This document shows positions 1 through 64,000 of a stretch of 64,000 nucleotides of DNA, in pieces; position 1 is the stretch's first letter; each line of letters opens with the position of its first letter. Made by a program: the position numbers and the translations under genes. Location of the stretch: NCBI RefSeq assembly GCF_000340965.1, contig NZ_ANAY01000016.1:1-64000 (forward strand). Reading direction: 5' to 3'. The notes beneath the pieces are model-generated. The model saw nothing but the letters and a program-made list of their open reading frames with translations. It did no database searches and was not told the DNA's origin. The DNA is from Nocardiopsis kunsanensis DSM 44524 (lineage in GTDB: Bacteria; Actinomycetota; Actinomycetes; Streptosporangiales; Streptosporangiaceae).

Positions 1-54
1 TACCGCAGACAAGCGGTGCTGATCTCATGACAAAACGGAAGCGCGACTGTAGTA

Positions 55-85
55 CTGGGCCCCTCCGGAGCACGGAGGGGCCCAG
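55..85. terminator. Hairpin terminator of an upstream gene
   Basis: A perfect 12-bp stem (56-67 with 73-84) encloses a 5-nt loop and is very GC-rich. There is no T tract, which is common for actinomycete terminators. It probably ends a gene that lies left of the window; nothing within 1-322 looks coding. Confidence 0.55.
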
Positions 86-322
86 GTGTAGCGGTATACC
101 CAGGAGGGGACGAACCGGACAGAGCACCGTGCCACCGACTGGGCGCAGCCGGCTCTTCAAGGTGTATTTTTCAGGTGCCTCCGGGTGGCGAGGCACTGTT
201 CTCGGGAGAGGCGACACAAAGTCCCCTAGGGCCGGACCTGCGGATCGGGAGTTCGACCGAGCGCCCGACCGCACGTACGTCCATCGACGGCGGGGTCACG
301 TTCTGGCAGGAAGGATGAGAGA

Positions 323-1024
323 ATGATCACCGGTGACGCTGGTGCGAGACTCTTCGCGGACTGGTCCCGCGGCCTTCATACCGAAAAAACCGAGGCCGCT
401 CTTCTGGAGCGTGTCGTCACTGACACCGCAAAAATTGTTCCGGGGGCCGAAATGGCCGGGGTGACCGTGAACGAGCGACGCAAGCCCCGCAACGCGGCGT
501 GGAGCTCGGAGTTGGTCTGCCGGATGGCCACGTTGCAGACCGACGAGCGGGAAGGCCCTTCCCTGGAAGCCAACGTCATGGGCGGCGACCTCATCAGAGC
601 GGACGACCTCAGCGGTGAGATGCGGTGGCCGTCCTTCTCCACGCGGGCCGCGAAGCTGGGGGTCCACTCCGTGCTGTCGTTGCCCCTCCACACCGATGAA
701 GAGCTGTTGGGCTCGCTCAGCCTCTACGCGTGCGCACCAGCGGCGTTCGACCCGAGCTCGGAGAGTGCGGCCACCTCCCTGGCCGCCCATACGGCTCTGG
801 CCCTGTCCGCCAACAGGACCGAGGCGAATCTCAGACAGGCTCTCGAATCCCGCGATGTGATCGGCCAAGGGATCGGCATCCTCGTGGAACGGCACAAGAT
901 CGCCCCGGAGGAGGCGTTCGAGATGCTCGTCTCCGTCTCCCAGCACCACAACGTCAAGCTGCGGTTCGTGGCCGCGCACCTTGCCGACACCGGTGAGCTG
1001 GCGTGCCCGGCGACGCAGACCTGA
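323..1024 (+). CDS. GAF and ANTAR domain-containing regulator
   Basis: A 233-aa predicted cytoplasmic signalling protein. Residues about 20-160 form a GAF sensor domain, and residues about 168-225 match the ANTAR RNA-binding domain (ALESRDVIGQGIGILVERH, then the EAFEMLVSVS helix). ANTAR proteins typically bind paired hairpins in leader RNAs and act as antiterminators; the GAF ligand cannot be read from sequence. The ATG at 323 is chosen because AGGAAGG lies 6-10 nt upstream. It stands alone, with about 300 nt free upstream and about 790 nt free downstream. The family is clear; the target is unknown. Confidence 0.85.
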   Translation: MITGDAGARLFADWSRGLHTEKTEAALLERVVTDTAKIVPGAEMAGVTVNERRKPRNAAWSSELVCRMATLQTDEREGPSLEANVMGGDLIRADDLSGEMRWPSFSTRAAKLGVHSVLSLPLHTDEELLGSLSLYACAPAAFDPSSESAATSLAAHTALALSANRTEANLRQALESRDVIGQGIGILVERHKIAPEEAFEMLVSVSQHHNVKLRFVAAHLADTGELACPATQT

Positions 1025-1816
1025 TGCCGAGCCCGGAAAGCTGACTGTCCAACCCCCCGGGCCGGTACCCGCCCCGGCGCGAGACCACAGCAGGCACTCA
1101 GGCAGGTGACCATCGCTCCTCCGGACAGCGCAAGCTCGATCGGATATCAGCTCGGTTACCGCAGATGATTCCTGACCCCGGCGCTGCCGGTGGCACCGGG
1201 GAACCTGCGTGCGGACGCGGATCCGTGCAGCGGCGGCCCACGAAACGTCTCGAGTGCACGAGCCTCGGTACCCCGTGTGTTGCCACACTCCCCCGGCGGG
1301 CGGCCGTGCACGGCCCGCCCGTCCTGTCCCGCGGGCTCCTCCCGTCCGCGTCCGCATGTCACGGACTCGGTGGACGGCGCCCTCGCGAGCGGAGCGCTCG
1401 AGGGGGCGGTACTGCACGACGAACACGGGGTCTTCGCCGGCCCCGTCCCGGTGGCTGCGCTCACGTGGCTCCTCCGCAGGCACGGAGCCCCGTCGCCGGT
1501 GACATCCGGAGAGCTCGTGCTCCTCGTTCCTACCCGCCATGGCTTCCCCGTTCCCGCAGGTCCTGAGCTTCGTTCGTCTCTGTGCGGCCCCGCTACCCGC
1601 AGGGCCCGGGCTCATATCTGATCGGGCCGGAGCAAAACCCCGGTCGGCCCCGGCCCAAATCTCGTTCATGTCGAAAAAGAAGCCCGATGACAGCGCTACG
1701 ACTGTTTTGTCCACCCCTCTGGTTGAGCAGGGTCCCCGAAGAGAGGCGGTTCTTGCCGGCACACCCCTTCCAGGTCCCTGTCCCCCTGGACAGAGAGCGC
1801 GAAGAGAGGAACCACA
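1025..1816. other. Long intergenic region with a weak possible ORF
   Basis: No recognisable gene lies here. An open frame at 1190-1621 (+) has high GC at third positions between about 1360 and 1540 and would encode a stretch such as GALEGAVLHDEHGVFAGPV, but it has no family I recognise, no good ribosome binding site and poor codon use at both ends. It could be a gene remnant. The last 80 nt hold the leader of the next aldehyde dehydrogenase, with GAAGAGAGGA before its start. Confidence 0.3.
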
Positions 1817-3208
1817 ATGGCGTACGCAACCACGAACCCGTACACGAACGAGACGCTGGCGACCTTCCCCCTGATCGGGGACGAAGAGATGGAGCGCGCC
1901 CTCGCAACGGCGCAGGAGACCTTCGAGGGTTGGCGCGCCAAGAGCTTCGACCAACGCAAGGAAGTGGTGAAACGCGCCGCGCAGATCCTGCGGGAGCGGC
2001 CGGAGGACTTCGCGAAGCTTCCCACTCTGGAAATGGGCAAGCTGTACCGGGAGAGCATGGACGAGGTCGAGTTGGCCGCGTCCATCCTGGACTACTACGC
2101 GGAGAACGCGGAGGAGTTCCTCGCCCCGGAAACGGTGGACACCGAACTCCCTGACGCGGGCCGGGCCGTCGTCGTCAGTGACCCGATCGGGATCCTCTTC
2201 GGCGTGCAGCCGTGGAACTTCCCCTACTACCAGTTGGCCCGGATCGCGGGCCCCAACCTCATGGCCGGAAACGTCGTGATGGTCAAGCACGCGGAGATCG
2301 TTCCGCAGTCGGCCGCAGCCTTCGAGCGGCTCATGCACGAGGCGGGCGCGCCGGAGGGTGCCTACACCAACGTCTACGCGAACAAGGAACAGGTCGCCCG
2401 GGCGATCAAGGACCCGCGCGTCAAGGGTGTCGCGCTCACCGGGAGCGAGGGCGCGGGTTCCAGTGTCGCCTCCAACGCGGGTGAGGAGCTGAAGAAGAGC
2501 ACTCTGGAACTCGGGGGGAGCGACGCGCTGATCGTGCTGGCCGACGCCGACCTCGACATGACCGTCGATCGGGCGCTGTGGGGCCGGCTCAACAACGCGG
2601 GACAGAGCTGCGTGGCTTCCAAGCGCATCATCGTCGTCGAGGACGTGGCGGACGAGTTCCTCCGTCGGTTCCACGAGGGTGTTGCCCGGTTGAAGCCGGG
2701 TGACCCGTTCGACCCGGAGACGACCCTGCCGCCCCTGTCCTCTCAGAGTGCCGCCGACAACATCGATGCGCTCGTCGACGAAGCCGTGGAGAACGGCGCG
2801 TCGGTGACCACACCGGGTGATCCGGTGCCCGAGGAGGGCGCCTTCGTCCAACCGAGGATCCTCACCGGTGTCACCAAGGACAACCCGGTCCACGACAAGG
2901 AGTTCTTCGGCCCCGTCGCCCTCTTCTTCCGGGCCCGGGACGAGGAAGAGGCGGTACGCATCGCCAACGACTCCAGTTTCGGGTTGGGCGGTTCGGTCTT
3001 CACCGAGGACGCCGACCACGGCATGGACGTGGCACGCCGCATCGACACCGGGATGGTCTTCGTGAACCATCCCACCTGGACCAGCCCGGACCTGCCGTTC
3101 GGCGGGACCAAGAGGTCCGGTTACGGACACGAGCTCTCCGCCGCCGGGATCCAGGAGTTCGTCAACAAGAAACTCATCAAGGTGATGCCGTCGGGCTCCT
3201 CCGCCTGA
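1817..3208 (+). CDS. NAD(P)-dependent aldehyde dehydrogenase, succinate-semialdehyde dehydrogenase-like
   Basis: A 463-aa protein of the aldehyde dehydrogenase superfamily, oxidising an aldehyde to the acid with NAD(P)+ in the cytoplasm. Visible motifs: PWNFPYYQ (132-139, cofactor and substrate channel), the general base Glu231 in LELGGSDA, the nucleophile Cys265 in NNAGQSCVASK, and EFFGPVA near the C-terminus. Length and motifs resemble the short GabD1/SSADH-like group common in actinomycetes. The ATG at 1817 follows GAAGAGAGGA. A strong hairpin closes the unit at 3233, so it looks monocistronic. The exact substrate (succinate semialdehyde or another aldehyde) is inference. A damaged relative lies at 5256-6621. 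Confidence 0.88.
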   Translation: MAYATTNPYTNETLATFPLIGDEEMERALATAQETFEGWRAKSFDQRKEVVKRAAQILRERPEDFAKLPTLEMGKLYRESMDEVELAASILDYYAENAEEFLAPETVDTELPDAGRAVVVSDPIGILFGVQPWNFPYYQLARIAGPNLMAGNVVMVKHAEIVPQSAAAFERLMHEAGAPEGAYTNVYANKEQVARAIKDPRVKGVALTGSEGAGSSVASNAGEELKKSTLELGGSDALIVLADADLDMTVDRALWGRLNNAGQSCVASKRIIVVEDVADEFLRRFHEGVARLKPGDPFDPETTLPPLSSQSAADNIDALVDEAVENGASVTTPGDPVPEEGAFVQPRILTGVTKDNPVHDKEFFGPVALFFRARDEEEAVRIANDSSFGLGGSVFTEDADHGMDVARRIDTGMVFVNHPTWTSPDLPFGGTKRSGYGHELSAAGIQEFVNKKLIKVMPSGSSA

Positions 3209-3232
3209 CCGGGACGGACACCGTCCGACCGG

Positions 3233-3264
3233 GGGCATGTACCGGCGTGTGCCGGTACATGCCC
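3233..3264 (+). terminator. Rho-independent-type terminator
   Basis: Perfect 14-bp stem (3233-3246 with 3251-3264), GTGT loop, followed by TTT. It lies 25 nt after the stop of the aldehyde dehydrogenase. Confidence 0.85.
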
Positions 3265-3793
3265 TTTGCTGTGTAGCGCGGCTCCGCCCGGCTCCGGTCG
3301 TTGGAGAGCCGACCGGTCCGTTCCGGCCGGGCCGCTCGCGCTCGGTTCCACCCTTGCTCGGTTCCCTCTTGCACCGGGCCCGTGAACGTGGCCGCGGTCC
3401 CGGCCCGCTCCTGGGCCGAGGGGCCTCGGCACCCGGGTCCGCCCCGAGCACTCCTGCACCAGGCACTTTACTCATGTGCGCAGGTCGGAAGGGGCGCAGA
3501 ATGGGACGCCGAACACCCGAAGACCATCACCCAGGGACTGGACGAGCTCACCTGGGCCGGGGTGAGCGTGCTGGGCGTGCTCGCTTCCTGGCGCGCGGCC
3601 GATTGGCGGGTGGTGCTGCTGGTCCTGGCCATATTCGCGGTCTTTGCGCTGGTCGGGCCGGTGAGGTCCGGCGGCAGCGATCGGAACGGGCGCCGGCGGG
3701 AAGGACCGCCTTCCCGCCGGCGTCCTCGTGTACCGGCCCGGGGTCACCGGGTCCTTGCTGGGGAGCTCCTGGCTCTCCGGCCGGGAGAAGAAA
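3265..3793. other. Intergenic region with a possible membrane-protein remnant
   Basis: In the + frame, codons from about 3499 to 3670 read as a short soluble lead followed by two hydrophobic stretches (TWAGVSVLGVLASW and VVLLVLAIFAVFALVG), which looks like the end of a membrane protein. There is no convincing start codon or ribosome binding site, and the long open frame runs through a terminator hairpin at 3691-3722, so I treat it as a remnant or chance ORF. No family was recognised. Confidence 0.25.
3691..3722. terminator. Bidirectional terminator
   Basis: Perfect 14-bp stem (3691-3704 with 3709-3722) around an ACCG loop. It lies about 70 nt beyond the 3' end of the minus-strand TetR gene and would end that transcript. 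Confidence 0.65.
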
Positions 3794-4375
3794 TCATTGG
3801 AAAGCTGTGCGTTCGCACAGAGCAACGCTCCGTCGGACGGCGTCCTGGTCGAGGCCGAGGAGCACGGTGAGCCACATACCGTTCTGAATGATGTCGACGT
3901 CGGTGGCCCGTACGGCCGCTTCCTCCCCGTTCAGATCCGGCCGAGCGGAGCGGATCAGTGCTGCGAGCGCCGCACGGTAGCGCTTCTGGGCGGCCGCGTT
4001 GATCTCCTCGTACTCCGGATGGGCTTTCGCGAGCGCCCACAGTTGGAGCCGCAGGGACAGGTATTCCGTCGTCAGGAATTCGGGGTCGGCGACACGGTGG
4101 AGCGCGGATCGGAGATTGTCCTCCGGACTACTGGCCGGGTCCGGTTCGACCATGGTCACGTCGTGTTCTTCGATACGGCGCAGTGCTGCGCCCACGAGGG
4201 TGACCTTGTCGGCGTAGTAGTAGTTGACCAGGCCCAGGGCGACACCGGCTTCCCGGGCCACCGCACGCATGCTGACACCCGAGATCCCGTGTTGTGACAG
4301 CAGGGCGATGACAGCGTCGAGAATCCATTCTTCTCTGTCGATCTTCTTCTGCTGTTCCACAACCCTGTTGCTCAC
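3794..4375 (-). CDS. TetR/AcrR family regulator (BetI-like)
   Basis: A 194-aa one-domain repressor. The N-terminal helix-turn-helix is clear (ISGVSMRAVAREAGVALG, then LVNYYYADK), followed by a helical ligand-binding region. The open frame extends upstream to 4537, but the extension is Arg-rich, low-complexity and crosses a hairpin at 4450-4481, so I favour the GTG at 4375 (VSNRVVEQQKKIDREEW). It lies between two aldehyde dehydrogenase genes and next to the VanB-like remnant, so it may have controlled one of those units. The ligand is unknown. Confidence 0.8.
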   Translation of the reverse strand: MSNRVVEQQKKIDREEWILDAVIALLSQHGISGVSMRAVAREAGVALGLVNYYYADKVTLVGAALRRIEEHDVTMVEPDPASSPEDNLRSALHRVADPEFLTTEYLSLRLQLWALAKAHPEYEEINAAAQKRYRAALAALIRSARPDLNGEEAAVRATDVDIIQNGMWLTVLLGLDQDAVRRSVALCERTAFQ

Positions 4376-4449
4376 CCGATCGAGAATAACAGGAGTCCGG
4401 TGGGTCACCGACCCCGCTGAACCGTCGCGACCGCGGCCGGAACGGCGCT

Positions 4450-4481
4450 CGCCCCTACCGCGGCGGAGCACGGTAGGGGCG
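4450..4481. terminator. Terminator hairpin between TetR gene and VanB-like remnant
   Basis: Stem of 11 bp (4450-4460 with 4471-4481) around a 10-nt loop. It would end transcription of the minus-strand oxidoreductase remnant before the TetR gene. Confidence 0.6.
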
Positions 4482-4537
4482 TGTGCAGGTCGGTTCGTTT
4501 CTTCGGACCGGTTCCGCGGGGCCTCGGCCCCGCACAC

Positions 4538-5011
4538 TCAGAGTTCGAGGACCAGCTTCGCGCTCCGGGAGCGTCCCATGCAGATGAGCGTCGTCCCCTC
4601 TTCGTCGTGTTCCTCGGGGGACATGAGTGTCCCCCGTGTTCCGGCTGTCCTTCGAGCACCCCGGTCTCGCACGTGCCGCAGTAACCCTCGCTGCAGTAGC
4701 AGGCGACGTCCGGCCGCACCTTCTGTACCGTCTCGAGGATGCTCTGGTCCAAAGGGACGGTCAGCGTCACACCCGGGTCCCACAGCTCCGCCTCGAAGGC
4801 GGAGTCACCGCTCGTGCCGGGGGCCTCCTCCGCAGCGGCGAACCGCTCGAGGCTGAGCCGGTCGCCGGACCCGGTCTCGGCGCACGCCTCGGGCCACCGC
4901 GGCCAGCATCGGTGAGGGGCCGCAGCAGTACAGGTGCGTCTGCGGGGACAACGACCCGACCAACCCCTCCAGGTCGGGTCTTCCTTCCTCGTCCTCCGGC
5001 ACGAGGGTCAC
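4538..5011 (-). pseudogene. PDR/VanB-family ferredoxin oxidoreductase, truncated and frameshifted
   Basis: Three pieces in two frames rebuild the C-terminal half of a phthalate dioxygenase reductase/VanB-type protein. Piece 1 is the end of the NAD domain (THLYCCGPSPMLAAVAR). Piece 2 is LSLERFAAAEE followed by a plant-type 2Fe-2S ferredoxin domain with CYCSEGYCGTCE. Piece 3 is the usual C-terminus (GTTLICMGRSRSAKLVLEL). One extra base near 4887 moves the frame, and one missing base in a G run near 4628 restores it. The flavin-binding N-terminal half is absent: the next gene starts at 5256 on the other strand and no matching coding is seen between. Such reductases pass electrons from NAD(P)H to Rieske oxygenases or P450s; no oxygenase partner is present. 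Confidence 0.8.
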
Positions 5012-5255
5012 CCCATCGGGGTGGCATGCCCTGCACGAACAGGGCCAACCCGGTGGGAGAACCGCCTTGCGCTGCACAAACGAGTCGGCGCGGACCCGCA
5101 CGGGTTCCGTGCGCTCCGGGAGTCCGGCCGCAGAGCCACCGCGACAGCCCGGCCGCAGGGCCACCTGAGAGCACCCAGAGAGCTGTACAACCGTTCAACT
5201 TATGCCACCATGACACGCCGGACCACCCCGACGAGGCCCGGCTGGAGGGCGAGCC

Positions 5256-6621
5256 ATGAGCCCGTACGCAGTCCTCAACCCCGTCAACGGCGCCTTGGTT
5301 GCCAGTTCCCCACGATCACCGACCGAGACCTGGAACCCGCCCTCGAGGCGACCCGTACCACCCAGCGGTCCTGGGCACGCGAGTACACGGTGGAACAGCG
5401 CGCGTCCCTGGTCGCCCGGATCGGCGAGCTCCACACGGAACGGCGCCAGGAACCGGCGGAGATCATGGTGCGTGAGATGGGCGAGCCCATCTCACAGGCG
5501 CTCGGCGAAGTGGACTTCTGTGCCCACATCTACCGCTGCACCGCGGACGTGGGCCCCTCGGTCCTGGCCGACCGGGAGATCGACGCCCACCACGAACGTG
5601 CCCTGGTACGTAGTTCTGCCCTGGGTGTCCTGCTGGACATCATGCCGTGGAACTACCCCGCCTACCGGATCTGCCGGTTCGCGGACCCCAACCTCACGAT
5701 CGGCGACACGATCCTGCTCAAGCACGCACCGCAGTGCCCGGAGACGGCCGCCTTCCTGGAGCAGATCTTCGTCGACGCGGGCCTGCCCGCCAACTCCTAC
5801 ACCAACATCTACGCCAGCAACGAGCAGGTGGCGACGTCGATCGCCGACCCGCGCGTGCGGGGGTCTCCCTCACCGGCTCCGACCGTGCCGGGGCTGCAGT
5901 GGCCGAGATCGCGGACCGCCACCTGAAGAAGGACGTGCTGGAGCTGGGCGGCTCCGCCCCCTTCCTCTACCTGGCCGGCGACAACATCGACAAGGTCGTC
6001 GAGCAGGCCGTCACCGCGCGGACCGACAACACCGGACAGGCGTGCAACGCCGCCAAGCGGTTCATCGTCGTATCCGACCTGTACGAGGAGTTCGCCGAAC
6101 GGTTCACCCGTGCCTTCACCGCCCTGAAGACCGGTGACCCGACCGGCCCCGACACCGAGCTGGGCCCGATGTCCTCGGCCGCGGCGGCGGACCGGCTGGA
6201 AGAGCAGATCCAGCGCGCCCTCGACAACGGGGCCACCATCCACCGACCCGAACCGCAGCAGGGCAACTTCGCCCCGCCCGTCGTGCTCACCGACGTGACC
6301 CCGGAGAACCCCGTCCACCACGAGGAGTTCTTCGGTCCGGTCGCTGTCCTGTACCGGGTGGAGGACGCGGCCGTCGCCCTGGCCAACGACACACCGTTCG
6401 GTCTCGGGTCGTACGTGTTCATCTCCGACCAGGAGCAGGCCCTGCGTGTGGCGGACCAGCTCGAGGCCGGCATGGTCCTCGTGAACGAGGCCGACGCCGA
6501 AGCGGCCGAACTGCCCTTCGGCGGGGTCAAGCGTTCGGGGACCGGGCGCGAGCTCGGACACCTGGCCTTCGACGAGTTCGTGAACAAGAAGATGGTCCGT
6601 CTCGCCGGGCCCGTCGAATAA
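5256..6621 (+). pseudogene. Aldehyde dehydrogenase interrupted by two frameshifts
   Basis: The protein reads in three frames: MSPYAVLNPVNGALVAS from 5256, then FPTITDRDLEPALEAT through IADPRVRG, then VSLTGSDRAGAAVAEIAD to LAGPVE at 6621. Each join needs one added base, near 5304 and in the G run at about 5866-5870. Rebuilt, it is a full-length ALDH of roughly 455 aa with PWNYPAY, the general base Glu in LELGGSAP and the nucleophile Cys in NTGQACNAAK, closely resembling the intact gene at 1817-3208. The start at 5256 has GGAGGGCGAG upstream. Catalytic residues are intact, so the breaks are recent or are sequencing errors. Confidence 0.82.
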
Positions 6622-6646
6622 CGCTCAGCGCGCTGAGTTCCCACGA

Positions 6647-6690
6647 GGGCACCGCGGGACTGCTCCGGGCAGTCATCGCGGTGCCCTTTT
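6647..6690 (+). terminator. Rho-independent terminator
   Basis: A 10-bp outer stem (GGGCACCGCG at 6647-6656 with CGCGGTGCCC at 6677-6686) plus an inner stem, followed by TTTT. It lies just after the interrupted aldehyde dehydrogenase and between convergent genes. Confidence 0.85.
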
Positions 6691-6759
6691 CTCGTGTGTC
6701 CAGCGAAGAGAGCGGCGTCCGGGGACGCCCCCGCTCGGGAATGCCTGGACACCGGCGCG

Positions 6760-7140
6760 TCAGAGTGGGTCGAGGCGCGCCTTGAGCAGGCAGAACTCAT
6801 TGCCTTCGGGGTCTGCCAGGACATGCCATTGCTCTTGTCCCGTCTGCCCGATGTCAGCGGGTCGCGCCCCGAGTTCCAGAAGGCGTTCGAGCTCGGCGCC
6901 CTGATCGCGGTCGGTGGCGTTGACGTCGATGTGCAGTCGGGCTTTACCCGGTTCGGGCCGGTCCCGGCGGCTGAGAATGATGGTCGGTTGCGGACCACCG
7001 AACCCTTCACGCGGTCCGATCTCCACCGAACCGTCGTCCATACGGTCGAGCACGACGAAGTCCAGGACCTCGCACCAGAACCGTTCCAGTACCGCTGGAT
7101 CGTGGCAACCGAGCACGAGCTCTCCGATACGACATGCCAT
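6760..7140 (-). CDS. VOC (glyoxalase/bleomycin-resistance fold) family protein
   Basis: A 126-aa single-repeat VOC protein. It begins MACRIGELVLGCHDPAVLERFW, the typical first beta-alpha element of the family (xLxCxDPxxLxxFW), and ends with WHVLADPEGNEFCLL, the usual conserved strand with the metal-ligand Glu. The ATG at 7140 is chosen because AAAGGA precedes it; the longer open frame upstream is low-complexity. Proteins of this type often act as isomerases, dioxygenases or binding proteins, and this subgroup (actinobacterial, glyoxalase-like) has no assigned substrate. It is convergent with the aldehyde dehydrogenase and divergent from lsr2. Confidence 0.82.
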   Translation of the reverse strand: MACRIGELVLGCHDPAVLERFWCEVLDFVVLDRMDDGSVEIGPREGFGGPQPTIILSRRDRPEPGKARLHIDVNATDRDQGAELERLLELGARPADIGQTGQEQWHVLADPEGNEFCLLKARLDPL

Positions 7141-7568
7141 GGGCCCGTCCTTTCTCATCCCGGGGGGCGCCGTGAAGGCCGCGCACGATGCCCGCACGGC
7201 CCCATCGGGGGAACACAACCCCGGGAGCGTACCGAACGGGGACGAGCACGGGCGAAAGATTTTTCGGGGCGGCCGGGGAGAGAGGCGCCAACGGTTCTGC
7301 GCACGACAGGGTGTGAGAGGCCGCTCCGTGCGGGAGGGTGTGTCACAGGGCAGGAACCCTCGGTCAGTTATGGGATACGGGCCTTTGTGTGATTGGGTTC
7401 GGTTCCCGGCCAACTGGTTGCCAAAAGGCCAGGAAAGTCTTCCTTCACCTGTGCGCCTCTTCACACGGGGGACACGCTCAGGGAAAGCCGTACATTTTAC
7501 CGAGTGCCAGTTGAAGGCGATCGCATGTTATTTTTGACTGGCGATAGCAACGTACTTCAGGGGGAACG
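7141..7568. other. Intergenic region upstream of lsr2
   Basis: No gene seen. The right half, about 7470-7565, is much more AT-rich than the surroundings, as expected for an lsr2 promoter, since Lsr2 binds AT-rich DNA and often represses itself. I could not place -35/-10 boxes with confidence. Confidence 0.35.
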
Positions 7569-7907
7569 ATGGCACAGAAGGTGGAAGTTCTTCTCATCGA
7601 CGATCTCGACGGCGGCGAAGCAAGCGAGACCGTGACGTTCGGCCTGGACGGGTCCACCTATGAGGTCGACCTGAGCAGCGACAACGCGGAGAAACTCCGC
7701 GAGTCCCTGGGCTCTTTCATCGAGGCCGGCCGGAAGAAGGCCCGTAAAGCCACCAAGGGCAAGACAAAAACGGCCCGCTCCTCCTCGAACCCGCAGCGCG
7801 CCGCGCAGATCCGGGCGTGGGCGAAGGAGGCAGGGCTCGAGGTGAACGAGCGCGGCCGCATCCCTCAGTCGGTGGTCGACAAATACGAGGCCGCCCAGAA
7901 AGACTGA
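7569..7907 (+). CDS. lsr2: Lsr2 nucleoid-associated protein
   Basis: A 112-aa Lsr2, the actinobacterial H-NS-like protein that coats AT-rich DNA and silences acquired genes. The N-terminal dimerisation domain (MAQKVEVLLIDDLDGGEA, then TVTFGLDGSTYEVDLS) is followed by a basic linker (RKKARKATKGKTKTARS) and the C-terminal DNA-binding domain. That domain carries the minor-groove RGR motif (NERGRIPQSVVDKYEAA). The start has AGGGGGAA 5 nt upstream. The gene is monocistronic, with a strong terminator at 7982. Many actinomycetes carry two lsr2 copies; whether this is the main one cannot be told from this window. Confidence 0.96.
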   Translation: MAQKVEVLLIDDLDGGEASETVTFGLDGSTYEVDLSSDNAEKLRESLGSFIEAGRKKARKATKGKTKTARSSSNPQRAAQIRAWAKEAGLEVNERGRIPQSVVDKYEAAQKD

Positions 7908-7981
7908 GGACCGGACTCCACTCTCCCGATCCACCGGGACCGTGACGTGACACGCAAGGCACGGGAATCGGTGGTTCTCGG

Positions 7982-8007
7982 ACGGGCCCCTTCGGGGGCC
8001 CGTTTTT
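7982..8007 (+). terminator. Rho-independent terminator of lsr2
   Basis: Perfect 9-bp GC stem with a TTCG tetraloop (7991-7994), followed by TTTT. This is the most canonical intrinsic terminator in the window. Confidence 0.93.
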
Positions 8008-8070
8008 CTGTGTCCGGGGGCGGTGCTTCAGCAGCACCGGCGCCGGAGGCCCTGCTGCGAAGGCACCCTC

Positions 8071-8514
8071 TCAGGAGCGCTGTTCGACCGCGCGCCGCAG
8101 CGCGCTCATCCCGCGCACGAGCGCCGCGAGATCGTCGGGGTCGAGGGAGGCCAGCACGTCTGTGGAGGGGTCGGTCTCACCGAGGAGCTGGCGCTGGATC
8201 TCACCGGCCATCGGTGTGGCGACCAGGCGCGTGACGCGCCGGTCCTCACCGCACTCCTGACGGGCAAGGTAACCCTGGGCGACGAGTTTCTCCACACTCG
8301 CGGACACGGTCGGCGCGGAGACCTGTAGGGACAGGGCCAGCTCCCGTCCCGTGGTGGCGGCTCCCAGGGCCACCAGCAGAACGATCCTGAGTTGGTGGAG
8401 CGTGAGCTCCAGACCGAGGAAGGGTTCCAGGCGCCGGCCCGCGAGCAGGCGCGCGAGCGCGCGACGTTCATCCGAGTACTGCGCGATGAGCTGCTCACTC
8501 GTGACCCCGGGCAT
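8071..8514 (-). CDS. MarR family transcriptional regulator
   Basis: A 147-aa winged-helix regulator. The MarR core is visible as LTLHQLRIVLLVAL, the recognition helix region (SLQVSAPTVSASVEKLVAQGYL) and the wing with the ECGEDRRVTRL pattern. It is divergent from the Baeyer-Villiger monooxygenase with a nested palindrome between the two starts, the usual layout of a MarR repressor controlling itself and the adjacent catabolic enzyme, with a substrate or product as inducer. Regulation of the BVMO unit is inferred from position and the operator. Confidence 0.88.
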   Translation of the reverse strand: MPGVTSEQLIAQYSDERRALARLLAGRRLEPFLGLELTLHQLRIVLLVALGAATTGRELALSLQVSAPTVSASVEKLVAQGYLARQECGEDRRVTRLVATPMAGEIQRQLLGETDPSTDVLASLDPDDLAALVRGMSALRRAVEQRS

Positions 8515-8538
8515 GGCACTTACACCTCCGGAACCAAA

Positions 8539-8579
8539 CCTAACAGCAAAAATTGGTTAGCCATTGCCTAACTGTTAGG
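8539..8579. promoter_or_regulatory. Nested inverted repeats, probable MarR operator
   Basis: An outer perfect 8-bp inverted repeat (CCTAACAG at 8539-8546, CTGTTAGG at 8572-8579) encloses an inner one (GTTAG at 8556-8560, CTAAC at 8568-8572). All four arms share the TTAG/CTAA half-site. It sits between the divergent marR and BVMO genes and would overlap both promoters. Confidence 0.7.
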
Positions 8580-8617
8580 GTGTGCCCGTTCAGCCACACC
8601 GAGTGAGGACCCCCTTC

Positions 8618-10414
8618 TTGAGTACACACCTGCGCGATACGGACGACATCGACCTCGAGGCGTTGAGGAAACGCTACGCACACGAACGCGACCGGCGCCT
8701 GCGTCCCGACGGCAGAGCCCAGTACCGCTCGGCCACCGGCCAGTTCGGCTACTACGCCAAGGACCCCTACACCGAGTGGACCGAGCGGGAACCGCTGACC
8801 GACTCCGTGGAGGCCCTCGTGGTCGGCGGCGGCTTCGGCGGCCTGTCGACGGCGGTCCGGCTGCGCCAGGCCGGGGTGGAATCGATCCGCATGACGGACG
8901 AGGCCGGGGACTTCGGCGGCACCTGGTACTGGAACCGCTACCCCGGGATCCACTGCGACATCGAGTCCTACTCCTACATGCCGCTCCTGGAGGAGGTCGG
9001 ATACGTCCCGAAGTGGCGCTACGCGCCCGGTGAGGAGATCCGGCAGCACGCCGTGGCGGTCGCCGAGACCTTCGACCTGTACCGGGACGCCCTCTTCCAC
9101 ACGCGGGTGACGTCCCTGGACTGGGACGAGGAGAAGGCCGAGTGGATCGTGGGCACCGACCGGGGCGACCGGATGCGCGCCCGTTTCGTCGTCACCTCCT
9201 CCGGCACACTGACCCAGCCCAAGCTTCCGGGCATCCCCGGAATCGAGAACTTCCGCGGCCACACCTTCCACACGAGCCGCTGGGACTACTCCTACACCGG
9301 GGGCGACCAGTACGGCGGTATGGACGGGCTCGCCGACAAGAAGGTCGCGGTCGTGGGTACCGGGGCGACCGGCGTACAGATCGTCCCGCCCCTGGGGCGC
9401 GACGCCCAGCACCTGTACGTCTTCCAGCGCACCCCCTCCACGGTCGACGTGCGCGACAACCGCCCCACCGACCCCGAGTGGGCCTCCTCCCTGGAGCCGG
9501 GGTGGCAGCGCGAGCGCATGGAGAACTTCCTTTCGGTGATCTCCGGTGAGCAGGTCGAGACCGACCTGGTCCAGGACGGGTGGACCGGTACCGCCCGCCT
9601 GCAGCGCCAGATGATCACCGGGGCACGGGACACCACCCTGGATCCGGAGGAGCGCGAGTACCTCGACGAGCTCGCCGACGCACGGAAGATGAACCGGATC
9701 CGTGCCCGGGTGGACGAGGTGGTCCAGGACCCGGAGACGGCCGAGGCCCTCAAACCCTGGTACCGCTACATGTGCAAGCGACCCACCTTCAGCGACCACT
9801 ACCTGCAGTCCTTCAACCGGCCGGACGTGACGCTGGTCGACACCGCCGATCACGGCGGGATCACCCGCATGACCGAGGACTCCATCGTCGTGGGAGAGGA
9901 GGAGTACCAGGTCGACTGCGTCATCTTCGCGACCGGTTTCGACGTGGGGGTCTCGGGTGTGCTCACCGGCGCGCTCCCGGTCCGGGGCCGCGACGGCCGA
10001 CAGCTCCTGGAGACCTGGGCCCAGGGGGTGCGGACCCTGCACGGCTTCTACAGCCCCGGCTTCCCGAACCTGTTCCAGCTGGGCCCGCTGCAGAACGCCA
10101 CCTCGGTCAACTTCACCCACATCCTGATGGAGCAGGCCGAACACATCGCCGCGGTCGTCGCCGAAGGGCGCAGGACCGGGGCCCGGGCGATCGAGCCGAC
10201 CCAGCAGGCCGCCGAGTCGTGGGTGCAGACACTGCAGGAGACCGCCTACGAGAACAGCCGTTTCCAGCAGGAGTGCACCCCCGGCTACTACAACAACGAG
10301 GGCGGTGGCGTCATGAGCGGACGTTCCTACAGCCCCGGTCCGATCTCCTTCCATGCGCTCCTGGAGCGGTGGCGCGAGAACCACCTGCACGAAGTCCTGC
10401 ACACCGAGGCCTGA
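8618..10414 (+). CDS. Type I Baeyer-Villiger monooxygenase (cyclopentadecanone/steroid-type)
   Basis: A 598-aa FAD/NADPH monooxygenase that inserts oxygen next to a ketone to give an ester or lactone. Evidence: FAD Rossmann motif GGGFGGLS, GTWYWNRYPG, the BVMO fingerprint FxGxxxHxxxW seen as FRGHTFHTSRW, and the NADPH Rossmann motif VVGTGATGVQ. About 65 residues precede the first Rossmann motif (LEALRKRYAHERDRRLRPDG), an extension typical of the CPDMO/steroid BVMO group rather than the short CHMO group. I choose TTG at 8618 with GAGG 9 nt upstream; GTG at 8582 is also open but lies at the operator edge. It is followed 22 nt later by a lactonase-like lipoprotein. The natural ketone is unknown. 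Confidence 0.88.
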   Translation: MSTHLRDTDDIDLEALRKRYAHERDRRLRPDGRAQYRSATGQFGYYAKDPYTEWTEREPLTDSVEALVVGGGFGGLSTAVRLRQAGVESIRMTDEAGDFGGTWYWNRYPGIHCDIESYSYMPLLEEVGYVPKWRYAPGEEIRQHAVAVAETFDLYRDALFHTRVTSLDWDEEKAEWIVGTDRGDRMRARFVVTSSGTLTQPKLPGIPGIENFRGHTFHTSRWDYSYTGGDQYGGMDGLADKKVAVVGTGATGVQIVPPLGRDAQHLYVFQRTPSTVDVRDNRPTDPEWASSLEPGWQRERMENFLSVISGEQVETDLVQDGWTGTARLQRQMITGARDTTLDPEEREYLDELADARKMNRIRARVDEVVQDPETAEALKPWYRYMCKRPTFSDHYLQSFNRPDVTLVDTADHGGITRMTEDSIVVGEEEYQVDCVIFATGFDVGVSGVLTGALPVRGRDGRQLLETWAQGVRTLHGFYSPGFPNLFQLGPLQNATSVNFTHILMEQAEHIAAVVAEGRRTGARAIEPTQQAAESWVQTLQETAYENSRFQQECTPGYYNNEGGGVMSGRSYSPGPISFHALLERWRENHLHEVLHTEA

Positions 10415-10436
10415 CCCGATCCCCGTGAGGAGACCT

Positions 10437-11471
10437 GTGCACACCTGCACCCGAACCCCGGTACCCGCCACGACCATGCGCACACTGGTCGCTTCCGTGC
10501 TCGTGCTGAGCACGGCCGGTTGTGCGCTCTCCCCCGGCGAGGGAAGCTCCGGCCCGGTCGAGGAGATGACGGCCGAACAGCTGGTACGGGCGACCGAGGT
10601 CCACGAGCAGACCGGGATGACCCTGCTCGAGGGGCCCACCTTCGCCCCGGACGGGGACCTGAGGTTCGTCGACGTGGCCGCACCCGGGGAAGAGCCGAAC
10701 GTGATGAGTGTGGACACCGAGTCCGCCGAGTTGAGTCCCGTGTTCACCGCCGAGGAGGGTTCCTACACCTCGGCGCAGTTCAGCCCGCACGACGAGCGGC
10801 TCTACCTGACCGACTTCGCCGGCGGACGCATCGTCTCGATCACCCCCGACGGGGAGGATCCCGAGGAGTTCTTCTCGGGTGAGGTCGAGGGCGCCCGGAT
10901 GTTCCCGGACGACCTGGCCTTCGACGAGGACGGGAACATGTACATCAGTGACATGTCCGGCTACGACGAGCCCGCCTGGGAGGAGAAGGGGCGTGTGGTG
11001 CGGCTCGACCGCGAGACCGCCGAGCCCACGGTCCTGGCCGAGGAGCTGCCCCCGCCGAACGGGATCTCCTTCACCGAGGACTTCTCGGGGCTGTGGGTGG
11101 GCCTGTACGGGGCGAACGAGGTCGACCACTACACGCTGAACGGCGACGGGACCGAGGTACTCACCTCGCACACCGCGATCCACTTCGACGGGGGCAGGAG
11201 CAGGATCGACTCGATCGCGGTCGACGCCGACGGCAACCTGTACCAGGCGATCCACGACGAACCGGCGATGTATGTGTACAGCTCCCTGGGCGAACACCTG
11301 GCGACGGTACGGGTACCCGAGGAGGACGCCGAGGGGCTGAGCTCGGCCACCAACGTGGCCATCGACCCCGGAACCACCGACGCCTACATGACGGTGAGCG
11401 GAAAGGACGGAGGCCACATCTACACCTTCGACGCCCTCGCCGAGGGAACCCGCCAGTCCAACGGCGGCTGA
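10437..11471 (+). CDS. SMP-30/gluconolactonase-like beta-propeller lipoprotein
   Basis: A 344-aa exported protein. A signal peptide with a lipobox-like end (LVASVLVLSTAGC) predicts membrane anchoring. The body is a six-bladed propeller of the SMP-30/LRE type: EGPTFAPDGDLRFVD carries the first metal-ligand Glu, ELPPPNGISF the Asn, and IDSIAVDADGNLY the Asp. Related enzymes hydrolyse lactones. The GTG start at 10437 has GAGGAG upstream; ATG 10476 would give a shorter signal peptide. It is 22 nt after the BVMO and shares a terminator with it, so it plausibly hydrolyses the BVMO product, although an extracytoplasmic lactonase would need the lactone to leave the cell. Confidence 0.75.
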   Translation: MHTCTRTPVPATTMRTLVASVLVLSTAGCALSPGEGSSGPVEEMTAEQLVRATEVHEQTGMTLLEGPTFAPDGDLRFVDVAAPGEEPNVMSVDTESAELSPVFTAEEGSYTSAQFSPHDERLYLTDFAGGRIVSITPDGEDPEEFFSGEVEGARMFPDDLAFDEDGNMYISDMSGYDEPAWEEKGRVVRLDRETAEPTVLAEELPPPNGISFTEDFSGLWVGLYGANEVDHYTLNGDGTEVLTSHTAIHFDGGRSRIDSIAVDADGNLYQAIHDEPAMYVYSSLGEHLATVRVPEEDAEGLSSATNVAIDPGTTDAYMTVSGKDGGHIYTFDALAEGTRQSNGG

Positions 11472-11495
11472 GGAACCGGACCCGCCCCGCATCCC

Positions 11496-11544
11496 AGGGC
11501 CCGTACGGCGCAGTGCCCGCACTGCGCCGTACGGGCCCTCTTTC
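11496..11544 (+). terminator. Long hairpin terminator
   Basis: A perfect 20-bp stem (11496-11515 with 11520-11539) closed by a CCCG loop and followed by CTTTC. It ends the BVMO-lactonase unit. Confidence 0.88.
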
Positions 11545-11614
11545 GTGTGCGCTTGTGCCGGTATTCGCGGGCCTTGACCGTCCCCTCGTGTGCCGCTAAT
11601 CTCAGAAAAACGCT

Positions 11615-11636
11615 GTTCGTAATAAGAACGATAATT
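11615..11636 (+). promoter_or_regulatory. Inverted repeat and possible -10 element upstream of catI
   Basis: GTTC (11615-11618) and GAAC (11626-11629) flank AT-rich GTAATAA. They are followed at once by GATAAT (11630-11635), a good -10 candidate. The layout suggests an operator overlapping the promoter of the catIJF unit. IclR-type regulators commonly control such genes, but none is encoded nearby. Confidence 0.4.
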
Positions 11637-11658
11637 CACTATGCGAACGGAAGGCCTC

Positions 11659-12474
11659 ATGGTCCTATCCCTGGACGAGGCGGTCCGCACCCTGGTCCAC
11701 GACGGCGACACCGTCGCGCTGGAGGGTTTCACCCACCTCATCCCCGTCGCCGCCGGGCACGAGATCATCCGTCAGGGCCTACGCGACCTCACCCTGGTGC
11801 GTATGACCCCCGACATCGTCTACGACCAGCTCATCGGTGCCGGGTGCGCCCGCAAACTGGTCTTCTCCTGGGGCGGCAATCCCGGCGTGGGTTCCCTGCA
11901 CCGGTTCCGCGACGCGGTCGTCCACGGCTGGCCCGCCCCCTTGGAGATCGAGGAGCACAGCCACGCCGGTATGACCAACCGCTACGTCGCGGGCGCCTCC
12001 GGGCTGCCTTTCGCGATCCTGCGCGGCTACAGCGGCACCGATCTGGTGGGCAACAACCCCAACATCAGCACCGTCACCTGCCCCTTCAGCGGACAGGAGG
12101 TGGCCGCCGTCCCCGCGGTCAATCCCGACGTCACGGTCATCCACGCCCAACGCGCCGATCCTTCCGGCAACGTGCAGCTGTGGGGCATCACCGGCATCCA
12201 GAAGGAGGCCGCCCTGGCCGCCGGGCGTGTACTGGTCACCGTCGAAGAGGTCGCCGAAACCCTCGAGCCCGTCCCCGGACAGGTGCTCCTGCCCGGCCGG
12301 ATCGTCGACGCCGTCAGTGTGGTCCCCGGCGGAGCGGCCCCCTCCTACGCGCACGGGTACTACGAGCGCGACAACTCCGCCTACCAGGCCTGGGACGGGA
12401 TCAGCCGCGACCGCGAGGCCTTCAACACCTGGCTGGAGGAACAGATCGGTGTCCCCGCGGCCGGTGGCACGTGA
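11659..12474 (+). CDS. catI: 3-oxoadipate CoA-transferase subunit A (CatI type)
   Basis: A 271-aa alpha subunit of a family I CoA-transferase that moves CoA from succinyl-CoA to 3-oxoadipate in the beta-ketoadipate pathway. From memory it matches the CatI form closely: VALEGFTHLIPVAA, LVRMTPDIVYDQLIGAGCAR, KLVFSWGGNPGVGSLHR, PGGAAPSYAHGYYERDN. The start at ATG 11659 has GGAAGG just upstream and aligns with known CatI N-termini; ATG 11641 is in frame and would be leaderless behind GATAAT. The partner subunit follows 139 nt later. No upstream aromatic-ring genes (catA/pcaGH) are in the window. Confidence 0.87.
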   Translation: MVLSLDEAVRTLVHDGDTVALEGFTHLIPVAAGHEIIRQGLRDLTLVRMTPDIVYDQLIGAGCARKLVFSWGGNPGVGSLHRFRDAVVHGWPAPLEIEEHSHAGMTNRYVAGASGLPFAILRGYSGTDLVGNNPNISTVTCPFSGQEVAAVPAVNPDVTVIHAQRADPSGNVQLWGITGIQKEAALAAGRVLVTVEEVAETLEPVPGQVLLPGRIVDAVSVVPGGAAPSYAHGYYERDNSAYQAWDGISRDREAFNTWLEEQIGVPAAGGT

Positions 12475-12613
12475 GCTCCCCGTTCCGGAGACCCCTCCCC
12501 CACCGGACACGCCCCGGAGCGTCCTGCCCCACAGCAGGAACTCAGGCAAACCCAGGAGCTGACTGCAACGCAACGGTCGGCGCCGTGATCCCCGAACCGG
12601 CAGGGAGCCCCCT

Positions 12614-13375
12614 GTGACCACCGTGACCTGGACCTCCGACGAAATCATGACCGTCACCGCGGCGCGCGCACTCGAGGACGAGATGTCCTGCTTCGTCGGC
12701 ATCGGCCTGCCCAGCACCGCCGCCAACGTCGCCCGGCGCACCCACGCTCCCGGCCTGTGGATGGTCTACGAATCGGGCACCTTGGGCACGGTCCCCGACC
12801 ACCTTCCGCTGTCCATCGGCGACGGCGTCCTCGCCGACACCGCCGACACCGTGGTCCCGGTCCCCGAAGTCTTCAACTACTGGCTCCAGGCCGGGCGTAT
12901 CGACGTCGGTTTCCTCGGCGCGGCCCAGATCGACCGTTACGCCAACATCAACACCACCGTCATCGGCGACTACTCCTCCCCCGCGATTCGGCTGCCCGGC
13001 GCGGGCGGGGCCCCGGAGATCGCTGCCTCCTGCGGCGAAGCCATCGTGATCATGCGGCACAGCAGACGCGCCTTCGTCGACCAGGTCGACTTCGTGACCT
13101 CGGTGGGGCACGGACGCGGCAAGGGCGACCGCGAGCGTCTGGGACTGCGCGGGGCGGGCCCCACCCGGGTCATCACCGACCTCGGTGTGCTCGAGCCCGA
13201 CCCCGACACCGGCGAGCTGGTACTCACCGGGCTGCACCCGGGTGTGGAGGTCGAGCAGGTCACGCAGGCCACCGGCTGGGGCCTCCTGGTCGCCGAGAAC
13301 GTGATCCCCACCCCCGCCCCCACCGAGACCGAACTGTCTGTGGTGCGATCACTCACAGGGAACCGTCAGCCGTAG
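12614..13375 (+). CDS. catJ: 3-oxoadipate CoA-transferase subunit B (CatJ type)
   Basis: A 253-aa beta subunit partnering CatI. Diagnostic stretches are CFVGIGLPSTAANVARR, the catalytic Glu53 in VYESGTLGTVP (this Glu forms the thioester intermediate in family I CoA-transferases), RIDVGFLGAAQIDRYANINT and VGDYSSPAIRLPGAGGAPE. The GTG start at 12614 has GGGAG upstream. The 139-nt gap after catI is longer than usual for this pair and shows no gene. The thiolase starts 55 nt downstream. Confidence 0.87.
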   Translation: MTTVTWTSDEIMTVTAARALEDEMSCFVGIGLPSTAANVARRTHAPGLWMVYESGTLGTVPDHLPLSIGDGVLADTADTVVPVPEVFNYWLQAGRIDVGFLGAAQIDRYANINTTVIGDYSSPAIRLPGAGGAPEIAASCGEAIVIMRHSRRAFVDQVDFVTSVGHGRGKGDRERLGLRGAGPTRVITDLGVLEPDPDTGELVLTGLHPGVEVEQVTQATGWGLLVAENVIPTPAPTETELSVVRSLTGNRQP

Positions 13376-13430
13376 CCCGGCGTCCCCACGAACCCATCGG
13401 TCCGCACACACCACGCCCAGGAGGCCCCCG

Positions 13431-14645
13431 GTGACCGACACCTACGTCCTCGATGCCGTCCGCACCCCCTTCGGCAAGTTCGGCGGAGCGCTCTGCGGCG
13501 TCCGCCCCGACGATCTCGCCGCACACGTCATCGGTGCTCTCGTCGACCGCGCGCCCGGCCTGGAGCGCTCCGAAGCACCCGTCGGCCCGGGCAGTGACGG
13601 TTCCGCACCGCCCGTCGACGAGATCGTCCTCGGCAACGCCAACGGCGCCGGTGAGGAGAACCGCAACGTCGCCCGGATGGCCGCGATCCTGGCCGGGTTG
13701 CCGACCTCGGTTCCCGGCTCGACGGTGAACCGGCTGTGCGGCTCCGGTCTGGAAGCGGCCGTCCAGGGCAGCCGGGCGATCCAGACCGGGGACGCCTCCC
13801 TGGTCATGGCCGGGGGTGTGGAGTCGATGAGCCGTGCCCCATGGGTGATGCCCAAGCCGCCCAAGGGGTTCCCCGCCGGTGACGCCACCCTGCACTCCAC
13901 GACCCTGGGCTGGCGCATGGTCAACCCGCGTATGCCCGACCGGTGGACCGTGTCGCTGGGTGAGGCCACCGAGCGCCTGGCCGAGAAGTTCGGGATCGGC
14001 CGCGACGAGCAGGACGCCTTCGCCCTGGCCAGCCACACGAAGGCGGCCCGGGCCTGGGAGAAGGGGTTCTTCGACGACGAGATCGTCCAGGTGCCCGACG
14101 CGCACCTGGACCGGGACGAGTGTGTGCGGCAGACGTCCCTGGACAAGCTCGGCGGGCTCAAGACCGCCTTCCGGGCCGAGGGCACCGTCACCGCGGGCAA
14201 CGCCTCCCCGCTCAACGACGGGGCCGCCGCCCTGATGCTGGGCGATCGGGGCGCCGCCGACCGCACCGGTCTGGAACCCCTCGCGCGGATCGCGGGCCGG
14301 GGCGCGGCCGGCGTGGACCCGGACGTGTTCGGTATCGGCCCGGTGCGCGCTGCCGAGATCGCTCTGGAGCGCGCCGGCATCGGGTGGAGGGACCTGTCGG
14401 TGGTCGAACTCAACGAGGCCTTCGCCGCCCAGTCCCTGGCGTGCCTGCGTTCCTGGGACGGCCTGGACCCCGAGATCGTCAACCCCAACGGCGGGGCGAT
14501 CGCTCTGGGGCACCCGCTGGGCGCGTCCGGGGCCCGTGTCCTGGGGTCCCTCGCCCACGAGCTGCGCCGTCGCGGCGGCGGGTGGGGGCTGGCCACACTC
14601 TGCATCGGTGTCGGCCAGGGGTTGGCCGTCGTCCTGGAGGGTTGA
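13431..14645 (+). CDS. catF: 3-oxoadipyl-CoA/acetyl-CoA C-acyltransferase (thiolase)
   Basis: A 404-aa type I thiolase. The acyl-accepting Cys103 lies in VNRLCGSGLEA, the His in NPNGGAIALGHPLG and the second Cys in CIGVGQG, so all catalytic residues are present. Following catIJ, the expected reaction is 3-oxoadipyl-CoA plus CoA to acetyl-CoA plus succinyl-CoA. Insertions such as VGPGSDGSAPP near residues 51-61 lengthen the N-terminal domain slightly. The GTG start at 13431 has AGGAGG upstream. A 30-bp palindromic terminator follows. The symbol follows context; pcaF is the synonym. Confidence 0.85.
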   Translation: MTDTYVLDAVRTPFGKFGGALCGVRPDDLAAHVIGALVDRAPGLERSEAPVGPGSDGSAPPVDEIVLGNANGAGEENRNVARMAAILAGLPTSVPGSTVNRLCGSGLEAAVQGSRAIQTGDASLVMAGGVESMSRAPWVMPKPPKGFPAGDATLHSTTLGWRMVNPRMPDRWTVSLGEATERLAEKFGIGRDEQDAFALASHTKAARAWEKGFFDDEIVQVPDAHLDRDECVRQTSLDKLGGLKTAFRAEGTVTAGNASPLNDGAAALMLGDRGAADRTGLEPLARIAGRGAAGVDPDVFGIGPVRAAEIALERAGIGWRDLSVVELNEAFAAQSLACLRSWDGLDPEIVNPNGGAIALGHPLGASGARVLGSLAHELRRRGGGWGLATLCIGVGQGLAVVLEG

Positions 14646-14764
14646 GGGGCGAGCGAGGAGGCGCCGCTGTGTCGGCCCTCGTTCGTCCGGCCACGGCGGT
14701 ACCGGGGCCGTGCGGATCCCTTCACCGCCGGCGGTGAGAGGGTCTGCGATGTTTCACCTTGAGA

Positions 14765-14794
14765 CCGGGGCACGGTCCCGGGACCGTGCCCCGG
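14765..14794. terminator. Bidirectional terminator (perfect 30-bp palindrome)
   Basis: A perfect palindrome centred on CCCGGG lies between the convergent thiolase and CBS-domain genes and can terminate both. Confidence 0.75.
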
Positions 14795-14814
14795 GGCCGT
14801 GCCTCAGGCCCGGT

Positions 14815-15234
14815 TCACCGGTTGGGTTCTGCGCCGGTGACCTCGGCCAGGGCCGAGTTCTCGTCGACGGCGCGGGCGAGGTCGCCCATCGTCACGACCC
14901 CGATGACGGCGTCGTCGTCGACCACCGGCAACCGGCGTACGGTTCCCGCACGCATGACGTCCACGGCGTCGCGGACAGTGCTCTGGGGCGGCACCGTGGC
15001 CACCTGTGCGCTGCACACCGAGTCGACCCGGATGTCGCCGGGGTCGCCACCCGAGGCGACACAGCGCACGACGATGTCCCGGTCGGTGAGGATGCCGCGT
15101 AGATTCCCTTCCTCGGTCACGATGACGTCGCCCACGTCGGCGTCGCGCATGAGCTCGGCGGCTTGTCGGAGCGTGGTGTCGGGCTGGACCGTCTGTGTGG
15201 GCCTGCTCATCAGTTCGGAGACACTGTTCACCAT
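14815..15234 (-). CDS. CBS-domain protein (Hrp1-like)
   Basis: A 139-aa protein made only of two CBS domains (VSELMSRPTQTVQPDTTL to GILTDRDIVVR, then VCSAQVATVPPQST to VVTMGDLAR). Such stand-alone pairs bind adenine nucleotides or act as stress regulators; its size and the GILTDRDI signature resemble Mycobacterium Hrp1 (Rv2626c), a hypoxia-induced protein. The start at 15234 has AGGAGGG upstream. It sits next to the nitrate reductase operon on the same strand but is separated from narK by about 100 nt, so it may have its own promoter. An incomplete GGGAC half-site lies about 30 nt upstream. Function in this organism is not established. Confidence 0.85.
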   Translation of the reverse strand: MVNSVSELMSRPTQTVQPDTTLRQAAELMRDADVGDVIVTEEGNLRGILTDRDIVVRCVASGGDPGDIRVDSVCSAQVATVPPQSTVRDAVDVMRAGTVRRLPVVDDDAVIGVVTMGDLARAVDENSALAEVTGAEPNR

Positions 15235-15335
15235 GAGAATCCCTCCTTTTGCCCCTCCTAACCGGGACATATGAAACAAAACGCTCTCAGCGCGCTGGGG
15301 CCGCGGTACTCCACGGCTCCGACCAGGGCGGAATC

Positions 15336-16542
15336 TCATGCCGAGTGTCCGGGCCGGCCCGGCCCGCTCCTCACACCCGCCGGGACCTCCCGGAAAGCGA
15401 GTGCGGTGTAGACCGCTGTTCCCAGTGCGACGGCTGCCAGTAGCACGAACCCCGGAGCGTAGGACCCCGTGTTCTGGAAGACCGCGCCCATGACCAGCGG
15501 TGGGAAGTACCCGCCGAGCCCGCCGGCGGCTCCGACCAGACCGGTCACCGTACCGACCCGGACCGGTTCCACCAGCTGCGCGACCAGGGCGAACACACCG
15601 CCGGTCCCCAGCCCGAGGAAGCCCGCCATCAGTACGAACACCGTCCCCGCAGCCAGTCCCACCGACGGCTGGAAGACCAGCGCACCCGCCGTGAGCGTGG
15701 TCCCCGCGAAGGAGACCAGACACACCCGGGCCGGGCCGATCCTGTCGGACAGCGCCCCACCCGCCGGCCTGGCGACCACGGCCACCAGCGCGAACCCGGC
15801 GGTACGCAGACCCGCCTCGGTCTGCACGAAGCCGTGGGCGTTGTGCAACAAGGTCGGCAAGTAGGTCGAGAAGGCCACGAACCCGCCGAAGGCCACCGCG
15901 TACAAAGCGATGTTCTGCCAGGTCGCCCGCAGCACGAGGGCTTCACGGAGCCGGGGCGCCAACGGGGCTGTGGAAGGCACCCATCCGGGAGGGTTGCGGC
16001 ACACCACCAGCACGAGCACCCCCATCAGGGCGAGCGCCACGGCCATGAACACGTGCGTGCCCAGCAGACCGATCATGTCGGCCAGGTACGGGGTGAGGAA
16101 GGCCGACAGCGCCGTACCTCCCATGCCCGCACCGAACACCCCGGTGGCGAACCCGCGCTTGTTCGGGGCGTGCCACCGGCTGACGAACGGCACGCCCACG
16201 GCGAAGGAGATCCCAGCGATCCCCAAGAAGAATCCGAGCACCAGCAGTACCGGATAGGAATCCCCCGCGAAGCCGAGCAGCAGCACCGGCACCACGGAGG
16301 CGAAGGCGACCGCGGCCATCACCGCCCGTCCGCCGTAGCGGTCGGTCAGCGCCCCGACGGGGATCCGTCCCAGGGCTCCGATCAGCACGGGGAAGGCGAT
16401 GAGCACGGACGTCCGGGTGGGGGTCAGGTCCAGACGCGCGGCGTAGTCGGGTGCCAGGGGGGGCGATCAGGTTCCACGCCCAGAACATGAGCGCGAACGC
16501 CGCCGTGGCCAGTACGAGGTTGGTTCTGGCGCCGCTGTTCAT
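15336..16542 (-). pseudogene. narK: NarK-type nitrate/nitrite MFS transporter with a +1 frameshift
   Basis: The frame starting at ATG 16542 reads MNSGARTNLVLATAAFALMF to WAWNLIAP and then runs out of frame. The rest, from APDYAARLDLTPTRTS through IPVGALTDRYGG to the C-terminus at 15336, is in the next frame. Removing one base from a run of seven G (16457-16463 on the plus strand) rebuilds one full-length 12-helix major facilitator of about 401 aa, with the typical NarK segments (RIPVGALTDRYGGR, GAGMGGTALSAFLTPYLAD). Its ATG overlaps the narI stop (ATGA), so it is the last gene of the nar operon. It imports nitrate or exchanges nitrate for nitrite. A G7 tract is a slippage site, so the frameshift may be an error, a phase variant or a real loss. 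Confidence 0.85.
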
Positions 16543-17285
16543 GGCGTCCGGCTCCCGTCCTCCACGTTCTCCCAGCCACGGCGGCCGCGGCGTTCACCCA
16601 TCCGCGTGTCCCGTGACCGGTACAGCACGTAGGGCCGCCACAGGTAACCGATCGGCACACTGAACACATGCACCAGCCGGGTGAACGGCCACAGCGCGAA
16701 CAGCACGGAGGAGGTCAGGGTGTGTGCCTGGAAGGTGAACGGGGCGGCGCCCATCAGCTCCGGGTGAGGGTCCAGGAAGAACAGTCCGCGGAACCAGACG
16801 GAGACCCCTTCCCGGTAGTCGTAGTGGCCGATGATGTTGCCGACGACGGTGTTGGCCGTCCCGGTGAGGACCACCAGGGCGAGCCCGGCGTACATGAGCT
16901 TGTCCATCCGGCTGGTCGACCGGAAGACCGGCCCGACCATGCGCCGGCGCAGGATGAGCAGGGTGAGCCCCACGACCACCGCGAGCCCGGCGGCCAGGCC
17001 GAGTCCGACGGCCATGACGTGGTAACCCTCGTCGGTGATGCCCAGGGCCGCGGTCCACCCCTTGGGGGCCAGCAGCCCGATGACGTGGCCGCCGATGACC
17101 GCGAGCATGCCGAAGTGGAACAGGGGGCTGCCCCACCGCAGGAGACGGCTCTCGTAGATCTGGGTCGACCGGGTCGTCCAACCGAACTTGTCGTAGCGGT
17201 AGCGCCAGTAATGGCCGACGAGGAAGATCGCCGCGCAGACGTAGGGGACGATGACCCACAACACCGTTCCGAGTGTGGTGTTCAC
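16539..17285 (-). CDS. narI: Respiratory nitrate reductase gamma subunit (cytochrome b)
   Basis: A 248-aa, five-helix membrane subunit that anchors NarGH and oxidises quinol. Haem b ligands are visible: His57 (SPLFHFGML) and His67 (IGGHVIG) in helix 2, and two His in the C-terminal part (FQAHTLTSS and RLVHVFSVPI). The spacing matches E. coli NarI. The GTG start at 17285 overlaps the narJ stop as GTGA, and the narI stop overlaps the narK ATG, so narJ, narI and narK are translationally coupled. The basic tail (RMGERRGRRGWENVEDG) is cytoplasmic. Confidence 0.95.
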   Translation of the reverse strand: MNTTLGTVLWVIVPYVCAAIFLVGHYWRYRYDKFGWTTRSTQIYESRLLRWGSPLFHFGMLAVIGGHVIGLLAPKGWTAALGITDEGYHVMAVGLGLAAGLAVVVGLTLLILRRRMVGPVFRSTSRMDKLMYAGLALVVLTGTANTVVGNIIGHYDYREGVSVWFRGLFFLDPHPELMGAAPFTFQAHTLTSSVLFALWPFTRLVHVFSVPIGYLWRPYVLYRSRDTRMGERRGRRGWENVEDGSRTP

Positions 17286-17938
17286 AGGTGCATACTCCTG
17301 TTTTCCGGAGGTGGGAAGGGGGCGAGACCGGCTTCTTCGGCCGGCGGCCCCTCGGCCACGAGCCGGGCAACGGCGCCGTCGAGCCGGTCGGTCCTGGGCG
17401 GCAGGGTGGCGTTGATCGCCGAGACCGCGCCCGTGTAGGGCGAGTCCACCTCGGTCAGGGCCAGACGCAGCAGTTCCAACCCGGCCCGGTAGCGGTTCAG
17501 CAGGCGCGTTCCGCTGTCGGGGTCGACCGTGGCGGCGAACTCCAGAAGCACACACAGGTGGTCGGGGAGTTCCGCTGCGTCGAGGTGGAAACCGGCCCTG
17601 CGGTAGGCGTTGGAGAACCACAGCAGGGCAGCTCCGCGGTTACGTGTGTCCCCGTGGGCGTAGTAGGTCAGGTGCAGACACGAGCGCCGGTGCAGGTCGA
17701 ATGTCCCGACATAGGTCCCGGCGAGTTCGAGCAACGGTGTCGAGGCGAGCCATTCGATCACCCCGAGCAGATCAGTACGCGGCGGGTCGGGCAGTTCCCC
17801 GGCCGCCTGCCGCAGCATCGGCAGGTCGGCCAGGAGCTGCTCGTCGGGGTGGGCCAGCACCAGTGCGGCCAGCCGGTGGGTCAGGGCGCGTTGCCGGGCG
17901 GAGAGCCGGTGGCGTTCGAGGGCTCTGAACAGGCTCAT
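17282..17938 (-). CDS. narJ: Nitrate reductase assembly chaperone (delta)
   Basis: A 218-aa NarJ/TorD-type chaperone that binds apo-NarG and helps insert the molybdenum cofactor and FS0 cluster before membrane docking; it is not part of the final enzyme. The family pattern FDLHRRSCLHLTYYAHGDTR is clear. The start at ATG 17938 overlaps the narH stop by ATGA. The longer open frame upstream overlaps narH and is not used. It ends with the GTGA overlap into narI. Confidence 0.93.
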   Translation of the reverse strand: MSLFRALERHRLSARQRALTHRLAALVLAHPDEQLLADLPMLRQAAGELPDPPRTDLLGVIEWLASTPLLELAGTYVGTFDLHRRSCLHLTYYAHGDTRNRGAALLWFSNAYRRAGFHLDAAELPDHLCVLLEFAATVDPDSGTRLLNRYRAGLELLRLALTEVDSPYTGAVSAINATLPPRTDRLDGAVARLVAEGPPAEEAGLAPFPPPENRSMHL

Positions 17939-19497
17939 TCGCCATCCTCCGGGCGACGGACCCGGGGCGTGGGCAACGACACCTTCCCGCCGGTGACCGG
18001 CCCTCCACGGGAGGACCCGCCCGCCCCGGGGCCGCCCATACCGGGCCCGCCCTCGGTGTCCAGGCTGCATCCGGCGGCGTAGGCCTCCAGGGAGTGCGCC
18101 TGTTCGGCGTGCGCAGGCGGGATCACGTAGCGGTCCTCGTACTTGGCCAGGGCCAGCAGCCGGTACATCCGGTGGATACTCTCGCCGTCCATGCCGACGG
18201 ACCGGGGGATCTCCTCGTCGGTCTCGCGTCCCAGGTTGATGTCGCGCATGTAGGAACGCATCGCGGCCAGGCGCTGCAAGGAGTCGTTGACGGGGCCGGT
18301 GTCTCCGGCGGTGAAGAGTTCGGCCAGGTACTCGACGGGGATGCGCAGGCTCTCGATGGCCGCGAACAGGTTGTTGCGGTTCTCGGCGTCCTCACCCGTC
18401 TCGGAGACGGCGTCCACGACCGGGGACAGCGGCGGAATGTACCAGACCATGGGCATGGTGCGGTACTCCGGGTGCAGGGGCAGGGCCACCCGGTACTCGT
18501 TGATGAGCGAGTGGACGGGCGAGCGCCGGGCCGCCTCGATCCAGTCGTGGGGGATGCCCTCCTTCTCGGCGGAACGGATCACCTCGGGATCCTCGGGGTC
18601 CAGGATCAGGTGGCGCTGGGCGTCGAGGAGCTCGTGTTCGTCCTCCACCGATGCGGCGGGCAGGACCGCATCCATGTCGTAGAAGACCAGACCCAGGTAG
18701 CGCAGCCGTCCCACGCACGTCTCCGCACACACCGTGGGCATGCCGACCTCGATGCGGGGATAGCAGAACGTACATTTCTCGGCCTTGCCGGTGCGGTGGT
18801 TGAAGTAGATCTTCTTGTAGGGGCAGGCGGTCACGCATTTGCGCCAGCCCCGGCACCGGTCCTGGTCCACGAGCACGATGCCGTCCTCGTTGCGCTTGTA
18901 GATCGCTCCGGCGGGACAGGCGGCGGCGCATGAGGGGTTGAGGCAGTGCTCGCAGATACGCGGCAGGTAGAACATGAAGGACTGCTCGAACTCGAGCTTG
19001 ACCTTGTCGGAGACCTTGCGCAGGACGGGGTCGTCGTTGGCGAGTTCGGGCGCTCCTGCGAGATTGTCGTCCCAGTTGGCGCTCCACCGGATGGCCATGT
19101 CGCGTCCGCTGATGAGTGATTTGGGGCGGGCGACCGGGGTGTGCTCCTGCAGGGGCGCGTCGGTGAGCGTCCGGTAGTCGTAGGTCCAGGGCTCGTAGTA
19201 GTCGTCGATGCCGGGCAGGGTGGGGCTGGCGAAGATCGTGGCGAGGTTCTTCAGCCTGCTGCCCGAACGCAGCGCCAGGCGACCGTTGGATTTGCGGGTC
19301 CAGCCGCCCTTCCACCGCTCCTGGTCCTCGTAGGTGCGGGGGTAGCCCTGCCCGGGCCGGGTCTCGACGTTGTTGAACCACACGTACTCCATGCCGGCAC
19401 GGTTGGTCCAGGTCTGTTTGCAGGTGACCGAACAGGTGTGGCACCCGATGCATTTGTCGAGGTTCATCACCATTGCCATCTGGGCCATGACACGCAT
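17935..19497 (-). CDS. narH: Respiratory nitrate reductase beta subunit (iron-sulfur)
   Basis: A 520-aa electron-transfer subunit linking NarI haems to NarG. Four cysteine groups are visible: CIGCHTCSVTCKQTW near the N-terminus, CEHCLNPSCAAACPAGAI, CRGWRKCVTACPYKK (with the Trp that makes this a 3Fe-4S site) and CTFCYPRIEVGMPTVCAETC. The ATG at 19497 is preferred, with GGAGG 7 nt upstream; ATG 19485 is the alternative. It lies 76 nt after narG. The C-terminal tail is Gly/Pro-rich and variable. Confidence 0.96.
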   Translation of the reverse strand: MRVMAQMAMVMNLDKCIGCHTCSVTCKQTWTNRAGMEYVWFNNVETRPGQGYPRTYEDQERWKGGWTRKSNGRLALRSGSRLKNLATIFASPTLPGIDDYYEPWTYDYRTLTDAPLQEHTPVARPKSLISGRDMAIRWSANWDDNLAGAPELANDDPVLRKVSDKVKLEFEQSFMFYLPRICEHCLNPSCAAACPAGAIYKRNEDGIVLVDQDRCRGWRKCVTACPYKKIYFNHRTGKAEKCTFCYPRIEVGMPTVCAETCVGRLRYLGLVFYDMDAVLPAASVEDEHELLDAQRHLILDPEDPEVIRSAEKEGIPHDWIEAARRSPVHSLINEYRVALPLHPEYRTMPMVWYIPPLSPVVDAVSETGEDAENRNNLFAAIESLRIPVEYLAELFTAGDTGPVNDSLQRLAAMRSYMRDINLGRETDEEIPRSVGMDGESIHRMYRLLALAKYEDRYVIPPAHAEQAHSLEAYAAGCSLDTEGGPGMGGPGAGGSSRGGPVTGGKVSLPTPRVRRPEDGE

Positions 19498-19573
19498 CAG
19501 TGCACCTCCGGGAAATGTCGGCGCTCGGGGGTCTCCGTTGTCGGCATCGGCGTTGTCCGGATCGTGGCGGGCA

Positions 19574-22500
19574 TCAGTACTCCACCGCCTGGGAACGCCG
19601 GCGAATCACGGTCACTTCGTCACGCTGGTTGCCGGTAGGTCCGATGTAGTTGAAGGCGTAGCTGAACTGCGCGTAGCCGCCGATCAAGTGGGTGGGCTTG
19701 ATGAGCAGGCGCGTGATCGAGTTGTGGATACCGCCGCGTTCGCCCGACGTCTCGGCTCGGGGGACATCGATGAGCCGGTCCTGGGCGTGGTGCATGTAGA
19801 CGGTCCCCTCCGGCATGCGGTGGGAGACGACGGCGCGGGCCACGACCACACCGTTGCGGTTGACCGCCTCGATCCACTCGTTGTCCCGCACGCCGATCTT
19901 CTCGGCATCGGCGCCGCTCATCCAGACGGACGGGCCGCCGCGGGACAGGCTGAGCATCAGTAGATTGTCCTGGTACTCGGAGTGGATGGACCACTTGTTG
20001 TGCGGGGTCAGATAGCGCACGGTCACACCGAGTTCGCCGTTGTCACCGATCTCCGGTTCCTGGAAGAGCCGGTGCATGTTCAAAGGCGGCCGGAACACGG
20101 GCAGGTTCTCGCCCGCCTCGGTCATCCAGTCGTGGTCGAGGAAGAGGTGCTGGCGTCCGGTGAGGGTGTGCCAGGGTTTGTTCCGTTCGACGATGATGGT
20201 GAAGGGCGAGTACCGGCGTCCTCCGCTCTCGCTGCCGGACCACTCCGGCGAGGTCAGTACCGTCACCGGGGCGACCTGCACGTCGGCGAAGGTGACCTGT
20301 TTGCCCTCGCTCTCGGCGGACAGGTCGGCCATTGCGGTTCCCACACGTTTCTCCAGGGTGTGAAAACCCTGGGTGGCCAGGCGTCCGTTGGTGGTGCCCG
20401 AGAGGGCCAGGATCGCTTCGCACATCCGGGGGGCGCGTTCGAGCGACGGTCGCCCGTCGGCCGGCCCGCCGCGCACGGTGCCGTTGGCTCTGCCCAGGTA
20501 CTCGATCTCCTTGCCGACGTCGTAGACGATGCCCTTGGTGCTCACACCGTGTTCGTCCGGGAGCGGGCCCAGCGCACCGAGCTTGGCGGCGATCGCGGTG
20601 TAGTCGCGTTCGACCTCCACGAGCTCGGGCATGGTCACGCCCGGGACGGGTTCGCACTCACCGAACTTCCAGTCGCGCACGGTGCCGTTGGGTGTGGCCA
20701 TCGCGTCGGGGGTGTCGTGGGTCAGCGGTACTGCGACCACGTCCCGCCGTGTGCCCAGGTGCTCGACGGCCAGCTCACGGAAGCTGCGGGCCAACCCGTG
20801 GAAGGCGTCGAAGTCGGTACGGGCCTGCCAGGGCGGGGAGATGGCTGGGTTGAACGGGTGCACGAACGGATGCATGTCCGTGGAGTTCAGATCGTGTTTC
20901 TCGTACCAGGTGGCGGCGGGCAGCACCACGTCGGAGAAGACGGTGGTGCTGGTCATTCGGAAATCCAGGGACAGCAGCAGGTCGAGCTTGCCTCTGGGCG
21001 CCTCCTCCCGCCAGTTCACGTCCCGGGGACGCTCACCCTCCCGCGCCTGCTCGGCCCGCAGGGAGGAGCCGGTGCCGAGCAGGTGCTCGAGGAAGTACTC
21101 GTTGCCCTTGGCCGAACTGCCCAGCAGGTTGGCCCGCCACACGGTCAGGACCCGTGGCGCGTTCTGCGGCGCGTCGGGGTCCTCGCATGCGAAGCGCATC
21201 CGCCCTTCCCGGAGTTCGCGGGGCACGTACTCCCTGACGGGGAGCCCGGCCTCACGTGCCTGGTCGCTCAGGTCCAGGGGGTTGCGGTCGAAGGTCGGGT
21301 AGGAGGGCATCCACCCCGAGCGCGCGGACTGGGTGATGACGTCAGCGGTACTCATGCCCTTGAACAGGCCCTTGCCGAGCCCGGAGGAGACCTGATCGGC
21401 GCTGAACCGGTCGTAGCGGTACTGGCCGCTGTGCAAGTACCAGAACGCGGTCTGGACCATTTGCCGGGGCGGGCGTACCCAGTCCCCGGCCGAGGCCATC
21501 TGGTTGTAGCCGGTGAGCGGGCGGGTCTTCTCCTGCCCGACGTAGTGTGCCCAGCCGCCGCCGTTGACGCCCTGGCAACCGGTGAGGGCGGTCAAGGTGA
21601 GGAAGGCACGGTAGATGGTGTCGGAGTGGAACCAGTGGTTGGTGCCTGCGCCCATGATGATCATGGAGCGGCCTTCGGACTCCTCGGCGTTGGCAGCGAA
21701 CTCGCGCCCGACCCGCGCGGCGCGGGCCGCAGGGACACCGGTGAAGGTCTCCTGCCAGGCCGGGGTGCCTGGTTCGTCGGGGTCGTCGTAGCCGGTCGGC
21801 CAGCTTCCGGGCAGACCGTCGCGTCCCACGCCGTACTGGGCGAGCAGCAGGTCGAAGACGGTGGTGACCAGGTGGCCGCCGATCCTGCGCACGGGTACAC
21901 CCCGGCGCGAGGGCTGGGCGTCCTCGGTGTCGAAGCGGGCCAGCGCGACCTCGACCGACTCGGCTCCCCCTTCGCCGTGGCCGTCCTCGTACAGGGTGAG
22001 TCGGGGACGTGTGCCCTCCAGGTCGAGGTTCCAGCGTCCCTCGCCCTCCTCGCCGTAACGGAAACCCAGCGAACCGTTGGGCACCACCACCTCTCCGGTA
22101 CCCTCGTCCAGGACCACTGTCTTGAAGGCGGTGTTCTCTCCCTCCCGCCCCAGGTCCTGGGCGGTGAGGAACTTACCGGCCCGGTAGCTGTCGCCGTTCT
22201 CCTCCAGGCGCACCAGGAACGGCAGGTCCGTGTAGCGGCGCACGTATTCGTCGAAGTAGGGGGTGGTGCGCTCCACGAAGAACTCGCGCAGCGTCACGTG
22301 CCCCATGGCCATGGCCAGCGCACCGTCGCTGCCGGGCCGGGCGGCCAGCCACTCGTCGGCGAACTTGGTGTTGTCGGCGTAGTCCGGGGAGACCACGACG
22401 ACCTTCTGGCCCCGGTAGCGGGCCTCGGCCATCCAGTGCGCGTCCGGGGTACGAGTGACAGGAACGTTGGAGCCCCACATCATGAGGTAGCCGGCGTTCC

Positions 22501-23353
22501 ACCAGTCCCCCGACTCGGGTACGTCGGTCTGGTCGCCGAAGACCTGTGGGGAGGCGACGGGAAGATCGGCGTAGAAGTCGTAGAAGGAGAGCATCGGCCC
22601 GCCGATGAGCCCGTAGAAGCGGGAACCGATCGCCTGGGAGACCATGGACATCGCCGGGATCGGGGAGAATCCGGCAACCCGGTCGGGGCCGTGGTCGGCG
22701 ATGGTGTGCACGTGGGCTGCGGCGGCGATCTCGAGTGCTTCCTGCCAGGTGGCGCGGACGAGTCCGCCCTTGCCGCGGGCCCGCTTGTAACGGGCGGAAC
22801 GCTCGGGGTCGGTGACGATGTCCTTCCAGGCCAGGACGGGGTCGTCCAACCGCTGCTTGGCACCGCGGTACATCTCCAGCAGGACGCCACGCACGTACGG
22901 GTAACGCACGCGGGTCGGTGAGTAGGTGTACCAGGAGAAAGCGGCACCGCGCGGGCAGCCCCGGGGTTCGTACTCGGGACTGGCCGGTCCCACCGACGGG
23001 TAGTCGGTCTGCTGTCCCTCCCAGGTGATGATCCCGTCCTTGACGTAGACCTTCCAGGAGCAGGAGCCGGTGCAGTTCACCCCGTGTGTGGAGCGCACCA
23101 TCTTGTCGTGGCTCCAGCGGTCCCGGTAGAAGGTGTCGGCGCCGCGTCCTCCGGCGCGGTGGACGGTACGCAGGTCTTCGGAAACCTCCTGTGGTTTGAG
23201 GAACCTCCGGGTGCGGAGGAGCGCTTCGGAGACCGGTCCGTCCGTACCGGGGGACGGATCGGTCTCGGATGTTCTGCGCGGATTGCGGCGGGGCACTTGT
23301 GCGGTCCTCTCTCCAACGGCGGCCGTGTGCGGCCGTCTCGGTGACCTGGCCAT
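19574..23353 (-). CDS. narG: Respiratory nitrate reductase alpha subunit (molybdopterin)
   Basis: A 1259-aa catalytic subunit reducing nitrate to nitrite on the cytoplasmic face. The FS0 4Fe-4S ligands are His90, Cys94, Cys98 (STHGVNCTGSCSW) and Cys133 (RGCPRGAAF). The Asp that binds Mo is in VFGDQTDVPESGDW (about Asp277). Further conserved blocks include GGPMLSFYDFYADLP, MMWGSNVPVTRTPDAH and GAGTNHWFHSD. The start at ATG 23353 has only a weak GGTGAG; an in-frame upstream start at 23389 is possible. It heads the narGHJI-K operon. About 80 nt upstream are two identical DosR/DevR-like boxes, suggesting induction by hypoxia or NO. Confidence 0.96.
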   Translation of the reverse strand: MARSPRRPHTAAVGERTAQVPRRNPRRTSETDPSPGTDGPVSEALLRTRRFLKPQEVSEDLRTVHRAGGRGADTFYRDRWSHDKMVRSTHGVNCTGSCSWKVYVKDGIITWEGQQTDYPSVGPASPEYEPRGCPRGAAFSWYTYSPTRVRYPYVRGVLLEMYRGAKQRLDDPVLAWKDIVTDPERSARYKRARGKGGLVRATWQEALEIAAAAHVHTIADHGPDRVAGFSPIPAMSMVSQAIGSRFYGLIGGPMLSFYDFYADLPVASPQVFGDQTDVPESGDWWNAGYLMMWGSNVPVTRTPDAHWMAEARYRGQKVVVVSPDYADNTKFADEWLAARPGSDGALAMAMGHVTLREFFVERTTPYFDEYVRRYTDLPFLVRLEENGDSYRAGKFLTAQDLGREGENTAFKTVVLDEGTGEVVVPNGSLGFRYGEEGEGRWNLDLEGTRPRLTLYEDGHGEGGAESVEVALARFDTEDAQPSRRGVPVRRIGGHLVTTVFDLLLAQYGVGRDGLPGSWPTGYDDPDEPGTPAWQETFTGVPAARAARVGREFAANAEESEGRSMIIMGAGTNHWFHSDTIYRAFLTLTALTGCQGVNGGGWAHYVGQEKTRPLTGYNQMASAGDWVRPPRQMVQTAFWYLHSGQYRYDRFSADQVSSGLGKGLFKGMSTADVITQSARSGWMPSYPTFDRNPLDLSDQAREAGLPVREYVPRELREGRMRFACEDPDAPQNAPRVLTVWRANLLGSSAKGNEYFLEHLLGTGSSLRAEQAREGERPRDVNWREEAPRGKLDLLLSLDFRMTSTTVFSDVVLPAATWYEKHDLNSTDMHPFVHPFNPAISPPWQARTDFDAFHGLARSFRELAVEHLGTRRDVVAVPLTHDTPDAMATPNGTVRDWKFGECEPVPGVTMPELVEVERDYTAIAAKLGALGPLPDEHGVSTKGIVYDVGKEIEYLGRANGTVRGGPADGRPSLERAPRMCEAILALSGTTNGRLATQGFHTLEKRVGTAMADLSAESEGKQVTFADVQVAPVTVLTSPEWSGSESGGRRYSPFTIIVERNKPWHTLTGRQHLFLDHDWMTEAGENLPVFRPPLNMHRLFQEPEIGDNGELGVTVRYLTPHNKWSIHSEYQDNLLMLSLSRGGPSVWMSGADAEKIGVRDNEWIEAVNRNGVVVARAVVSHRMPEGTVYMHHAQDRLIDVPRAETSGERGGIHNSITRLLIKPTHLIGGYAQFSYAFNYIGPTGNQRDEVTVIRRRSQAVEY

Positions 23354-23417
23354 GTGACAGCTCACCAGCGTCCGTGTCCGTCGCACCAAAGTCGGGAGTC
23401 AGGCATCACCCCGCGAA

Positions 23418-23480
23418 GGTCGGTACCGGGGAGAGGTCCTAGGTCCCCGGGTCGGTACCGGGGAGAGGTCCTAGGTCCCC
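23418..23480 (-). promoter_or_regulatory. Perfect 31-bp tandem repeat with paired DosR/DevR-like boxes upstream of narG
   Basis: Two identical 31-bp copies (23418-23448 and 23450-23480, period 32) lie upstream of narG. Read toward narG each contains GGGACCTAGGACCT, which differs at one of the fixed positions from the mycobacterial DosR consensus GGGACTTNNGNCCY. The boxes (23435-23448 and 23467-23480) are three helical turns apart on the same face, with the nearer one about 80 bp from the narG start. Paired boxes are typical of strongly induced dormancy genes. Identification of the regulator is inference. Confidence 0.6.
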
Positions 23481-23612
23481 GCCGGGCGCACGTGCATCCG
23501 TGCACCCAGGTGTGATCCGCTGCCCGGCCTCGGAAAACGGGACGGGGTCTCACCCCTGTGTGAACTGGGAACTCATGCAGCCCGGAAATCTCTTGTGTCG
23601 ACCCGGTTGACG

Positions 23613-23624
23613 CCAATTAATTGG
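23613..23624. promoter_or_regulatory. AT-rich perfect palindrome upstream of the GH64 gene
   Basis: The 12-bp palindrome CCAATTAATTGG sits in the most AT-rich patch of the region (about 23605-23645), 45 nt before the GH64 start, overlapping a TTGACG that could be a -35 box. It may be an operator or an Lsr2-bound element. Confidence 0.4.
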
Positions 23625-23669
23625 AAATTTAGTTTTCAGTTTTCTGCCCCTCACGCGAGGAGACCGCAC

Positions 23670-24848
23670 ATGATCGACCGCCGACTCTTCCTGGGCGGGA
23701 CCGCACTCGCCGCCGGCGTCCCGCTGCTCGGTGCCGGATGCTCCACCCACTCCGCCCAGCCTGCCTCCGCCAGCACGGGTACACGCAATTCGGGAGCGCT
23801 CCCGGTCAGTGTCGCCAACAACAGCGGGCGCTTCTCCGACGAGGAGATCCTGCTCTACATCGTCGGAACGGACCTGACCACCGACAGCCACTGCTGGGTG
23901 GACCCCACCGGCACGCCCCACCCCGTCAGCGAGGACGACAACACCGATGACGGCTACACCGACTACTCCATCCCTCTGGATTCGCTGCCCGAGGACATGA
24001 CACTCCCCTTCATGTCGGGGCGCATCTACATCGCGCTCGGCGGCAAGCTCGGGATCCGTATCGTCACCGACGGCAACGGCAACCCCGCTCTCCAACTGCC
24101 CTCGGGCTGGGTGGAGGGCGAACCCGGCTTCGATGTGCTGCACGACTCGGTGGAGTTCACCCACAACGAGGACGGCATGTTCTGCAACACCTCCATGGTC
24201 GACCAGTTCAGCGTTCCCATCGGCATCGAGCTGACCGGGCAGGAGGACCACGCCACCGGGTTCTTCGTCCCGGGCGGGCGCGACGCCGTCTTCGAGACCC
24301 TGGCCGCGGACCCCGACTTCGGCGACCTGGTCTTCGACGACCTTCGGGTCATCGCCCCCGGCCACGGCCTCGGTGCGGGCCGGTTCGATCCCGCCTACTA
24401 CGACCCCTACGTCGACCGCGTGTGGTCGCACTACGCCGACACCGACCTGGTGGTCACCACCAACGCCGGGACCTTCACCGGCCGGGTCGAGGGCGACGAA
24501 CTGCTCTTCGACGGCGGTGTGGAGCCCATCCCCCGCCCCTCCACCTCCGATGTGCTGTTCTGTGACGGAGCGCTGGCCGCACCCAACGACGGCATCACCG
24601 GGCCGGTCGCGGCGATCGTGGGCGCGGCATTCAACCGCTCCACCCTGCTCAACCACTCCGCACAGCCCACGAACGACCCCGACGGCTTCTACCTGGACGA
24701 GGTGACCAACCGGTACGCAGCCGTCTTCCACGAACACACCGAGGACGGCAAGGCCTACGGGTTCGCGTTCGACGACGTGGCGGGTTTCGCCTCCTACGTC
24801 CAGGACCACGGCCCGAGCGCCTTCGCCATCACCCTGACCTCCTTCTGA
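23670..24848 (+). CDS. GH64 (beta-1,3-glucanase)-like Tat lipoprotein
   Basis: A 392-aa exported protein. The N-terminus MIDRRLFLGGTALAAG has a twin-arginine motif, and LLGAGC is a lipobox. The body follows the family 64 glycoside hydrolase pattern: LPVSVANNSGRFSDEEILLY, SGRIYIALGGKLGIR, VLHDSVEFTHNEDGMFCNTS and MVDQFSVPIGIELTG, as in laminaripentaose-producing beta-1,3-glucanases and their thaumatin-like fold. Such enzymes cut fungal or algal beta-1,3-glucan. The ATG at 23670 has GAGGAGA upstream. A lipid anchor is unusual for a GH64 enzyme, most being secreted free. Catalytic Glu/Asp residues were not assigned. Confidence 0.8.
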   Translation: MIDRRLFLGGTALAAGVPLLGAGCSTHSAQPASASTGTRNSGALPVSVANNSGRFSDEEILLYIVGTDLTTDSHCWVDPTGTPHPVSEDDNTDDGYTDYSIPLDSLPEDMTLPFMSGRIYIALGGKLGIRIVTDGNGNPALQLPSGWVEGEPGFDVLHDSVEFTHNEDGMFCNTSMVDQFSVPIGIELTGQEDHATGFFVPGGRDAVFETLAADPDFGDLVFDDLRVIAPGHGLGAGRFDPAYYDPYVDRVWSHYADTDLVVTTNAGTFTGRVEGDELLFDGGVEPIPRPSTSDVLFCDGALAAPNDGITGPVAAIVGAAFNRSTLLNHSAQPTNDPDGFYLDEVTNRYAAVFHEHTEDGKAYGFAFDDVAGFASYVQDHGPSAFAITLTSF

Positions 24849-24860
24849 CCCCTGCCGCCC

Positions 24861-24894
24861 CGGGCCGCCGGAACCGCTCGGTCCCGGCGGCCCG
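24861..24894 (+). terminator. Terminator hairpin after the GH64 gene
   Basis: An 11-bp perfect GC stem (24861-24871 with 24884-24894) with a 12-nt loop, no T tract, 12 nt after the stop codon. Confidence 0.65.
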
Positions 24895-24952
24895 ACCACG
24901 CCATAGGATCGACGCAGCGGGGTGCACCGTTACCGGCGCGAGCGGAAGGAAC

Positions 24953-25591
24953 TTGATCGACGTGGACGTCTCTGACCTGCAAACCGTGCAGGACCACTCC
25001 CACTTGCGTGAGCTCGTGGGCGATCCGGCACCGATCGTCGTGGACAAGGACCGCGGATACCTCGACGAACACGGACTGGCCTTCCTGGAACGCAGCCCCT
25101 TCGTTCTCGTGTCGACCTCGGGGGCCGACGGCACCTGTGACGTCTCCCCGCGCGGTGAAGCACCGGGCGGGTTCCGGGCCCTGGACACGCGCACGGTCGC
25201 CATCCCCGACCGGCCCGGCAACCGGCGCGTGGATTCCCTCGTCAACATCGTCGACAACCCGCACGTGGGGCTGCTGTTCTGCGTCCCCGGGGTCGAGGAG
25301 ACCCTACGTGTGAACGGGACCGCGGCGATCGTGGTGGACCAGGATCTGCGGGAGAGCTTCGCGGTGCGCGGCCGGGTACCGAAACTGGTGCTGTGCGTGC
25401 AGATCGAGGAGGCCTACTTCCACTGCGCGAAGGCGTTCCGGCGTTCGGCGCTGTGGGAACCCTCGACGTGGCCCGACCGTGCCGAGCTGCCGACCCTGGG
25501 GCAGGTGCTGAAGGACCTCAAGGACAGCCCGGACCCGGTGGAGGCCATCGACGCCGCGCTGGAGGAGGAGAACCGGGCCGCACTCTACTGA
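24953..25591 (+). CDS. PPOX-class FMN-dependent flavoprotein (MSMEG_1061-like)
   Basis: A 212-aa protein of the pyridoxamine-phosphate-oxidase fold. LERSPFVLVSTSGADGTCDVSPRGEAPG matches the flavin-binding strand and the polar loop of the family, and LVNIVDNPHVGLLFCVPGVEETLRVNG is the second conserved region. The C-terminal AYFHCAKAFRRSALWEPSTWP is characteristic of the MSMEG_1061 subgroup, whose substrates are unknown (F420 or FMN redox roles have been proposed for relatives). The TTG start at 24953 has GGAAGGAAC directly upstream; GTG at 24962 is an alternative. Single gene after the GH64 terminator. Confidence 0.85.
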   Translation: MIDVDVSDLQTVQDHSHLRELVGDPAPIVVDKDRGYLDEHGLAFLERSPFVLVSTSGADGTCDVSPRGEAPGGFRALDTRTVAIPDRPGNRRVDSLVNIVDNPHVGLLFCVPGVEETLRVNGTAAIVVDQDLRESFAVRGRVPKLVLCVQIEEAYFHCAKAFRRSALWEPSTWPDRAELPTLGQVLKDLKDSPDPVEAIDAALEEENRAALY

Positions 25592-25679
25592 GGTGGCCCG
25601 CCGCACCACTTTCCTGACCGGCTTTGGCGCGTCTCTTCGTGTCTCTGCTGGTCACGACGGGTAGGAACCCCTCCGACCT

Positions 25680-26885
25680 GTGCCTCCGCCCGTCTGGATG
25701 GTCGCCATGGCAGTGGAACAGCACGGCATCGACAACGTGGTCAGGACCCTGGCGCGTTCCAGCACCCATTTGACCTTCGAAGGGTTGGCGTCCCGGGTGA
25801 CGGAGGAAGCCGAACACGCCGGGTTGTACGGGGTTCGTCTGTATCTGGCCGACCGCCAACAGATCATCCTGAAAGAGGTGACCGGTAAAGGCTCCGACTC
25901 CGCCCAGGGCGGGGAACAGCTGCGGATAGACGGCAGCGTCGCCGGGCTGGCCTTCATCCACACCCAGATTCTCCGGGTCGCCCGCCTGCCCCAGTACTGG
26001 GTCCCGGTGCAGAACGGCAGCGAGCGCTTGGGGGTGCTCCACATCGAGCGGGCCGAGAACGCCGACGACGAGGTACTGCGCTCTCTCGCAGCGATCGTGG
26101 GCCTCCTGGTCGCGGACAAACGCTCCATCAGCGATTCCTACGCCCGGTTGATCCGGAGTCGACCGATGACGGTCTCGGCGGAGATGCAGTGGACCCTGAT
26201 GCCACCCACGGTCTTCGCCAACGAGAGGGTCACCCTCGCGGCCGCCACCGAACCGGCCTACGCGAACGCCGGCGACTCCTTCGACTACGCCTTGTCCGGC
26301 AACACCGTCCACATGGCCCTGTTCGACGCGATGGGCCACGACAACGCCGCGGGCCTCCTGGCCAACCTGACCGTGGGAGCGTTCCGCAACGCGCGGCGCA
26401 GCGGCATTGCTCTGGAGGACATGCCCGCGGAGGTGGAGAAGATACTGACCGAGGAGTTCGTCCGTTCCCGGTTCACCACGGGGATCATGGCCGAGCTCGA
26501 CACCGAGACCGGGATCTTTCGCTGGGTCAACTGCGGGCACCTGCCACCGGTGCTCCTGCGCGGGCAGAACGCGGTCCGCACTCTGGGCTGCGAACCCACA
26601 CACCCGCTGGGCATGGACTTCGAGGTACCGGTCCACGTGTGCAGCGAACAACTCCAACCCGGCGACCGGATCCTCGTGTACACCGACGGCATGATCGAGG
26701 CCCGCGACTCCCGGGGCGAAGAGTTCGGGATCGACCAGTTCGTGCGGTTCATCGTGCGGCAGGAGGCCGACCAACTGCCGGTGCCCGAGACCCTGCGCCG
26801 TCTGATCAATGCAGTGATGCTCCACCACAAGAGCGAGCTCGGGGACGACGCCACGGTGTTCTACTGCGAATGGCACGGGAGCTGA
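25680..26885 (+). CDS. GAF-domain PP2C (SpoIIE-type) serine/threonine phosphatase
   Basis: About 401 aa. The N-terminal half (about 20-150) is a GAF-like sensor, and residues about 165-395 are a PPM/SpoIIE phosphatase domain. Metal-binding Asp are in GDSFDYALS, FDAMGHD, VYTDGMIEARD and LGDDATVFY, so it should be active. Proteins of this type usually dephosphorylate anti-anti-sigma factors in partner-switching cascades, but no anti-sigma or antagonist gene is next to it. The start is uncertain: GTG 25680 has AGGAA 12 nt upstream, and ATG 25698 or 25707 are alternatives. It converges on the methyltransferase 20 nt away. Confidence 0.84.
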   Translation: MPPPVWMVAMAVEQHGIDNVVRTLARSSTHLTFEGLASRVTEEAEHAGLYGVRLYLADRQQIILKEVTGKGSDSAQGGEQLRIDGSVAGLAFIHTQILRVARLPQYWVPVQNGSERLGVLHIERAENADDEVLRSLAAIVGLLVADKRSISDSYARLIRSRPMTVSAEMQWTLMPPTVFANERVTLAAATEPAYANAGDSFDYALSGNTVHMALFDAMGHDNAAGLLANLTVGAFRNARRSGIALEDMPAEVEKILTEEFVRSRFTTGIMAELDTETGIFRWVNCGHLPPVLLRGQNAVRTLGCEPTHPLGMDFEVPVHVCSEQLQPGDRILVYTDGMIEARDSRGEEFGIDQFVRFIVRQEADQLPVPETLRRLINAVMLHHKSELGDDATVFYCEWHGS

Positions 26886-26904
26886 CCAGGCGGTAGGCCG
26901 TGTC

Positions 26905-27948
26905 TCATTCGGGGCGGCCGACCGTGAACTCGGTCAGGGTGATGCCGTACATGCTGTGTTCGCCGGCCAGGGACAGACCGGCCTCCGCGGCGAGGTCCGA
27001 GAGTGCGGCGACGTCGCGTTCACGGCCGTTGAAGTAGGCGAGCATACGCACGTCCAACTCGGTGACCTGTTTGCCCCCGCCGTACTCGGCCACCAGGACC
27101 CGTCCGGTGGGGTCGGCCGCCTCCGCGCACCGGCGCAGGATCGCCAGTGCCGATTCGTCGTCCCAGTCGTGCAGGACCCAGCAGAGCAGGTAGGCGTCAC
27201 GACCCGGGGGCAGGGGATCGAAGAAACTCCCGGCGACGGCGTCGGCGCGCTCGTCCAGCCCCGCGTACCGAAACGTTTCCCATGCCGTCCGAACGGGGCC
27301 TTCGAGGTCGAGGACCGTGCCACGCAGACCAGGGAAACGTCCGAGAAGCACGCTCAGCAGAGTCCCGTCTCCCCCACCGACGTCCACGATGTCCTTCAGG
27401 GAATCCCACCCGTACATCCCGGTCAGGGTCCGGGCATGCTCGATCATGCGCGCACCCATCAGGTGATCGAACGAGGCCGCGAGGGCGGGGTCGGCCGACA
27501 GGTCCTTCCAGAACGTCGAACGGAAGTAACGTGCGTAGGCGGTCTCACCGGTGCGCAGGGCCGAGGCCAGCTCCGTCAGACTCACCTCGGAGCGGCCGAT
27601 GGCCCCTTCGGCGGAGAGCCAGCCCAGACGCGACCACGGGTGGTTCGTGCGCAGGGCCGAGCCCGTACCGGTCAGGCCGAAGCGTCCGTCCTCCATCGTG
27701 AAGATGTCCTCGTTGACCAGATGGCGCATGACCCGTCCCAGTGCTTCGGGGTCGGCCCCGACCGCCTCACCCAGTTCCTCTGCGGTGCGGGCCCGGTCGA
27801 CGAGGTGATCGGCGATGCGCAAAGTGGCCACGGCCCGGATCGCCAGCGGTGTCACCAGCGCGGCCTTGCGCCACAAGCGTGCGGCTTCCTCACGGAGCTG
27901 CGGTTCGTCCTTCCCGGCGCCACGATCGTGCGTGTTCCCCGTGCCCAT
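26905..27948 (-). CDS. SAM-dependent O-methyltransferase (plant-type family 2, winged-helix)
   Basis: A 347-aa methyltransferase with an N-terminal dimerisation/winged-helix domain (LRIADHLVDRARTAEELGEA) and a C-terminal Rossmann domain. SAM motif I is VDVGGGDGTLL (188-198). The general base His is in CWVLHDWDDESAL. This family methylates hydroxyls of phenolic or polyketide secondary metabolites. No biosynthetic gene cluster surrounds it, so the substrate is unknown. The start is an ATG in Gly/Asp-rich sequence (MGTGNTHDRGAG). Confidence 0.87.
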   Translation of the reverse strand: MGTGNTHDRGAGKDEPQLREEAARLWRKAALVTPLAIRAVATLRIADHLVDRARTAEELGEAVGADPEALGRVMRHLVNEDIFTMEDGRFGLTGTGSALRTNHPWSRLGWLSAEGAIGRSEVSLTELASALRTGETAYARYFRSTFWKDLSADPALAASFDHLMGARMIEHARTLTGMYGWDSLKDIVDVGGGDGTLLSVLLGRFPGLRGTVLDLEGPVRTAWETFRYAGLDERADAVAGSFFDPLPPGRDAYLLCWVLHDWDDESALAILRRCAEAADPTGRVLVAEYGGGKQVTELDVRMLAYFNGRERDVAALSDLAAEAGLSLAGEHSMYGITLTEFTVGRPE

Positions 27949-28299
27949 GGCCCGCCCTCCCCGTCTCTGATGCGGCCTCTGTCCGTGGACCGTAACCCGG
28001 CGCAGGCCCGGTTGTCAGAGATCCGGCAAAGTCCGTTATCAGGAGGTCCGGGGTGGCGGGGGTGAGAGGTACCTGCGGATGGAGTGGTTGTGTGTTCCTG
28101 GGGACGGTGGTTCGTCCCGGGAACGCGCGGGGCGGACCCCTTCGTATTCTACCGCGGGCATGCGGGCCTGTGGATTTGTCCACAGGAGCATTGCGAAAAA
28201 AGAAGAAGCATCCCCAGGAATCACGGACGGGCCGGAACAAGGGCCTCAACCCCTTGTGGACACTGCCCTTTCCGGGAACGATTCTCGTAGCATAAAAAC
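27949..28299. other. Intergenic region with DnaA-box-like palindrome
   Basis: No gene seen. It contains the 8-bp inverted repeat CCTGTGGA-TTTG-TCCACAGG (28167-28186), which includes TTGTCCACA (28176-28184), identical to the preferred actinomycete DnaA box. A second near-match is at about 28254-28262 on the other strand. The stretch 28185-28215 is A-rich. At its right end TAGCAT (28288-28293) lies 6 nt before the next start codon, a probable -10 box for a leaderless mRNA. Confidence 0.5.
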
Positions 28300-29625
28300 A
28301 TGACGAACCACACCGCAGATACCAGCACAGGAACGGACCCCGACGCGGCCGTTGCTGCGCTCGGCGCTGCGGCCCGCAACGTCATCTCCTCCTTCGACGG
28401 CGACCTCCCTCCCGGCACGGCCGCCAATACGCTGGAGCGCCTCACAGCAGTACACAGACAGGTCGATGCGCTCAAACTCGCAATGCTCGCCCCGATCGCC
28501 CGGATGGAAGCCTCCGGGCAATTGCTCGAAGAAAGCGGCCAGAAAAGCGTGAAGGCATATATGATGCACACCTGGGGCCTCCACCCCGGTGAGGCCGAGC
28601 GCCTGGCCCTGTTGGCCACCGGTCTGCACACCGAAACGCTGCCGCACACGGCCCAGGCACTGGCCGAGGGTGTGTTGACCGTGGGCGAGGCCGCGGCCCT
28701 GGCATCAGGGGCCGAACGCGAGGTGAAAAAGCGCGATACCAACACCCATCCGGACGCCGAACAGTACCGCTCCATGATCGAGACCGGTCTGGTCGGCGCC
28801 AAACGCGAGCGTACGACGATGTCGGTACAGTCCCTCACCCGCGCCGCCAACGCGTTGGGCCTGGAGCTCAACCCCGACCGGCCGGAGAAGAACGAAGAGC
28901 AGGCGTTCACGGCCCGGGGTGCGCAGATGAGGCGTGCCTTCGAGGGGACCTTCCACTTCCAGGCCTGGGGGCCTGCCTCCGACGCCGAGAAACTCCGGGC
29001 GGCGTTGGAGTCCTACACCGCCCCCTACGACGGCCACGCACCGGTCCCCGAACACGCACGCACCTACGACGCCCTGGTGGCGGCGGCCGGGTTCGCCCAC
29101 GGCCACCACGGATGCCGGAACTCGCCGGGCCCCAAAGCCCTGATCACCGTGACGGTACCCCTGTCGACCCTGGTGGGGGTCGAGGGCGGCGCACCCGCCA
29201 CCACCCAGGACGGCAACGTGCTCGCGACCTCGGTGGTACGGGCCATGGCGCCGCAGGCCCAGCTGCGCCGCCTGGTCTTCGACGACCGGACCGGCCTGCC
29301 CCTGGACCTGGGCCGGGCCCACCGCCTGGCGCCCGGCTACCTGCGTACCTTGGCGTTTGCGAAGCACTCCACCTGTGCCTGGCAGGGCGGGTGTGATGTG
29401 CCGGTCTCCCAGTGCGAGGCCGACCACATCACCGAGTTCTCCCACGGCGGCACCACCAGCGCGGAGAACTTGCAGCCGTTGTGCTCGACCCACAACCGGC
29501 TCAAGTACCGCCGCGCCACCCACCGCCACACCGGAACCAGAACCGGGTCCGGGGGCAAGAGCCCACCGGAGAAGACCGCCCCGCCCGACGGCACACCCGG
29601 TGGCGGCCGCACCCGGCATCCGTAG
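28300..29625 (+). CDS. DUF222 and HNH-endonuclease domain protein
   Basis: A 441-aa protein with an N-terminal DUF222 helical domain (about 20-270) and a C-terminal HNH nuclease motif: CAWQGGCDVPVSQCEADHI, TEFSHGGTTSAENLQPLC and HNRLKYRR, giving the DH-x-N-x-H core and zinc-binding Cys pairs. This family is abundant and often multicopy in actinobacteria and is suspected to be selfish or 13E12-repeat-related; its function is not established. The ATG at 28300 has no ribosome binding site but a TAGCAT -10 box 6 nt upstream, so it is probably translated from a leaderless mRNA. The Thr/Gly-rich tail after residue 405 is low-complexity. Confidence 0.9.
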   Translation: MTNHTADTSTGTDPDAAVAALGAAARNVISSFDGDLPPGTAANTLERLTAVHRQVDALKLAMLAPIARMEASGQLLEESGQKSVKAYMMHTWGLHPGEAERLALLATGLHTETLPHTAQALAEGVLTVGEAAALASGAEREVKKRDTNTHPDAEQYRSMIETGLVGAKRERTTMSVQSLTRAANALGLELNPDRPEKNEEQAFTARGAQMRRAFEGTFHFQAWGPASDAEKLRAALESYTAPYDGHAPVPEHARTYDALVAAAGFAHGHHGCRNSPGPKALITVTVPLSTLVGVEGGAPATTQDGNVLATSVVRAMAPQAQLRRLVFDDRTGLPLDLGRAHRLAPGYLRTLAFAKHSTCAWQGGCDVPVSQCEADHITEFSHGGTTSAENLQPLCSTHNRLKYRRATHRHTGTRTGSGGKSPPEKTAPPDGTPGGGRTRHP

Positions 29626-29710
29626 CTGCCTACTGCCTGCGCCGCCCTTGCCCTGTTCGGCGGGCTAGGCTTCGGCACACAGACGAACACCACCCACACC
29701 GGTGCGATCC

Positions 29711-30889
29711 ATGAGCCCCACCACCCATTCACCTCCCTCCATCCCGCCGACACCCCCACCGGACGCGGGCACGAGCGCCGCACGTGTCCACCGGGGTGAG
29801 GTCAGCGCGTACGAGACCGTCCGGGACTCGCTGGCCTCCATCGGCCGAATCGCCCACCTGCACGCCTTCACCGAAGTGTGGCCCGAGGAAGCCTTGGAGC
29901 GGGCCCGCTCGGCCGATGATGCTCTCGCCCGTGGTGCCGACCTGCCGTTGGCGGGTGTACCGGTGGCGGTCAAGGCATCCGAGGGGACCGGTTCCCATCA
30001 GGCCGAGGCGCTGGTCAGAGCCGGCGCGGTGCCGGTCGGTTCCACCTCCGTTCCCGGCCCCGGGACCGCGTGGAAGACCTGGGGTCGTACTGACGCGGGC
30101 CCCACTCTCAACCCGTGGGATCCGGACGTGGTGCCCGGTGGCTCGTCGGCGGGCTCGGCTGTGGCGGTGGCGACCGGGGCGGTGCCGTGGGCGACCGCGA
30201 GCGACGGGGCCGGGTCGACACGGATACCGGCCGCATGGTGCGGGGTCCTCGGGTACAAACCCACGACCGGGCTGCTGCCGGCGCGCGACCGGGCCGGGTT
30301 GACCGTGGGCGGGCCGATCGCGCGTACGGTGCCCGATCTGGAGCTGTACCGGAGGGTGGTCCTGGGTGGGAGCCCGGTGCCCGTTCCCGCCCGTATCCGG
30401 GTGGCGTGGTCGGGGACGCTGGGGTTCAACACCCCTGAGCCCGAAACGGTGGAGCTCGCAGAACGGGCCCTGCGGCGTTGGGAACGCGGTTCCGGTGCGG
30501 TCGAGGTGGTCGATGCACCGGTAGCACTCGCTGATCCGGCCGAGGCGTGGTTAGCTCGCCGCGGGACCGGCCCGGATGTCCGTGCAAGCGTGAGCCGGGG
30601 CGACCGTCGGGTGTTGGCGGAGTTGTTCTCCCGAGTGGACCTGTTGGCCACCCCGACCACACCCAACCCGCCACACCCGCACACGGGGCCCGGTGAGGTG
30701 ATGAGCGTGGGGTTCACATGGTTGTTCAACCTGACCGGGCACCCGGCGGTGAGCCTTCCGGCCGGGCGTACTGTGCGGGGACTCCCGGTCGGGTTGCATC
30801 TGGTCGCCGTGCACCACGCGGATGCGTTCCTGTTGTCGGCCGCTGCGGACGCCGAGCGCACCGCAGCGCCCGTCCTGTATCCGGGGTGA
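29711..30889 (+). CDS. Amidase signature family hydrolase
   Basis: A 392-aa amidase. The Ser-cisSer-Lys triad is visible: Lys88 in AGVPVAVKASEG, the Gly/Ser loop VPGGSSAGSA (Ser145/146) and the nucleophile Ser169 in SDGAGSTRIPAAWCGVLGYKPT. It is shorter than the usual 450-500 aa, with the central part between about residues 265 and 320 condensed. The ATG at 29711 is chosen by length; no clear ribosome binding site is seen (GTG 29702 also possible). The substrate is unknown. It ends 6 nt from the convergent enoyl-CoA hydratase gene. Confidence 0.84.
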   Translation: MSPTTHSPPSIPPTPPPDAGTSAARVHRGEVSAYETVRDSLASIGRIAHLHAFTEVWPEEALERARSADDALARGADLPLAGVPVAVKASEGTGSHQAEALVRAGAVPVGSTSVPGPGTAWKTWGRTDAGPTLNPWDPDVVPGGSSAGSAVAVATGAVPWATASDGAGSTRIPAAWCGVLGYKPTTGLLPARDRAGLTVGGPIARTVPDLELYRRVVLGGSPVPVPARIRVAWSGTLGFNTPEPETVELAERALRRWERGSGAVEVVDAPVALADPAEAWLARRGTGPDVRASVSRGDRRVLAELFSRVDLLATPTTPNPPHPHTGPGEVMSVGFTWLFNLTGHPAVSLPAGRTVRGLPVGLHLVAVHHADAFLLSAAADAERTAAPVLYPG

Positions 30890-30895
30890 GCGGGT

Positions 30896-31672
30896 TCAGG
30901 AACCGGTGAAGGTGGGGTCGGTGCGCTCGAGGGATGCTGCAACGCCGACCCGGTGGTCGTCGGTGTCCATGAGGGCGGCCTGTTCGGCGGCCTCGTGTTC
31001 CATGGCGGCGGGCAGCGCTGCGCGGAGGTCGGCGCGGAGGGTGGCCTTGATCGAGCGCACTGCCAGGGGCGCGGAGGTGGTGATGCGGTGGGCGTGCTCG
31101 AGGGCGGCCCTGCGTACCGCGTCGGCGGTGTCCTCGTCGGTGAGGTGGTCGGCGAGTCCGATGGTGTGGGCCTCGGTGCCGGTGACGCGGCGGGCGGTGT
31201 AGAGCATGTCGGCGGCTTTCTGTTCGCCGATCAGGCGCGGGAGGGTGAGGGTGGTTCCGAAACCTTGGTGCAGGCCCAGGCGTCCGAAGTTGGCGTGGAA
31301 GCGGCTGGAGGGCGCGGCCACCCGGAAGTCGGCGGCGCACGCGAGGCCGAGTCCGCCACCGACGGCTGCACCTTGGACTGCGGCGATCATGGGGACGGGC
31401 AGGTCGAACAGGCGGCGGCCCTCGGCGTAGAGGGCGCGCAGGGTCCGCTGGGGGGTGTTGCCCACCCCGGCGCCGGAGAAGTCGACCCCGGCGCAGAAGT
31501 TCTTGCCTTCGGAGGTCAGGACGAGGGCGCGGCACTGGGGTGAGGCCGCGGCTTTCTCGGCCTCGTCTGCGAGCTCTCGCAGAAGGTCGAGGTTGAAATG
31601 GTTGTTGGGGGGTCTGTGTACTTGCAGGGTTCCGACGTGCCCGTCGAAGCGGACGGACAGTTCCTCGCTCAT
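30896..31672 (-). CDS. Enoyl-CoA hydratase/isomerase family protein
   Basis: A 258-aa crotonase-fold protein. The oxyanion-hole regions are present (GKNFCAGVDFSG and AAVQGAAVGGGLGLACAADFRVA). The two Glu that act as acid and base in true enoyl-CoA hydratases appear replaced: the first site reads HANFGRLGLHQG rather than the usual PEI-type segment, and the second reads EQKAADMLY. It may therefore be an isomerase, hydrolase or other crotonase. The ATG at 31672 has GGGGAGAAACC upstream. Convergent with the amidase. Family secure, reaction not. Confidence 0.85.
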   Translation of the reverse strand: MSEELSVRFDGHVGTLQVHRPPNNHFNLDLLRELADEAEKAAASPQCRALVLTSEGKNFCAGVDFSGAGVGNTPQRTLRALYAEGRRLFDLPVPMIAAVQGAAVGGGLGLACAADFRVAAPSSRFHANFGRLGLHQGFGTTLTLPRLIGEQKAADMLYTARRVTGTEAHTIGLADHLTDEDTADAVRRAALEHAHRITTSAPLAVRSIKATLRADLRAALPAAMEHEAAEQAALMDTDDHRVGVAASLERTDPTFTGS

Positions 31673-31784
31673 GGTTTCTCCCCGGTCAGGTGGTGGAACG
31701 GAATCGAGGTTACTGTCTGGTAGCCCGGTGCTCGGCGCCCCACCCCCGTGTGCCGCACCGAGACCTCCGAGGCACACATGACGA

Positions 31785-31808
31785 GGGCCCCTCCCGAAGG
31801 AGGGGCCC
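31785..31808. terminator. Hairpin terminator
   Basis: A perfect 10-bp GC stem with CGAA tetraloop. It lies upstream of the minus-strand hydratase, in the long gap before desA, and may insulate the two units. Confidence 0.55.
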
Positions 31809-32380
31809 CGGCCCGGCTCAGATGCCCCGTGGGGCGCGTGATGTCGCTGCACGCTCTCCGCCAGGCGAAATCCACCCTACGCCCCCTTCGCGGTGGAGCA
31901 CGCGAAGGGTACGGAGCGGGTGCTTGCCCCAGCCCGGGGCGTGGCCCGTTCTGCTCGCGCGACCCCGGTGTCCGTTCGGTCGTCTCCGTCGGGGCTTCTT
32001 CACACCGACAGCGCCCGGGAGCCTCGAAGGTCGCCCCGGGAGAGGGTGACGCGTGTCGCATTCACGGTATTTCTGCGTGGCGCAGGAACTCTTCCGCCTC
32101 CCGATCGAGCCGCTCTGCGAACACGCTCCGTGATAACGCCCCCCCGGCCGGAGTGCGCACACACGCAATATCGATTGAACCTGCGTGACTACACGTGATC
32201 ACTCCGGTTCGCATTGCCACGAATCGACCGCTGTACGAAGCCTTTGCTTTAGGTTAGCCTTCCCTTGGTTCGGAGTCCTTCTCTTCAGAAGTCCCCCGTG
32301 TTCCGTGTCTTCGCACCGACCCCATGGCCGCATCCGGTCCACGGATGCAGCCGGCACGCCCGTTCCCAGGAGGACCATCC
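31809..32380. other. Non-coding region upstream of the des operon
   Basis: No gene recognised. It holds a second hairpin (CCCTTCGCG at 31884-31892 with CGCGAAGGG at 31901-31909), a C run, and the iron box at 32249. The 110 nt before desA should contain its promoter and leader. Confidence 0.4.
32249..32267 (+). promoter_or_regulatory. Iron box (DmdR/IdeR-type) upstream of desA
   Basis: TTAGGTTAGCCTTCCCTTG matches the consensus TTAGGTTAGGCTAACCTAA at most positions, with the left half perfect. It lies 114 nt before desA. In actinomycetes a site here mediates Fe(II)-dependent repression of desferrioxamine synthesis. Confidence 0.82.
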
Positions 32381-33982
32381 ATGAGCTCGCTCGCGCGGTC
32401 CGTGCAGGACCCGCAGGACGCCACACCGGCCGCGCCGCCCGACCCCTCCCCCGAACATCTGACGCAACTCTTCGACCCCGGTAGCGCCGAGCGCTACCAG
32501 GACCTCGTCCGGGAGGCCTCCGAACGTGTCGCCCGCCGAGTGGCCGGCGCCGAACGGCCCCTGACCGGCGCCACCGCCGAGGACCTGCGTCCCGGCATGG
32601 CCGACGTCGACCTCGACCGCCCCCTCGGCGACCCCGTCGCGGCCCTGGACGAGCTCGAGCACCTCTACCTCGACGACGCCGTCTACTTCCACCACCCCCG
32701 GTACATGGGCCACCTCAACTGCCCCGTGGTCCTGCCCGCTCTCATGGGTGAATCCGTGCTCTCGGCGGTCAACTCCTCCCTGGACACCTGGGACCAGAGC
32801 GCCGGTGCCACCCTCATCGAACAGCGGATGATCGAGTGGACCTGCGGACGCATCGGTTTCGGAGCTTCCTCCGACGGGGTCTTCACCAGCGGCGGCAGCC
32901 AGTCCAACCTCCAGGCGCTGCTGCTGGCCCGCAACGAGATGCATGAACGCGAGGACGCGGGCACCCGCTTGTCCGATCTCCTCCCGCGGATGCGCATCCT
33001 GGTCTCCGAGGTCGGGCACTTCAGTGTCGCCAAGTCGGCCGCGCTGCTGGGGCTGGGTTACGAATCGGTGGTCTCCGTCTCCTGCGACGACCGGCGCCGT
33101 ATGCGTCCCGACGCCCTGGCCGCCGAGCTCAGGCGCTGCAAGACCGAAGGACTCCTGCCCGTGGCCGTGGTCGCCACCGCCGGCACCACCGACTTCGGCA
33201 GCATCGACCCATTGCCGCAGATCGCTGAACTGTGCTCACGCAACGGCGTGTGGATGCACGTGGACGCCGCCTACGGGTGCGGGCTGCTGGTCTCGCGCCA
33301 CCGCCACCTGCTCAGCAGCATCGAACGCGCGGACTCGGTCACGGTCGACTTCCACAAGTCGTTCTTCCAGCCGGTCAGCTCCAGCGCCGTACTCGTACGC
33401 GACCGAGCCACGTTGCGCCACGTCACCTACCACGCGGACTATCTCAACTCGCGCTCGGACGGCAGCACCCCGATCCTGTCCCCCAACCAGGTCGACAAGA
33501 GCCTGCAGACCACCCGGCGCTTCGACGCGCTCAAACTCTGGCTGACCCTGCGGGTCATGGGCGCCGAGGGTGTGGGAGAACTCTTCGACGGTGTGCTGGA
33601 ACTGGCCGCCCGAGGCTGGCAGCTGCTCGACCGGGATCCCAGGTTCACGGTCGTGACCAGGCCGACGTTGAGCACGCTGGTGTTCCGGTGCGCGCTGCCC
33701 GGGGTGGAGCGGGATCTGGCCGACGCCGCCAACCGCTACGCCCGTGAGGCCCTGTTGGGCTCCGGGGCGGCCTTCGTCGCCCGCACGACGGTCGACGGGC
33801 GTCCCCACTTGAAGTTCACACTGCTCAACCCCAAGGCCACGGCCCAGGACATCGGCGAGGTCCTGGATCGGCTGGCCGGCTATGCCGAGCGGTTCGTCGC
33901 CGAACACGGTGCCCCAACTCCCGATGCCCTGTCCGCCACTGACGCGGAGCCGACCACCACGACCAACGGGAGTCCTCGATGA
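32381..33982 (+). CDS. desA: Lysine decarboxylase of desferrioxamine-type siderophore synthesis
   Basis: A 533-aa PLP-dependent group II decarboxylase. It converts L-lysine to cadaverine, the first step of desferrioxamine E/B assembly. The PLP-binding Lys326 is in [18 protein letters not shown], and [22 protein letters not shown] and [10 protein letters not shown] are further conserved blocks. The ATG at 32381 has AGGAGG 8 nt upstream; the in-frame extension upstream is discarded. First gene of desABCD behind an iron box, overlapping desB by ATGA. Assignment to lysine rather than another amino acid rests on the operon. Confidence 0.93.
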
Positions 33983-35427
33983 ACGACAGCCCCACGGCCC
34001 CCGCGGCCGGAACCAGCGACGGCCCACCACGAGTGTACGACTTCGTCGCGATCGGTGTGGGCCCCTTCAACCTGGGCCTGGCTGCCCTGAGCGAGCCCGT
34101 GGCCGAGCTCGACGGGCTGTTCCTGGACCAAGGACCCGAGTTCGACTGGCACAGCGGCATGATGCTGGAGGACGCCGAGCTCCAGACCCCGTTCATGTCG
34201 GACCTGGTCACCCTGGCCGACCCCACGTCCCCGTTCTCCTTCCTCAATTATCTGAAGGAGTCCGGACGCCTCTACCCCTTCTACATCCGAGAGCGTTTCT
34301 ATCCTCTGCGCGCGGAGTTCAACGACTACTGCCGCTGGGTCACCCGCCGCCTCGGCGACCGGGTCCGGTTCGGCCACCGGGTCGAGTCGGTGGAGTTCGA
34401 CGAGGAGCGCGCGCTCTATCTCGTGCGCAGCACGGAGACGGCCACCGGGCACGCCCGTGTGGATCAGGCCCGACGCCTGGTGCTGGGAACCGGTACCCCG
34501 CCCTACGTGCCCGGGCCCTGCCGTGACCTGCCCGGGGACGCGGTGCACAGCTCGGGCTACCTGTACGCCAAGCACGAGCTGCAGAAGAAGGACAGCATCA
34601 CGGTCGTGGGCAGCGGGCAGAGCGCCGCGGAGGTCTTCCACGACCTGCTGCATGAGGCGGACACCCACGGCTACCGGCTCAACTGGGTCACCCGTTCCCC
34701 GCGGTTCTTCCCGCTGGAGTACACCAAACTCACGCTGGAGATGACCTCTCCGGAGTACGCCGACCACTTCCACTCGCTACCGGAAGGCAAACGCGAGGAA
34801 CTGGTCGCTTCCCAGAAGAACCTGTACAAGGGCATCGACTCCGACCTCATCAACGCGATCTACGACCTGCTCTACCTCAAGGCCAGGACCGGGGTACCGA
34901 AGGTGCGTCTGATGGCCAACACCGAGGTCACCGGCGTACGTCAGGACGAACGGGGCGCCTACCGGATGGAGTTGCGCAACACCGACCAGGGACGAGGTTT
35001 CGCCCTGCACACGCACGGGCTGGTGCTGGCGACCGGGTACCGGTACCAGGTCCCCGACTTCTTGGGACCGATCACCGACCGCCTGGCCTGGGAGGGCCCG
35101 GGCCGGTTCGCGGTGCGTCGCGACTACCGGGTGGACAGGGCCGCACACGAGGGCGGGGCCGCCGACGAGGGGAACGGGGCGGTCTACGTGCAGAACGCGG
35201 AACTGCACACACACGGGTTCGTCTCACCCGACCTGGGCATGGGCGCCTACCGCAACTCCTGCATCCTGCGCGGAATGCTGGGCCGGGAGCCCTACGCGGT
35301 GGAGCGTTCCATCGCTTTCCAGGAGTTCGGCGCCCCTGGCGGTACGGCCGCAGGCACAGGCGACGGCGACGATCTGGTCCCTCTGCCCGCCACCGACGAC
35401 ACGCACCTGGAGGTTTCGGGCCGATGA
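33979..35427 (+). CDS. desB: Cadaverine N-monooxygenase
   Basis: A 482-aa flavin-dependent N-hydroxylating monooxygenase of the lysine/ornithine hydroxylase family, making N-hydroxycadaverine with FAD, NADPH and O2. FAD motif [18 protein letters not shown] motif [16 protein letters not shown] and the C-terminal ATGY signature ([12 protein letters not shown]) are present. It overlaps desA and desC by ATGA at both ends, so translation is coupled along the operon. The C-terminal 40 residues are Gly/Asp-rich and variable. Confidence 0.94.
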
Positions 35428-36029
35428 GTGGGACCACGAACGACACCACCGTCCTCACCCGCGAGGATCCCCTTCTGGGCCGCTTCACCGTACGTCCTCT
35501 GGAGCCCGAGTCCGACCTCCCGATGCTGCACCGTTGGCTGACCGACCCCAAGTCGGAGTTCTGGTTGCTGACCGAGGCGAGTCAGGAGGAGGTCGCCCGC
35601 CAGTTCCGGGCCACGGTCGCCTCCGAGCACGAGTGGGCCTACATCGGCGAGTGGGAGGGCGAGCCCCGGTTCCTGGCGGAACTGTACGACCCCGCCCACA
35701 GCGAGCTGAAGGACGTGTACACGGTGCGGCCCGGCGACACGGGCATGCACTTCCTGGTCGCGCCGACCGACACCCCGGTCCCGGGGTTCACACGGTCGGT
35801 GATCACCACCGTCATGGAGTTGGCCTTCGCCGACCCCGGTACCGACCGGGTGGTGGTCGAACCGGACGTGCGCAACCGGCCCGTGCACGTGCTCAACACG
35901 GCGATGGGGTTCCACGTCGAACGCACGGTGTCCCTGGGCGAGAAGGAAGCCCACCTCGGTTTCTGCAGCCGAGACCAGTTCGCGGCCGCTACGGCGGCCG
36001 GCACGACCACGGGAGGGGACCGGCGATGA
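35424..36029 (+). CDS. desC: N-hydroxycadaverine acyltransferase (GNAT family, IucB/RhbD-like)
   Basis: A 201-aa GNAT-fold enzyme. In the pathway it transfers succinyl or acetyl groups from CoA to N-hydroxycadaverine, giving the hydroxamate. The start [22 protein letters not shown] and the end [22 protein letters not shown] are typical of siderophore acyltransferases. ATGA overlaps with desB and desD. Its acyl preference decides whether desferrioxamine E or B type products form, and cannot be read from sequence. Confidence 0.92.
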
Positions 36030-37906
36030 GCATCAGCGCCCACCACGACCAGAAGCCCGCCGATCAGGAACGGGACGATTCCCCTACGGCCGTTGCCGTC
36101 CCCTACGGCGCCACACCCCAGGAAGCGACGGCTCACCTGACCCCGCAACTGTGGGAACGCGCCAACCGGCTGCTGGTGCGCAAGGCCCTGGCGGAGTTCA
36201 CGCACGAGCGCCTGCTGGAACCGGAACCGGCTGGTGGCGACCGGTACACGCTGAGCAGCGACACCGGCGACGCGGAGTACCGGTTCACCGCACGGGTCAT
36301 GGCTCTGGACCACTGGAAGGTCGACGCCGACAGCATCGAGCGGGTGGACCGTGCCGGCCGGGCCCTGCCGGTGGACGCCCTCGATCTGGTCCTGGACCTG
36401 CGTGAGACCCTCGGGCTCAGCGACGAGGTGCTGCCGGTCTATCTGGAGGAGATCACCAGCACCCTGGCCGGGAGCGTCTACCGCATGGCCGGCGGTCAGA
36501 AAAGCGCCGCCGAGTTGGCGCAGGCCGGGTTCCAGGAGATCGAGGCGGGGATGACCGAGGGCCACCCCTGTTTCGTCGCCAACAGCGGGCGGCTGGGTTT
36601 CGACGCCGCCGAGTACGCGGCCTTCGCCCCCGAAGCGGCCGCCCCGGTACGTCTGGTGTGGGTGGCGGCACGGCGATCGCTGACCGTCTTCACCTGCTCC
36701 GGCGATGTGGACCGCGAGCGGTTGCTGGCCGACGAGTTGGGCGCTCAGGTGCTGGGCTCCTTCGACGCGCAGATACGCGACCTGGGTCTGGACCCGGCCG
36801 ATTACCACCTGATCCCGGTACACCCGTGGCAATGGTGGAACCGCATCTCGGTCACCTTCGCTGCGGACGTGGCCCGCCGGGATCTGGTGTGTCTGGGACA
36901 CGCACCGGACGAGTACCGCGCCCAGCAGTCGATCCGGACCTTCTTCAACACCTCCTCGCCCGAACGGCACTACGTCAAGACGGCCCTGTCGGTGCTGAAC
37001 ATGGGGTTCCTCCGGGGGCTGTCGTCGGAGTACATGGAGGCCACGCCCGCCATCAACGACTGGGTCGCCGAGCTGGTGGAGGGCGATCCGGTCCTGGCTG
37101 CGACCGAGGTGGGGATCCTGCGGGAGCGGGCCGCGGTGGGCTACCGCACCGACCACTACGCGCGTGCGGCCACGAAGGGATCGCCGTACCTGAAGATGCT
37201 GGCGGGGCTCTGGCGCGAGAGTCCGGTCCCGCGTCTGGGGACGGGTGAGCGCCTGGCGACGATGGCGTCGCTGCTGCACACCGACGCCGAGGGGCGCTCG
37301 CTGGCGGCCGAGCTCATCGCGGAGTCTGGGCTGGATCCCACCGAATGGCTGCGACGGTACCTGGATGCGTACCTGGTGCCGCTGCTGCACTCCTACTACG
37401 CCCACGACCTGGTGTTCATGCCGCACGGCGAGAACGTCATCCTCGTGCTTCGCGACGGGGTACCCCAGCGCGTGTTGCTCAAGGACATCGCCGAGGAGAT
37501 CGCGGTGATGAGCGAGGACGCGGTGCTGCCGGAGGCAGTGGAGCGCATCCGGGCGGAGGTGCCCGAGGACAAGCGGCTGCTGTCACTGTTCACCGACGTC
37601 TTCGACTGTTTTCTGCGGTTCCTCAACGGGATCCTCACCGAAGAGGGAGTGGTGAGCGAGGACGAGTTCTGGTCGACGGTGGCGCGGTGCGTGGCCGACT
37701 ACCAGGACTCGGTGCCGCAGCTGGCGGAGAAGTTCGAGCGTGAGTCGTTGTTCGTGGACCGGTTCGCGCTGTCTTGCCTGAACCGGCTGCAGCTGCGTAA
37801 CAACAAGCAGATGGTGGATCTGCAGGATCCGGCCGGGGCCCTGCAGCTGGCCGGGGCTCTGGAGAATCCGCTCGCCCGGTTCCGTCCGGGCGGCGAGTCC
37901 CGGTAG
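36026..37906 (+). CDS. desD: NRPS-independent siderophore synthetase (IucA/IucC family)
   Basis: A 626-aa ATP-dependent synthetase that oligomerises and cyclises hydroxamate units. Conserved blocks: HPCFVANSGRLGF (ATP/substrate), LIPVHPWQWWNRIS, QQSIRTFFNTSSPERHYVKT, and EAVERIR...DVFDCFLRFLNG near the end. It starts with an ATGA overlap at 36026, about 30 residues longer than many DesD proteins because of a polar N-terminus. Last gene of the operon. No desE (binding protein) or desF (reductase) is adjacent; a Fec-type transporter is about 10 kb away. Confidence 0.93.
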   Translation: MSISAHHDQKPADQERDDSPTAVAVPYGATPQEATAHLTPQLWERANRLLVRKALAEFTHERLLEPEPAGGDRYTLSSDTGDAEYRFTARVMALDHWKVDADSIERVDRAGRALPVDALDLVLDLRETLGLSDEVLPVYLEEITSTLAGSVYRMAGGQKSAAELAQAGFQEIEAGMTEGHPCFVANSGRLGFDAAEYAAFAPEAAAPVRLVWVAARRSLTVFTCSGDVDRERLLADELGAQVLGSFDAQIRDLGLDPADYHLIPVHPWQWWNRISVTFAADVARRDLVCLGHAPDEYRAQQSIRTFFNTSSPERHYVKTALSVLNMGFLRGLSSEYMEATPAINDWVAELVEGDPVLAATEVGILRERAAVGYRTDHYARAATKGSPYLKMLAGLWRESPVPRLGTGERLATMASLLHTDAEGRSLAAELIAESGLDPTEWLRRYLDAYLVPLLHSYYAHDLVFMPHGENVILVLRDGVPQRVLLKDIAEEIAVMSEDAVLPEAVERIRAEVPEDKRLLSLFTDVFDCFLRFLNGILTEEGVVSEDEFWSTVARCVADYQDSVPQLAEKFERESLFVDRFALSCLNRLQLRNNKQMVDLQDPAGALQLAGALENPLARFRPGGESR

Positions 37907-37914
37907 GTGTGCCG

Positions 37915-37936
37915 GACCCGTCAACGGCGACGGGTC
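37915..37936. terminator. Hairpin between convergent desD and N-acetyltransferase genes
   Basis: An 8-bp perfect stem (GACCCGTC with GACGGGTC) and a 6-nt loop lie 8 nt after the desD stop. Confidence 0.55.
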
Positions 37937-37978
37937 ACGGCCTCGCGGTGTCCCTTCCCGGTTCGGCGTGTGCCGGAT

Positions 37979-38824
37979 TCAGGAAGGGGCGCCGACGTGC
38001 AGGTCGGCCACGGCCGCGTGCAGCTCTTCCCGCTCGGCGCCGGTCAGGGGCACGCCGAGCCGGTCCAGCCACTCTCCGAGCTCGCCCTCCCCGAGTTCAC
38101 GCTTGGTGGTGCGCGCACCGGGCCGGCGCACGGTGACGGTCCCCTGGGTGAGGGTCACGTGGCTACCTTCCACGAGGTGTCCGGACACGGTCAGCATGGT
38201 CCGGAAGGGCGAATCGCCGTGGGCGCTCACGTAATGGTTGGCCATGTCCACGTCCACAGGCCGTACGGGCAGTTCGTCCGTGGTGTGCTGGCGCTCCCAT
38301 GCGCCACGGGTCCAGCGCTGCAGTTCCCAGGAGACCGCTGTCTCCTCCACGACGCGGCGCACCCGGTGGGTCGCCCCGCCGTAGGTGTCCTGCGCCCCGT
38401 CACGCAGCTCGATCGGCCGCAGCAGTCCGGCGTCGAACCCGGGATCGGCCAACCACCGGCGCCCGTCCAGGACGATCTCCACGGCCATGTGGGCCCGTGC
38501 CGACTCCGTGGGGTCACCGACCCTCCCCAGGCGGCGCCGCACGTCGTAGCCGAGGCGTTCCAGTGCGGCAGCGAACAGGACACCGTGTTCGAAGCAGTAT
38601 CCGCCGCGGCCGCGTTCGAGGAACTTGCCGCTCACCGAGGCCAGATCGACGTGTGGGCCGTCGCCGAGCAGCACATCGATGTTGTCGAAGGTGAAAGCAC
38701 GTATGTGGGCCTCGGTCAGGCGGTCGAGGGTCGCGCGGTCAGGCACGTGCGCTTGCGTCCCCAGTCGTTCGTGGTAGGACCGCAGGTCCAGCGCTTCGGT
38801 GTTCCAAGGGTCCTCGTACCGCAT
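37979..38824 (-). CDS. Arylamine N-acetyltransferase
   Basis: A 281-aa NAT. The catalytic triad is complete: Cys77 in RGRGGYCFEHGVLF, His112 in SARAHMAVEI and Asp127 in RRWLADPGFD. NATs move an acetyl group from acetyl-CoA to aromatic amines or hydrazines; some close amide bonds in ansamycin-type biosynthesis. The ATG at 38824 has AGGAAGGAA upstream; the long open frame beyond it runs antisense to the next gene. Divergent from the AfsR-like regulator with a 141-nt shared promoter region, which may regulate it. Confidence 0.92.
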   Translation of the reverse strand: MRYEDPWNTEALDLRSYHERLGTQAHVPDRATLDRLTEAHIRAFTFDNIDVLLGDGPHVDLASVSGKFLERGRGGYCFEHGVLFAAALERLGYDVRRRLGRVGDPTESARAHMAVEIVLDGRRWLADPGFDAGLLRPIELRDGAQDTYGGATHRVRRVVEETAVSWELQRWTRGAWERQHTTDELPVRPVDVDMANHYVSAHGDSPFRTMLTVSGHLVEGSHVTLTQGTVTVRRPGARTTKRELGEGELGEWLDRLGVPLTGAEREELHAAVADLHVGAPS

Positions 38825-38965
38825 GGTCCCGTTCCTTCCTCTGGGGTGTGCCGACGTTCGGAATGTGGCCGGCGGGGGTTCTGGAAGGGTTCCGGTGACC
38901 TGTCGACCGGCCGGAAGGCGGGAACTGCGTGGACCCCGAACGGGTGTCCGTAGGAAGATGTGGGC

Positions 38966-41900
38966 ATGCGCATCGACGTGTTGGGGCAGCTGCGGCTGAG
39001 CACCGATTCCGGTGAAGAGGTGCCCGTCCCCGAACGCAAGGTCCGGCTGCTGTTGGCCCTCCTGGTTTCTCGACGGGGCGAGGCGGTGCCCGCCGACACG
39101 CTGGTCGAGCGGGTCTGGGGCGATGGCCGTGCCGCCCGGCCCACACGTGTGCTGCGGTCCAAGCTGTCCCAGATCAGGGCGGCTCTGGACCTGGCCGGGG
39201 ACGGCGGCCGGGGCCTGTTGGTCCACACCCCCGCGGGTTACCGGTTGGATCTTCCGTCCGGCACGGTGGACGCTGAGCGGTTCCGGGACCGGGTGGCGCG
39301 TGCACGCACCGCAGGGTCGGCGCGCGGGCGCGCGGACCTGTTGGGTGAGGCGTTGGCGCTGTGGCGGGGCGAGGCGTACGCGGATGTGGCCGACGAGCTC
39401 TGGCTCGCGCCCGACCTGGCCGCCCTGGAGGAGGCCCGGTTGAGCGCGGTCGAGGAGCAGGCCGAGGCTCTGGTGGAGGCAGGTGAATCCGAGGCAGCGG
39501 TGGAGCTGGCAGCCGCACCGGCGAAGGAGCACCCCACCCGGGAACGGCTCGTGGGTGCGCTGATGTCGGCCTTGTATCGGACGGGGCGCCAGCGGGACGC
39601 GTTGCTGCTGTTCGAGTCGTTGCGCGAACGCCTGGCCGAGGAACTCGGGGCCGACCCGGGTCCGCCACTGCGCACGCTCCACGAACGCATCCTGCGGCAC
39701 GATCCGGAACTGACCACCGCCTCTGGGACCGGTGTGCGTCCCGATCAGGGGTCGGAGTCGAGCGCCCGGGGCAGGTTGCCGTCCGAGATCTCACCGATCA
39801 TCGGGCGTGAGAAGGAGGCCGACGAGGTCGGCTGTTTCCTGGACAGAGGGCGGCTGCTGACGCTGACGGGGATCGGCGGGGTCGGCAAGACCCGGCTGGC
39901 GGTGCATGTGGCTCACTCATGGCGGGAGCGTTTTCCCCGGGGCGTGTGGTTCGTGGACCTGGCGGCGTTGCCGCCCTCTTCGAGGTTCTCTTCCGGCACC
40001 GAGCCGTGGGAGGTGGCCTACCGGGTGACCGATCTGGTCGCGGCCGCGATCGGACTCCCGGTTCGCACGGTGCCCGACGACTGCCTGTACCGGCTCGGGG
40101 ACGCGCTGGGTGAACACCCGTCGCTACTGGTCCTGGACAACTGTGAACACGTGGTGGAGGAGGCCGGCGCCTTCATCGGAGAGCTCTTGGAGATCGTGTC
40201 GGGGGTACGGGTACTCACCACCAGCCGGGAGCCGTTGAATCTTTCCGGCGAGCAGCGCTACGACCTGCGGCCGCTCGCCGTCACCGCCGGCGGCGAACCG
40301 GGTCCGGCCGTGCGGTTCTTCACCGAGCGTGCGCGTGCCGTGGACCCGGGTTTTGTCCTGGACGCGGAGACCGAACCGGTGGTGGAACGCGTCTGCCGTG
40401 CTCTGGACGGATTGCCGCTGGCGATGGAACTGGCCGCCAACCGGGTGCGTGCCCTGGCGGTGCACGAGCTGTCGGAGCGGTTGGCCGACCGGCTCAACCT
40501 GCTCTCCCGCCCGGGCGGTCGGGTACCGCGTCGGCAGCAGACGCTCAGGGCGATGATCGACTGGAGCTGGTTCTTACTGGACGGCGACGAACGCAGGGTT
40601 CTCCGACGTTTGTCGTTCTTCCGGGGCGATTTTTCCTTGGCCGCCGCAGAGGTGGTCTGTGCCGACCCCGACGACGCGGGGCCCGAGGGGGTGCCGGCTG
40701 CCAGGGTTCTGGATGTCCTGACCGGGTTGGTCGACCGCAGTCTGGTGACCTCGGAGCCCGTGGGCCGCGAGCGGCGTTTCGGGTTGCTCGAGTCCATCAG
40801 GATCTACGCGGCCGAGAAACTCACCGAGGCGGGCGAGCTCGAGGCGACCGGGCGGCGTCACCTGCGCCACTACACGGATCTGACCCGGCGGGCCGACACC
40901 GGTCTGCGCGGGCGTGACCAGCACGCATGGATGTGCCGGATGGACACCGAGCACGTGAATCTGCCTCAGGCCCTGGACACGGCTCTGGCCCACGAGGACG
41001 GCGCCCACGCAGTCGAACTGACGCTGGGAACGTTCTGGCACCAATGGATCACCGGACGCATGGCGCACCTGCGCGAGGACCTCGCGGCCGCGGTCGGACT
41101 GCCCGGCCCGCGCGGCGACCGCTTCGTCCGCGCGAATGCCCTGTCCGTGGCACTGGGCGTACACGAAGACCACGATCGGGCTGAAGAAGAGGTCGATCGG
41201 GCACTGTCCCTCTTCGGGCCCGGGTCACGGGTGGAGCGCGCCGAGGTCCAGTGGTTCGCCGGGCTGAGCCTCTTCACCGCGGGGCTCGAAGAGGCCGGCG
41301 AGCGCCACCTGTCGGAGGCGATCGTCACTCTCGACGAGCACGGTCGGGCTTGGGCTGCTGCGGTCGCGGTCTGCTACCGGAACTGGATGCGGCTGTCGGT
41401 GCACGGCCTCCTCCCCGAAAGGCTGCCCGACGGCCGTTCGGCCCGGGAGGTCCTGGAAGGGCTGGGCGACGACTGGGCCCTGGCCCAGAGCCTGGCCGTG
41501 GACCACCTCGAGGCCGAGGTGCGCGGCCGGCACGGCCGTGCGCGCGCGGTGGCCGAGCGGGCCTTGGAACTGTGCGAGGGCCTGGGTCTGCCGTCCGAAG
41601 CGTGCTGGTGGCGGGTGCGCTTGGCCATGTGCATGCTCCGTGGCGGTGAGGAGACCGAAGCCGTCGTTCTGCTGCGGCGGGCCAGGGAACAAGCGCGTGA
41701 ACTCGTCGACACCTACTGCCTGGGCTATGCCGACCTGGGCGAGGCGATGGCGGCGCGCCGGCACGGGGACATCGCCCGCGCCCGCCGGTGCATGGACCGC
41801 TGGACCGAGGTGGCACCGACCACCGGAACCGGTCCCCTCACCGGTCTGGAAGAGGGTTTCCTCGCACTGGACGAAGGCGACCCCGAGCGTGCAGCGGCGG

Positions 41901-42202
41901 TCCTGCGCGGTCTGCTCTCGCCGGTGCGGACCGCGGACGCAGCACCGGTCCTGGCCCGGGCACTCGAGTTGTGGGCCGGGGTCGCGGCGCTGGACGGCGA
42001 CCCGGTGCGTGCGGCCGAGGCCCTGGGCACGGCCGGGGCCGCACGCGCGGGTACCGCACCGAACATGCTGGAGCAAGCGGACCTGGAGCGTGTCCGGGCC
42101 CTGGCCGCGGATCGGGCCGGCGAGGGTTCCTTCGAGGCCGCGCTGGAACGGGGCCGGGGCATGGAGGCCGCCGACGTGCTGACCCTGGTCCTGCGTCGCT
42201 GA
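38966..42202 (+). CDS. AfsR/SARP-type regulator with BTAD, NB-ARC and TPR-like domains
   Basis: A 1078-aa regulator. Residues 1-95 are an OmpR-type winged-helix domain (IDVLGQLRLSTDSGEEVP to LLVHTPAGYRLDLP), and 100-245 a bacterial transcriptional activator domain. An NB-ARC-type STAND ATPase follows with Walker A GIGGVGKT (302-309) and Walker B-like SLLVLDNCEHVVEEAG, then a winged-helix and TPR-like helices to the end. Such proteins activate nearby genes by binding direct repeats upstream of -10 boxes. ATG 38966 with AGGAAG upstream is preferred to GTG 38960. Neighbours are NAT and FMN reductase; the true targets are unknown. Confidence 0.88.
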   Translation: MRIDVLGQLRLSTDSGEEVPVPERKVRLLLALLVSRRGEAVPADTLVERVWGDGRAARPTRVLRSKLSQIRAALDLAGDGGRGLLVHTPAGYRLDLPSGTVDAERFRDRVARARTAGSARGRADLLGEALALWRGEAYADVADELWLAPDLAALEEARLSAVEEQAEALVEAGESEAAVELAAAPAKEHPTRERLVGALMSALYRTGRQRDALLLFESLRERLAEELGADPGPPLRTLHERILRHDPELTTASGTGVRPDQGSESSARGRLPSEISPIIGREKEADEVGCFLDRGRLLTLTGIGGVGKTRLAVHVAHSWRERFPRGVWFVDLAALPPSSRFSSGTEPWEVAYRVTDLVAAAIGLPVRTVPDDCLYRLGDALGEHPSLLVLDNCEHVVEEAGAFIGELLEIVSGVRVLTTSREPLNLSGEQRYDLRPLAVTAGGEPGPAVRFFTERARAVDPGFVLDAETEPVVERVCRALDGLPLAMELAANRVRALAVHELSERLADRLNLLSRPGGRVPRRQQTLRAMIDWSWFLLDGDERRVLRRLSFFRGDFSLAAAEVVCADPDDAGPEGVPAARVLDVLTGLVDRSLVTSEPVGRERRFGLLESIRIYAAEKLTEAGELEATGRRHLRHYTDLTRRADTGLRGRDQHAWMCRMDTEHVNLPQALDTALAHEDGAHAVELTLGTFWHQWITGRMAHLREDLAAAVGLPGPRGDRFVRANALSVALGVHEDHDRAEEEVDRALSLFGPGSRVERAEVQWFAGLSLFTAGLEEAGERHLSEAIVTLDEHGRAWAAAVAVCYRNWMRLSVHGLLPERLPDGRSAREVLEGLGDDWALAQSLAVDHLEAEVRGRHGRARAVAERALELCEGLGLPSEACWWRVRLAMCMLRGGEETEAVVLLRRAREQARELVDTYCLGYADLGEAMAARRHGDIARARRCMDRWTEVAPTTGTGPLTGLEEGFLALDEGDPERAAAVLRGLLSPVRTADAAPVLARALELWAGVAALDGDPVRAAEALGTAGAARAGTAPNMLEQADLERVRALAADRAGEGSFEAALERGRGMEAADVLTLVLRR

Positions 42203-42314
42203 CGGGGTTCCGGGGACCGGTCGGGACGCCGGAGCCCCGGGAGAACCTTTCCGGAACCCTGCGGGGCGAGTGTCGCAGCGTCAGCACAGAACGACCTCCC
42301 GGAAGGACCGCACG

Positions 42315-42947
42315 TTGATTCCCGAGACACAGCGTTCCGCGCCTGCCCCCGCGAGCACACCCCTGCGAGTGGCCGTCATCATCGGCAGTGTCCGCAAGGA
42401 CCGTTTCGGTCCGGTCCCGGCCCGGTGGATCTCCGGACGGCTCGCTGCCCGACCGGGTCTGGAAGCGGAGACGGTCGACCTGGCCGAGTACGGGCTGCCT
42501 CCCGTACTCAACGGCAACGACCCGGGCGAGCCGCTGCCCGAACCGGTCGAGGCACTGGGTGAGCGGTTGCAGTGGGCCGATGCCTTCGTGGTGGTGACCC
42601 CGGTCTACAACCGCAGCTATCCGGCCTCGCTGAAGACCGTCATCGACTGGTTCCACGAGGAGTGGACGGCCAAGCCCATCGGGTTCGTCTCCTACGGCGG
42701 CATGACCGGCGGGGTGCAGGCGGTGGAGCACCTGCGCGGGGTCTTCGCCGAGTTCAACACGGTCTCCCCGCGTGAAGCGGTGCTGTTCCCGAACTTCTGG
42801 GAGGCCTTCGACCAAGATGGACGCCCGGTGGAGGCCGAGGCCGTCTCCGGGGTGACGGAGGTCTTCCTCGATCAGCTCCTGTGGTGGACCCGTGCGCTGC
42901 GGCGGGCCCGCGTGGAATCCCCCTTCCCCGCGGAGGGCGAGCTGTGA
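42315..42947 (+). CDS. NADPH-dependent FMN reductase (flavodoxin-like fold)
   Basis: A 210-aa flavoprotein. LRVAVIIGSVRKDRFGPVPARWI is the FMN phosphate loop, and WADAFVVVTPVYNRSYPASLKTVIDWF is the second flavin-binding region of the SsuE/ChrR/azoreductase-like family. It reduces FMN, quinones or chromate-like acceptors with NADPH. The TTG start at 42315 has GGAAGGA 7 nt upstream; the frame is open further upstream. It follows the AfsR-like gene by 112 nt and converges on aztA 22 nt away. Confidence 0.86.
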   Translation: MIPETQRSAPAPASTPLRVAVIIGSVRKDRFGPVPARWISGRLAARPGLEAETVDLAEYGLPPVLNGNDPGEPLPEPVEALGERLQWADAFVVVTPVYNRSYPASLKTVIDWFHEEWTAKPIGFVSYGGMTGGVQAVEHLRGVFAEFNTVSPREAVLFPNFWEAFDQDGRPVEAEAVSGVTEVFLDQLLWWTRALRRARVESPFPAEGEL

Positions 42948-42969
42948 GTCCCCCGGGGACCGGACGGCC

Positions 42970-43617
42970 TCAGGATGCGGTTTCCTCGCTGAGGTGTCCG
43001 CCGTGCAGGCGCAGGACCCGGTCGGCGCCGCGCACCTCGTCGGCGGCGTGGGTGGCCACGAGGACTGCGCGGCCCCGGTCGCGTTCCTCCGTGAGCACAC
43101 GCGCGATGGCGGCGCGCGCGTCGGTGTCCAGTCCGGTGGAGGGCTCGTCCAGGAGCAGCAGGTCGGCCTCCTGCGCCAGGCCCTGAGCGACGAGCACCCG
43201 CTGGCGCTGGCCTCCCGAGAGCGTGTGGAGGGCCCGCCCGGCCAGGTCGGCGACGTCGAGCCGGTCCAGGCAGTGTGCGACGGCCTCGTGGTCCTCGCGC
43301 CGCAGGCGCCGCCAGGCACCGCGGCGGGCCCAGCGTCCCATGCGCACGGTCTGGAGGACGGTGAGCGGTAGCGCATCGGGTACCGCACTGCGCTGAGGCA
43401 CGAACGCGGGCCGTTGCGGCCCCTCGTGCTGGACGCGGCCGGCGCGCGGGGGGTGGGTCCCGGCCAGCACCCCGAGCAGGGTCGATTTTCCGGATCCGTT
43501 GTCGCCGACCAGGGCGGTGACGGCCCCTGCCCGGAGGTCGAGGGTCGCACCGCACAGGACGTCGGTCCCGTCGTGTCCGGCGTGCACCGCGTCCAGGCGC
43601 ACCCGTGTCGTGGTCAT
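42970..43617 (-). CDS. aztA: Zinc ABC transporter ATP-binding protein
   Basis: A 215-aa ABC ATPase of the manganese/zinc cluster. Walker A is LVGDNGSGKSTLLG, the signature HTLSGGQRQRVLVAQ, Walker B DLLLLDEPSTGLD and the switch His in VATHAADEV. The start ATG 43617 has GGAG upstream. It is divergent from the permease aztB with a Zur box between, whereas in most loci ATPase and permease are co-directional. The binding protein and chaperone genes follow aztB. Confidence 0.9.
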   Translation of the reverse strand: MTTTRVRLDAVHAGHDGTDVLCGATLDLRAGAVTALVGDNGSGKSTLLGVLAGTHPPRAGRVQHEGPQRPAFVPQRSAVPDALPLTVLQTVRMGRWARRGAWRRLRREDHEAVAHCLDRLDVADLAGRALHTLSGGQRQRVLVAQGLAQEADLLLLDEPSTGLDTDARAAIARVLTEERDRGRAVLVATHAADEVRGADRVLRLHGGHLSEETAS

Positions 43618-43646
43618 GGTGATCTCCGCTCCGCATCCGACTTGCA

Positions 43647-43665
43647 AATGATAACGGTTTTCATT
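43647..43665. promoter_or_regulatory. Zur box in the divergent aztA-aztB promoter
   Basis: AATGATAACGGTTTTCATT is a near-perfect 19-bp inverted repeat with the TGATAAC/GTTTTCA core of actinobacterial Zur sites. It lies 15 nt before the aztB start and 29 nt before aztA, so zinc-bound Zur would block both promoters. The patch is AT-rich in GC-rich surroundings. Confidence 0.85.
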
Positions 43666-43679
43666 GTAAAGTATCGGTC

Positions 43680-44585
43680 ATGGAAGCACTGATCGGGCCC
43701 TTCGAGGTCACCTTCGTCCAGCGCGCCCTGTGGGGCGGTGTTCTGGTGTCACTGACCTGTGCACTCGCGGGAACGTGGGTGGTACTGCGCGGCATGGCCT
43801 TCTTCGGTGAGGCCGTCTCCCACGGCATGCTCCCGGGCGTGGCCCTGGCTTCCCTGCTCGGCGGGAGTGTCTTCGTCGGGGGTGTGCTGGCCGCGGGCGC
43901 CATGGCCGCCGGGGTCACCGTGCTCAGCCGATCGCCCCGGCTGTCCAGGGACACCAGCATCGGGCTGCTCTTCGTCGGCATGCTCTCGGTCGGTGTCATC
44001 GTGGTCTCGCACTCGCGGTCCTTCGCCGTGGACCTGACCGCGTTCCTGTTCGGGGACGTGCTCGCCGTGACCTCGCGCGACCTCGTGCACCTGCTCCTCG
44101 CACTCGCGGCGGTCGCGATCATCGCACTCGTGGGGCACCGTTCCTTCCTCGCCTTGGCCTTCGACCCGCGCAAGGCCCACACCCTGGGCCTCTCCCCCCG
44201 CTGGGCCCACGCTGCGCTCCTGACCCTGGTCACCCTGGCGGTGGTGGCGTCCTTCCACGTGGTCGGCACCCTGCTCGTCTTCGGCATGCTCATCGCCCCA
44301 CCCGCCACGGCGGTGCTGTGGGCCCGCACCGTGCCGGGCATCATGCTCGGCTCGGCCGTGCTCGGGTGCGCCGCGACCTACGTGGGCCTGCTCGTGTCCT
44401 GGCACGTCGGAACCGCCGCCGGGGCCACCATCACCACCACCGCCGTCGGGTTCTTCCTCGTCTCGGCCCTGGCCGCACACGTGCGCGGATCACTGACCCG
44501 GCGCGCCACAGCACCCACCGCCCCGCCCGTGCCCGCCGGCCCCGAGAAGGAGGCGGCCCGCACCGAGAGGATCCCCGCACCGTGA
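43680..44585 (+). CDS. aztB: Zinc ABC transporter permease
   Basis: A 301-aa multi-helix integral membrane protein of the ABC-3 (ZnuB/MntB) family. Typical segments: VSLTCALAGTWVVLRGMAFFGEAVSHGMLPG, ALAAVAIIALVGHRSFLALAFDP and FHVVGTLLVFGMLIAPPATA. About eight to nine hydrophobic helices are visible, with a short cytoplasmic tail rich in Ala, Pro and Arg. The ATG at 43680 lies just behind the Zur box, so the leader is very short. Its stop overlaps the next GTG (GTGA). Confidence 0.92.
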   Translation: MEALIGPFEVTFVQRALWGGVLVSLTCALAGTWVVLRGMAFFGEAVSHGMLPGVALASLLGGSVFVGGVLAAGAMAAGVTVLSRSPRLSRDTSIGLLFVGMLSVGVIVVSHSRSFAVDLTAFLFGDVLAVTSRDLVHLLLALAAVAIIALVGHRSFLALAFDPRKAHTLGLSPRWAHAALLTLVTLAVVASFHVVGTLLVFGMLIAPPATAVLWARTVPGIMLGSAVLGCAATYVGLLVSWHVGTAAGATITTTAVGFFLVSALAAHVRGSLTRRATAPTAPPVPAGPEKEAARTERIPAP

Positions 44586-45799
44586 CCCCATCACCCGGCC
44601 ACCGCGCCCCGCGCACCCTCGCATCCACCGTCGGGGGCCTGGTCCTGACAGCCGTGGCCGCCGCGTGCGGCACCACCGGCGCTCCGGCGGAGGAAGCCGG
44701 CGAAACGAGTCCCGAGTCCACGCCCCACGGTTACGTCGAGGGCGCCGAGGAGGCCGCCGAGCCCCAGCCGCGCCTGGTCCTGGCCGACGAGGACGGGCAA
44801 GTGCAGGTCCTGGATCTGGTCACCGAGGAGACCACCGACCTCGACCCGCTGCCCGATCCGGTGTCCCTGACCGGGGACGGGCGCTTCGCCCACCTGTCCG
44901 ACGGAGAGCAGACCCGTGTGCTCGACACCGGGGCGTGGACCGTCGACCACGGCGACCACAGCCACTACTACCGCGCCCCCGTCGAGGACCTCGGCGAGGT
45001 ACCGGTACCCGGTCCGACCCGAGTCTTCGCGGACACCACCCGTACGGTTCTCTCCGGAGAGGGGGAGACCCTCGTCCTCGACCGCTCCGCTCTGGAGGAC
45101 GGCGAGGTGGAGACCGCCGGGCCCGAGAACACGGCCCCCGGCTCACTTCTGGCCCCGTTCCGCGGATTCCTCGTCCACGTCGGCGAGAACGGCACGGTCG
45201 AGGTCCTGGACGAGGAGGGCGAGCGGGCCGAGGAGTTCGGAAAGACTTGCGAGGCCCCCCAGGACAGCGCCACCACCCGCTCCGGGCTGTTCCTGACCTG
45301 CGATCACGGGGCCCTGGAGGTGACCGAGTCCGAGGAGGGGTTCTCCGCCACCTCGGTTCCCCACCCCGAGGACACCGGCGCCGGCGAACGCGCCGAGACC
45401 CTGCACCACCGTCCGCACGCCTCCACCGTGGCGGCTCCGGCCGGCGACGAAGGCGTGTGGGTCCTGGAGTCCGGCGCCGACGAGTGGAACCGCATCGACC
45501 TGCCCGACACGGTCGCGGCCACCGCGATCGGCGAGGGCGGCCCGGTGCTGGCCCTGACCGGGAACGGCCGTCTGCACGCCCTCGACCCGGAGACCGGCGA
45601 GGAAAGGTCCTCGACCGACCTGCTCGGGACCGTCGACCCCGACCACCCCCCGGTGATCGAGGCCGATGCCGGACGCACCTACGTCAACGACGCCGAGGAG
45701 GGCCTCGTGTACGAGATCGACCACGACGACGACCTGCGGGTGGCCAGAGAACTGGAGACCGGTCCCACCCCGCACTTCATGGTCCGGACGGGGTACTGA
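44582..45799 (+). CDS. AztD-like metallochaperone beta-propeller lipoprotein (first copy)
   Basis: A 405-aa exported lipoprotein. The signal peptide ends in LTAVAAACG (lipobox-like). The body is repetitive beta-propeller sequence (for example GDGRFAHLSDGEQTRVLD, VYEIDHDDDLRVARELETG). It has two His-rich patches suited to zinc: DHGDHSHYYRAP and RAETLHHRPHAS. Its architecture parallels the AztD protein at 46800-47966, and it is coupled to aztB (GTGA) and aztC (TGATG). A periplasmic-type zinc chaperone handing metal to AztC is the natural role, by analogy with Paracoccus AztD. Having two such genes in one locus is unusual. Confidence 0.82.
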   Translation: MTPSPGHRAPRTLASTVGGLVLTAVAAACGTTGAPAEEAGETSPESTPHGYVEGAEEAAEPQPRLVLADEDGQVQVLDLVTEETTDLDPLPDPVSLTGDGRFAHLSDGEQTRVLDTGAWTVDHGDHSHYYRAPVEDLGEVPVPGPTRVFADTTRTVLSGEGETLVLDRSALEDGEVETAGPENTAPGSLLAPFRGFLVHVGENGTVEVLDEEGERAEEFGKTCEAPQDSATTRSGLFLTCDHGALEVTESEEGFSATSVPHPEDTGAGERAETLHHRPHASTVAAPAGDEGVWVLESGADEWNRIDLPDTVAATAIGEGGPVLALTGNGRLHALDPETGEERSSTDLLGTVDPDHPPVIEADAGRTYVNDAEEGLVYEIDHDDDLRVARELETGPTPHFMVRTGY

Positions 45800-46722
45800 T
45801 GCCTACTCCCGCACACCGGCGCTCGTCCGCCGCCGCCCTGGCCCTGGTGTTCGCTCTCTCCGGGTGCACGGCCGACGGGGACGCGCAGGAGCACGTGGTG
45901 GTCACGACCAACATCCTGGGCGATGTCACCGAGAACGTGCTGGGCGGCCGGGCCGAGGTCACGGTGCTGATGCCGCCCGGAGCCGACCCGCACTCCTTCG
46001 AGATCTCCGCGCAGGAGGCGGCCCTGTTGGAGTCGGCCTCCCTCATCGTGCACAACGGCCTGGGACTGGAGGAGGGCGTCGGGCACCACGTCACAGCCGC
46101 TGAAGAAGCCGGGGTGCCCACCCTGGAGGTCGGCGCGCACGTGGATCCGCTCGACTACACCTCCGACGAGGACGAGGGGAGACCCGACCCGCACTTCTGG
46201 ACCGACCCCCAGCGCATGATCACGGCCGTCGACCTCATCGCCGAGGCCGGGGCGGAGGAGATCGACGGCGCCGACAACGCGCGAGCCGAAGCCGAGGGCT
46301 ACCGCGAGCAGGTCGAGGAGCTCGACACCTGGATGGCCGAGCGGTTCGAGACCCTGCCCGAGGAGCGACGGGCCCTGGTGACCAACCACCACGTCTTCGG
46401 TTACCTGGCCGAACGCTACGGGTTCGAGGTGATCGGCGCGGTCGTGCCCAGCGGTACCACGCTGGCCTCCCCCAGCAGCTCCGACCTGGCGGACCTGGCC
46501 GAGGCGGTCGACCGGGCCGGGGTCGAGGCGGTCTTCGTCGATTCCTCCCAGCCCGACCGGCTCGCCCGAGCCATGGCCGAGGAGGCCGGCACCGAGGTCG
46601 AGGTCGTGTCCTTGTTCTCGGAGTCGCTGACCCCGCCCGGCGGAGGCGCCGAGACCTACTCGGAGATGATGCGCGCCAACACCGACGCCATCGTCGACGC
46701 CCTGGCCGAGGACCAAGGCTGA
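45799..46722 (+). CDS. aztC: Zinc ABC transporter substrate-binding lipoprotein
   Basis: A 307-aa cluster A-I binding protein with lipobox ALSGC (Cys23). Zinc ligands are His65 (PPGADPHSFEIS), His132 (RPDPHFWTDPQRM), His197/198 (VTNHHVFGYL) and an Asp in VFVDSSQPDR, the usual three-His-one-acid site. The His-rich loop of ZnuA proteins is reduced to a short acidic segment (YTSDEDEGRPD), as in AztC-type proteins that rely on a chaperone. The ATG at 45799 overlaps the upstream stop. It delivers Zn(II) to AztB/AztA. Confidence 0.93.
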   Translation: MPTPAHRRSSAAALALVFALSGCTADGDAQEHVVVTTNILGDVTENVLGGRAEVTVLMPPGADPHSFEISAQEAALLESASLIVHNGLGLEEGVGHHVTAAEEAGVPTLEVGAHVDPLDYTSDEDEGRPDPHFWTDPQRMITAVDLIAEAGAEEIDGADNARAEAEGYREQVEELDTWMAERFETLPEERRALVTNHHVFGYLAERYGFEVIGAVVPSGTTLASPSSSDLADLAEAVDRAGVEAVFVDSSQPDRLARAMAEEAGTEVEVVSLFSESLTPPGGGAETYSEMMRANTDAIVDALAEDQG

Positions 46723-46737
46723 GCCGGTACCTCACCC

Positions 46738-46788
46738 CCCCCCGCACCATCCCGCACATGATCACCCCCCGCACCATCCCGCACATGA
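46738..46788 (+). repeat. Tandem direct repeat (two copies, period 27 nt) upstream of aztD
   Basis: The 24-nt unit, containing GCACCATCCCGCACATGA behind a C run, occurs at 46738-46761 and 46765-46788. Each copy carries an ATG in the same frame as aztD (27 is divisible by three). The functional start is the third ATG, at 46800, behind GAGGAGAAAC. It may be a slippage duplication. Confidence 0.75.
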
Positions 46789-46799
46789 GGAGAAACACC

Positions 46800-47966
46800 A
46801 TGTTCACCCCACGCCACTCCGGCACGGCCGTCCTGGCCGCGTCGGCGCTGCTGCTGACCGCCTGCGGCGGCGATGGCACCGACGGGGCCACCCAGGCCGA
46901 CGCCGGTGCCGACGTCACCGACCCGGTGGTCACCACCTACGACGGGGGCATCCTCGTCCTGGACGGTTCCACCCTGGAGGTGGAGGCCGACATCGAGCTC
47001 GAGGGGTTCAACCGCTTGAACCCGGCCGGGGACGGCCGGCATCTGCTCGTCTCCACTTCCCAGGGTTTCCAGGTGTTGGACGCGGTCGCCGGGGAACTCA
47101 CCGACACCGTGTTCGAGGCCGAGACACCCGGCCACGTCGTCGTGCACGAGGGCCGGACGGCACTGTTCGACGACGGCACCGGTGAGATCACCGTGTTCGA
47201 CAGCGACGCCGCTGGTGAAGTCACCCCGGACGAGGCCGACACCCACAGCGCCGGCGAACCGCACCACGGGGTCGCGGTGGAACTGTCCTCCGGGCAGATC
47301 CTGCACACCCTCGGCGACGAGGAGGAGGTGAACGGGGTCGTGGTCCTGGGCCCCGACGGCGAGGAGGTCGCCCGCACCGAGGAATGCCCCGGCGTGCACG
47401 GCGAGACCGTTGCGGAGGAGGAGACCGTGGTCATCGGGTGCCAGGACGGCGCCTTGGTCTACGACGGCGACGGCTTCGCCAAGGTCGACAGTGAGGACGA
47501 CTACGGGCGGATCGGCAACCAGGCCGGTTCCGAGCACTCCCCCGTGGTCCTGGGCGACTACAAGGTCGACGAGGACGCGGAACTGGAACGCCCCGAGCGG
47601 ATCGCGCTCATCGACGGCGCGGCCGAGGAGCTGGAGCTGGTCGGCCTCCCGGCCAGTTACACCTTCCGTTCCCTCGGGCGCGGACCCGAGGGCGAAGCCC
47701 TGGTTCTTGGCACCGACGGCACCCTGCACGTGATCGACCCCGAGGAGGGCGAGGTCACCAACGGCGTCGAGCTCATGGACGAGTGGGAGGAACCGCTGGA
47801 GTGGCAGAAGCCCCGCCCTGCGCTGTTCGTCCGGGGTTCCACGGCCTACGTGAGCGATTCCGACGCGAACGAGCTGCACGCGGTCGACCTGGAGTCCCTG
47901 GAGGTCACGGTCACACAGGAGTTGAAGGCGGCGCCGAACGAGCTCAGCGGGGTTTCAGCACACTGA
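46800..47966 (+). CDS. aztD: Zinc metallochaperone
   Basis: A 388-aa exported lipoprotein with lipobox LLLTACG. The body is a seven-bladed-type beta-propeller (for example GILVLDGSTLEVEADIELEGFN, GFQVLDAVAGELTDTVF, GTLHVIDPEEGEV) with His residues positioned for zinc (THSAGEPHHGVAVE, ECPGVHGETV, GSEHSPVVLG). AztD binds zinc and passes it to AztC; this copy matches that family best. The ATG at 46800 has GAGGAGA 8 nt upstream. Last gene of the unit, 77 nt after aztC, with a hairpin after it. Confidence 0.87.
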   Translation: MFTPRHSGTAVLAASALLLTACGGDGTDGATQADAGADVTDPVVTTYDGGILVLDGSTLEVEADIELEGFNRLNPAGDGRHLLVSTSQGFQVLDAVAGELTDTVFEAETPGHVVVHEGRTALFDDGTGEITVFDSDAAGEVTPDEADTHSAGEPHHGVAVELSSGQILHTLGDEEEVNGVVVLGPDGEEVARTEECPGVHGETVAEEETVVIGCQDGALVYDGDGFAKVDSEDDYGRIGNQAGSEHSPVVLGDYKVDEDAELERPERIALIDGAAEELELVGLPASYTFRSLGRGPEGEALVLGTDGTLHVIDPEEGEVTNGVELMDEWEEPLEWQKPRPALFVRGSTAYVSDSDANELHAVDLESLEVTVTQELKAAPNELSGVSAH

Positions 47967-47999
47967 CCTGCGCCCGCGTGCGCTGACCCCCTCCCACCG

Positions 48000-48038
48000 C
48001 CGGCGGCGGACCCGACCTCTCCCCGGGCCCGCCGCCGG
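48000..48038. terminator. Hairpin terminator after the azt unit
   Basis: A stem of about 15 bp with one mismatch (48000-48014 with about 48023-48037) lies between convergent aztD and the Fec-type ATPase gene. Confidence 0.6.
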
Positions 48039-48112
48039 TTCCTTCTCTTCCGGCGGCACTGCTGTCCATGCTGTCCGGTGGCCCCGGCGGAGCGGTGTAC
48101 GAACCCTGGCTC

Positions 48113-48928
48113 TCAGGCGCGCTGGGGGCGGCGGTCGACCGGGACGATCATCGGGGTCTCGGTCTCGGGGTCGGGCACCACCCGCACCGGCAGACCGAAG
48201 ACCTCCTCCACCAGTCCGGCGGTGACGACCTCCGAGGGTGCGCCCTGGGCGACGATCGCGCCGTCCTTCATCACCACCAGGTGGGTGGCGTAGCGGGCGG
48301 CGTGGTTGAGGTCGTGCAGGACAGCCACGAGGGTGTGCCCGCGGTTGTGGTGCAGGTCGGCGCACAGGTCGAGCACGTCCATCTGGTGGGCGATGTCGAG
48401 GTAGGTGGTGGGCTCGTCCAGTAGCAGCAGCGGGGTCTGCTGGGCCAGGACCATCGCCAGCCACACACGCTGGCGCTGCCCGCCGGAGAGTTCGTCGACG
48501 GAACGGTCGGCCAGGTCGGTGACCCCGGTGGCTTCCATGGCGTCGGCGAGCACGGCCTCGTCCTCGGCCGACCACTGCCGCAGGAACCCCTGGTGGGGGT
48601 AGCGGCCGCGGGAGATCAGATCGGCCACGCCGATGCCTTCGGGGGCCACCGAGCTCTGCGGCAACAACCCCAGCCGGCGGGCGACCTCCTTGGCCGGGTA
48701 GGTGTCGATGGCCTTGCCGTCCAGGTGCACCTGCCCGTCCGCGGGTTTCAGGGTGCGGGAGAGGGCGCGCAGCAGGGTGGACTTGCCGCAGGCGTTGGGA
48801 CCGACGATGACGGTGAAGGAGCTGTCGGGGATGGAGACCCCGAGGTCCCGGGAGATGACGCGCTGGTCGTAGGCCAGGGTCAGGCCGTGGCCGTTGAGAC
48901 GGGTGTCGTCGTGGCCGGTAGTGCTCAT
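48113..48928 (-). CDS. Ferric-siderophore ABC transporter ATPase (FecE/FepC type)
   Basis: A 271-aa ABC ATPase with Walker A VGPNACGKSTLLRAL, signature DELSGGQRQRVWLAM and Walker B LLLLDEPTTYLDIAHQ, the last being typical of siderophore/cobalamin importers. ATG 48928 has GAGGGAC upstream; the longer frame is discarded. It follows the FecD-like permease by 16 nt and is the last gene of the three-gene unit read leftward from the iron-box region at 51.1 kb. Confidence 0.92.
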   Translation of the reverse strand: MSTTGHDDTRLNGHGLTLAYDQRVISRDLGVSIPDSSFTVIVGPNACGKSTLLRALSRTLKPADGQVHLDGKAIDTYPAKEVARRLGLLPQSSVAPEGIGVADLISRGRYPHQGFLRQWSAEDEAVLADAMEATGVTDLADRSVDELSGGQRQRVWLAMVLAQQTPLLLLDEPTTYLDIAHQMDVLDLCADLHHNRGHTLVAVLHDLNHAARYATHLVVMKDGAIVAQGAPSEVVTAGLVEEVFGLPVRVVPDPETETPMIVPVDRRPQRA

Positions 48929-48944
48929 GTGTCCCTCGATGTGC

Positions 48945-50036
48945 TCAGGCACGGCCGCCGCGCCATTCGGTGTACAGAAGCCAGATGAGGTAGGTGCCGC
49001 CGATGACGGCTGTGACCACTCCCACGGGGAGCTGCGTGGGCGCCAGGGCCCGCATGGCCACCAGGTCGGCGACCACGAGCAGTGTCGCACCCATGGCGGC
49101 CGCGCCCGCCAGGGTGGTCCCGCCCGAACGGGTCAGTCGGCGCGCCAGTTGGGGTGCGGCCAGGGCGACGAAACCGATGGGGCCTGCCACGGCGATGGCG
49201 GCGCCGGTCAGGGCGCTGGCCGTGGCGAAGGCGATGATCTGGGTTCCGCGGGTGTCCACGCCCAGGCCGCGTGCGGTGTCCTCGCCCAGTTCCATGAAGC
49301 GCAGGCGCCGGCCGAGGGCGAACAGTACCCCGCCCAGCAGGACGAACGCGGCCCACACGGCCACGACCTCGGCCCAGCCGCGGCCGTTGAGGCTGCCGAT
49401 CATCCAGATCTGGGCGCCCAGGGCGTCGGTGAGTTCGGCGCGGGTCATGAGGTAGTCGCGTACCGAGGAGAGCATGGCGCTGATGCCGATACCGACCAGG
49501 ACGAGCCGGTAGCCCTGCACCCCGTTCTTCATGGCGAGCAGGTAGACGGCGGCTGCGGTGGCCAGGCCGCCGACGACCGCGCCCAGGGAGATCCCGAGGC
49601 GGCCGGCCCCGAAGACGAGGATGACGGCGACGGCGCCGGAGGCGGCGCCGGAGGTGAAACCGATGATGTCGGGGCTGCCCAGGGCGTTGCGCGAGAGGCT
49701 CTGGAAGACAGCTCCGGCCACGCCCAACGCGGCCCCCACGCCGACCGCTGTCAGGGCGCGGGGCAGGCGGGTGCCTTGGACGAAGAACACGTCGAGGTGC
49801 TCGCCGTACCCCAGGATCGCTCCGGGTACGGCTGCCAGGGGCACTTCGTAGTCGCCGACCGAGACCGACACCGCCAGGGTGAGGACACCGGTCAGTGCGA
49901 GTACGAGACAGACCACGAGGGTGCGGGGCCGGGCCAGGAAGGACAGGCGCCCCTGCAGCGGCCGTACGGGAACCGTGCCGCGCGGGGTCCGGCGGGGCCG
50001 GTCGGAGCCGCGCCGCGGGGTCAGGGTCTTGTTCAC
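48945..50036 (-). CDS. Ferric-siderophore ABC transporter permease (FecD type)
   Basis: A 363-aa polytopic permease of the FecCD family with about nine to ten hydrophobic helices. The family motifs GAVFQSLSRNALGSPDIIGFTSGAA and GPIGFVALAAPQLARRL (the loop contacting the ATPase) are present. The GTG at 50036 overlaps the stop of the upstream permease by GTGA. The N-terminal 40 residues are basic and cytoplasmic. It forms the channel with the other permease. Confidence 0.92.
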   Translation of the reverse strand: MNKTLTPRRGSDRPRRTPRGTVPVRPLQGRLSFLARPRTLVVCLVLALTGVLTLAVSVSVGDYEVPLAAVPGAILGYGEHLDVFFVQGTRLPRALTAVGVGAALGVAGAVFQSLSRNALGSPDIIGFTSGAASGAVAVILVFGAGRLGISLGAVVGGLATAAAVYLLAMKNGVQGYRLVLVGIGISAMLSSVRDYLMTRAELTDALGAQIWMIGSLNGRGWAEVVAVWAAFVLLGGVLFALGRRLRFMELGEDTARGLGVDTRGTQIIAFATASALTGAAIAVAGPIGFVALAAPQLARRLTRSGGTTLAGAAAMGATLLVVADLVAMRALAPTQLPVGVVTAVIGGTYLIWLLYTEWRGGRA

Positions 50037-51067
50037 AGCTGGGCCATCCTTCTGCTGCGGACCAGGGCGATGAACACGGGGGCACCGACGATCGCGGTGA
50101 TGATGCCGACCTCGAGTTCCGCGCCGGGAACGACGAGGCGGCCGATGATGTCGGAGGCGCTCAGCAGGATCGCCCCGAGCACGGCCGAGTAGGGCAGGAG
50201 CCAGCGCTGGTCGGGCCCGGTGACGACACGTGCCATGTGCGGGATGACCAGGCCCACGAACCAGATCGGTCCGGCTGCGGCGGTGGCGGCGCCGCACAGC
50301 AGGATGATGCCGAGCGCGGTCAGGGCGCGCACGAGGGGGATACGCGCGCCGAGGGAGGCGGCGAGTTCGTCCCCGAGGGCGACGGCGTTGAGGGAGGGGC
50401 CCAGGCAGAGTGCGAGGGCGACACCGGCGGCGAGGAAGGGCGCGACCTGCCAGAAGAGGTCGATGTCGCGTCCGACGAGGGAGCCGACCTGCCAGAAACG
50501 GATCCGGTCGAAGGCGAAGTCGTTGAGGACGACGATCCCGTGCACGAGCCCTTGGAGGACGGCGGCCAGGGCGGTACCGGCCAGGGCCAGGCGTACCGGG
50601 GTGGCGGCGGAGCGGCCGCGGGAACCGAGGGCGTGGACGGCGACGGCGGCCAGGGCGGCGCCGAGGAGGGCGGGCCAGACCAGGGCGGTACCGCTGAGGC
50701 CGAGGAGGACGCTGGAGAGGACCACGGCTGCGGCTGCTCCGGAGTTGATCCCGAGGATGCCGGGTTCGGCGAGCGGGTTGCGGGTCAGGGCCTGCATGAG
50801 GGCGCCGGCGAGACCGAGGGCGGCTCCGACGAAGACGCCGAGGACCGTGCGGGGCACGCGCAGGCTGCGGACGACGTCGTGGTTGTAGCCGCCGTCGTAG
50901 TGGGCGAGGGCGTTCCAGACTTCACCCGGGGCGATGGCCTTGGAGCCCACGGAGATGCTCAGGAGTACGCATGCGGCGAGGGCGCCGGTGGCGATGAGCA
51001 GGCCGGTGGGGCGGGCCAGGCGTCGGGCGCGTGTGGAGGGAGGGAGGGTGGGAGCGCGCAGGGTCAC
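50033..51067 (-). CDS. Ferric-siderophore ABC transporter permease (FecC type)
   Basis: A 344-aa FecCD-family permease, first gene of the leftward unit. The motifs LAGALMQALTRNPLAEPGILGINSGAA and GPIWFVGLVIPHMARVVTGPD are clear. GTG 51067 is chosen (VTLRAPTLPPSTRARRLARP) with GGGGGAC upstream; the track further upstream crosses the iron box. Translationally coupled to the FecD-like gene. Confidence 0.92.
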   Translation of the reverse strand: MTLRAPTLPPSTRARRLARPTGLLIATGALAACVLLSISVGSKAIAPGEVWNALAHYDGGYNHDVVRSLRVPRTVLGVFVGAALGLAGALMQALTRNPLAEPGILGINSGAAAAVVLSSVLLGLSGTALVWPALLGAALAAVAVHALGSRGRSAATPVRLALAGTALAAVLQGLVHGIVVLNDFAFDRIRFWQVGSLVGRDIDLFWQVAPFLAAGVALALCLGPSLNAVALGDELAASLGARIPLVRALTALGIILLCGAATAAAGPIWFVGLVIPHMARVVTGPDQRWLLPYSAVLGAILLSASDIIGRLVVPGAELEVGIITAIVGAPVFIALVRSRRMAQL

Positions 51068-51098
51068 GTGCGTCCCCCGTTCGTGTTCGCATCGATGG

Positions 51099-51117
51099 AA
51101 GGTGAGGCTTGCCTTAC
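51099..51117 (-). promoter_or_regulatory. Iron box for the Fec-type permease unit
   Basis: AAGGTGAGGCTTGCCTTAC is a good DmdR/IdeR-type 19-bp site, 32 nt upstream of the permease start. Fe(II)-bound repressor would block the leftward unit. Confidence 0.78.
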
Positions 51118-51172
51118 TATGGCTCGAAACGCCATCGTAGGGCACGTCGGATCGAACCTGATATCCGACTTA

Positions 51173-51191
51173 TCAGGCCAGGCTTACCTTA
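51173..51191 (+). promoter_or_regulatory. Iron box for the siderophore-binding protein gene
   Basis: TCAGGCCAGGCTTACCTTA resembles the same consensus, strongest in its right half (AGGCTTACCTTA). It lies 29 nt before the binding-protein start. Together with the site at 51099 it brackets the divergent promoters. Confidence 0.72.
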
Positions 51192-51219
51192 CCAATCCTC
51201 CACGCGAAGGATCCGATCG

Positions 51220-52224
51220 ATGCCGTTGCCTCTCCGAACTCTCCACCCCGTCCCCGTCCTCGGCCTGGGGCTCCTCCTGGCCGCCGGATGCTCCACCGGC
51301 GGTGAGGGGCCCGGCGCCCCCGAAGGCGGGTCCCGCACCGTGGAGGCCGCCAACGGGACGGTGGAGGTCCCCGCAGAACCGGAGAACGTGGCGGTGCTGT
51401 GGCGGCCCACCCTGGCCGCCGCCACCCAGCTCGGCCACGACGTCGTCGCGACCATGGGCACACCGGGTGAGAGCGGGCAGGGGCTGGAACCGTTCCTGCC
51501 GCCCGACGCCGATGGCGACGAGTTCGATGTGGTGACCAACTCCCCCTCCGAGGAGGACATCAACATCGGGGAGCTGGCCAGTGCCGGGCCCGACCTCATC
51601 ATCGGTGTGCAGACCCAGCTCGGTACCCAGGCCGAGATGCTGGAGGACCTGGAACAGATCGCCCCCACCGTGCTCCTGGAGTGGGAGGGCACCGGTTCCT
51701 GGCGCAGCCACCTGGACCAGGTCGCCGAGGTCCTGGACGAACAGGAGCGCGCCGAGGAAGCCGTGAGCGAGTACGAGGAGGCGGTCGCGCGGGCACGGGA
51801 GGAGTTGTCCGAGGCCGGCACCGACCCGGCCGGGACCGAACTGTCACTGGTGCGGTTGCAGAACGAGAGCGAGATCCGCCTGGAGACCCCGTCCTCCTTC
51901 CCCGGCCAGGTGGTGGACGATCTCGGTTTCACCCGCCCCGACGAGCAGGTCGACCCCGAGGGCGGGACCGACTTCGTGCCGCGCAGTTACGAGAACCTCG
52001 GGTCCGCCGATGGCGATGCCGTCTTCGTCCTCACCGGCTCGGGCTACCCGGAGGCGCCCGAGGCCTTCTCCGAGGGGGTCTGGGCCAACCTGTCGGCGGT
52101 ACAGGAAGAACAGGTCTTCCACGGCGACCACGACGTGTGGGGCGCGGCCTCCTACTACGCGGCCCACCACATCGTCGAGGAGGTCACCGCCGCGCTCACC
52201 GGTGAGACCGAACCCGCGGTCTGA
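51220..52224 (+). CDS. Iron-siderophore ABC transporter substrate-binding lipoprotein
   Basis: A 334-aa FecB/FhuD-like (cluster A-II) binding protein. Signal peptide with lipobox LLLAAGC; mature domain begins with the usual RTVEAANGTVEVPAEPENVAVLW segment, then NIGELASAGPDLIIGVQTQ and an interlobe helix. ATG 51220 has GAAGGA upstream. It is divergent from its permeases across two iron boxes. It probably captures a hydroxamate ferri-siderophore, perhaps the des product, but specificity is not visible. Confidence 0.9.
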   Translation: MPLPLRTLHPVPVLGLGLLLAAGCSTGGEGPGAPEGGSRTVEAANGTVEVPAEPENVAVLWRPTLAAATQLGHDVVATMGTPGESGQGLEPFLPPDADGDEFDVVTNSPSEEDINIGELASAGPDLIIGVQTQLGTQAEMLEDLEQIAPTVLLEWEGTGSWRSHLDQVAEVLDEQERAEEAVSEYEEAVARAREELSEAGTDPAGTELSLVRLQNESEIRLETPSSFPGQVVDDLGFTRPDEQVDPEGGTDFVPRSYENLGSADGDAVFVLTGSGYPEAPEAFSEGVWANLSAVQEEQVFHGDHDVWGAASYYAAHHIVEEVTAALTGETEPAV

Positions 52225-52370
52225 GCACGGCCCTGCGCGGCCCAGCCGCTGGATCCGGGCCCGGCTTTGCCCCGGCACCGGCAGCAAGGCCTCCGGGACA
52301 TCTGTCGCCGGACCGGGTAACGCCCCTATGGTCGGGGGGTCTGTGAACCGCCGGAGAACACGGAGACACC

Positions 52371-54047
52371 ATGGCGACCGGTCCGCTCCCCCACCCCAGT
52401 CCACTACTGCGCGGGCTCGGGGTGAGTCCCGGTACCGCTGCCGGGCCGACCGTGCGCATCACCGAACGCGCACCCGTACCCGCCGCCGGACCGGCCCCCT
52501 CCGACCCCGCGGCCGTAGCGGCCCGTATCGGCCCGGCGGCCGAGGCCGTGGCCCGTTCCCTGCGTGAACGCACCGCCGGCACGGAGGAGGCCGCAGCGGT
52601 GTTGGCGGCCACCGCCGAGATCGCCACCGACCCGTCACTGATCTCCAAGGCCGAGACGCTCGTGACCGAGGGCCGCCTTCCGGCCGAGCGTGCCGTGCAC
52701 GACGCCGCCGAGGCGTTCGCCGAGATGCTGAGCGCCGCGGGCGGGCTGATGGCCGAACGGGTGCGCGACGTCCGCGACGTACGCGACCGGATCGTGGCCG
52801 AGCTGAGCGGCACCGTCCCTCCCGGGGTCCCCGACCTGGACCGGCCGTGTGTGCTCCTGGCCCGGGACCTGTCACCGGCCGACACCGCCGACCTGGATCC
52901 CTCGCTCGTGTTGGCTCTGGCCACGGAGGAGGGCGGCCCGACCGGGCACACGGCCGTGCTGGCCCGGGCGATGGGCATCCCGGCCGTGGTCGCGGTCCGC
53001 GGCCTGCTGGAGCACGCGGCCCCGGGCGCGGTCGTGGACGGAACGTCCGGGGAGGTGGCGCTGCACGCCGAGGCCGTGGCCGCGCGGCCCGCCGCGGCGG
53101 CCGGGGTGTCCTGGGACGGGAAGGGGCGCACACGTGACGGCCGTCCGGTTCCGGTCATGGCCAACGTGGGTTCGCCCGCCGATTCCCGGGCCGCGGTGGA
53201 GGGCGGTGCGCAGGGGGTCGGCCTGTTCCGGACCGAGTTCTGTTTCCTGGATGCTGCGGCCGAGCCCTCCGAGGCCACCCAGCGCGAGGCCTACCGTTCG
53301 GTGCTGGAACCGCTCGCTGGTCTGCCTGTGGTGGTGCGCACGCTGGATGCCGGCGCAGACAAACCCCTGCCGTTCCTGTCGATGGGTGAGGAGCCCAATC
53401 CGGCGTTGGGCGTACGCGGGCTGCGGGTGGCTTTCGACCGCCCCGCTCTGCTGGAGCGCCAACTGTCCGCGATCGTCGGCGCTGCCGCCGACACCGGTGC
53501 GCGGGTGAGTGCGATGGCGCCGATGGTGGCCACCGCCGAGGAGGCGCACTGGTTCGCCGAACGGGCCCGCGCGGCCGGGGTGGAGCGGGTCGGGGTCATG
53601 GTCGAGACCCCTGCGGCCGCTTTGGCCGGCCCCGCGCTGTTCGAGGCGGTGGATTTCGTGAGTGTGGGCACCAACGACCTGGCCCAGTACACTTTCGCGG
53701 CCGACCGTCTCAGTGGTGCGTTGGCCGAGTTGAACGACCCCTGGCAGCCGGCGTTGTTGCGGCTGGTGGCGACGCTGGCACGCGAGGGAGGGAGCCACGG
53801 CGTTCCGGTCGGGGTGTGCGGTGAGGCCGCTGCGGATCCGCGCCTGGCCGGTGTGCTGGCCGGTCTCGGGGTCAGCAGCCTGTCGGTGTCGACTGCCGCG
53901 CTGGCACCGGTGGGTTCGGAACTGGCCGTCCACACGTGGGAGGCCTACGGGCGGGCCGCGCGGGCGGCACTGGCGTCCGGTTCGGCGCGGGGGGCGCGGG
54001 AGGCTGCGGCCCGGGCACTGGCCGAGGAGGGGACGCAGGCTCCGTAG
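52371..54047 (+). CDS. ptsI: Phosphoenolpyruvate-protein phosphotransferase (PTS enzyme I)
   Basis: A 558-aa enzyme I that phosphorylates HPr from PEP at the head of the sugar PTS. The phosphorylated His193 is in EEGGPTGHTAVLARAMG; most enzymes I have TSH here, so the TGH is slightly atypical. The PEP-binding barrel follows with GVGLFRTEFCFLD, SVGTNDLAQYTFAADR and the catalytic Cys in VGVCGEAAADP. ATG 52371 has GGAG upstream. No ptsH, crr or enzyme II gene is adjacent, so HPr must be encoded elsewhere. The Ala-rich C-terminus is usual. Confidence 0.93.
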   Translation: MATGPLPHPSPLLRGLGVSPGTAAGPTVRITERAPVPAAGPAPSDPAAVAARIGPAAEAVARSLRERTAGTEEAAAVLAATAEIATDPSLISKAETLVTEGRLPAERAVHDAAEAFAEMLSAAGGLMAERVRDVRDVRDRIVAELSGTVPPGVPDLDRPCVLLARDLSPADTADLDPSLVLALATEEGGPTGHTAVLARAMGIPAVVAVRGLLEHAAPGAVVDGTSGEVALHAEAVAARPAAAAGVSWDGKGRTRDGRPVPVMANVGSPADSRAAVEGGAQGVGLFRTEFCFLDAAAEPSEATQREAYRSVLEPLAGLPVVVRTLDAGADKPLPFLSMGEEPNPALGVRGLRVAFDRPALLERQLSAIVGAAADTGARVSAMAPMVATAEEAHWFAERARAAGVERVGVMVETPAAALAGPALFEAVDFVSVGTNDLAQYTFAADRLSGALAELNDPWQPALLRLVATLAREGGSHGVPVGVCGEAAADPRLAGVLAGLGVSSLSVSTAALAPVGSELAVHTWEAYGRAARAALASGSARGAREAAARALAEEGTQAP

Positions 54048-54170
54048 GGTCCGCCGGGTTCGGGGGGTTGGTCCCCGTCCTGGCCCGGGTGCCTCTCGGG
54101 TGCGCGGGTTTCCCGTGCGCACGGGTGTGGCGTGGGGGCTCTCCCGGGTGGCCTCCGCCCGTTCCGGGGG

Positions 54171-54773
54171 TCAGGCGGGGTGGCCGACGGCGCCGGCGAA
54201 GTGTTGGGCCACCGCTGTGCTGAGTTCCTCCGGCGTGCCTTCGCACCCACGGCGCAACCAGTCGGTGATGACCCCCATCAGTGCGCCGGACAGCAGGGCG
54301 GCGGCGGGGTCGTGCGGAACCTCGTCCGGATCGTCGGCGTGGGTGGGGGCGGTGGTTCCCACCCTGTTGACGTGCACGGCGACGTTGATGCGCCGCAGCA
54401 GGTGGTCGATGACCCGTGCGCTGCCCTCGGGCCCGAGCAGGGCCCGGTAGAGGTCGGCGTGTTCACCGATGTGTGCGAACACCGCGGTGAGTTCCTCGTG
54501 TCCGCGCTCCGGGTCGGTCTCTCCTGCGAGGTGGAAGACCGGGGTGGCGTCGACGAGTTCGTCGAACATCTGGGTGCACGCGAAGGCCGCCACGTCGTGC
54601 ACGTCCGTGTAGTGCTCGTAGAACGTCGTGCGGTGCACACGGGCGCGGCGGGTCACGTCGGAGACGGAGAGGGCGGACAGGTCGCGTTCGGCCACGAGTT
54701 CGAGCAGAGCGCGTTCCATGGCCTCGCGGGAACGTCGTTTGCGCGGGTCCGGGTACGTGGTGGTTCGTGACAC
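54171..54773 (-). CDS. TetR/AcrR family regulator
   Basis: A 200-aa repressor with an N-terminal helix-turn-helix (LSALSVSDVTRRARVHRTTFYEHYTD) and a helical ligand-binding domain. GTG at 54773 is the start; no strong ribosome binding site. Divergent from the SDR and BVMO unit, with an 80-nt AT-rich intergenic segment containing ACATGT and AATAATAT, a likely operator region. It probably controls the SDR-BVMO pair in response to a ketone or alcohol. Confidence 0.85.
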   Translation of the reverse strand: MSRTTTYPDPRKRRSREAMERALLELVAERDLSALSVSDVTRRARVHRTTFYEHYTDVHDVAAFACTQMFDELVDATPVFHLAGETDPERGHEELTAVFAHIGEHADLYRALLGPEGSARVIDHLLRRINVAVHVNRVGTTAPTHADDPDEVPHDPAAALLSGALMGVITDWLRRGCEGTPEELSTAVAQHFAGAVGHPA

Positions 54774-54854
54774 ACGACCAGGCTAAGGCAGCTGCGGCCT
54801 CCTGCCTCCGTTGCATCCCACCCTTAAACTACACATGTCGAATAATATGCCGGA

Positions 54855-55665
54855 ATGCATCGGGGGCACCCCTTGAGAACGAGCGACGTCGCCGTGGTCA
54901 TCGGGGCCGGCGGCATGGGCCGGGCCATCGCGCAGCGCATCGGGGGTGAGGCCCGTCTGCTGCTGGCCGACCACTCCCCGGAGGTGTTGGCGGCCTGCGT
55001 CGAGCAGCTCCGCGGAGAGGGTCACGAGGTCACGACCCGCCCCGTGGACGTGGCCTCGCGTGCGTCGGTGGCCGAGCTGGCCGGGGCGGGCGGAGCTCGG
55101 CGAGGTCCGGTGGATGGCACACACCGCCGGTCTATCACCGGTCCAGGTCCCGGCCGAGCGGATCCTGGCCGTGGACCTGCTCGGGGTCGCTCTGGTCCTG
55201 GAGGAGTTCGACCGCGTCATGGCCCCGGGCGGGTCCGGGGTGGTCATCTCCAGCATGGCCGGGCACCGGGTTCCGCCCCTGCCTGAGGGGGAGGCGTCCG
55301 CGCTGGCCACCGCCCCGGCCGAGGACCTCCTGTCGCTGCCCCTGGTCGTCGGCCGTGCCGCCACCGATCCGGGTGCGGCCTACTCGGTCGCCAAGCGGGC
55401 CAACCACCTGTGGGTCCAGGCCGCCAGCACCGTCTGGGGCGAGCGGGGCGCCAGGGTCGACAACATCAGCCCCGGTGTCGTCTCCACCTCCATGGGCCGC
55501 GGTGAGCTCGACAGCGAGCACGGTGCGTCGATGCGGGCGGTGGTCGGAGCCTCCAACGCCGGGCGCCTGGGCACGCCCACCGACATCGCGGTGGCCGCCG
55601 AGTACCTGCTCGGCTCCGCCTCGAGTTTCGTGTCCGGAACGGACCTGCTGGTCGACGGGGTGTGA
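54855..55665 (+). pseudogene. SDR-family dehydrogenase with one frameshift
   Basis: Residues up to VAELAGA are in the frame of ATG 54855 (or TTG 54873), with the dinucleotide motif VAVVIGAGGMGRAIA. The rest (AELGEVRWMAHTAGLSPVQVP through PGGSGVVISSMAGHR, the YSVAKRAN catalytic Tyr-Lys, to SFVSGTDLLVDGV) is in the next frame. One extra G in the GC run near 55090 explains it. Rebuilt, it is about 269 aa and closely resembles the intact SDR at 60116-60937. It precedes the second BVMO, so the original role may have been oxidising a cyclic alcohol to the ketone. Confidence 0.82.
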
Positions 55666-55850
55666 CCGCCGCGGTCGCCCGGGCTGACCGGTTCCGCGAA
55701 CCCGGCCATGGCCCGTTCCCGCCGCGGTCCGGGGGCAACCCGAAGGGAGCGGCACCGGAATCCGCTTGTAGGGTGCCGTCGCCGGAGCGGTACCGTGATG
55801 CCGCCCAGCGCCGAGAACCCTGCCCCTCCCAGGCCCGAAAGGACGCCCCC

Positions 55851-57452
55851 GTGTCCCACACCTCCCGCCTCGACGCTGTCGTCGTCGGCGCCGGTTTCGC
55901 AGGTATGTACGCCCTCCACCGCCTGCGGGACCGCCTCGGTCTCCACGTCCGGGCCCTGGAGGCCGGCCGCGGTGTGGGCGGCACCTGGTACTGGAACCGT
56001 TATCCGGGCGCGCGCTGCGACTCCGAGTCCCTGTACTACTCCTACTCCTTCGACGAGGACCTGCAGTCGGACTGGACCTGGAGCGAGCGTTACGCCGGAC
56101 AGCCGGAGATCCTCGCCTACGCCGAACACGTCGCCGAGCGTTTCGACCTGTACCGCGACATCATCTTCGGCACCCGGGTGGAGAGCGCGGCTTTCGATGG
56201 GGACTCCGGCACCTGGCAGGTCTGCACCGACGACGGGGAACGGATCGAGACCCGTTACCTGGTGACGGCCGTGGGGTGCCTGTCCGCTCCCCAGAGCCCG
56301 AACCTGTCCGGCGCGCAGGACTTCACCGGACGGATCCTGCACACCTCACGCTGGCCCGAGGAGGGCGTGGACCTGGACGGCAAGCGGGTCGTGGTCGTGG
56401 GCACCGGCTCCACGGGCATCCAGCTCACGCCCGAAGTGGCGCAGCGGGCCGCCCACACGACGGTGCTGCAGCGCACCGCCAATTTCGCGATCCCGTCCCG
56501 CAACCGCCCCTACGCCGAGGGCGAGTTCGAGGCGCTTCGCGCCGAGTACCCACGGCACCGCAAGGAGGCCCTGGCCTCGGTTGGCGGGTTCCCGCTCCCG
56601 GCCGCCCCGGAGAGCGCGGAGGGTCTGGACGAGCAGCAGCGCCGGGCCGAGATGGACCAACGGTGGCGTGACGGCGGCCTGGTGTTCCTCGGCGCGTTCG
56701 CAGACGCACTGTTCAACCGCACCAGCAACGAGGCCATGTCCGAGTACGTGCGCGAACGCATCCGCGAGACCGTCCAGGACCCCGCGACGGCCGAGCTGCT
56801 GTGCCCCGACGACCACCCCATCGGCAGCAAGCGCATCTGTGTGGAGTCGGGGTACCACGCCGCGTTCAACCGCGACGACGTCAGCCTGGTGTCGGTGCGC
56901 GAGAACCCCGTGGAAGGTTTCACCCGGTCCGGGATCGTGGCCGGCGGCACCGAGTACCCGGCCGACGTGGTCGTCATGGCCACCGGGTTCGACGCGATGA
57001 CCGGCCCCTACCTGCGCATGGACCTGCGGGGACGCGGCGGTGTGCGGTTGGCCGACCGTTGGGAGCAGGGGCCCCGTACCTACCTGGGGGTGGCCACGGC
57101 CGGGTTCCCGAACCTGTTCATGCTGACCGGCCCGGGCAGCCCCTCGGTGCTGGGCAACGTGATGGTCTCCATCGAGCAGCACGTGGAATGGGTGTCCGAC
57201 TACATCGCCCACCTGGAGGCCGAGGGTGTGCGCACGACCGAGCCCGAGGCGTCCGCGGAGCAGGAGTGGACCGACCACGTGGCCGAGGTCGCCTCCTTCA
57301 CCTTCTACCCGGAGGGCAGCTCCTGGTACATGGGTGACAACACCCCCGGCAAACCCCGGACGTTCATGCCCTACGCCGCGGGGATGGACGTGTACCGGCA
57401 GCGGTGCGCCGAGATCGCCGAGCAGGGGTACCCGGGTTTCGCCCACGCCTGA
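55851..57452 (+). CDS. Type I Baeyer-Villiger monooxygenase (cyclohexanone monooxygenase-like)
   Basis: A 533-aa FAD/NADPH monooxygenase. FAD motif VVGAGFAGMYALHRL, then GVGGTWYWNRYPGARCDSES, the BVMO fingerprint FTGRILHTSRW and NADPH motif VVGTGSTGIQ. Size and the sequence around SLYYSYSFDEDLQ and GYHAAFNRDDVSLV fit the CHMO subgroup, which converts cyclohexanone-type ketones to lactones. GTG 55851 has AAAGGA upstream; the frame is open further upstream. It follows the frameshifted SDR and is controlled, by inference, by the divergent TetR protein. It is only distantly similar to the BVMO at 8618. Confidence 0.9.
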   Translation: MSHTSRLDAVVVGAGFAGMYALHRLRDRLGLHVRALEAGRGVGGTWYWNRYPGARCDSESLYYSYSFDEDLQSDWTWSERYAGQPEILAYAEHVAERFDLYRDIIFGTRVESAAFDGDSGTWQVCTDDGERIETRYLVTAVGCLSAPQSPNLSGAQDFTGRILHTSRWPEEGVDLDGKRVVVVGTGSTGIQLTPEVAQRAAHTTVLQRTANFAIPSRNRPYAEGEFEALRAEYPRHRKEALASVGGFPLPAAPESAEGLDEQQRRAEMDQRWRDGGLVFLGAFADALFNRTSNEAMSEYVRERIRETVQDPATAELLCPDDHPIGSKRICVESGYHAAFNRDDVSLVSVRENPVEGFTRSGIVAGGTEYPADVVVMATGFDAMTGPYLRMDLRGRGGVRLADRWEQGPRTYLGVATAGFPNLFMLTGPGSPSVLGNVMVSIEQHVEWVSDYIAHLEAEGVRTTEPEASAEQEWTDHVAEVASFTFYPEGSSWYMGDNTPGKPRTFMPYAAGMDVYRQRCAEIAEQGYPGFAHA

Positions 57453-57474
57453 GGACCTCCGGCCGTGACACGCA

Positions 57475-57508
57475 CACGGCGCCGCCCGGGGTCCCGGGCA
57501 GCGCCGTG
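57475..57508. terminator. Hairpin terminator between convergent genes
   Basis: A 14-bp stem with one mismatch and a short loop, lying between the BVMO and the GlsB-like gene. Confidence 0.6.
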
Positions 57509-57542
57509 GCCGTTCGTGCCGGGCCTCTCGGGGCGGCCCGGT

Positions 57543-57791
57543 TCAGCGCCGGGAGTAGGCGCCGTCGATGAGCAGGACACCAGCCGCCGCAACCAGGACC
57601 TGTACCGCGAGCACGAAGATCCACATCGACGTGAACAGTCCCGCGATCGCACTGCCGACGAAGGCCGCCACGATACCGATCACGATCGTCAGCCAGATCG
57701 GCAGGTGCTGCTTGCCCGGGACTGCCAAGCGGCCCAGAGCGCCGATGATCAGACCCACGACTAGTGCGCTGATGATCCCGCTGATACTCAT
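57543..57791 (-). CDS. GlsB/YeaQ/YmgE family stress-response membrane protein
   Basis: An 82-aa protein with three hydrophobic helices: SGIISALVVGLIIGALGRL, IWLTIVIGIVAAFVGSAIAG and IFVLAVQVLVAAAGVLLI. It shows the family pattern GxxxGxLxRLxxPGKQ between helices 1 and 2 (GALGRLAVPGKQHLP). These transglycosylase-associated proteins are induced by envelope or acid stress; the mechanism is unknown. ATG 57791 has GGAG upstream. Confidence 0.88.
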   Translation of the reverse strand: MSISGIISALVVGLIIGALGRLAVPGKQHLPIWLTIVIGIVAAFVGSAIAGLFTSMWIFVLAVQVLVAAAGVLLIDGAYSRR

Positions 57792-57981
57792 CCGGAAGAT
57801 CTCCTCCGTTCGTGCTGCCTTGCGTCCCAGCCCTCCCCGAGGAGCGCCCACTCATGCGGAGGGTGTCCGACAACACAGGGATTCGGCGTCCTGAAGGACT
57901 CAACCTGAGGAAAGTGTGACTGGCGGGAATCGGGGGATGACCCCTGGCGTTCGAACCCGGACACGATCTCGGGGGTCACCG

Positions 57982-59241
57982 ATGGGGGGCTACGAGACGC
58001 AGATCGTCCTCGTACTGGTCCTGGTCGTACTGAACGCACTCTTCGCCGGCAGCGAGATCGCCCTGATCACGTTACGGGAGGGCCAACTCAAGCAGCTGGC
58101 GGAGAGCGGTCCCGGCGGCCGGGCGGCTGTGCGCCTGGCCCGTGACCCCAACCGGTTCCTCGCCACGATCCAGATCGGTATCACTCTCGCCGGGTTCCTG
58201 GCCTCGGCGACCGCAGCGGTGGCGCTGGCCCAGCCCCTGATCGAGCCGTTGGGCTTCCTGGGGCAGTACGCCGCACCGGTCGCGGTCGTGGGTGTGACGG
58301 TTCTGTTGAGTTTCATGACCCTGGTCCTGGGCGAACTCGCCCCCAAACGCATCGCCATGCAGCGCGCCGAGGGGTGGGCGAGGCTGGTGGCACGGCCCCT
58401 GGACCTGATCGCGGCCCTGTCACGCCCTGCGGTGTGGCTGCTGGGGGTGTCCACGGACCTGGTGGTGCGGCTCGCGGGTGTGGACCCGAACGCGAGCCGG
58501 GAGGAGGTCTCCGAGGAGGAACTCCGGGAGATGATCTCCGACCAGCGCGACATCAGCCCCGAGCAGCGCACGATCCTGTCCGGGGCCTTCGACATCGGTG
58601 ACCGGAGGCTGCGGCACGTGCTCGTTCCGCGCAGGGAGATGGACACGGTGCCCTCCGGGGCCAGCGTCGATCAGGCGTTGCGGATGCTGGCCGAGCGCGG
58701 GCACTCGCGCGCTCCGGTGGTCAGCGCCGACGGAATGGACGAGGTCGTGGGCATCACACACTGGGCGGACCTGGTCGGAGCCACGGGCTGGGTGTGGGAG
58801 AGCTTGCGCGAGCCCTTGTTGCTGCCGGACTCGCTTTCGGTGTCGCGGGCACTGCGCCGACTGACCGCGCAGCGCCGGCAGATGGCGGTGGTCATCAGCG
58901 AGAACGGCGACGTCGCCGGGATCGTCTCGTTGGAGGACCTCCTGGAGGAGGTGGTCGGCGAGATCTACGACGAGACCGACCGCGAACCGGGCCCGTCGCG
59001 CCTACCGAACGGCACGCTGCGCCTTCCCGGTACCTATCCTGTCCACGACCTGCCGGACCTGGGGGTGGAGCTGACCGAGCGGCCCGCGGGCGCCTACATC
59101 ACGGTCGCCGGCCTGGTGCTGCTCCTGCTGGGTGAGATCCCTTCGGGGCCCGGCGCGAGTGTGACGGTCGGCGGGTGGACCTTCACCGTGACCGCTGCCG
59201 ACGGGCGTGTGGTCTCGGAGGTGCTGCTCTCCCCCTCTTAG
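57982..59241 (+). CDS. CNNM/HlyC-CorC family membrane protein (DUF21, CBS pair)
   Basis: A 419-aa protein. A DUF21 membrane domain with three to four helices (about 5-180, for example IVLVLVLVVLNALFAGSEIALIT and LVLGELAPKRIAMQRAE) precedes a CBS pair (about 205-330, with REMDTVPSGASVDQALRMLAE and IVSLEDLLEEVVGEIYDETD) and a CorC/HlyC transporter-associated domain (about 345-415). Homologues move or sense Mg2+/Co2+. ATG 57982 is chosen because DUF21 starts at once; the upstream in-frame extension is Arg-rich. Single gene. Confidence 0.9.
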   Translation: MGGYETQIVLVLVLVVLNALFAGSEIALITLREGQLKQLAESGPGGRAAVRLARDPNRFLATIQIGITLAGFLASATAAVALAQPLIEPLGFLGQYAAPVAVVGVTVLLSFMTLVLGELAPKRIAMQRAEGWARLVARPLDLIAALSRPAVWLLGVSTDLVVRLAGVDPNASREEVSEEELREMISDQRDISPEQRTILSGAFDIGDRRLRHVLVPRREMDTVPSGASVDQALRMLAERGHSRAPVVSADGMDEVVGITHWADLVGATGWVWESLREPLLLPDSLSVSRALRRLTAQRRQMAVVISENGDVAGIVSLEDLLEEVVGEIYDETDREPGPSRLPNGTLRLPGTYPVHDLPDLGVELTERPAGAYITVAGLVLLLLGEIPSGPGASVTVGGWTFTVTAADGRVVSEVLLSPS

Positions 59242-59282
59242 CCCACCCATGCGCGGTCGGCACGGGCACGTACCCTCGAATC

Positions 59283-60185
59283 GTGACCGAAACGCTCCAC
59301 GCCGACGACCCGACGGCCACCGCCGAGCGCGTGCGCGCCATCCTCGGCGACGGTCCCGTACTCGCGCTGACCGGGGCGGGGGTGTCCACCGACTCCGGGA
59401 TCCCGGACTACCGCGGCCCCGGCTCCCCGCCACGCAACCCGATGACCTACCAACAGTTCGTGGGAGATGCCGCCTTCCGCCGCCACTACTGGGCCCGCAA
59501 CCATGTGGGTTGGCGGCACATGGAACGTACCGAGTGCAACGACGGGCACCGTGCGCTCGCGGACCTCGAGGCGGCCGGGTTCGTCTCGGCGGTGGTGACC
59601 CAGAACGTCGACACCCTGCACGAGGCCGCTGGCAGCCGCCGCGTCGTCGACCTGCACGGGCGCTACGACCGGGTGATCTGCCTCGGGTGCCGTGAGATCA
59701 CGGCGCGCAGCAGCCTCGACGTGCGGTTGGCGGAGCTGAACCCGGATTTCTCGGTGACGGTGGAGGACATCGAGCTCGCCCCGGACGCCGACGCGGCGTT
59801 GTCCTCCACCGAGGGTTTCCTGGTCGCTGACTGCACCGGGTGTGGGGGCATACTCAAGCCCGACATCGTCTATTTCGGGGAGAACGTGCCCAAGCCGCGG
59901 GTCGAGGAGGTCTACGCCCTGGTGGAGGAAGCAGCGGGGCTCCTGGTCGCGGGTTCGTCGTTGACGGTCTTCTCCGGGCGCCGTTTCGTCAAGCGGGCCG
60001 CCCAGCAGGGCAAGCCCGTGGTGATCCTGAACCGGGGCGCGACCAGGTGTGACGACCTGGCCGCGCTCACCGTCGACGCGGGATGTTCGCAGGTGCTGCG
60101 CGCTCTGGCGGGTTCTTACGCCGACCCCGCCTTGATGGAGGCGACCACGCCTCCGTCGACGAGGACGTCGGTGCCCGAGACGTAG
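59283..60185 (+). CDS. Sirtuin (Sir2-family NAD-dependent deacylase)
   Basis: A 300-aa class II-like sirtuin. NAD-binding GAGVSTDSGIPDYRG (31-45), TQNVDTLH, the catalytic His125 in VVDLHGRYDR, and two Cys pairs for zinc (CLGC at 133-136 and CTGCGG later). It removes acyl groups from protein lysines using NAD+. GTG 59283 lacks a ribosome binding site, but TACCCT lies 6 nt upstream (59271-59276), so it may be leaderless. Its last 70 nt overlap the convergent SDR gene, and the final 20 residues are probably non-conserved. Confidence 0.9.
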   Translation: MTETLHADDPTATAERVRAILGDGPVLALTGAGVSTDSGIPDYRGPGSPPRNPMTYQQFVGDAAFRRHYWARNHVGWRHMERTECNDGHRALADLEAAGFVSAVVTQNVDTLHEAAGSRRVVDLHGRYDRVICLGCREITARSSLDVRLAELNPDFSVTVEDIELAPDADAALSSTEGFLVADCTGCGGILKPDIVYFGENVPKPRVEEVYALVEEAAGLLVAGSSLTVFSGRRFVKRAAQQGKPVVILNRGATRCDDLAALTVDAGCSQVLRALAGSYADPALMEATTPPSTRTSVPET

Positions 60186-60937
60186 CCGGCTTCGGGCCCG
60201 AGCAGGAAGGCCACCACGGCGGCGACGTCGTCGGCGGTGCCCAGGCGCGGTACGGCGGCCCCGTCGACCATCGCGCGCGCCGGCCCCTGGGGGTCCTCGA
60301 GTTCAGGCCTGCTCATGCGGGTGGAGACGACGCCGGGGCTGACGGAGTTGAGGCGGGCCCCGCGCGCGCCCCACTTCAGGGCCTCGGCCTGCACCCGGAG
60401 TTGGTTGCCGCGCTTGGCGTACCCGTAGGCGGTGTGGCCTTCGGCGAGCCGGTCGGTGGAGGCGGAGGGCAGGTCGGCCAATTCCTCGGCGGGTGTGGTG
60501 GCCAGTTCCCTGGCTTCTCCGTCGGTGAGCTGCCCGGCGTAGAGGCTGCCGACCATGCTGGCCACGACGACCCCGGCGCCTCCGGGCGCGATGACGTCCC
60601 GGAAAGCTTCCAGGACCAGGGCGACGCCGACGAGGTCCACTGCGAGGACACGCTGTACCGAGCCCTGGTTGGGGGAGAGCCCGGCGGTGTGGACGATGCG
60701 GGTGACGGGGCCGAGTCCGGCGGCGGCGCGGGCGAGGGCGTCGACGGATTCGGGGGAGGCGACGTCGACGCCGTGGGGGGTGACTTCGTACCCTTCGCCG
60801 TGCAGGCGTGTGCGGGTCTCGGCGAGGATGCCTTCGTCGAGGTCGGCGAGGAGTACGTGGGAGCCTGAGCCGACCCTGCGGACCGTGGCCATCCCCATGT
60901 CCCCTGCACCGATGACGACCAGTACTTCCCGTGTCAT
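60116..60937 (-). CDS. Short-chain dehydrogenase/reductase
   Basis: A 273-aa SDR. The NAD(P) motif is IGAGDMGMATVRRVG, with an atypical G-A-G-D-M-G rather than TGxxxGxG; the active site reads SMVGSLYAG and YGYAKRGNQLRVQA (Tyr and Lys), and the C-terminus SGTDVLVDGGV is classical. The same unusual nucleotide loop occurs in the frameshifted SDR at 54855, so the two are paralogues or a duplication. ATG 60937 is at the start of the conserved fold. Substrate unknown; a cyclic alcohol is suggested only through the paralogue next to the BVMO. Confidence 0.87.
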   Translation of the reverse strand: MTREVLVVIGAGDMGMATVRRVGSGSHVLLADLDEGILAETRTRLHGEGYEVTPHGVDVASPESVDALARAAAGLGPVTRIVHTAGLSPNQGSVQRVLAVDLVGVALVLEAFRDVIAPGGAGVVVASMVGSLYAGQLTDGEARELATTPAEELADLPSASTDRLAEGHTAYGYAKRGNQLRVQAEALKWGARGARLNSVSPGVVSTRMSRPELEDPQGPARAMVDGAAVPRLGTADDVAAVVAFLLGPEAGYVSGTDVLVDGGVVASIKAGSA

Positions 60938-61030
60938 GTGGTTCTCCCCCTCGTGCCCATTTCGCCGTCCCGACCGATCCTATGCCTCATATCGGTCGGA
61001 CGAACGTGCACGGAAGACCCCCGTACCGGT

Positions 61031-61108
61031 TCAGCCCTCGCGTTCACGAAGCTCGGAGAGGACCCGGTGGTAGGGCCCGACCGAGGTCGTCCCTCCGCCC
61101 ACCGCCAG
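61031..61108 (-). pseudogene. C-terminal remnant of an SDR gene
   Basis: The minus frame ending at 61031 reads RYVSGTELAVGGGTTSVGP, a recognisable SDR C-terminus (compare YVTGTELVVDGG), followed by YHRVLSELREREG. Upstream of it in the same frame the similarity stops within about 10 residues, so only the last part of the gene remains. The rest of 60938-61430 holds no clear gene; a plus-frame stretch at 61140-61238 (VDLSALEPDTPEPFG) also looks protein-like but has no start or family. Confidence 0.55.
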
Positions 61109-61430
61109 TTCGGTACCGGACACGTATCGCGGGGCGAGCGTGGACCTGTCGGCACTCGAGCCCGACACCCCGGAACCCTTCGGTCGGGCCGTGATCGAAT
61201 CCGCCGGGCTCATCGCCGACGGGGCCGGCTCCCACTGACCGCCGGGGGCGGCACCGCGTGCATCGGACGTCCCCGAAGACCCGGCCGATGCTTCCGCAAC
61301 GAACGTGTGCATCCCCCGCTCACGGAAAAGGCGCGCGGGTGGGGACGGCACGGTCCAGGATGTTTCGGAGCGTCTGCTGGGGCAGTTCCTAGGGGTGGAG
61401 GACGAACTCGACACCATGGAGGCGGACGGG

Positions 61431-61793
61431 ATGAACGACAAGTCGGACGAGGGGTCCGGACGTGGGGACGGAGGCTCCCACATGTCCGGAGGCGAGCACA
61501 TGTCGGGCGGCGGCCACATGGCCGGGGGTTCCCACATGTCGGGAGGGGGGCAGATGTCCGGCAGCGGCCCTCTGTCCGGTGGTGCCGCCGAGGGTTCCGA
61601 CGGTGTGGTCCCGGCTTACGGCGGCTCCTCGGACGAGGGGGCTCCGCGGTCCCGGAATATCGACGCCCCCGAGGCCGGACCCGCGGAACCGAGGGCGGTC
61701 TCCGGTACGGGTTTCAAGGGCGTGTGGCCGATGCTCACGGTGCTGGTTGCGTTGGTGGCGGGTGTGGCCATCGGTTACGCCATCGGGGGATGA
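61431..61793 (+). CDS. Small membrane protein with His-Met hexapeptide repeats
   Basis: A 120-aa protein of no family I recognise. Residues 15-50 are six tandem hexapeptides: GSHMSG, GEHMSG, GGHMAG, GSHMSG, GGQMSG, SGPLSG. A Ser/Gly/Glu-rich spacer follows, and the C-terminus (about 97-120, GVWPMLTVLVALVAGVAIGY) is one transmembrane helix, so it is probably tail-anchored with the repeats on the cytoplasmic side. His and Met ligands repeated every six residues suggest copper, nickel or zinc binding. ATG 61431 has GGAGG 8 nt upstream; the frame is open back to GTG 61305. The coxE-like gene begins 7 nt after the stop, so they probably form a unit. Confidence 0.65.
   Translation: MNDKSDEGSGRGDGGSHMSGGEHMSGGGHMAGGSHMSGGGQMSGSGPLSGGAAEGSDGVVPAYGGSSDEGAPRSRNIDAPEAGPAEPRAVSGTGFKGVWPMLTVLVALVAGVAIGYAIGG
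61473..61580 (+). repeat. Six imperfect 18-bp tandem repeats encoding GxHMSG hexapeptides
   Basis: Each 18-nt unit encodes Gly-x-His-Met-Ser/Ala-Gly; the fifth has Gln for His and the sixth has Pro-Leu for His-Met, so the array degrades toward its 3' end. The unit core is CACATGTC. Copy number is likely to vary between strains. Confidence 0.85.
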
Positions 61794-61800
61794 GCGTTCC

Positions 61801-63044
61801 GTGCCCCTGCTCGCGGGTGTGGACCGGGCCGTCTTCGCCGCGGCATTGACCGGACGGCTCCGGGAACGCGGTGTGCGGGTCGACCTCTCCGCGGCCCAGT
61901 TCCTCTCCCGGGCTCTGGCCTCGCACACCCCGCGCACGACTGGGCGCCTGCACTGGAGCGCCCGTGTCTGCCTGGTGCGGCGCGTCGACGGGCTGCCCGC
62001 CTTCGACGCGGTCTTCGAGGAGGTCTTCGGCGACGCGGCCCCGTCCAGGAGCCCCGGCGGGCCCCGTCCTCGGTCCGTACCAGGCACCGTGCCCGGTCCG
62101 CGTCCGAGGGCGCGGGCCGTGGCACCACGGTCGCCCCTGGCACCGGCGAGGCAGGCGAGGGCCGGGCCGTGCGGGGGCGCGGCCGCGCGCCCCTGCCCTG
62201 GGCCACACCGGCCGCCCCGTCGGAGCCCTCGTCCCCGGCCCACGTGGCACTGTCGGCCACCGAGCGTGAGGCGTTGGCCGGCGAACCCTTCGAGACCCTG
62301 TCCGAGGACCAGGTGGCGCAGATCGGCGCGTGGCTCGCCGAGAGTCTGCCCCGCATGCCGCGGCGGCGGCCCCGGCGCCGGCGTCCCGGTCGCTGCGGGG
62401 ACCGTGTTGCCCTGCGTGCCACCCTCGCGCGGGCCCGGCGCACCGAGTGGGAACTCGTCCAGGAGGAGCGGGTCCGCCGGCCCAGGAGGCTCGTGGTGCT
62501 GTGCGACGTGAGCGAGTCGGTGCGCACGCAGTCCGCCGCCCGCATGCACCTCATGCGCGCACTCGTGCGCTCCTCCGCCCGGGCGGAGGCCTTCGCCTTC
62601 GCCACCCGCCTGACCCGTCTCACCCCGGTCCTGGCGCACAGCGATGTGGACGCGGCGTTGGAACGCGCCGGCGAGACCGTGGCCGACCGGTTCGGCGGGA
62701 CCCGGATCGCCGCGAGCGTGCACGAACTCCTCACCTCCCGCCACGGGGCGTCGGTGCGGGGCGCGGTCGTGCTCGTGCTCTCCGACGGCTGGGACAGCGG
62801 GTCCCCGGAGCGGATAGCCGCGGTCATGGCCCGGTTGCGCCGGCGCGCGCACCGGGTGGTGTGGGCCAACCCGCGTGCGGCGGCGCCGGGCTTCGAGCCC
62901 CGCGCCGCAGGTATGGCGGCGGCGCTGCCCCACTGCGACGAGTTCCTGCCCGCGCACAGTTTCGCCGCCCTGCGGGACGTGATCGCGGCGGTGGCCGACA
63001 CGGCCTCGCCGGGCCCGCGCGGGCGACGCGAGGCTTCCCGGTGA
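61801..63044 (+). pseudogene. CoxE-like VWA-domain protein with a frameshift
   Basis: From GTG 61801 the frame reads PLLAGVDRAVFAAALTGRLR through WSARVCLVRRVDGLPAF into a Pro/Arg-rich linker and then loses coding. The second part, from about 62170 to 63044, is in another frame and carries the VWA domain with the MIDAS motif VLCDVSESVR (DxSxS), FATRLTRLTP and VLSDGWDSGSP. One missing base between about 62080 and 62200 joins them into roughly 415 aa. CoxE proteins partner a MoxR/CoxD ATPase in metallo-enzyme maturation; no such ATPase is nearby. The linker is GC-repetitive, so a sequencing error is plausible. Confidence 0.78.
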
Positions 63045-63200
63045 TTTCACCGGCTTCATCCCTGTTTCAACACGATCGTCCCCGGGCGTAGAGAGACGGT
63101 CGCTTCGCTGTGCCGCCCGGGGCGGTGTGCCGTCAGGTCAGGGCCGGGACCCGGGCACCCCTCGTGTCCGCAGCCGACGGACTGGGGCTGGACGGCCCCC

Positions 63201-63881
63201 TCACCCTCGAAGGTGTTCCCGACCGCAGAGCTCGACGTCGTGCCAGAACCGTGTCCAGGAGCTGTTGCTGCCCTGGACCGCACCCAGGTGTCTGCCGTCG
63301 ACGACGGCACGAAAGACGGCGGGCGCATCGGATTCGGTGTACCGACGCCCCTTGGCCTTGGAGACCTCACGCATGAGGAGGCCCTTGGGGTCGGCAAAAC
63401 GACCGGTGTCCCTGCCCACGTACTTGGTGGGGAGCTTCCACGTCTTCACCACTGTGGGCAGCGCCTCCGGAAAGAGCAGCATCCACGCTTCCATCTCGGC
63501 GACCGCCAGGACATAGTGTCCGTTGTCCGTCTGATGATGGATCTCCTGCTCCACCCGCCGGTGGGCTTCCACGTAGGCCGGACCGTCGACGGCATCGAAG
63601 TCCTCGTGCACGTAGAGACAAGCCACTCGGGTTCCCGGCCCCTGTTTCTCAGCGACACCCTTGGCCTTGTTGATGATCGAGCGGACCCTCTTGGCGAGGT
63701 TCTCCCCTGTGGCCTTGTGGAGGCGGACGGTATCGCGGATCTGCACGATACTGCCGCGCAGAGCAGGATGTTTCTCCTCAAGGAGGGTCTTCAGACTTTC
63801 CCGGTCGTTGCTGTCCTCACCCGCGATCACCACGACGGAGCGGTCTCGGCCCTTACGTCGTGATTGGTGCCGACCACTCAC
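63201..63881 (-). CDS. TOPRIM/DUF4276-like protein, probable partner of an AAA ATPase
   Basis: A 226-aa protein, no signal peptide. A TOPRIM-like pattern is visible: Glu22 in VVVIAGEDSNDRE, an acidic DxD-type cluster in LYVHEDFDAVDG (Asp94, Asp96, Asp99), then VLAVAEMEAWML (Glu129/131), as in DUF4276/OLD-type nucleases. The GTG at 63881 overlaps the stop of an upstream AAA ATPase by GTGA, the usual arrangement of ATPase-TOPRIM defence pairs. A basic N-terminus (MSGRHQSRRKGRDR) may bind nucleic acid. The VEGxxE motif of classical DUF4276 is replaced by AGEDSNDR, so it may be a divergent branch. Confidence 0.6.
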   Translation of the reverse strand: MSGRHQSRRKGRDRSVVVIAGEDSNDRESLKTLLEEKHPALRGSIVQIRDTVRLHKATGENLAKRVRSIINKAKGVAEKQGPGTRVACLYVHEDFDAVDGPAYVEAHRRVEQEIHHQTDNGHYVLAVAEMEAWMLLFPEALPTVVKTWKLPTKYVGRDTGRFADPKGLLMREVSKAKGRRYTESDAPAVFRAVVDGRHLGAVQGSNSSWTRFWHDVELCGREHLRG

Positions 63882-64000
63882 AGATCACCGCCCAGAGCTC
63901 CGGAGAACCACAGCTCGCCCAGGGGAAGGTCCTCGCTCCGCTCCACGATGGCTTCCAGCCGCTCTTGGGTGACCGCTGGTATCCGGGACGCCCCGTCACT
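63878..64000 (-). CDS. AAA family ATPase, C-terminal fragment (cut by window end)
   Basis: Only the last 40 codons are in the window. They read TQERLEAIVERSEDLPLGE, then LWFSGALGGDL before the stop, a C-terminus I associate with AAA (OLD-like, AAA_21) ATPases paired with DUF4276 proteins. The stop overlaps the downstream GTG start by GTGA. The rest lies beyond 64000. Confidence 0.55.
   Translation of the reverse strand, partial: SDGASRIPAVTQERLEAIVERSEDLPLGELWFSGALGGDL

Follow-up and report, generated by a model that had tools for sequence, protein, structure and literature searches.

CoxG proteins (PF06240) have been described from several angles. One report presents CoxG as a menaquinone-binding membrane protein with a proposed role in handing electrons over to the quinone pool (PMC13240472, citing Kropp et al. 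2025). For O. carboxidovorans, a study of coxG states that mutants continue to use CO at a slower rate, and it assigns CoxG the role of recruiting CO dehydrogenase (CODH) to the membrane (PMC4240915). CoxG-like proteins are also described as anchoring an archaeal dehydrogenase to the membrane (PMC11962113). A solved structure, PDB 8uds, is by its title M. smegmatis CoxG minus its lipid-anchoring C-terminus.

Here we compare these proteins with a small ORF (61431..61793, + strand) in a window of 64,000 nucleotides, i.e. positions 1 to 64,000 of contig NZ_ANAY01000016.1 of Nocardiopsis kunsanensis DSM 44524 (GCF_000340965.1). The ORF encodes a linker, a His/Met-rich array, a second linker and a membrane helix, and the first-pass annotation had taken it for an unrecognised tail-anchored protein. 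In our reading, to which we give a probability of roughly 0.93, it is the 3′ remnant of a coxG gene whose operon, encoding a form I molybdenum-copper CO dehydrogenase, has mostly been lost in this lineage, and the tail is most likely vestigial. A puzzling small ORF would thereby become a clear case of operon loss.

The tail ORF and its relation to CoxG

The array is made up of five hexapeptide units, SHMSGG, EHMSGG, GHMAGG, SHMSGG and GQMSGS (61476..61565, +), which TRF reports as an 18-bp repeat at 61469-61561 with 5.2 copies and 70% matches. Directly 3′ of it lies a GPLSGG block (61566..61583, +) that reads GPLS or GDLS in relatives possessing the array. Six tandem hexapeptides had been counted initially; five units stand, as does the content of four His and five Met over array and block, and the sixth, GPLSGG, is a non-HM sequence. 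A hydrophobic stretch at the C-terminus (61722..61790, +) is predicted to form a membrane anchor, both from the alignment and from helix 275-295 of the modelled CoxG of the relative G008, in agreement with the spacer and single C-terminal helix first proposed.

The ORF is nested within the longest open frame of the region, which encodes 162 amino acids from a GTG at 61305 (61305..61793, +) and can be aligned with the C-terminal region of G008 CoxG. Its upstream portion contains what is left of the final SRPBCC helix of CoxG (VQDVSERLLGQF...EADG; 61323..61430, +), recognised by DNA homology and corresponding to helix 123-155 of the G008 model. In five loci the DNA homology to coxG begins at 61323; in a sixth, L040, it begins at 61294.

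Searching the window's own genome and 40 relatives with the tail returned matches in four of the 41 genomes, its own included. The match to the coxG tail of G008 (E 8.5e-29, 60% identity) shows descent from coxG: it covers the C-terminal region of a protein of 296 residues, which opens with an SRPBCC domain (Pfam COXG, PF06240; 80.8 bits, cut-off 22.2) and whose gene sits between those of a MoxR-type ATPase and CoxE. Upstream of coxG, the same contig encodes an AAA/MoxR-type ATPase, an XdhC-family protein and a CO-dehydrogenase-type flavoprotein. The XdhC-family protein (L041 5347-6408) has a weak TRASH-like match at its C-terminus (E 0.00094, 19.7 bits, cut-off 27), possibly a metal site. By sequence, the best solved relative of G008 CoxG is 8uds_D (E 3.2e-47), and in Foldseek its model (mean pLDDT 70.6, 13 sequences) superimposes on 8uds with a TM score of 0.93 by target length. 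The model is fairly confident up to about residue 150, falls to a pLDDT of about 50 or less over the array and linker, and ends in the helix at 275-295.

With homologues that are full CoxG proteins, a stand-alone novel family of tail-anchored proteins can be ruled out: the supposedly unrecognised protein is the C-terminal end of CoxG, a subunit already known and with 8uds as a solved relative. The window ORF itself gave no COXG (PF06240) domain in a Pfam profile search, and a COXG search of the whole genome yielded a single match, on contig C14, and none at the window locus. The C14 match (G000:C14:6481-6888) is another CoxG, complete and with a tail rich in Pro and Ala, located beside a CoxL-like gene carrying PYRGVSR; the two probably belong to another molybdenum hydroxylase system.

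Seven nucleotides after the stop of the tail ORF, a CoxE-like gene begins with a GTG. Frame comparison places its N-terminal part, about the first 80 codons, in the frame of 61801 (61801..62044, +); its main VWA part continues in another frame (62045..63044, +, boundary approximate), where the VWA_CoxE domain (PF05762) scores 183.9 bits against a cut-off of 26.4 and where we find DVSES, which we take to be a MIDAS-like motif. The CoxE-like VWA gene of the first-pass annotation is thus upheld in position and family and corrected in one respect, being split over two frames that change near 62045. A sequencing error could account for this one change of frame. Farther downstream, an ORF at 63201-63881 (−) has a sub-threshold match to DUF4276 (15.9 bits, cut-off 30.2).

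cox loci in the genus

With full-length G008 CoxG as the query, 18 of 40 genomes of the genus match, the window's own included. CoxL carries the motif AYACSFR, presumably a marker of form I enzymes, at eight of the 13 loci scanned (G055, G045, G053, G008, G047, G023, G013 and G014). Both coxG and coxE were found at all eight, always with coxE 3′ of coxG, and the expected linkage to coxE in relatives is confirmed to that extent.

An intact CoxG with the array, beside form I CoxL and coxE, is present in G008, G055, G053, G045 and G047, the last with two units only; in these five, the order is SRPBCC/PF06240 domain, array, linker and membrane helix. G013, G014 and G023 possess form I CoxL, coxG and coxE and have no array, which is therefore not a general requirement for CODH. 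Where the array would be, the CoxG of G013 (L044 6970-8928, −) has a linker of more than 200 residues rich in Ala, Ser, Thr and Gly, and the linkers of G014 and G023 are of other kinds. Three further loci are partial: G016 has the array, lacks the SRPBCC part and is followed by no coxE over the remaining 1.7 kb of its contig; G022 has the array on a contig that begins inside the gene, with an altered anchor; and in G003 an anchor-like remnant is left, containing a stop and lacking the array.

Probable loss of the operon at the window locus

Upstream of the tail lie a SIR2-family gene (59277..60185, +) and an SDR gene (60116..60937, −), a flank shared with the cox locus of G013: window 59246-60989 aligns at 87% with L044 16496-14744. 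Homology to the cox genes of L044 resumes at window 61323, opposite position 8128, and extends piecewise as far as 62999 within coxE. Compared with G013, about 6.3 kb are missing from the window, from coxM to the 5′ part of coxG.

At the junction we find a C-terminal fragment of an IclR-like gene (61133..61238, +), which, like its counterpart in G001, we take to be an IclR-type regulator. The surrounding stretch, 61130-61245, is 69% identical in DNA to L046 9808-9693 of G001, where an apparently complete copy of the IclR-like gene lies upstream of a coxG-like gene. For 61176-61238 we considered an SRPBCC origin and dropped it, the IclR-like fragment being the better explanation; TBLASTX rows in the junction comparison are mostly noise.

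The form I CoxL motif AYxCSFR is absent from the window locus, and a search of the genome found no close form I CoxL: the best of its eight CoxL matches is 37% identical and, the only one of the eight in which the motif was read, carries PYRGVSR.

An rpoB DNA tree pairs the window genome (G000) with G013 at 100/100. The SIR2 DNA tree, built from pieces of 13 of 17 loci (G001, G003, G010 and G023 dropped), has the form (G016,(G013,(G000,G006))); in it alone is G016 placed, rpoB having not been found in that genome. In G006, the window's nearest neighbour by SIR2, the site is without any cox match. Together, these genomes form a series, from the operon in G013 through its tail end in the window to no trace at the site in G006. 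G013, intact, stands between G016 and the window, and so under vertical descent these two would have lost the operon separately. Identical deletion points in the two genomes, which at first looked alike, were rejected, as the alignment suggests indel-ridden remains further upstream; we claim no common breakpoint.

The reading of the tail as a coxG relic of a lost CO-oxidation operon thus draws on homology, the layout in intact relatives, synteny, the gap of about 6.3 kb, the split coxE and the want of a close CoxL.

Decay, use and a possible internal start

How far has the remnant decayed? Its tail frame is open and both the array and the hydrophobic helix are retained, which counts against a relic. 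Branch-wise N/S, based on small counts throughout, is 0.40 in the window for the main part of CoxE (G013, 0.29; other genomes, 0.23-0.47), 0.51 versus 0.59 in G013 for its first part and 0.12 versus 0.45 in G013 for SIR2; the array has 0.48 (6 N, 4 S) versus 0.19 in G016, and the membrane helix about 0.93 (G016, 0.55; two intact genes, 0.55 and 0.28). Between the window and G013, pairwise dN/dS is 0.24 for the main part of CoxE, 0.20 for SIR2 and 0.18 for SDR. With the tail frame open, the CoxE N/S slightly raised and the pairwise dN/dS close to that of the flanks, these values would fit a decay that is recent, ongoing or partial, and they decide neither for nor against a function.

Alternatively, the tail may never have ceased to work. 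According to this explanation, an internal start before the array gives rise to a functional, tail-only form of CoxG in this clade, which is all that the window and G016 retain. A GGAGG lies 8 nt upstream of the ATG at 61431 (61418..61422, +), with the same motif and spacing in G000, G008, G055, G053, G047, G045 and G014, against a background in which GGAGG precedes 22 of 658 internal ATGs at 4-11 nt. G000 and G016, whose SRPBCC parts would under vertical descent have been lost separately, both retain an open tail frame. However, GGAGG precedes just four of 35 mechanically predicted ATG starts and is therefore no strong mark of starts here, the motif overlaps conserved codons, and the species are related. 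Of the ten genomes with this part of coxG, seven show the pairing; the other three are G016, where the motif reads GGAAGG, and G013 and G023, which lack a Met at the position. Counted over genomes with a Met there, the pairing is found in seven of eight. The raised N/S of the membrane helix in the window and the absence of coxE after the coxG tail in G016 also speak against a working product, and we consider this explanation unlikely. The GGAGG-ATG pair before the array hints at an internal start and does not prove one; judged from sequence, a tail-only product is possible. A bolder version—that coxG is a dual-product gene in this genus, that the five His-Met units of its short form hold copper for or from the Mo-Cu CODH, and that the window's lineage kept this product when the enzyme had been lost—strikes us as highly improbable.

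Distribution and conservation of the His/Met array

The codon pattern HM.GG.HM occurs at 24 places in eight of 40 genomes of the genus, compared with five places for a reversed-pattern control, an excess over chance. All but one of these 24 places are in coxG, the remaining one being G055:C5:17153-17176, so that homologues with conserved repeats do exist, as the first-pass annotation had required. Across 345 genomes of the order, the longer HM.GG.HM.GG is found in eight, seven of which belong to the genus. The eighth, G743, has it in an ORF that is not coxG and lies beside a sequence we presume to be urocanase-like. Every other coxG of the 345 genomes is free of the exact motif, and in a sample of the phylum the motif was seen in one of 396 genomes, the window's own. 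Elsewhere in the order, outside the genus, 21 CoxG loci were inspected and none had an HM repeat, with the tail taken as the last 150 residues in five rows and L058 out of frame.

Seven genomes have five-unit arrays. Of their 35 units, 32 retain the His and 33 the Met. Same-numbered units are more alike across species (DNA identity 0.78) than differently numbered ones (0.70), a difference reached by none of 5000 permutations. Over the 21 pairs dN/dS is 0.06 to 0.58 (0.11-0.31 for pairs with the window), and for the six pairs among four intact genes it is 0.17-0.55 in the array versus 0.25-0.33 in the SRPBCC domain, suggesting that the array is about as constrained as that domain. Low dN/dS, retention of His and Met and unit-by-unit orthology lead us to regard the array, on sequence grounds, as old and stable.

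On these data we also reject an expanding repeat that erodes at its 3′ end. The units are orthologous position by position in all seven genomes, which lends no support to expansion; the Q-M fifth unit is common to the window, G055 and G022, and the GPLS block is common to relatives. What looked like erosion is thus ancestral and shared. The limited literature surveyed, seen in part, contained no His/Met array in CoxG, and the one new point here, a small, genuine novelty, is that this genus has a conserved His/Met repeat in its CoxG stalk.

What the stalk might do

In intact relatives, the SRPBCC cup would bind menaquinone, relay electrons from CODH to the respiratory chain, as is proposed for CoxG, and tether CODH, and the linker with its five x-H-M-[SAG]-G-G units, disordered in the model, would be a stalk leading to the membrane helix and tethering the quinone-carrying cup to the membrane. 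Close to the docked enzyme, the His and Met residues of the stalk might offer a soft metal a weak binding site. With cup and enzyme gone, the tail in the window would most likely be vestigial, possibly still translated.

Why the stalk should be rich in His and Met is a separate question. It may simply be an inert, flexible spacer whose composition drifted within the lineage, which we hold to be a tentative option with somewhat less than even odds. CoxG tails vary from 87 to 376 residues, measured from the last SRPBCC helix, and in make-up, in other genera too, and the array is missing from G013 and G014 and reduced to two units in G047. Drift is harder to reconcile with the preserved unit order and with dN/dS values in the array that resemble those of the SRPBCC domain.

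A copper or soft-metal site on CoxG, serving the Mo-Cu cluster or shielding docked CODH, is a doubtful proposal in our estimation, compatible with the other readings and sketched already in the first-pass annotation. Array-bearing coxG genes adjoin CoxL with AYACSFR, and His and Met are retained in nearly all units. According to PMC4240915, O. carboxidovorans CODH made without CoxG is short of copper and fairly high in zinc; its authors, however, state that CoxG takes no part in cluster assembly. The form I motif in G013, G014 and G023, which are devoid of the array, also argues against such a site. We see the stalk as a candidate metal site. The conserved His/Met stalk element, belonging as it does to a Mo-Cu enzyme, makes the role of CoxG beside copper directly testable.

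Comparison with known systems

SilE and PcoE are His/Met-rich proteins that bind copper or silver. The CoxG array resembles them in its His/Met-rich segments and differs in its spacing, with HM recurring every six residues.

The closest system is CoxG itself (PF06240; M. smegmatis CoxG, PDB 8uds). Relatives of the window gene share its SRPBCC fold, linker, C-terminal anchor and cox operon setting; the window retains the last helix, linker and anchor and is without the SRPBCC cup. Unlike the 21 CoxG loci from other genera, one clade of the genus has the His/Met hexapeptide array in the linker. In comparison with the cox locus of G008, the window lacks the MoxR-type gene that precedes coxG. Its neighbouring gene resembles those for CoxE VWA proteins (PF05762) in its adjacency to coxG, its VWA_CoxE domain and its DxSxS motif, and differs from them in its broken reading frame.
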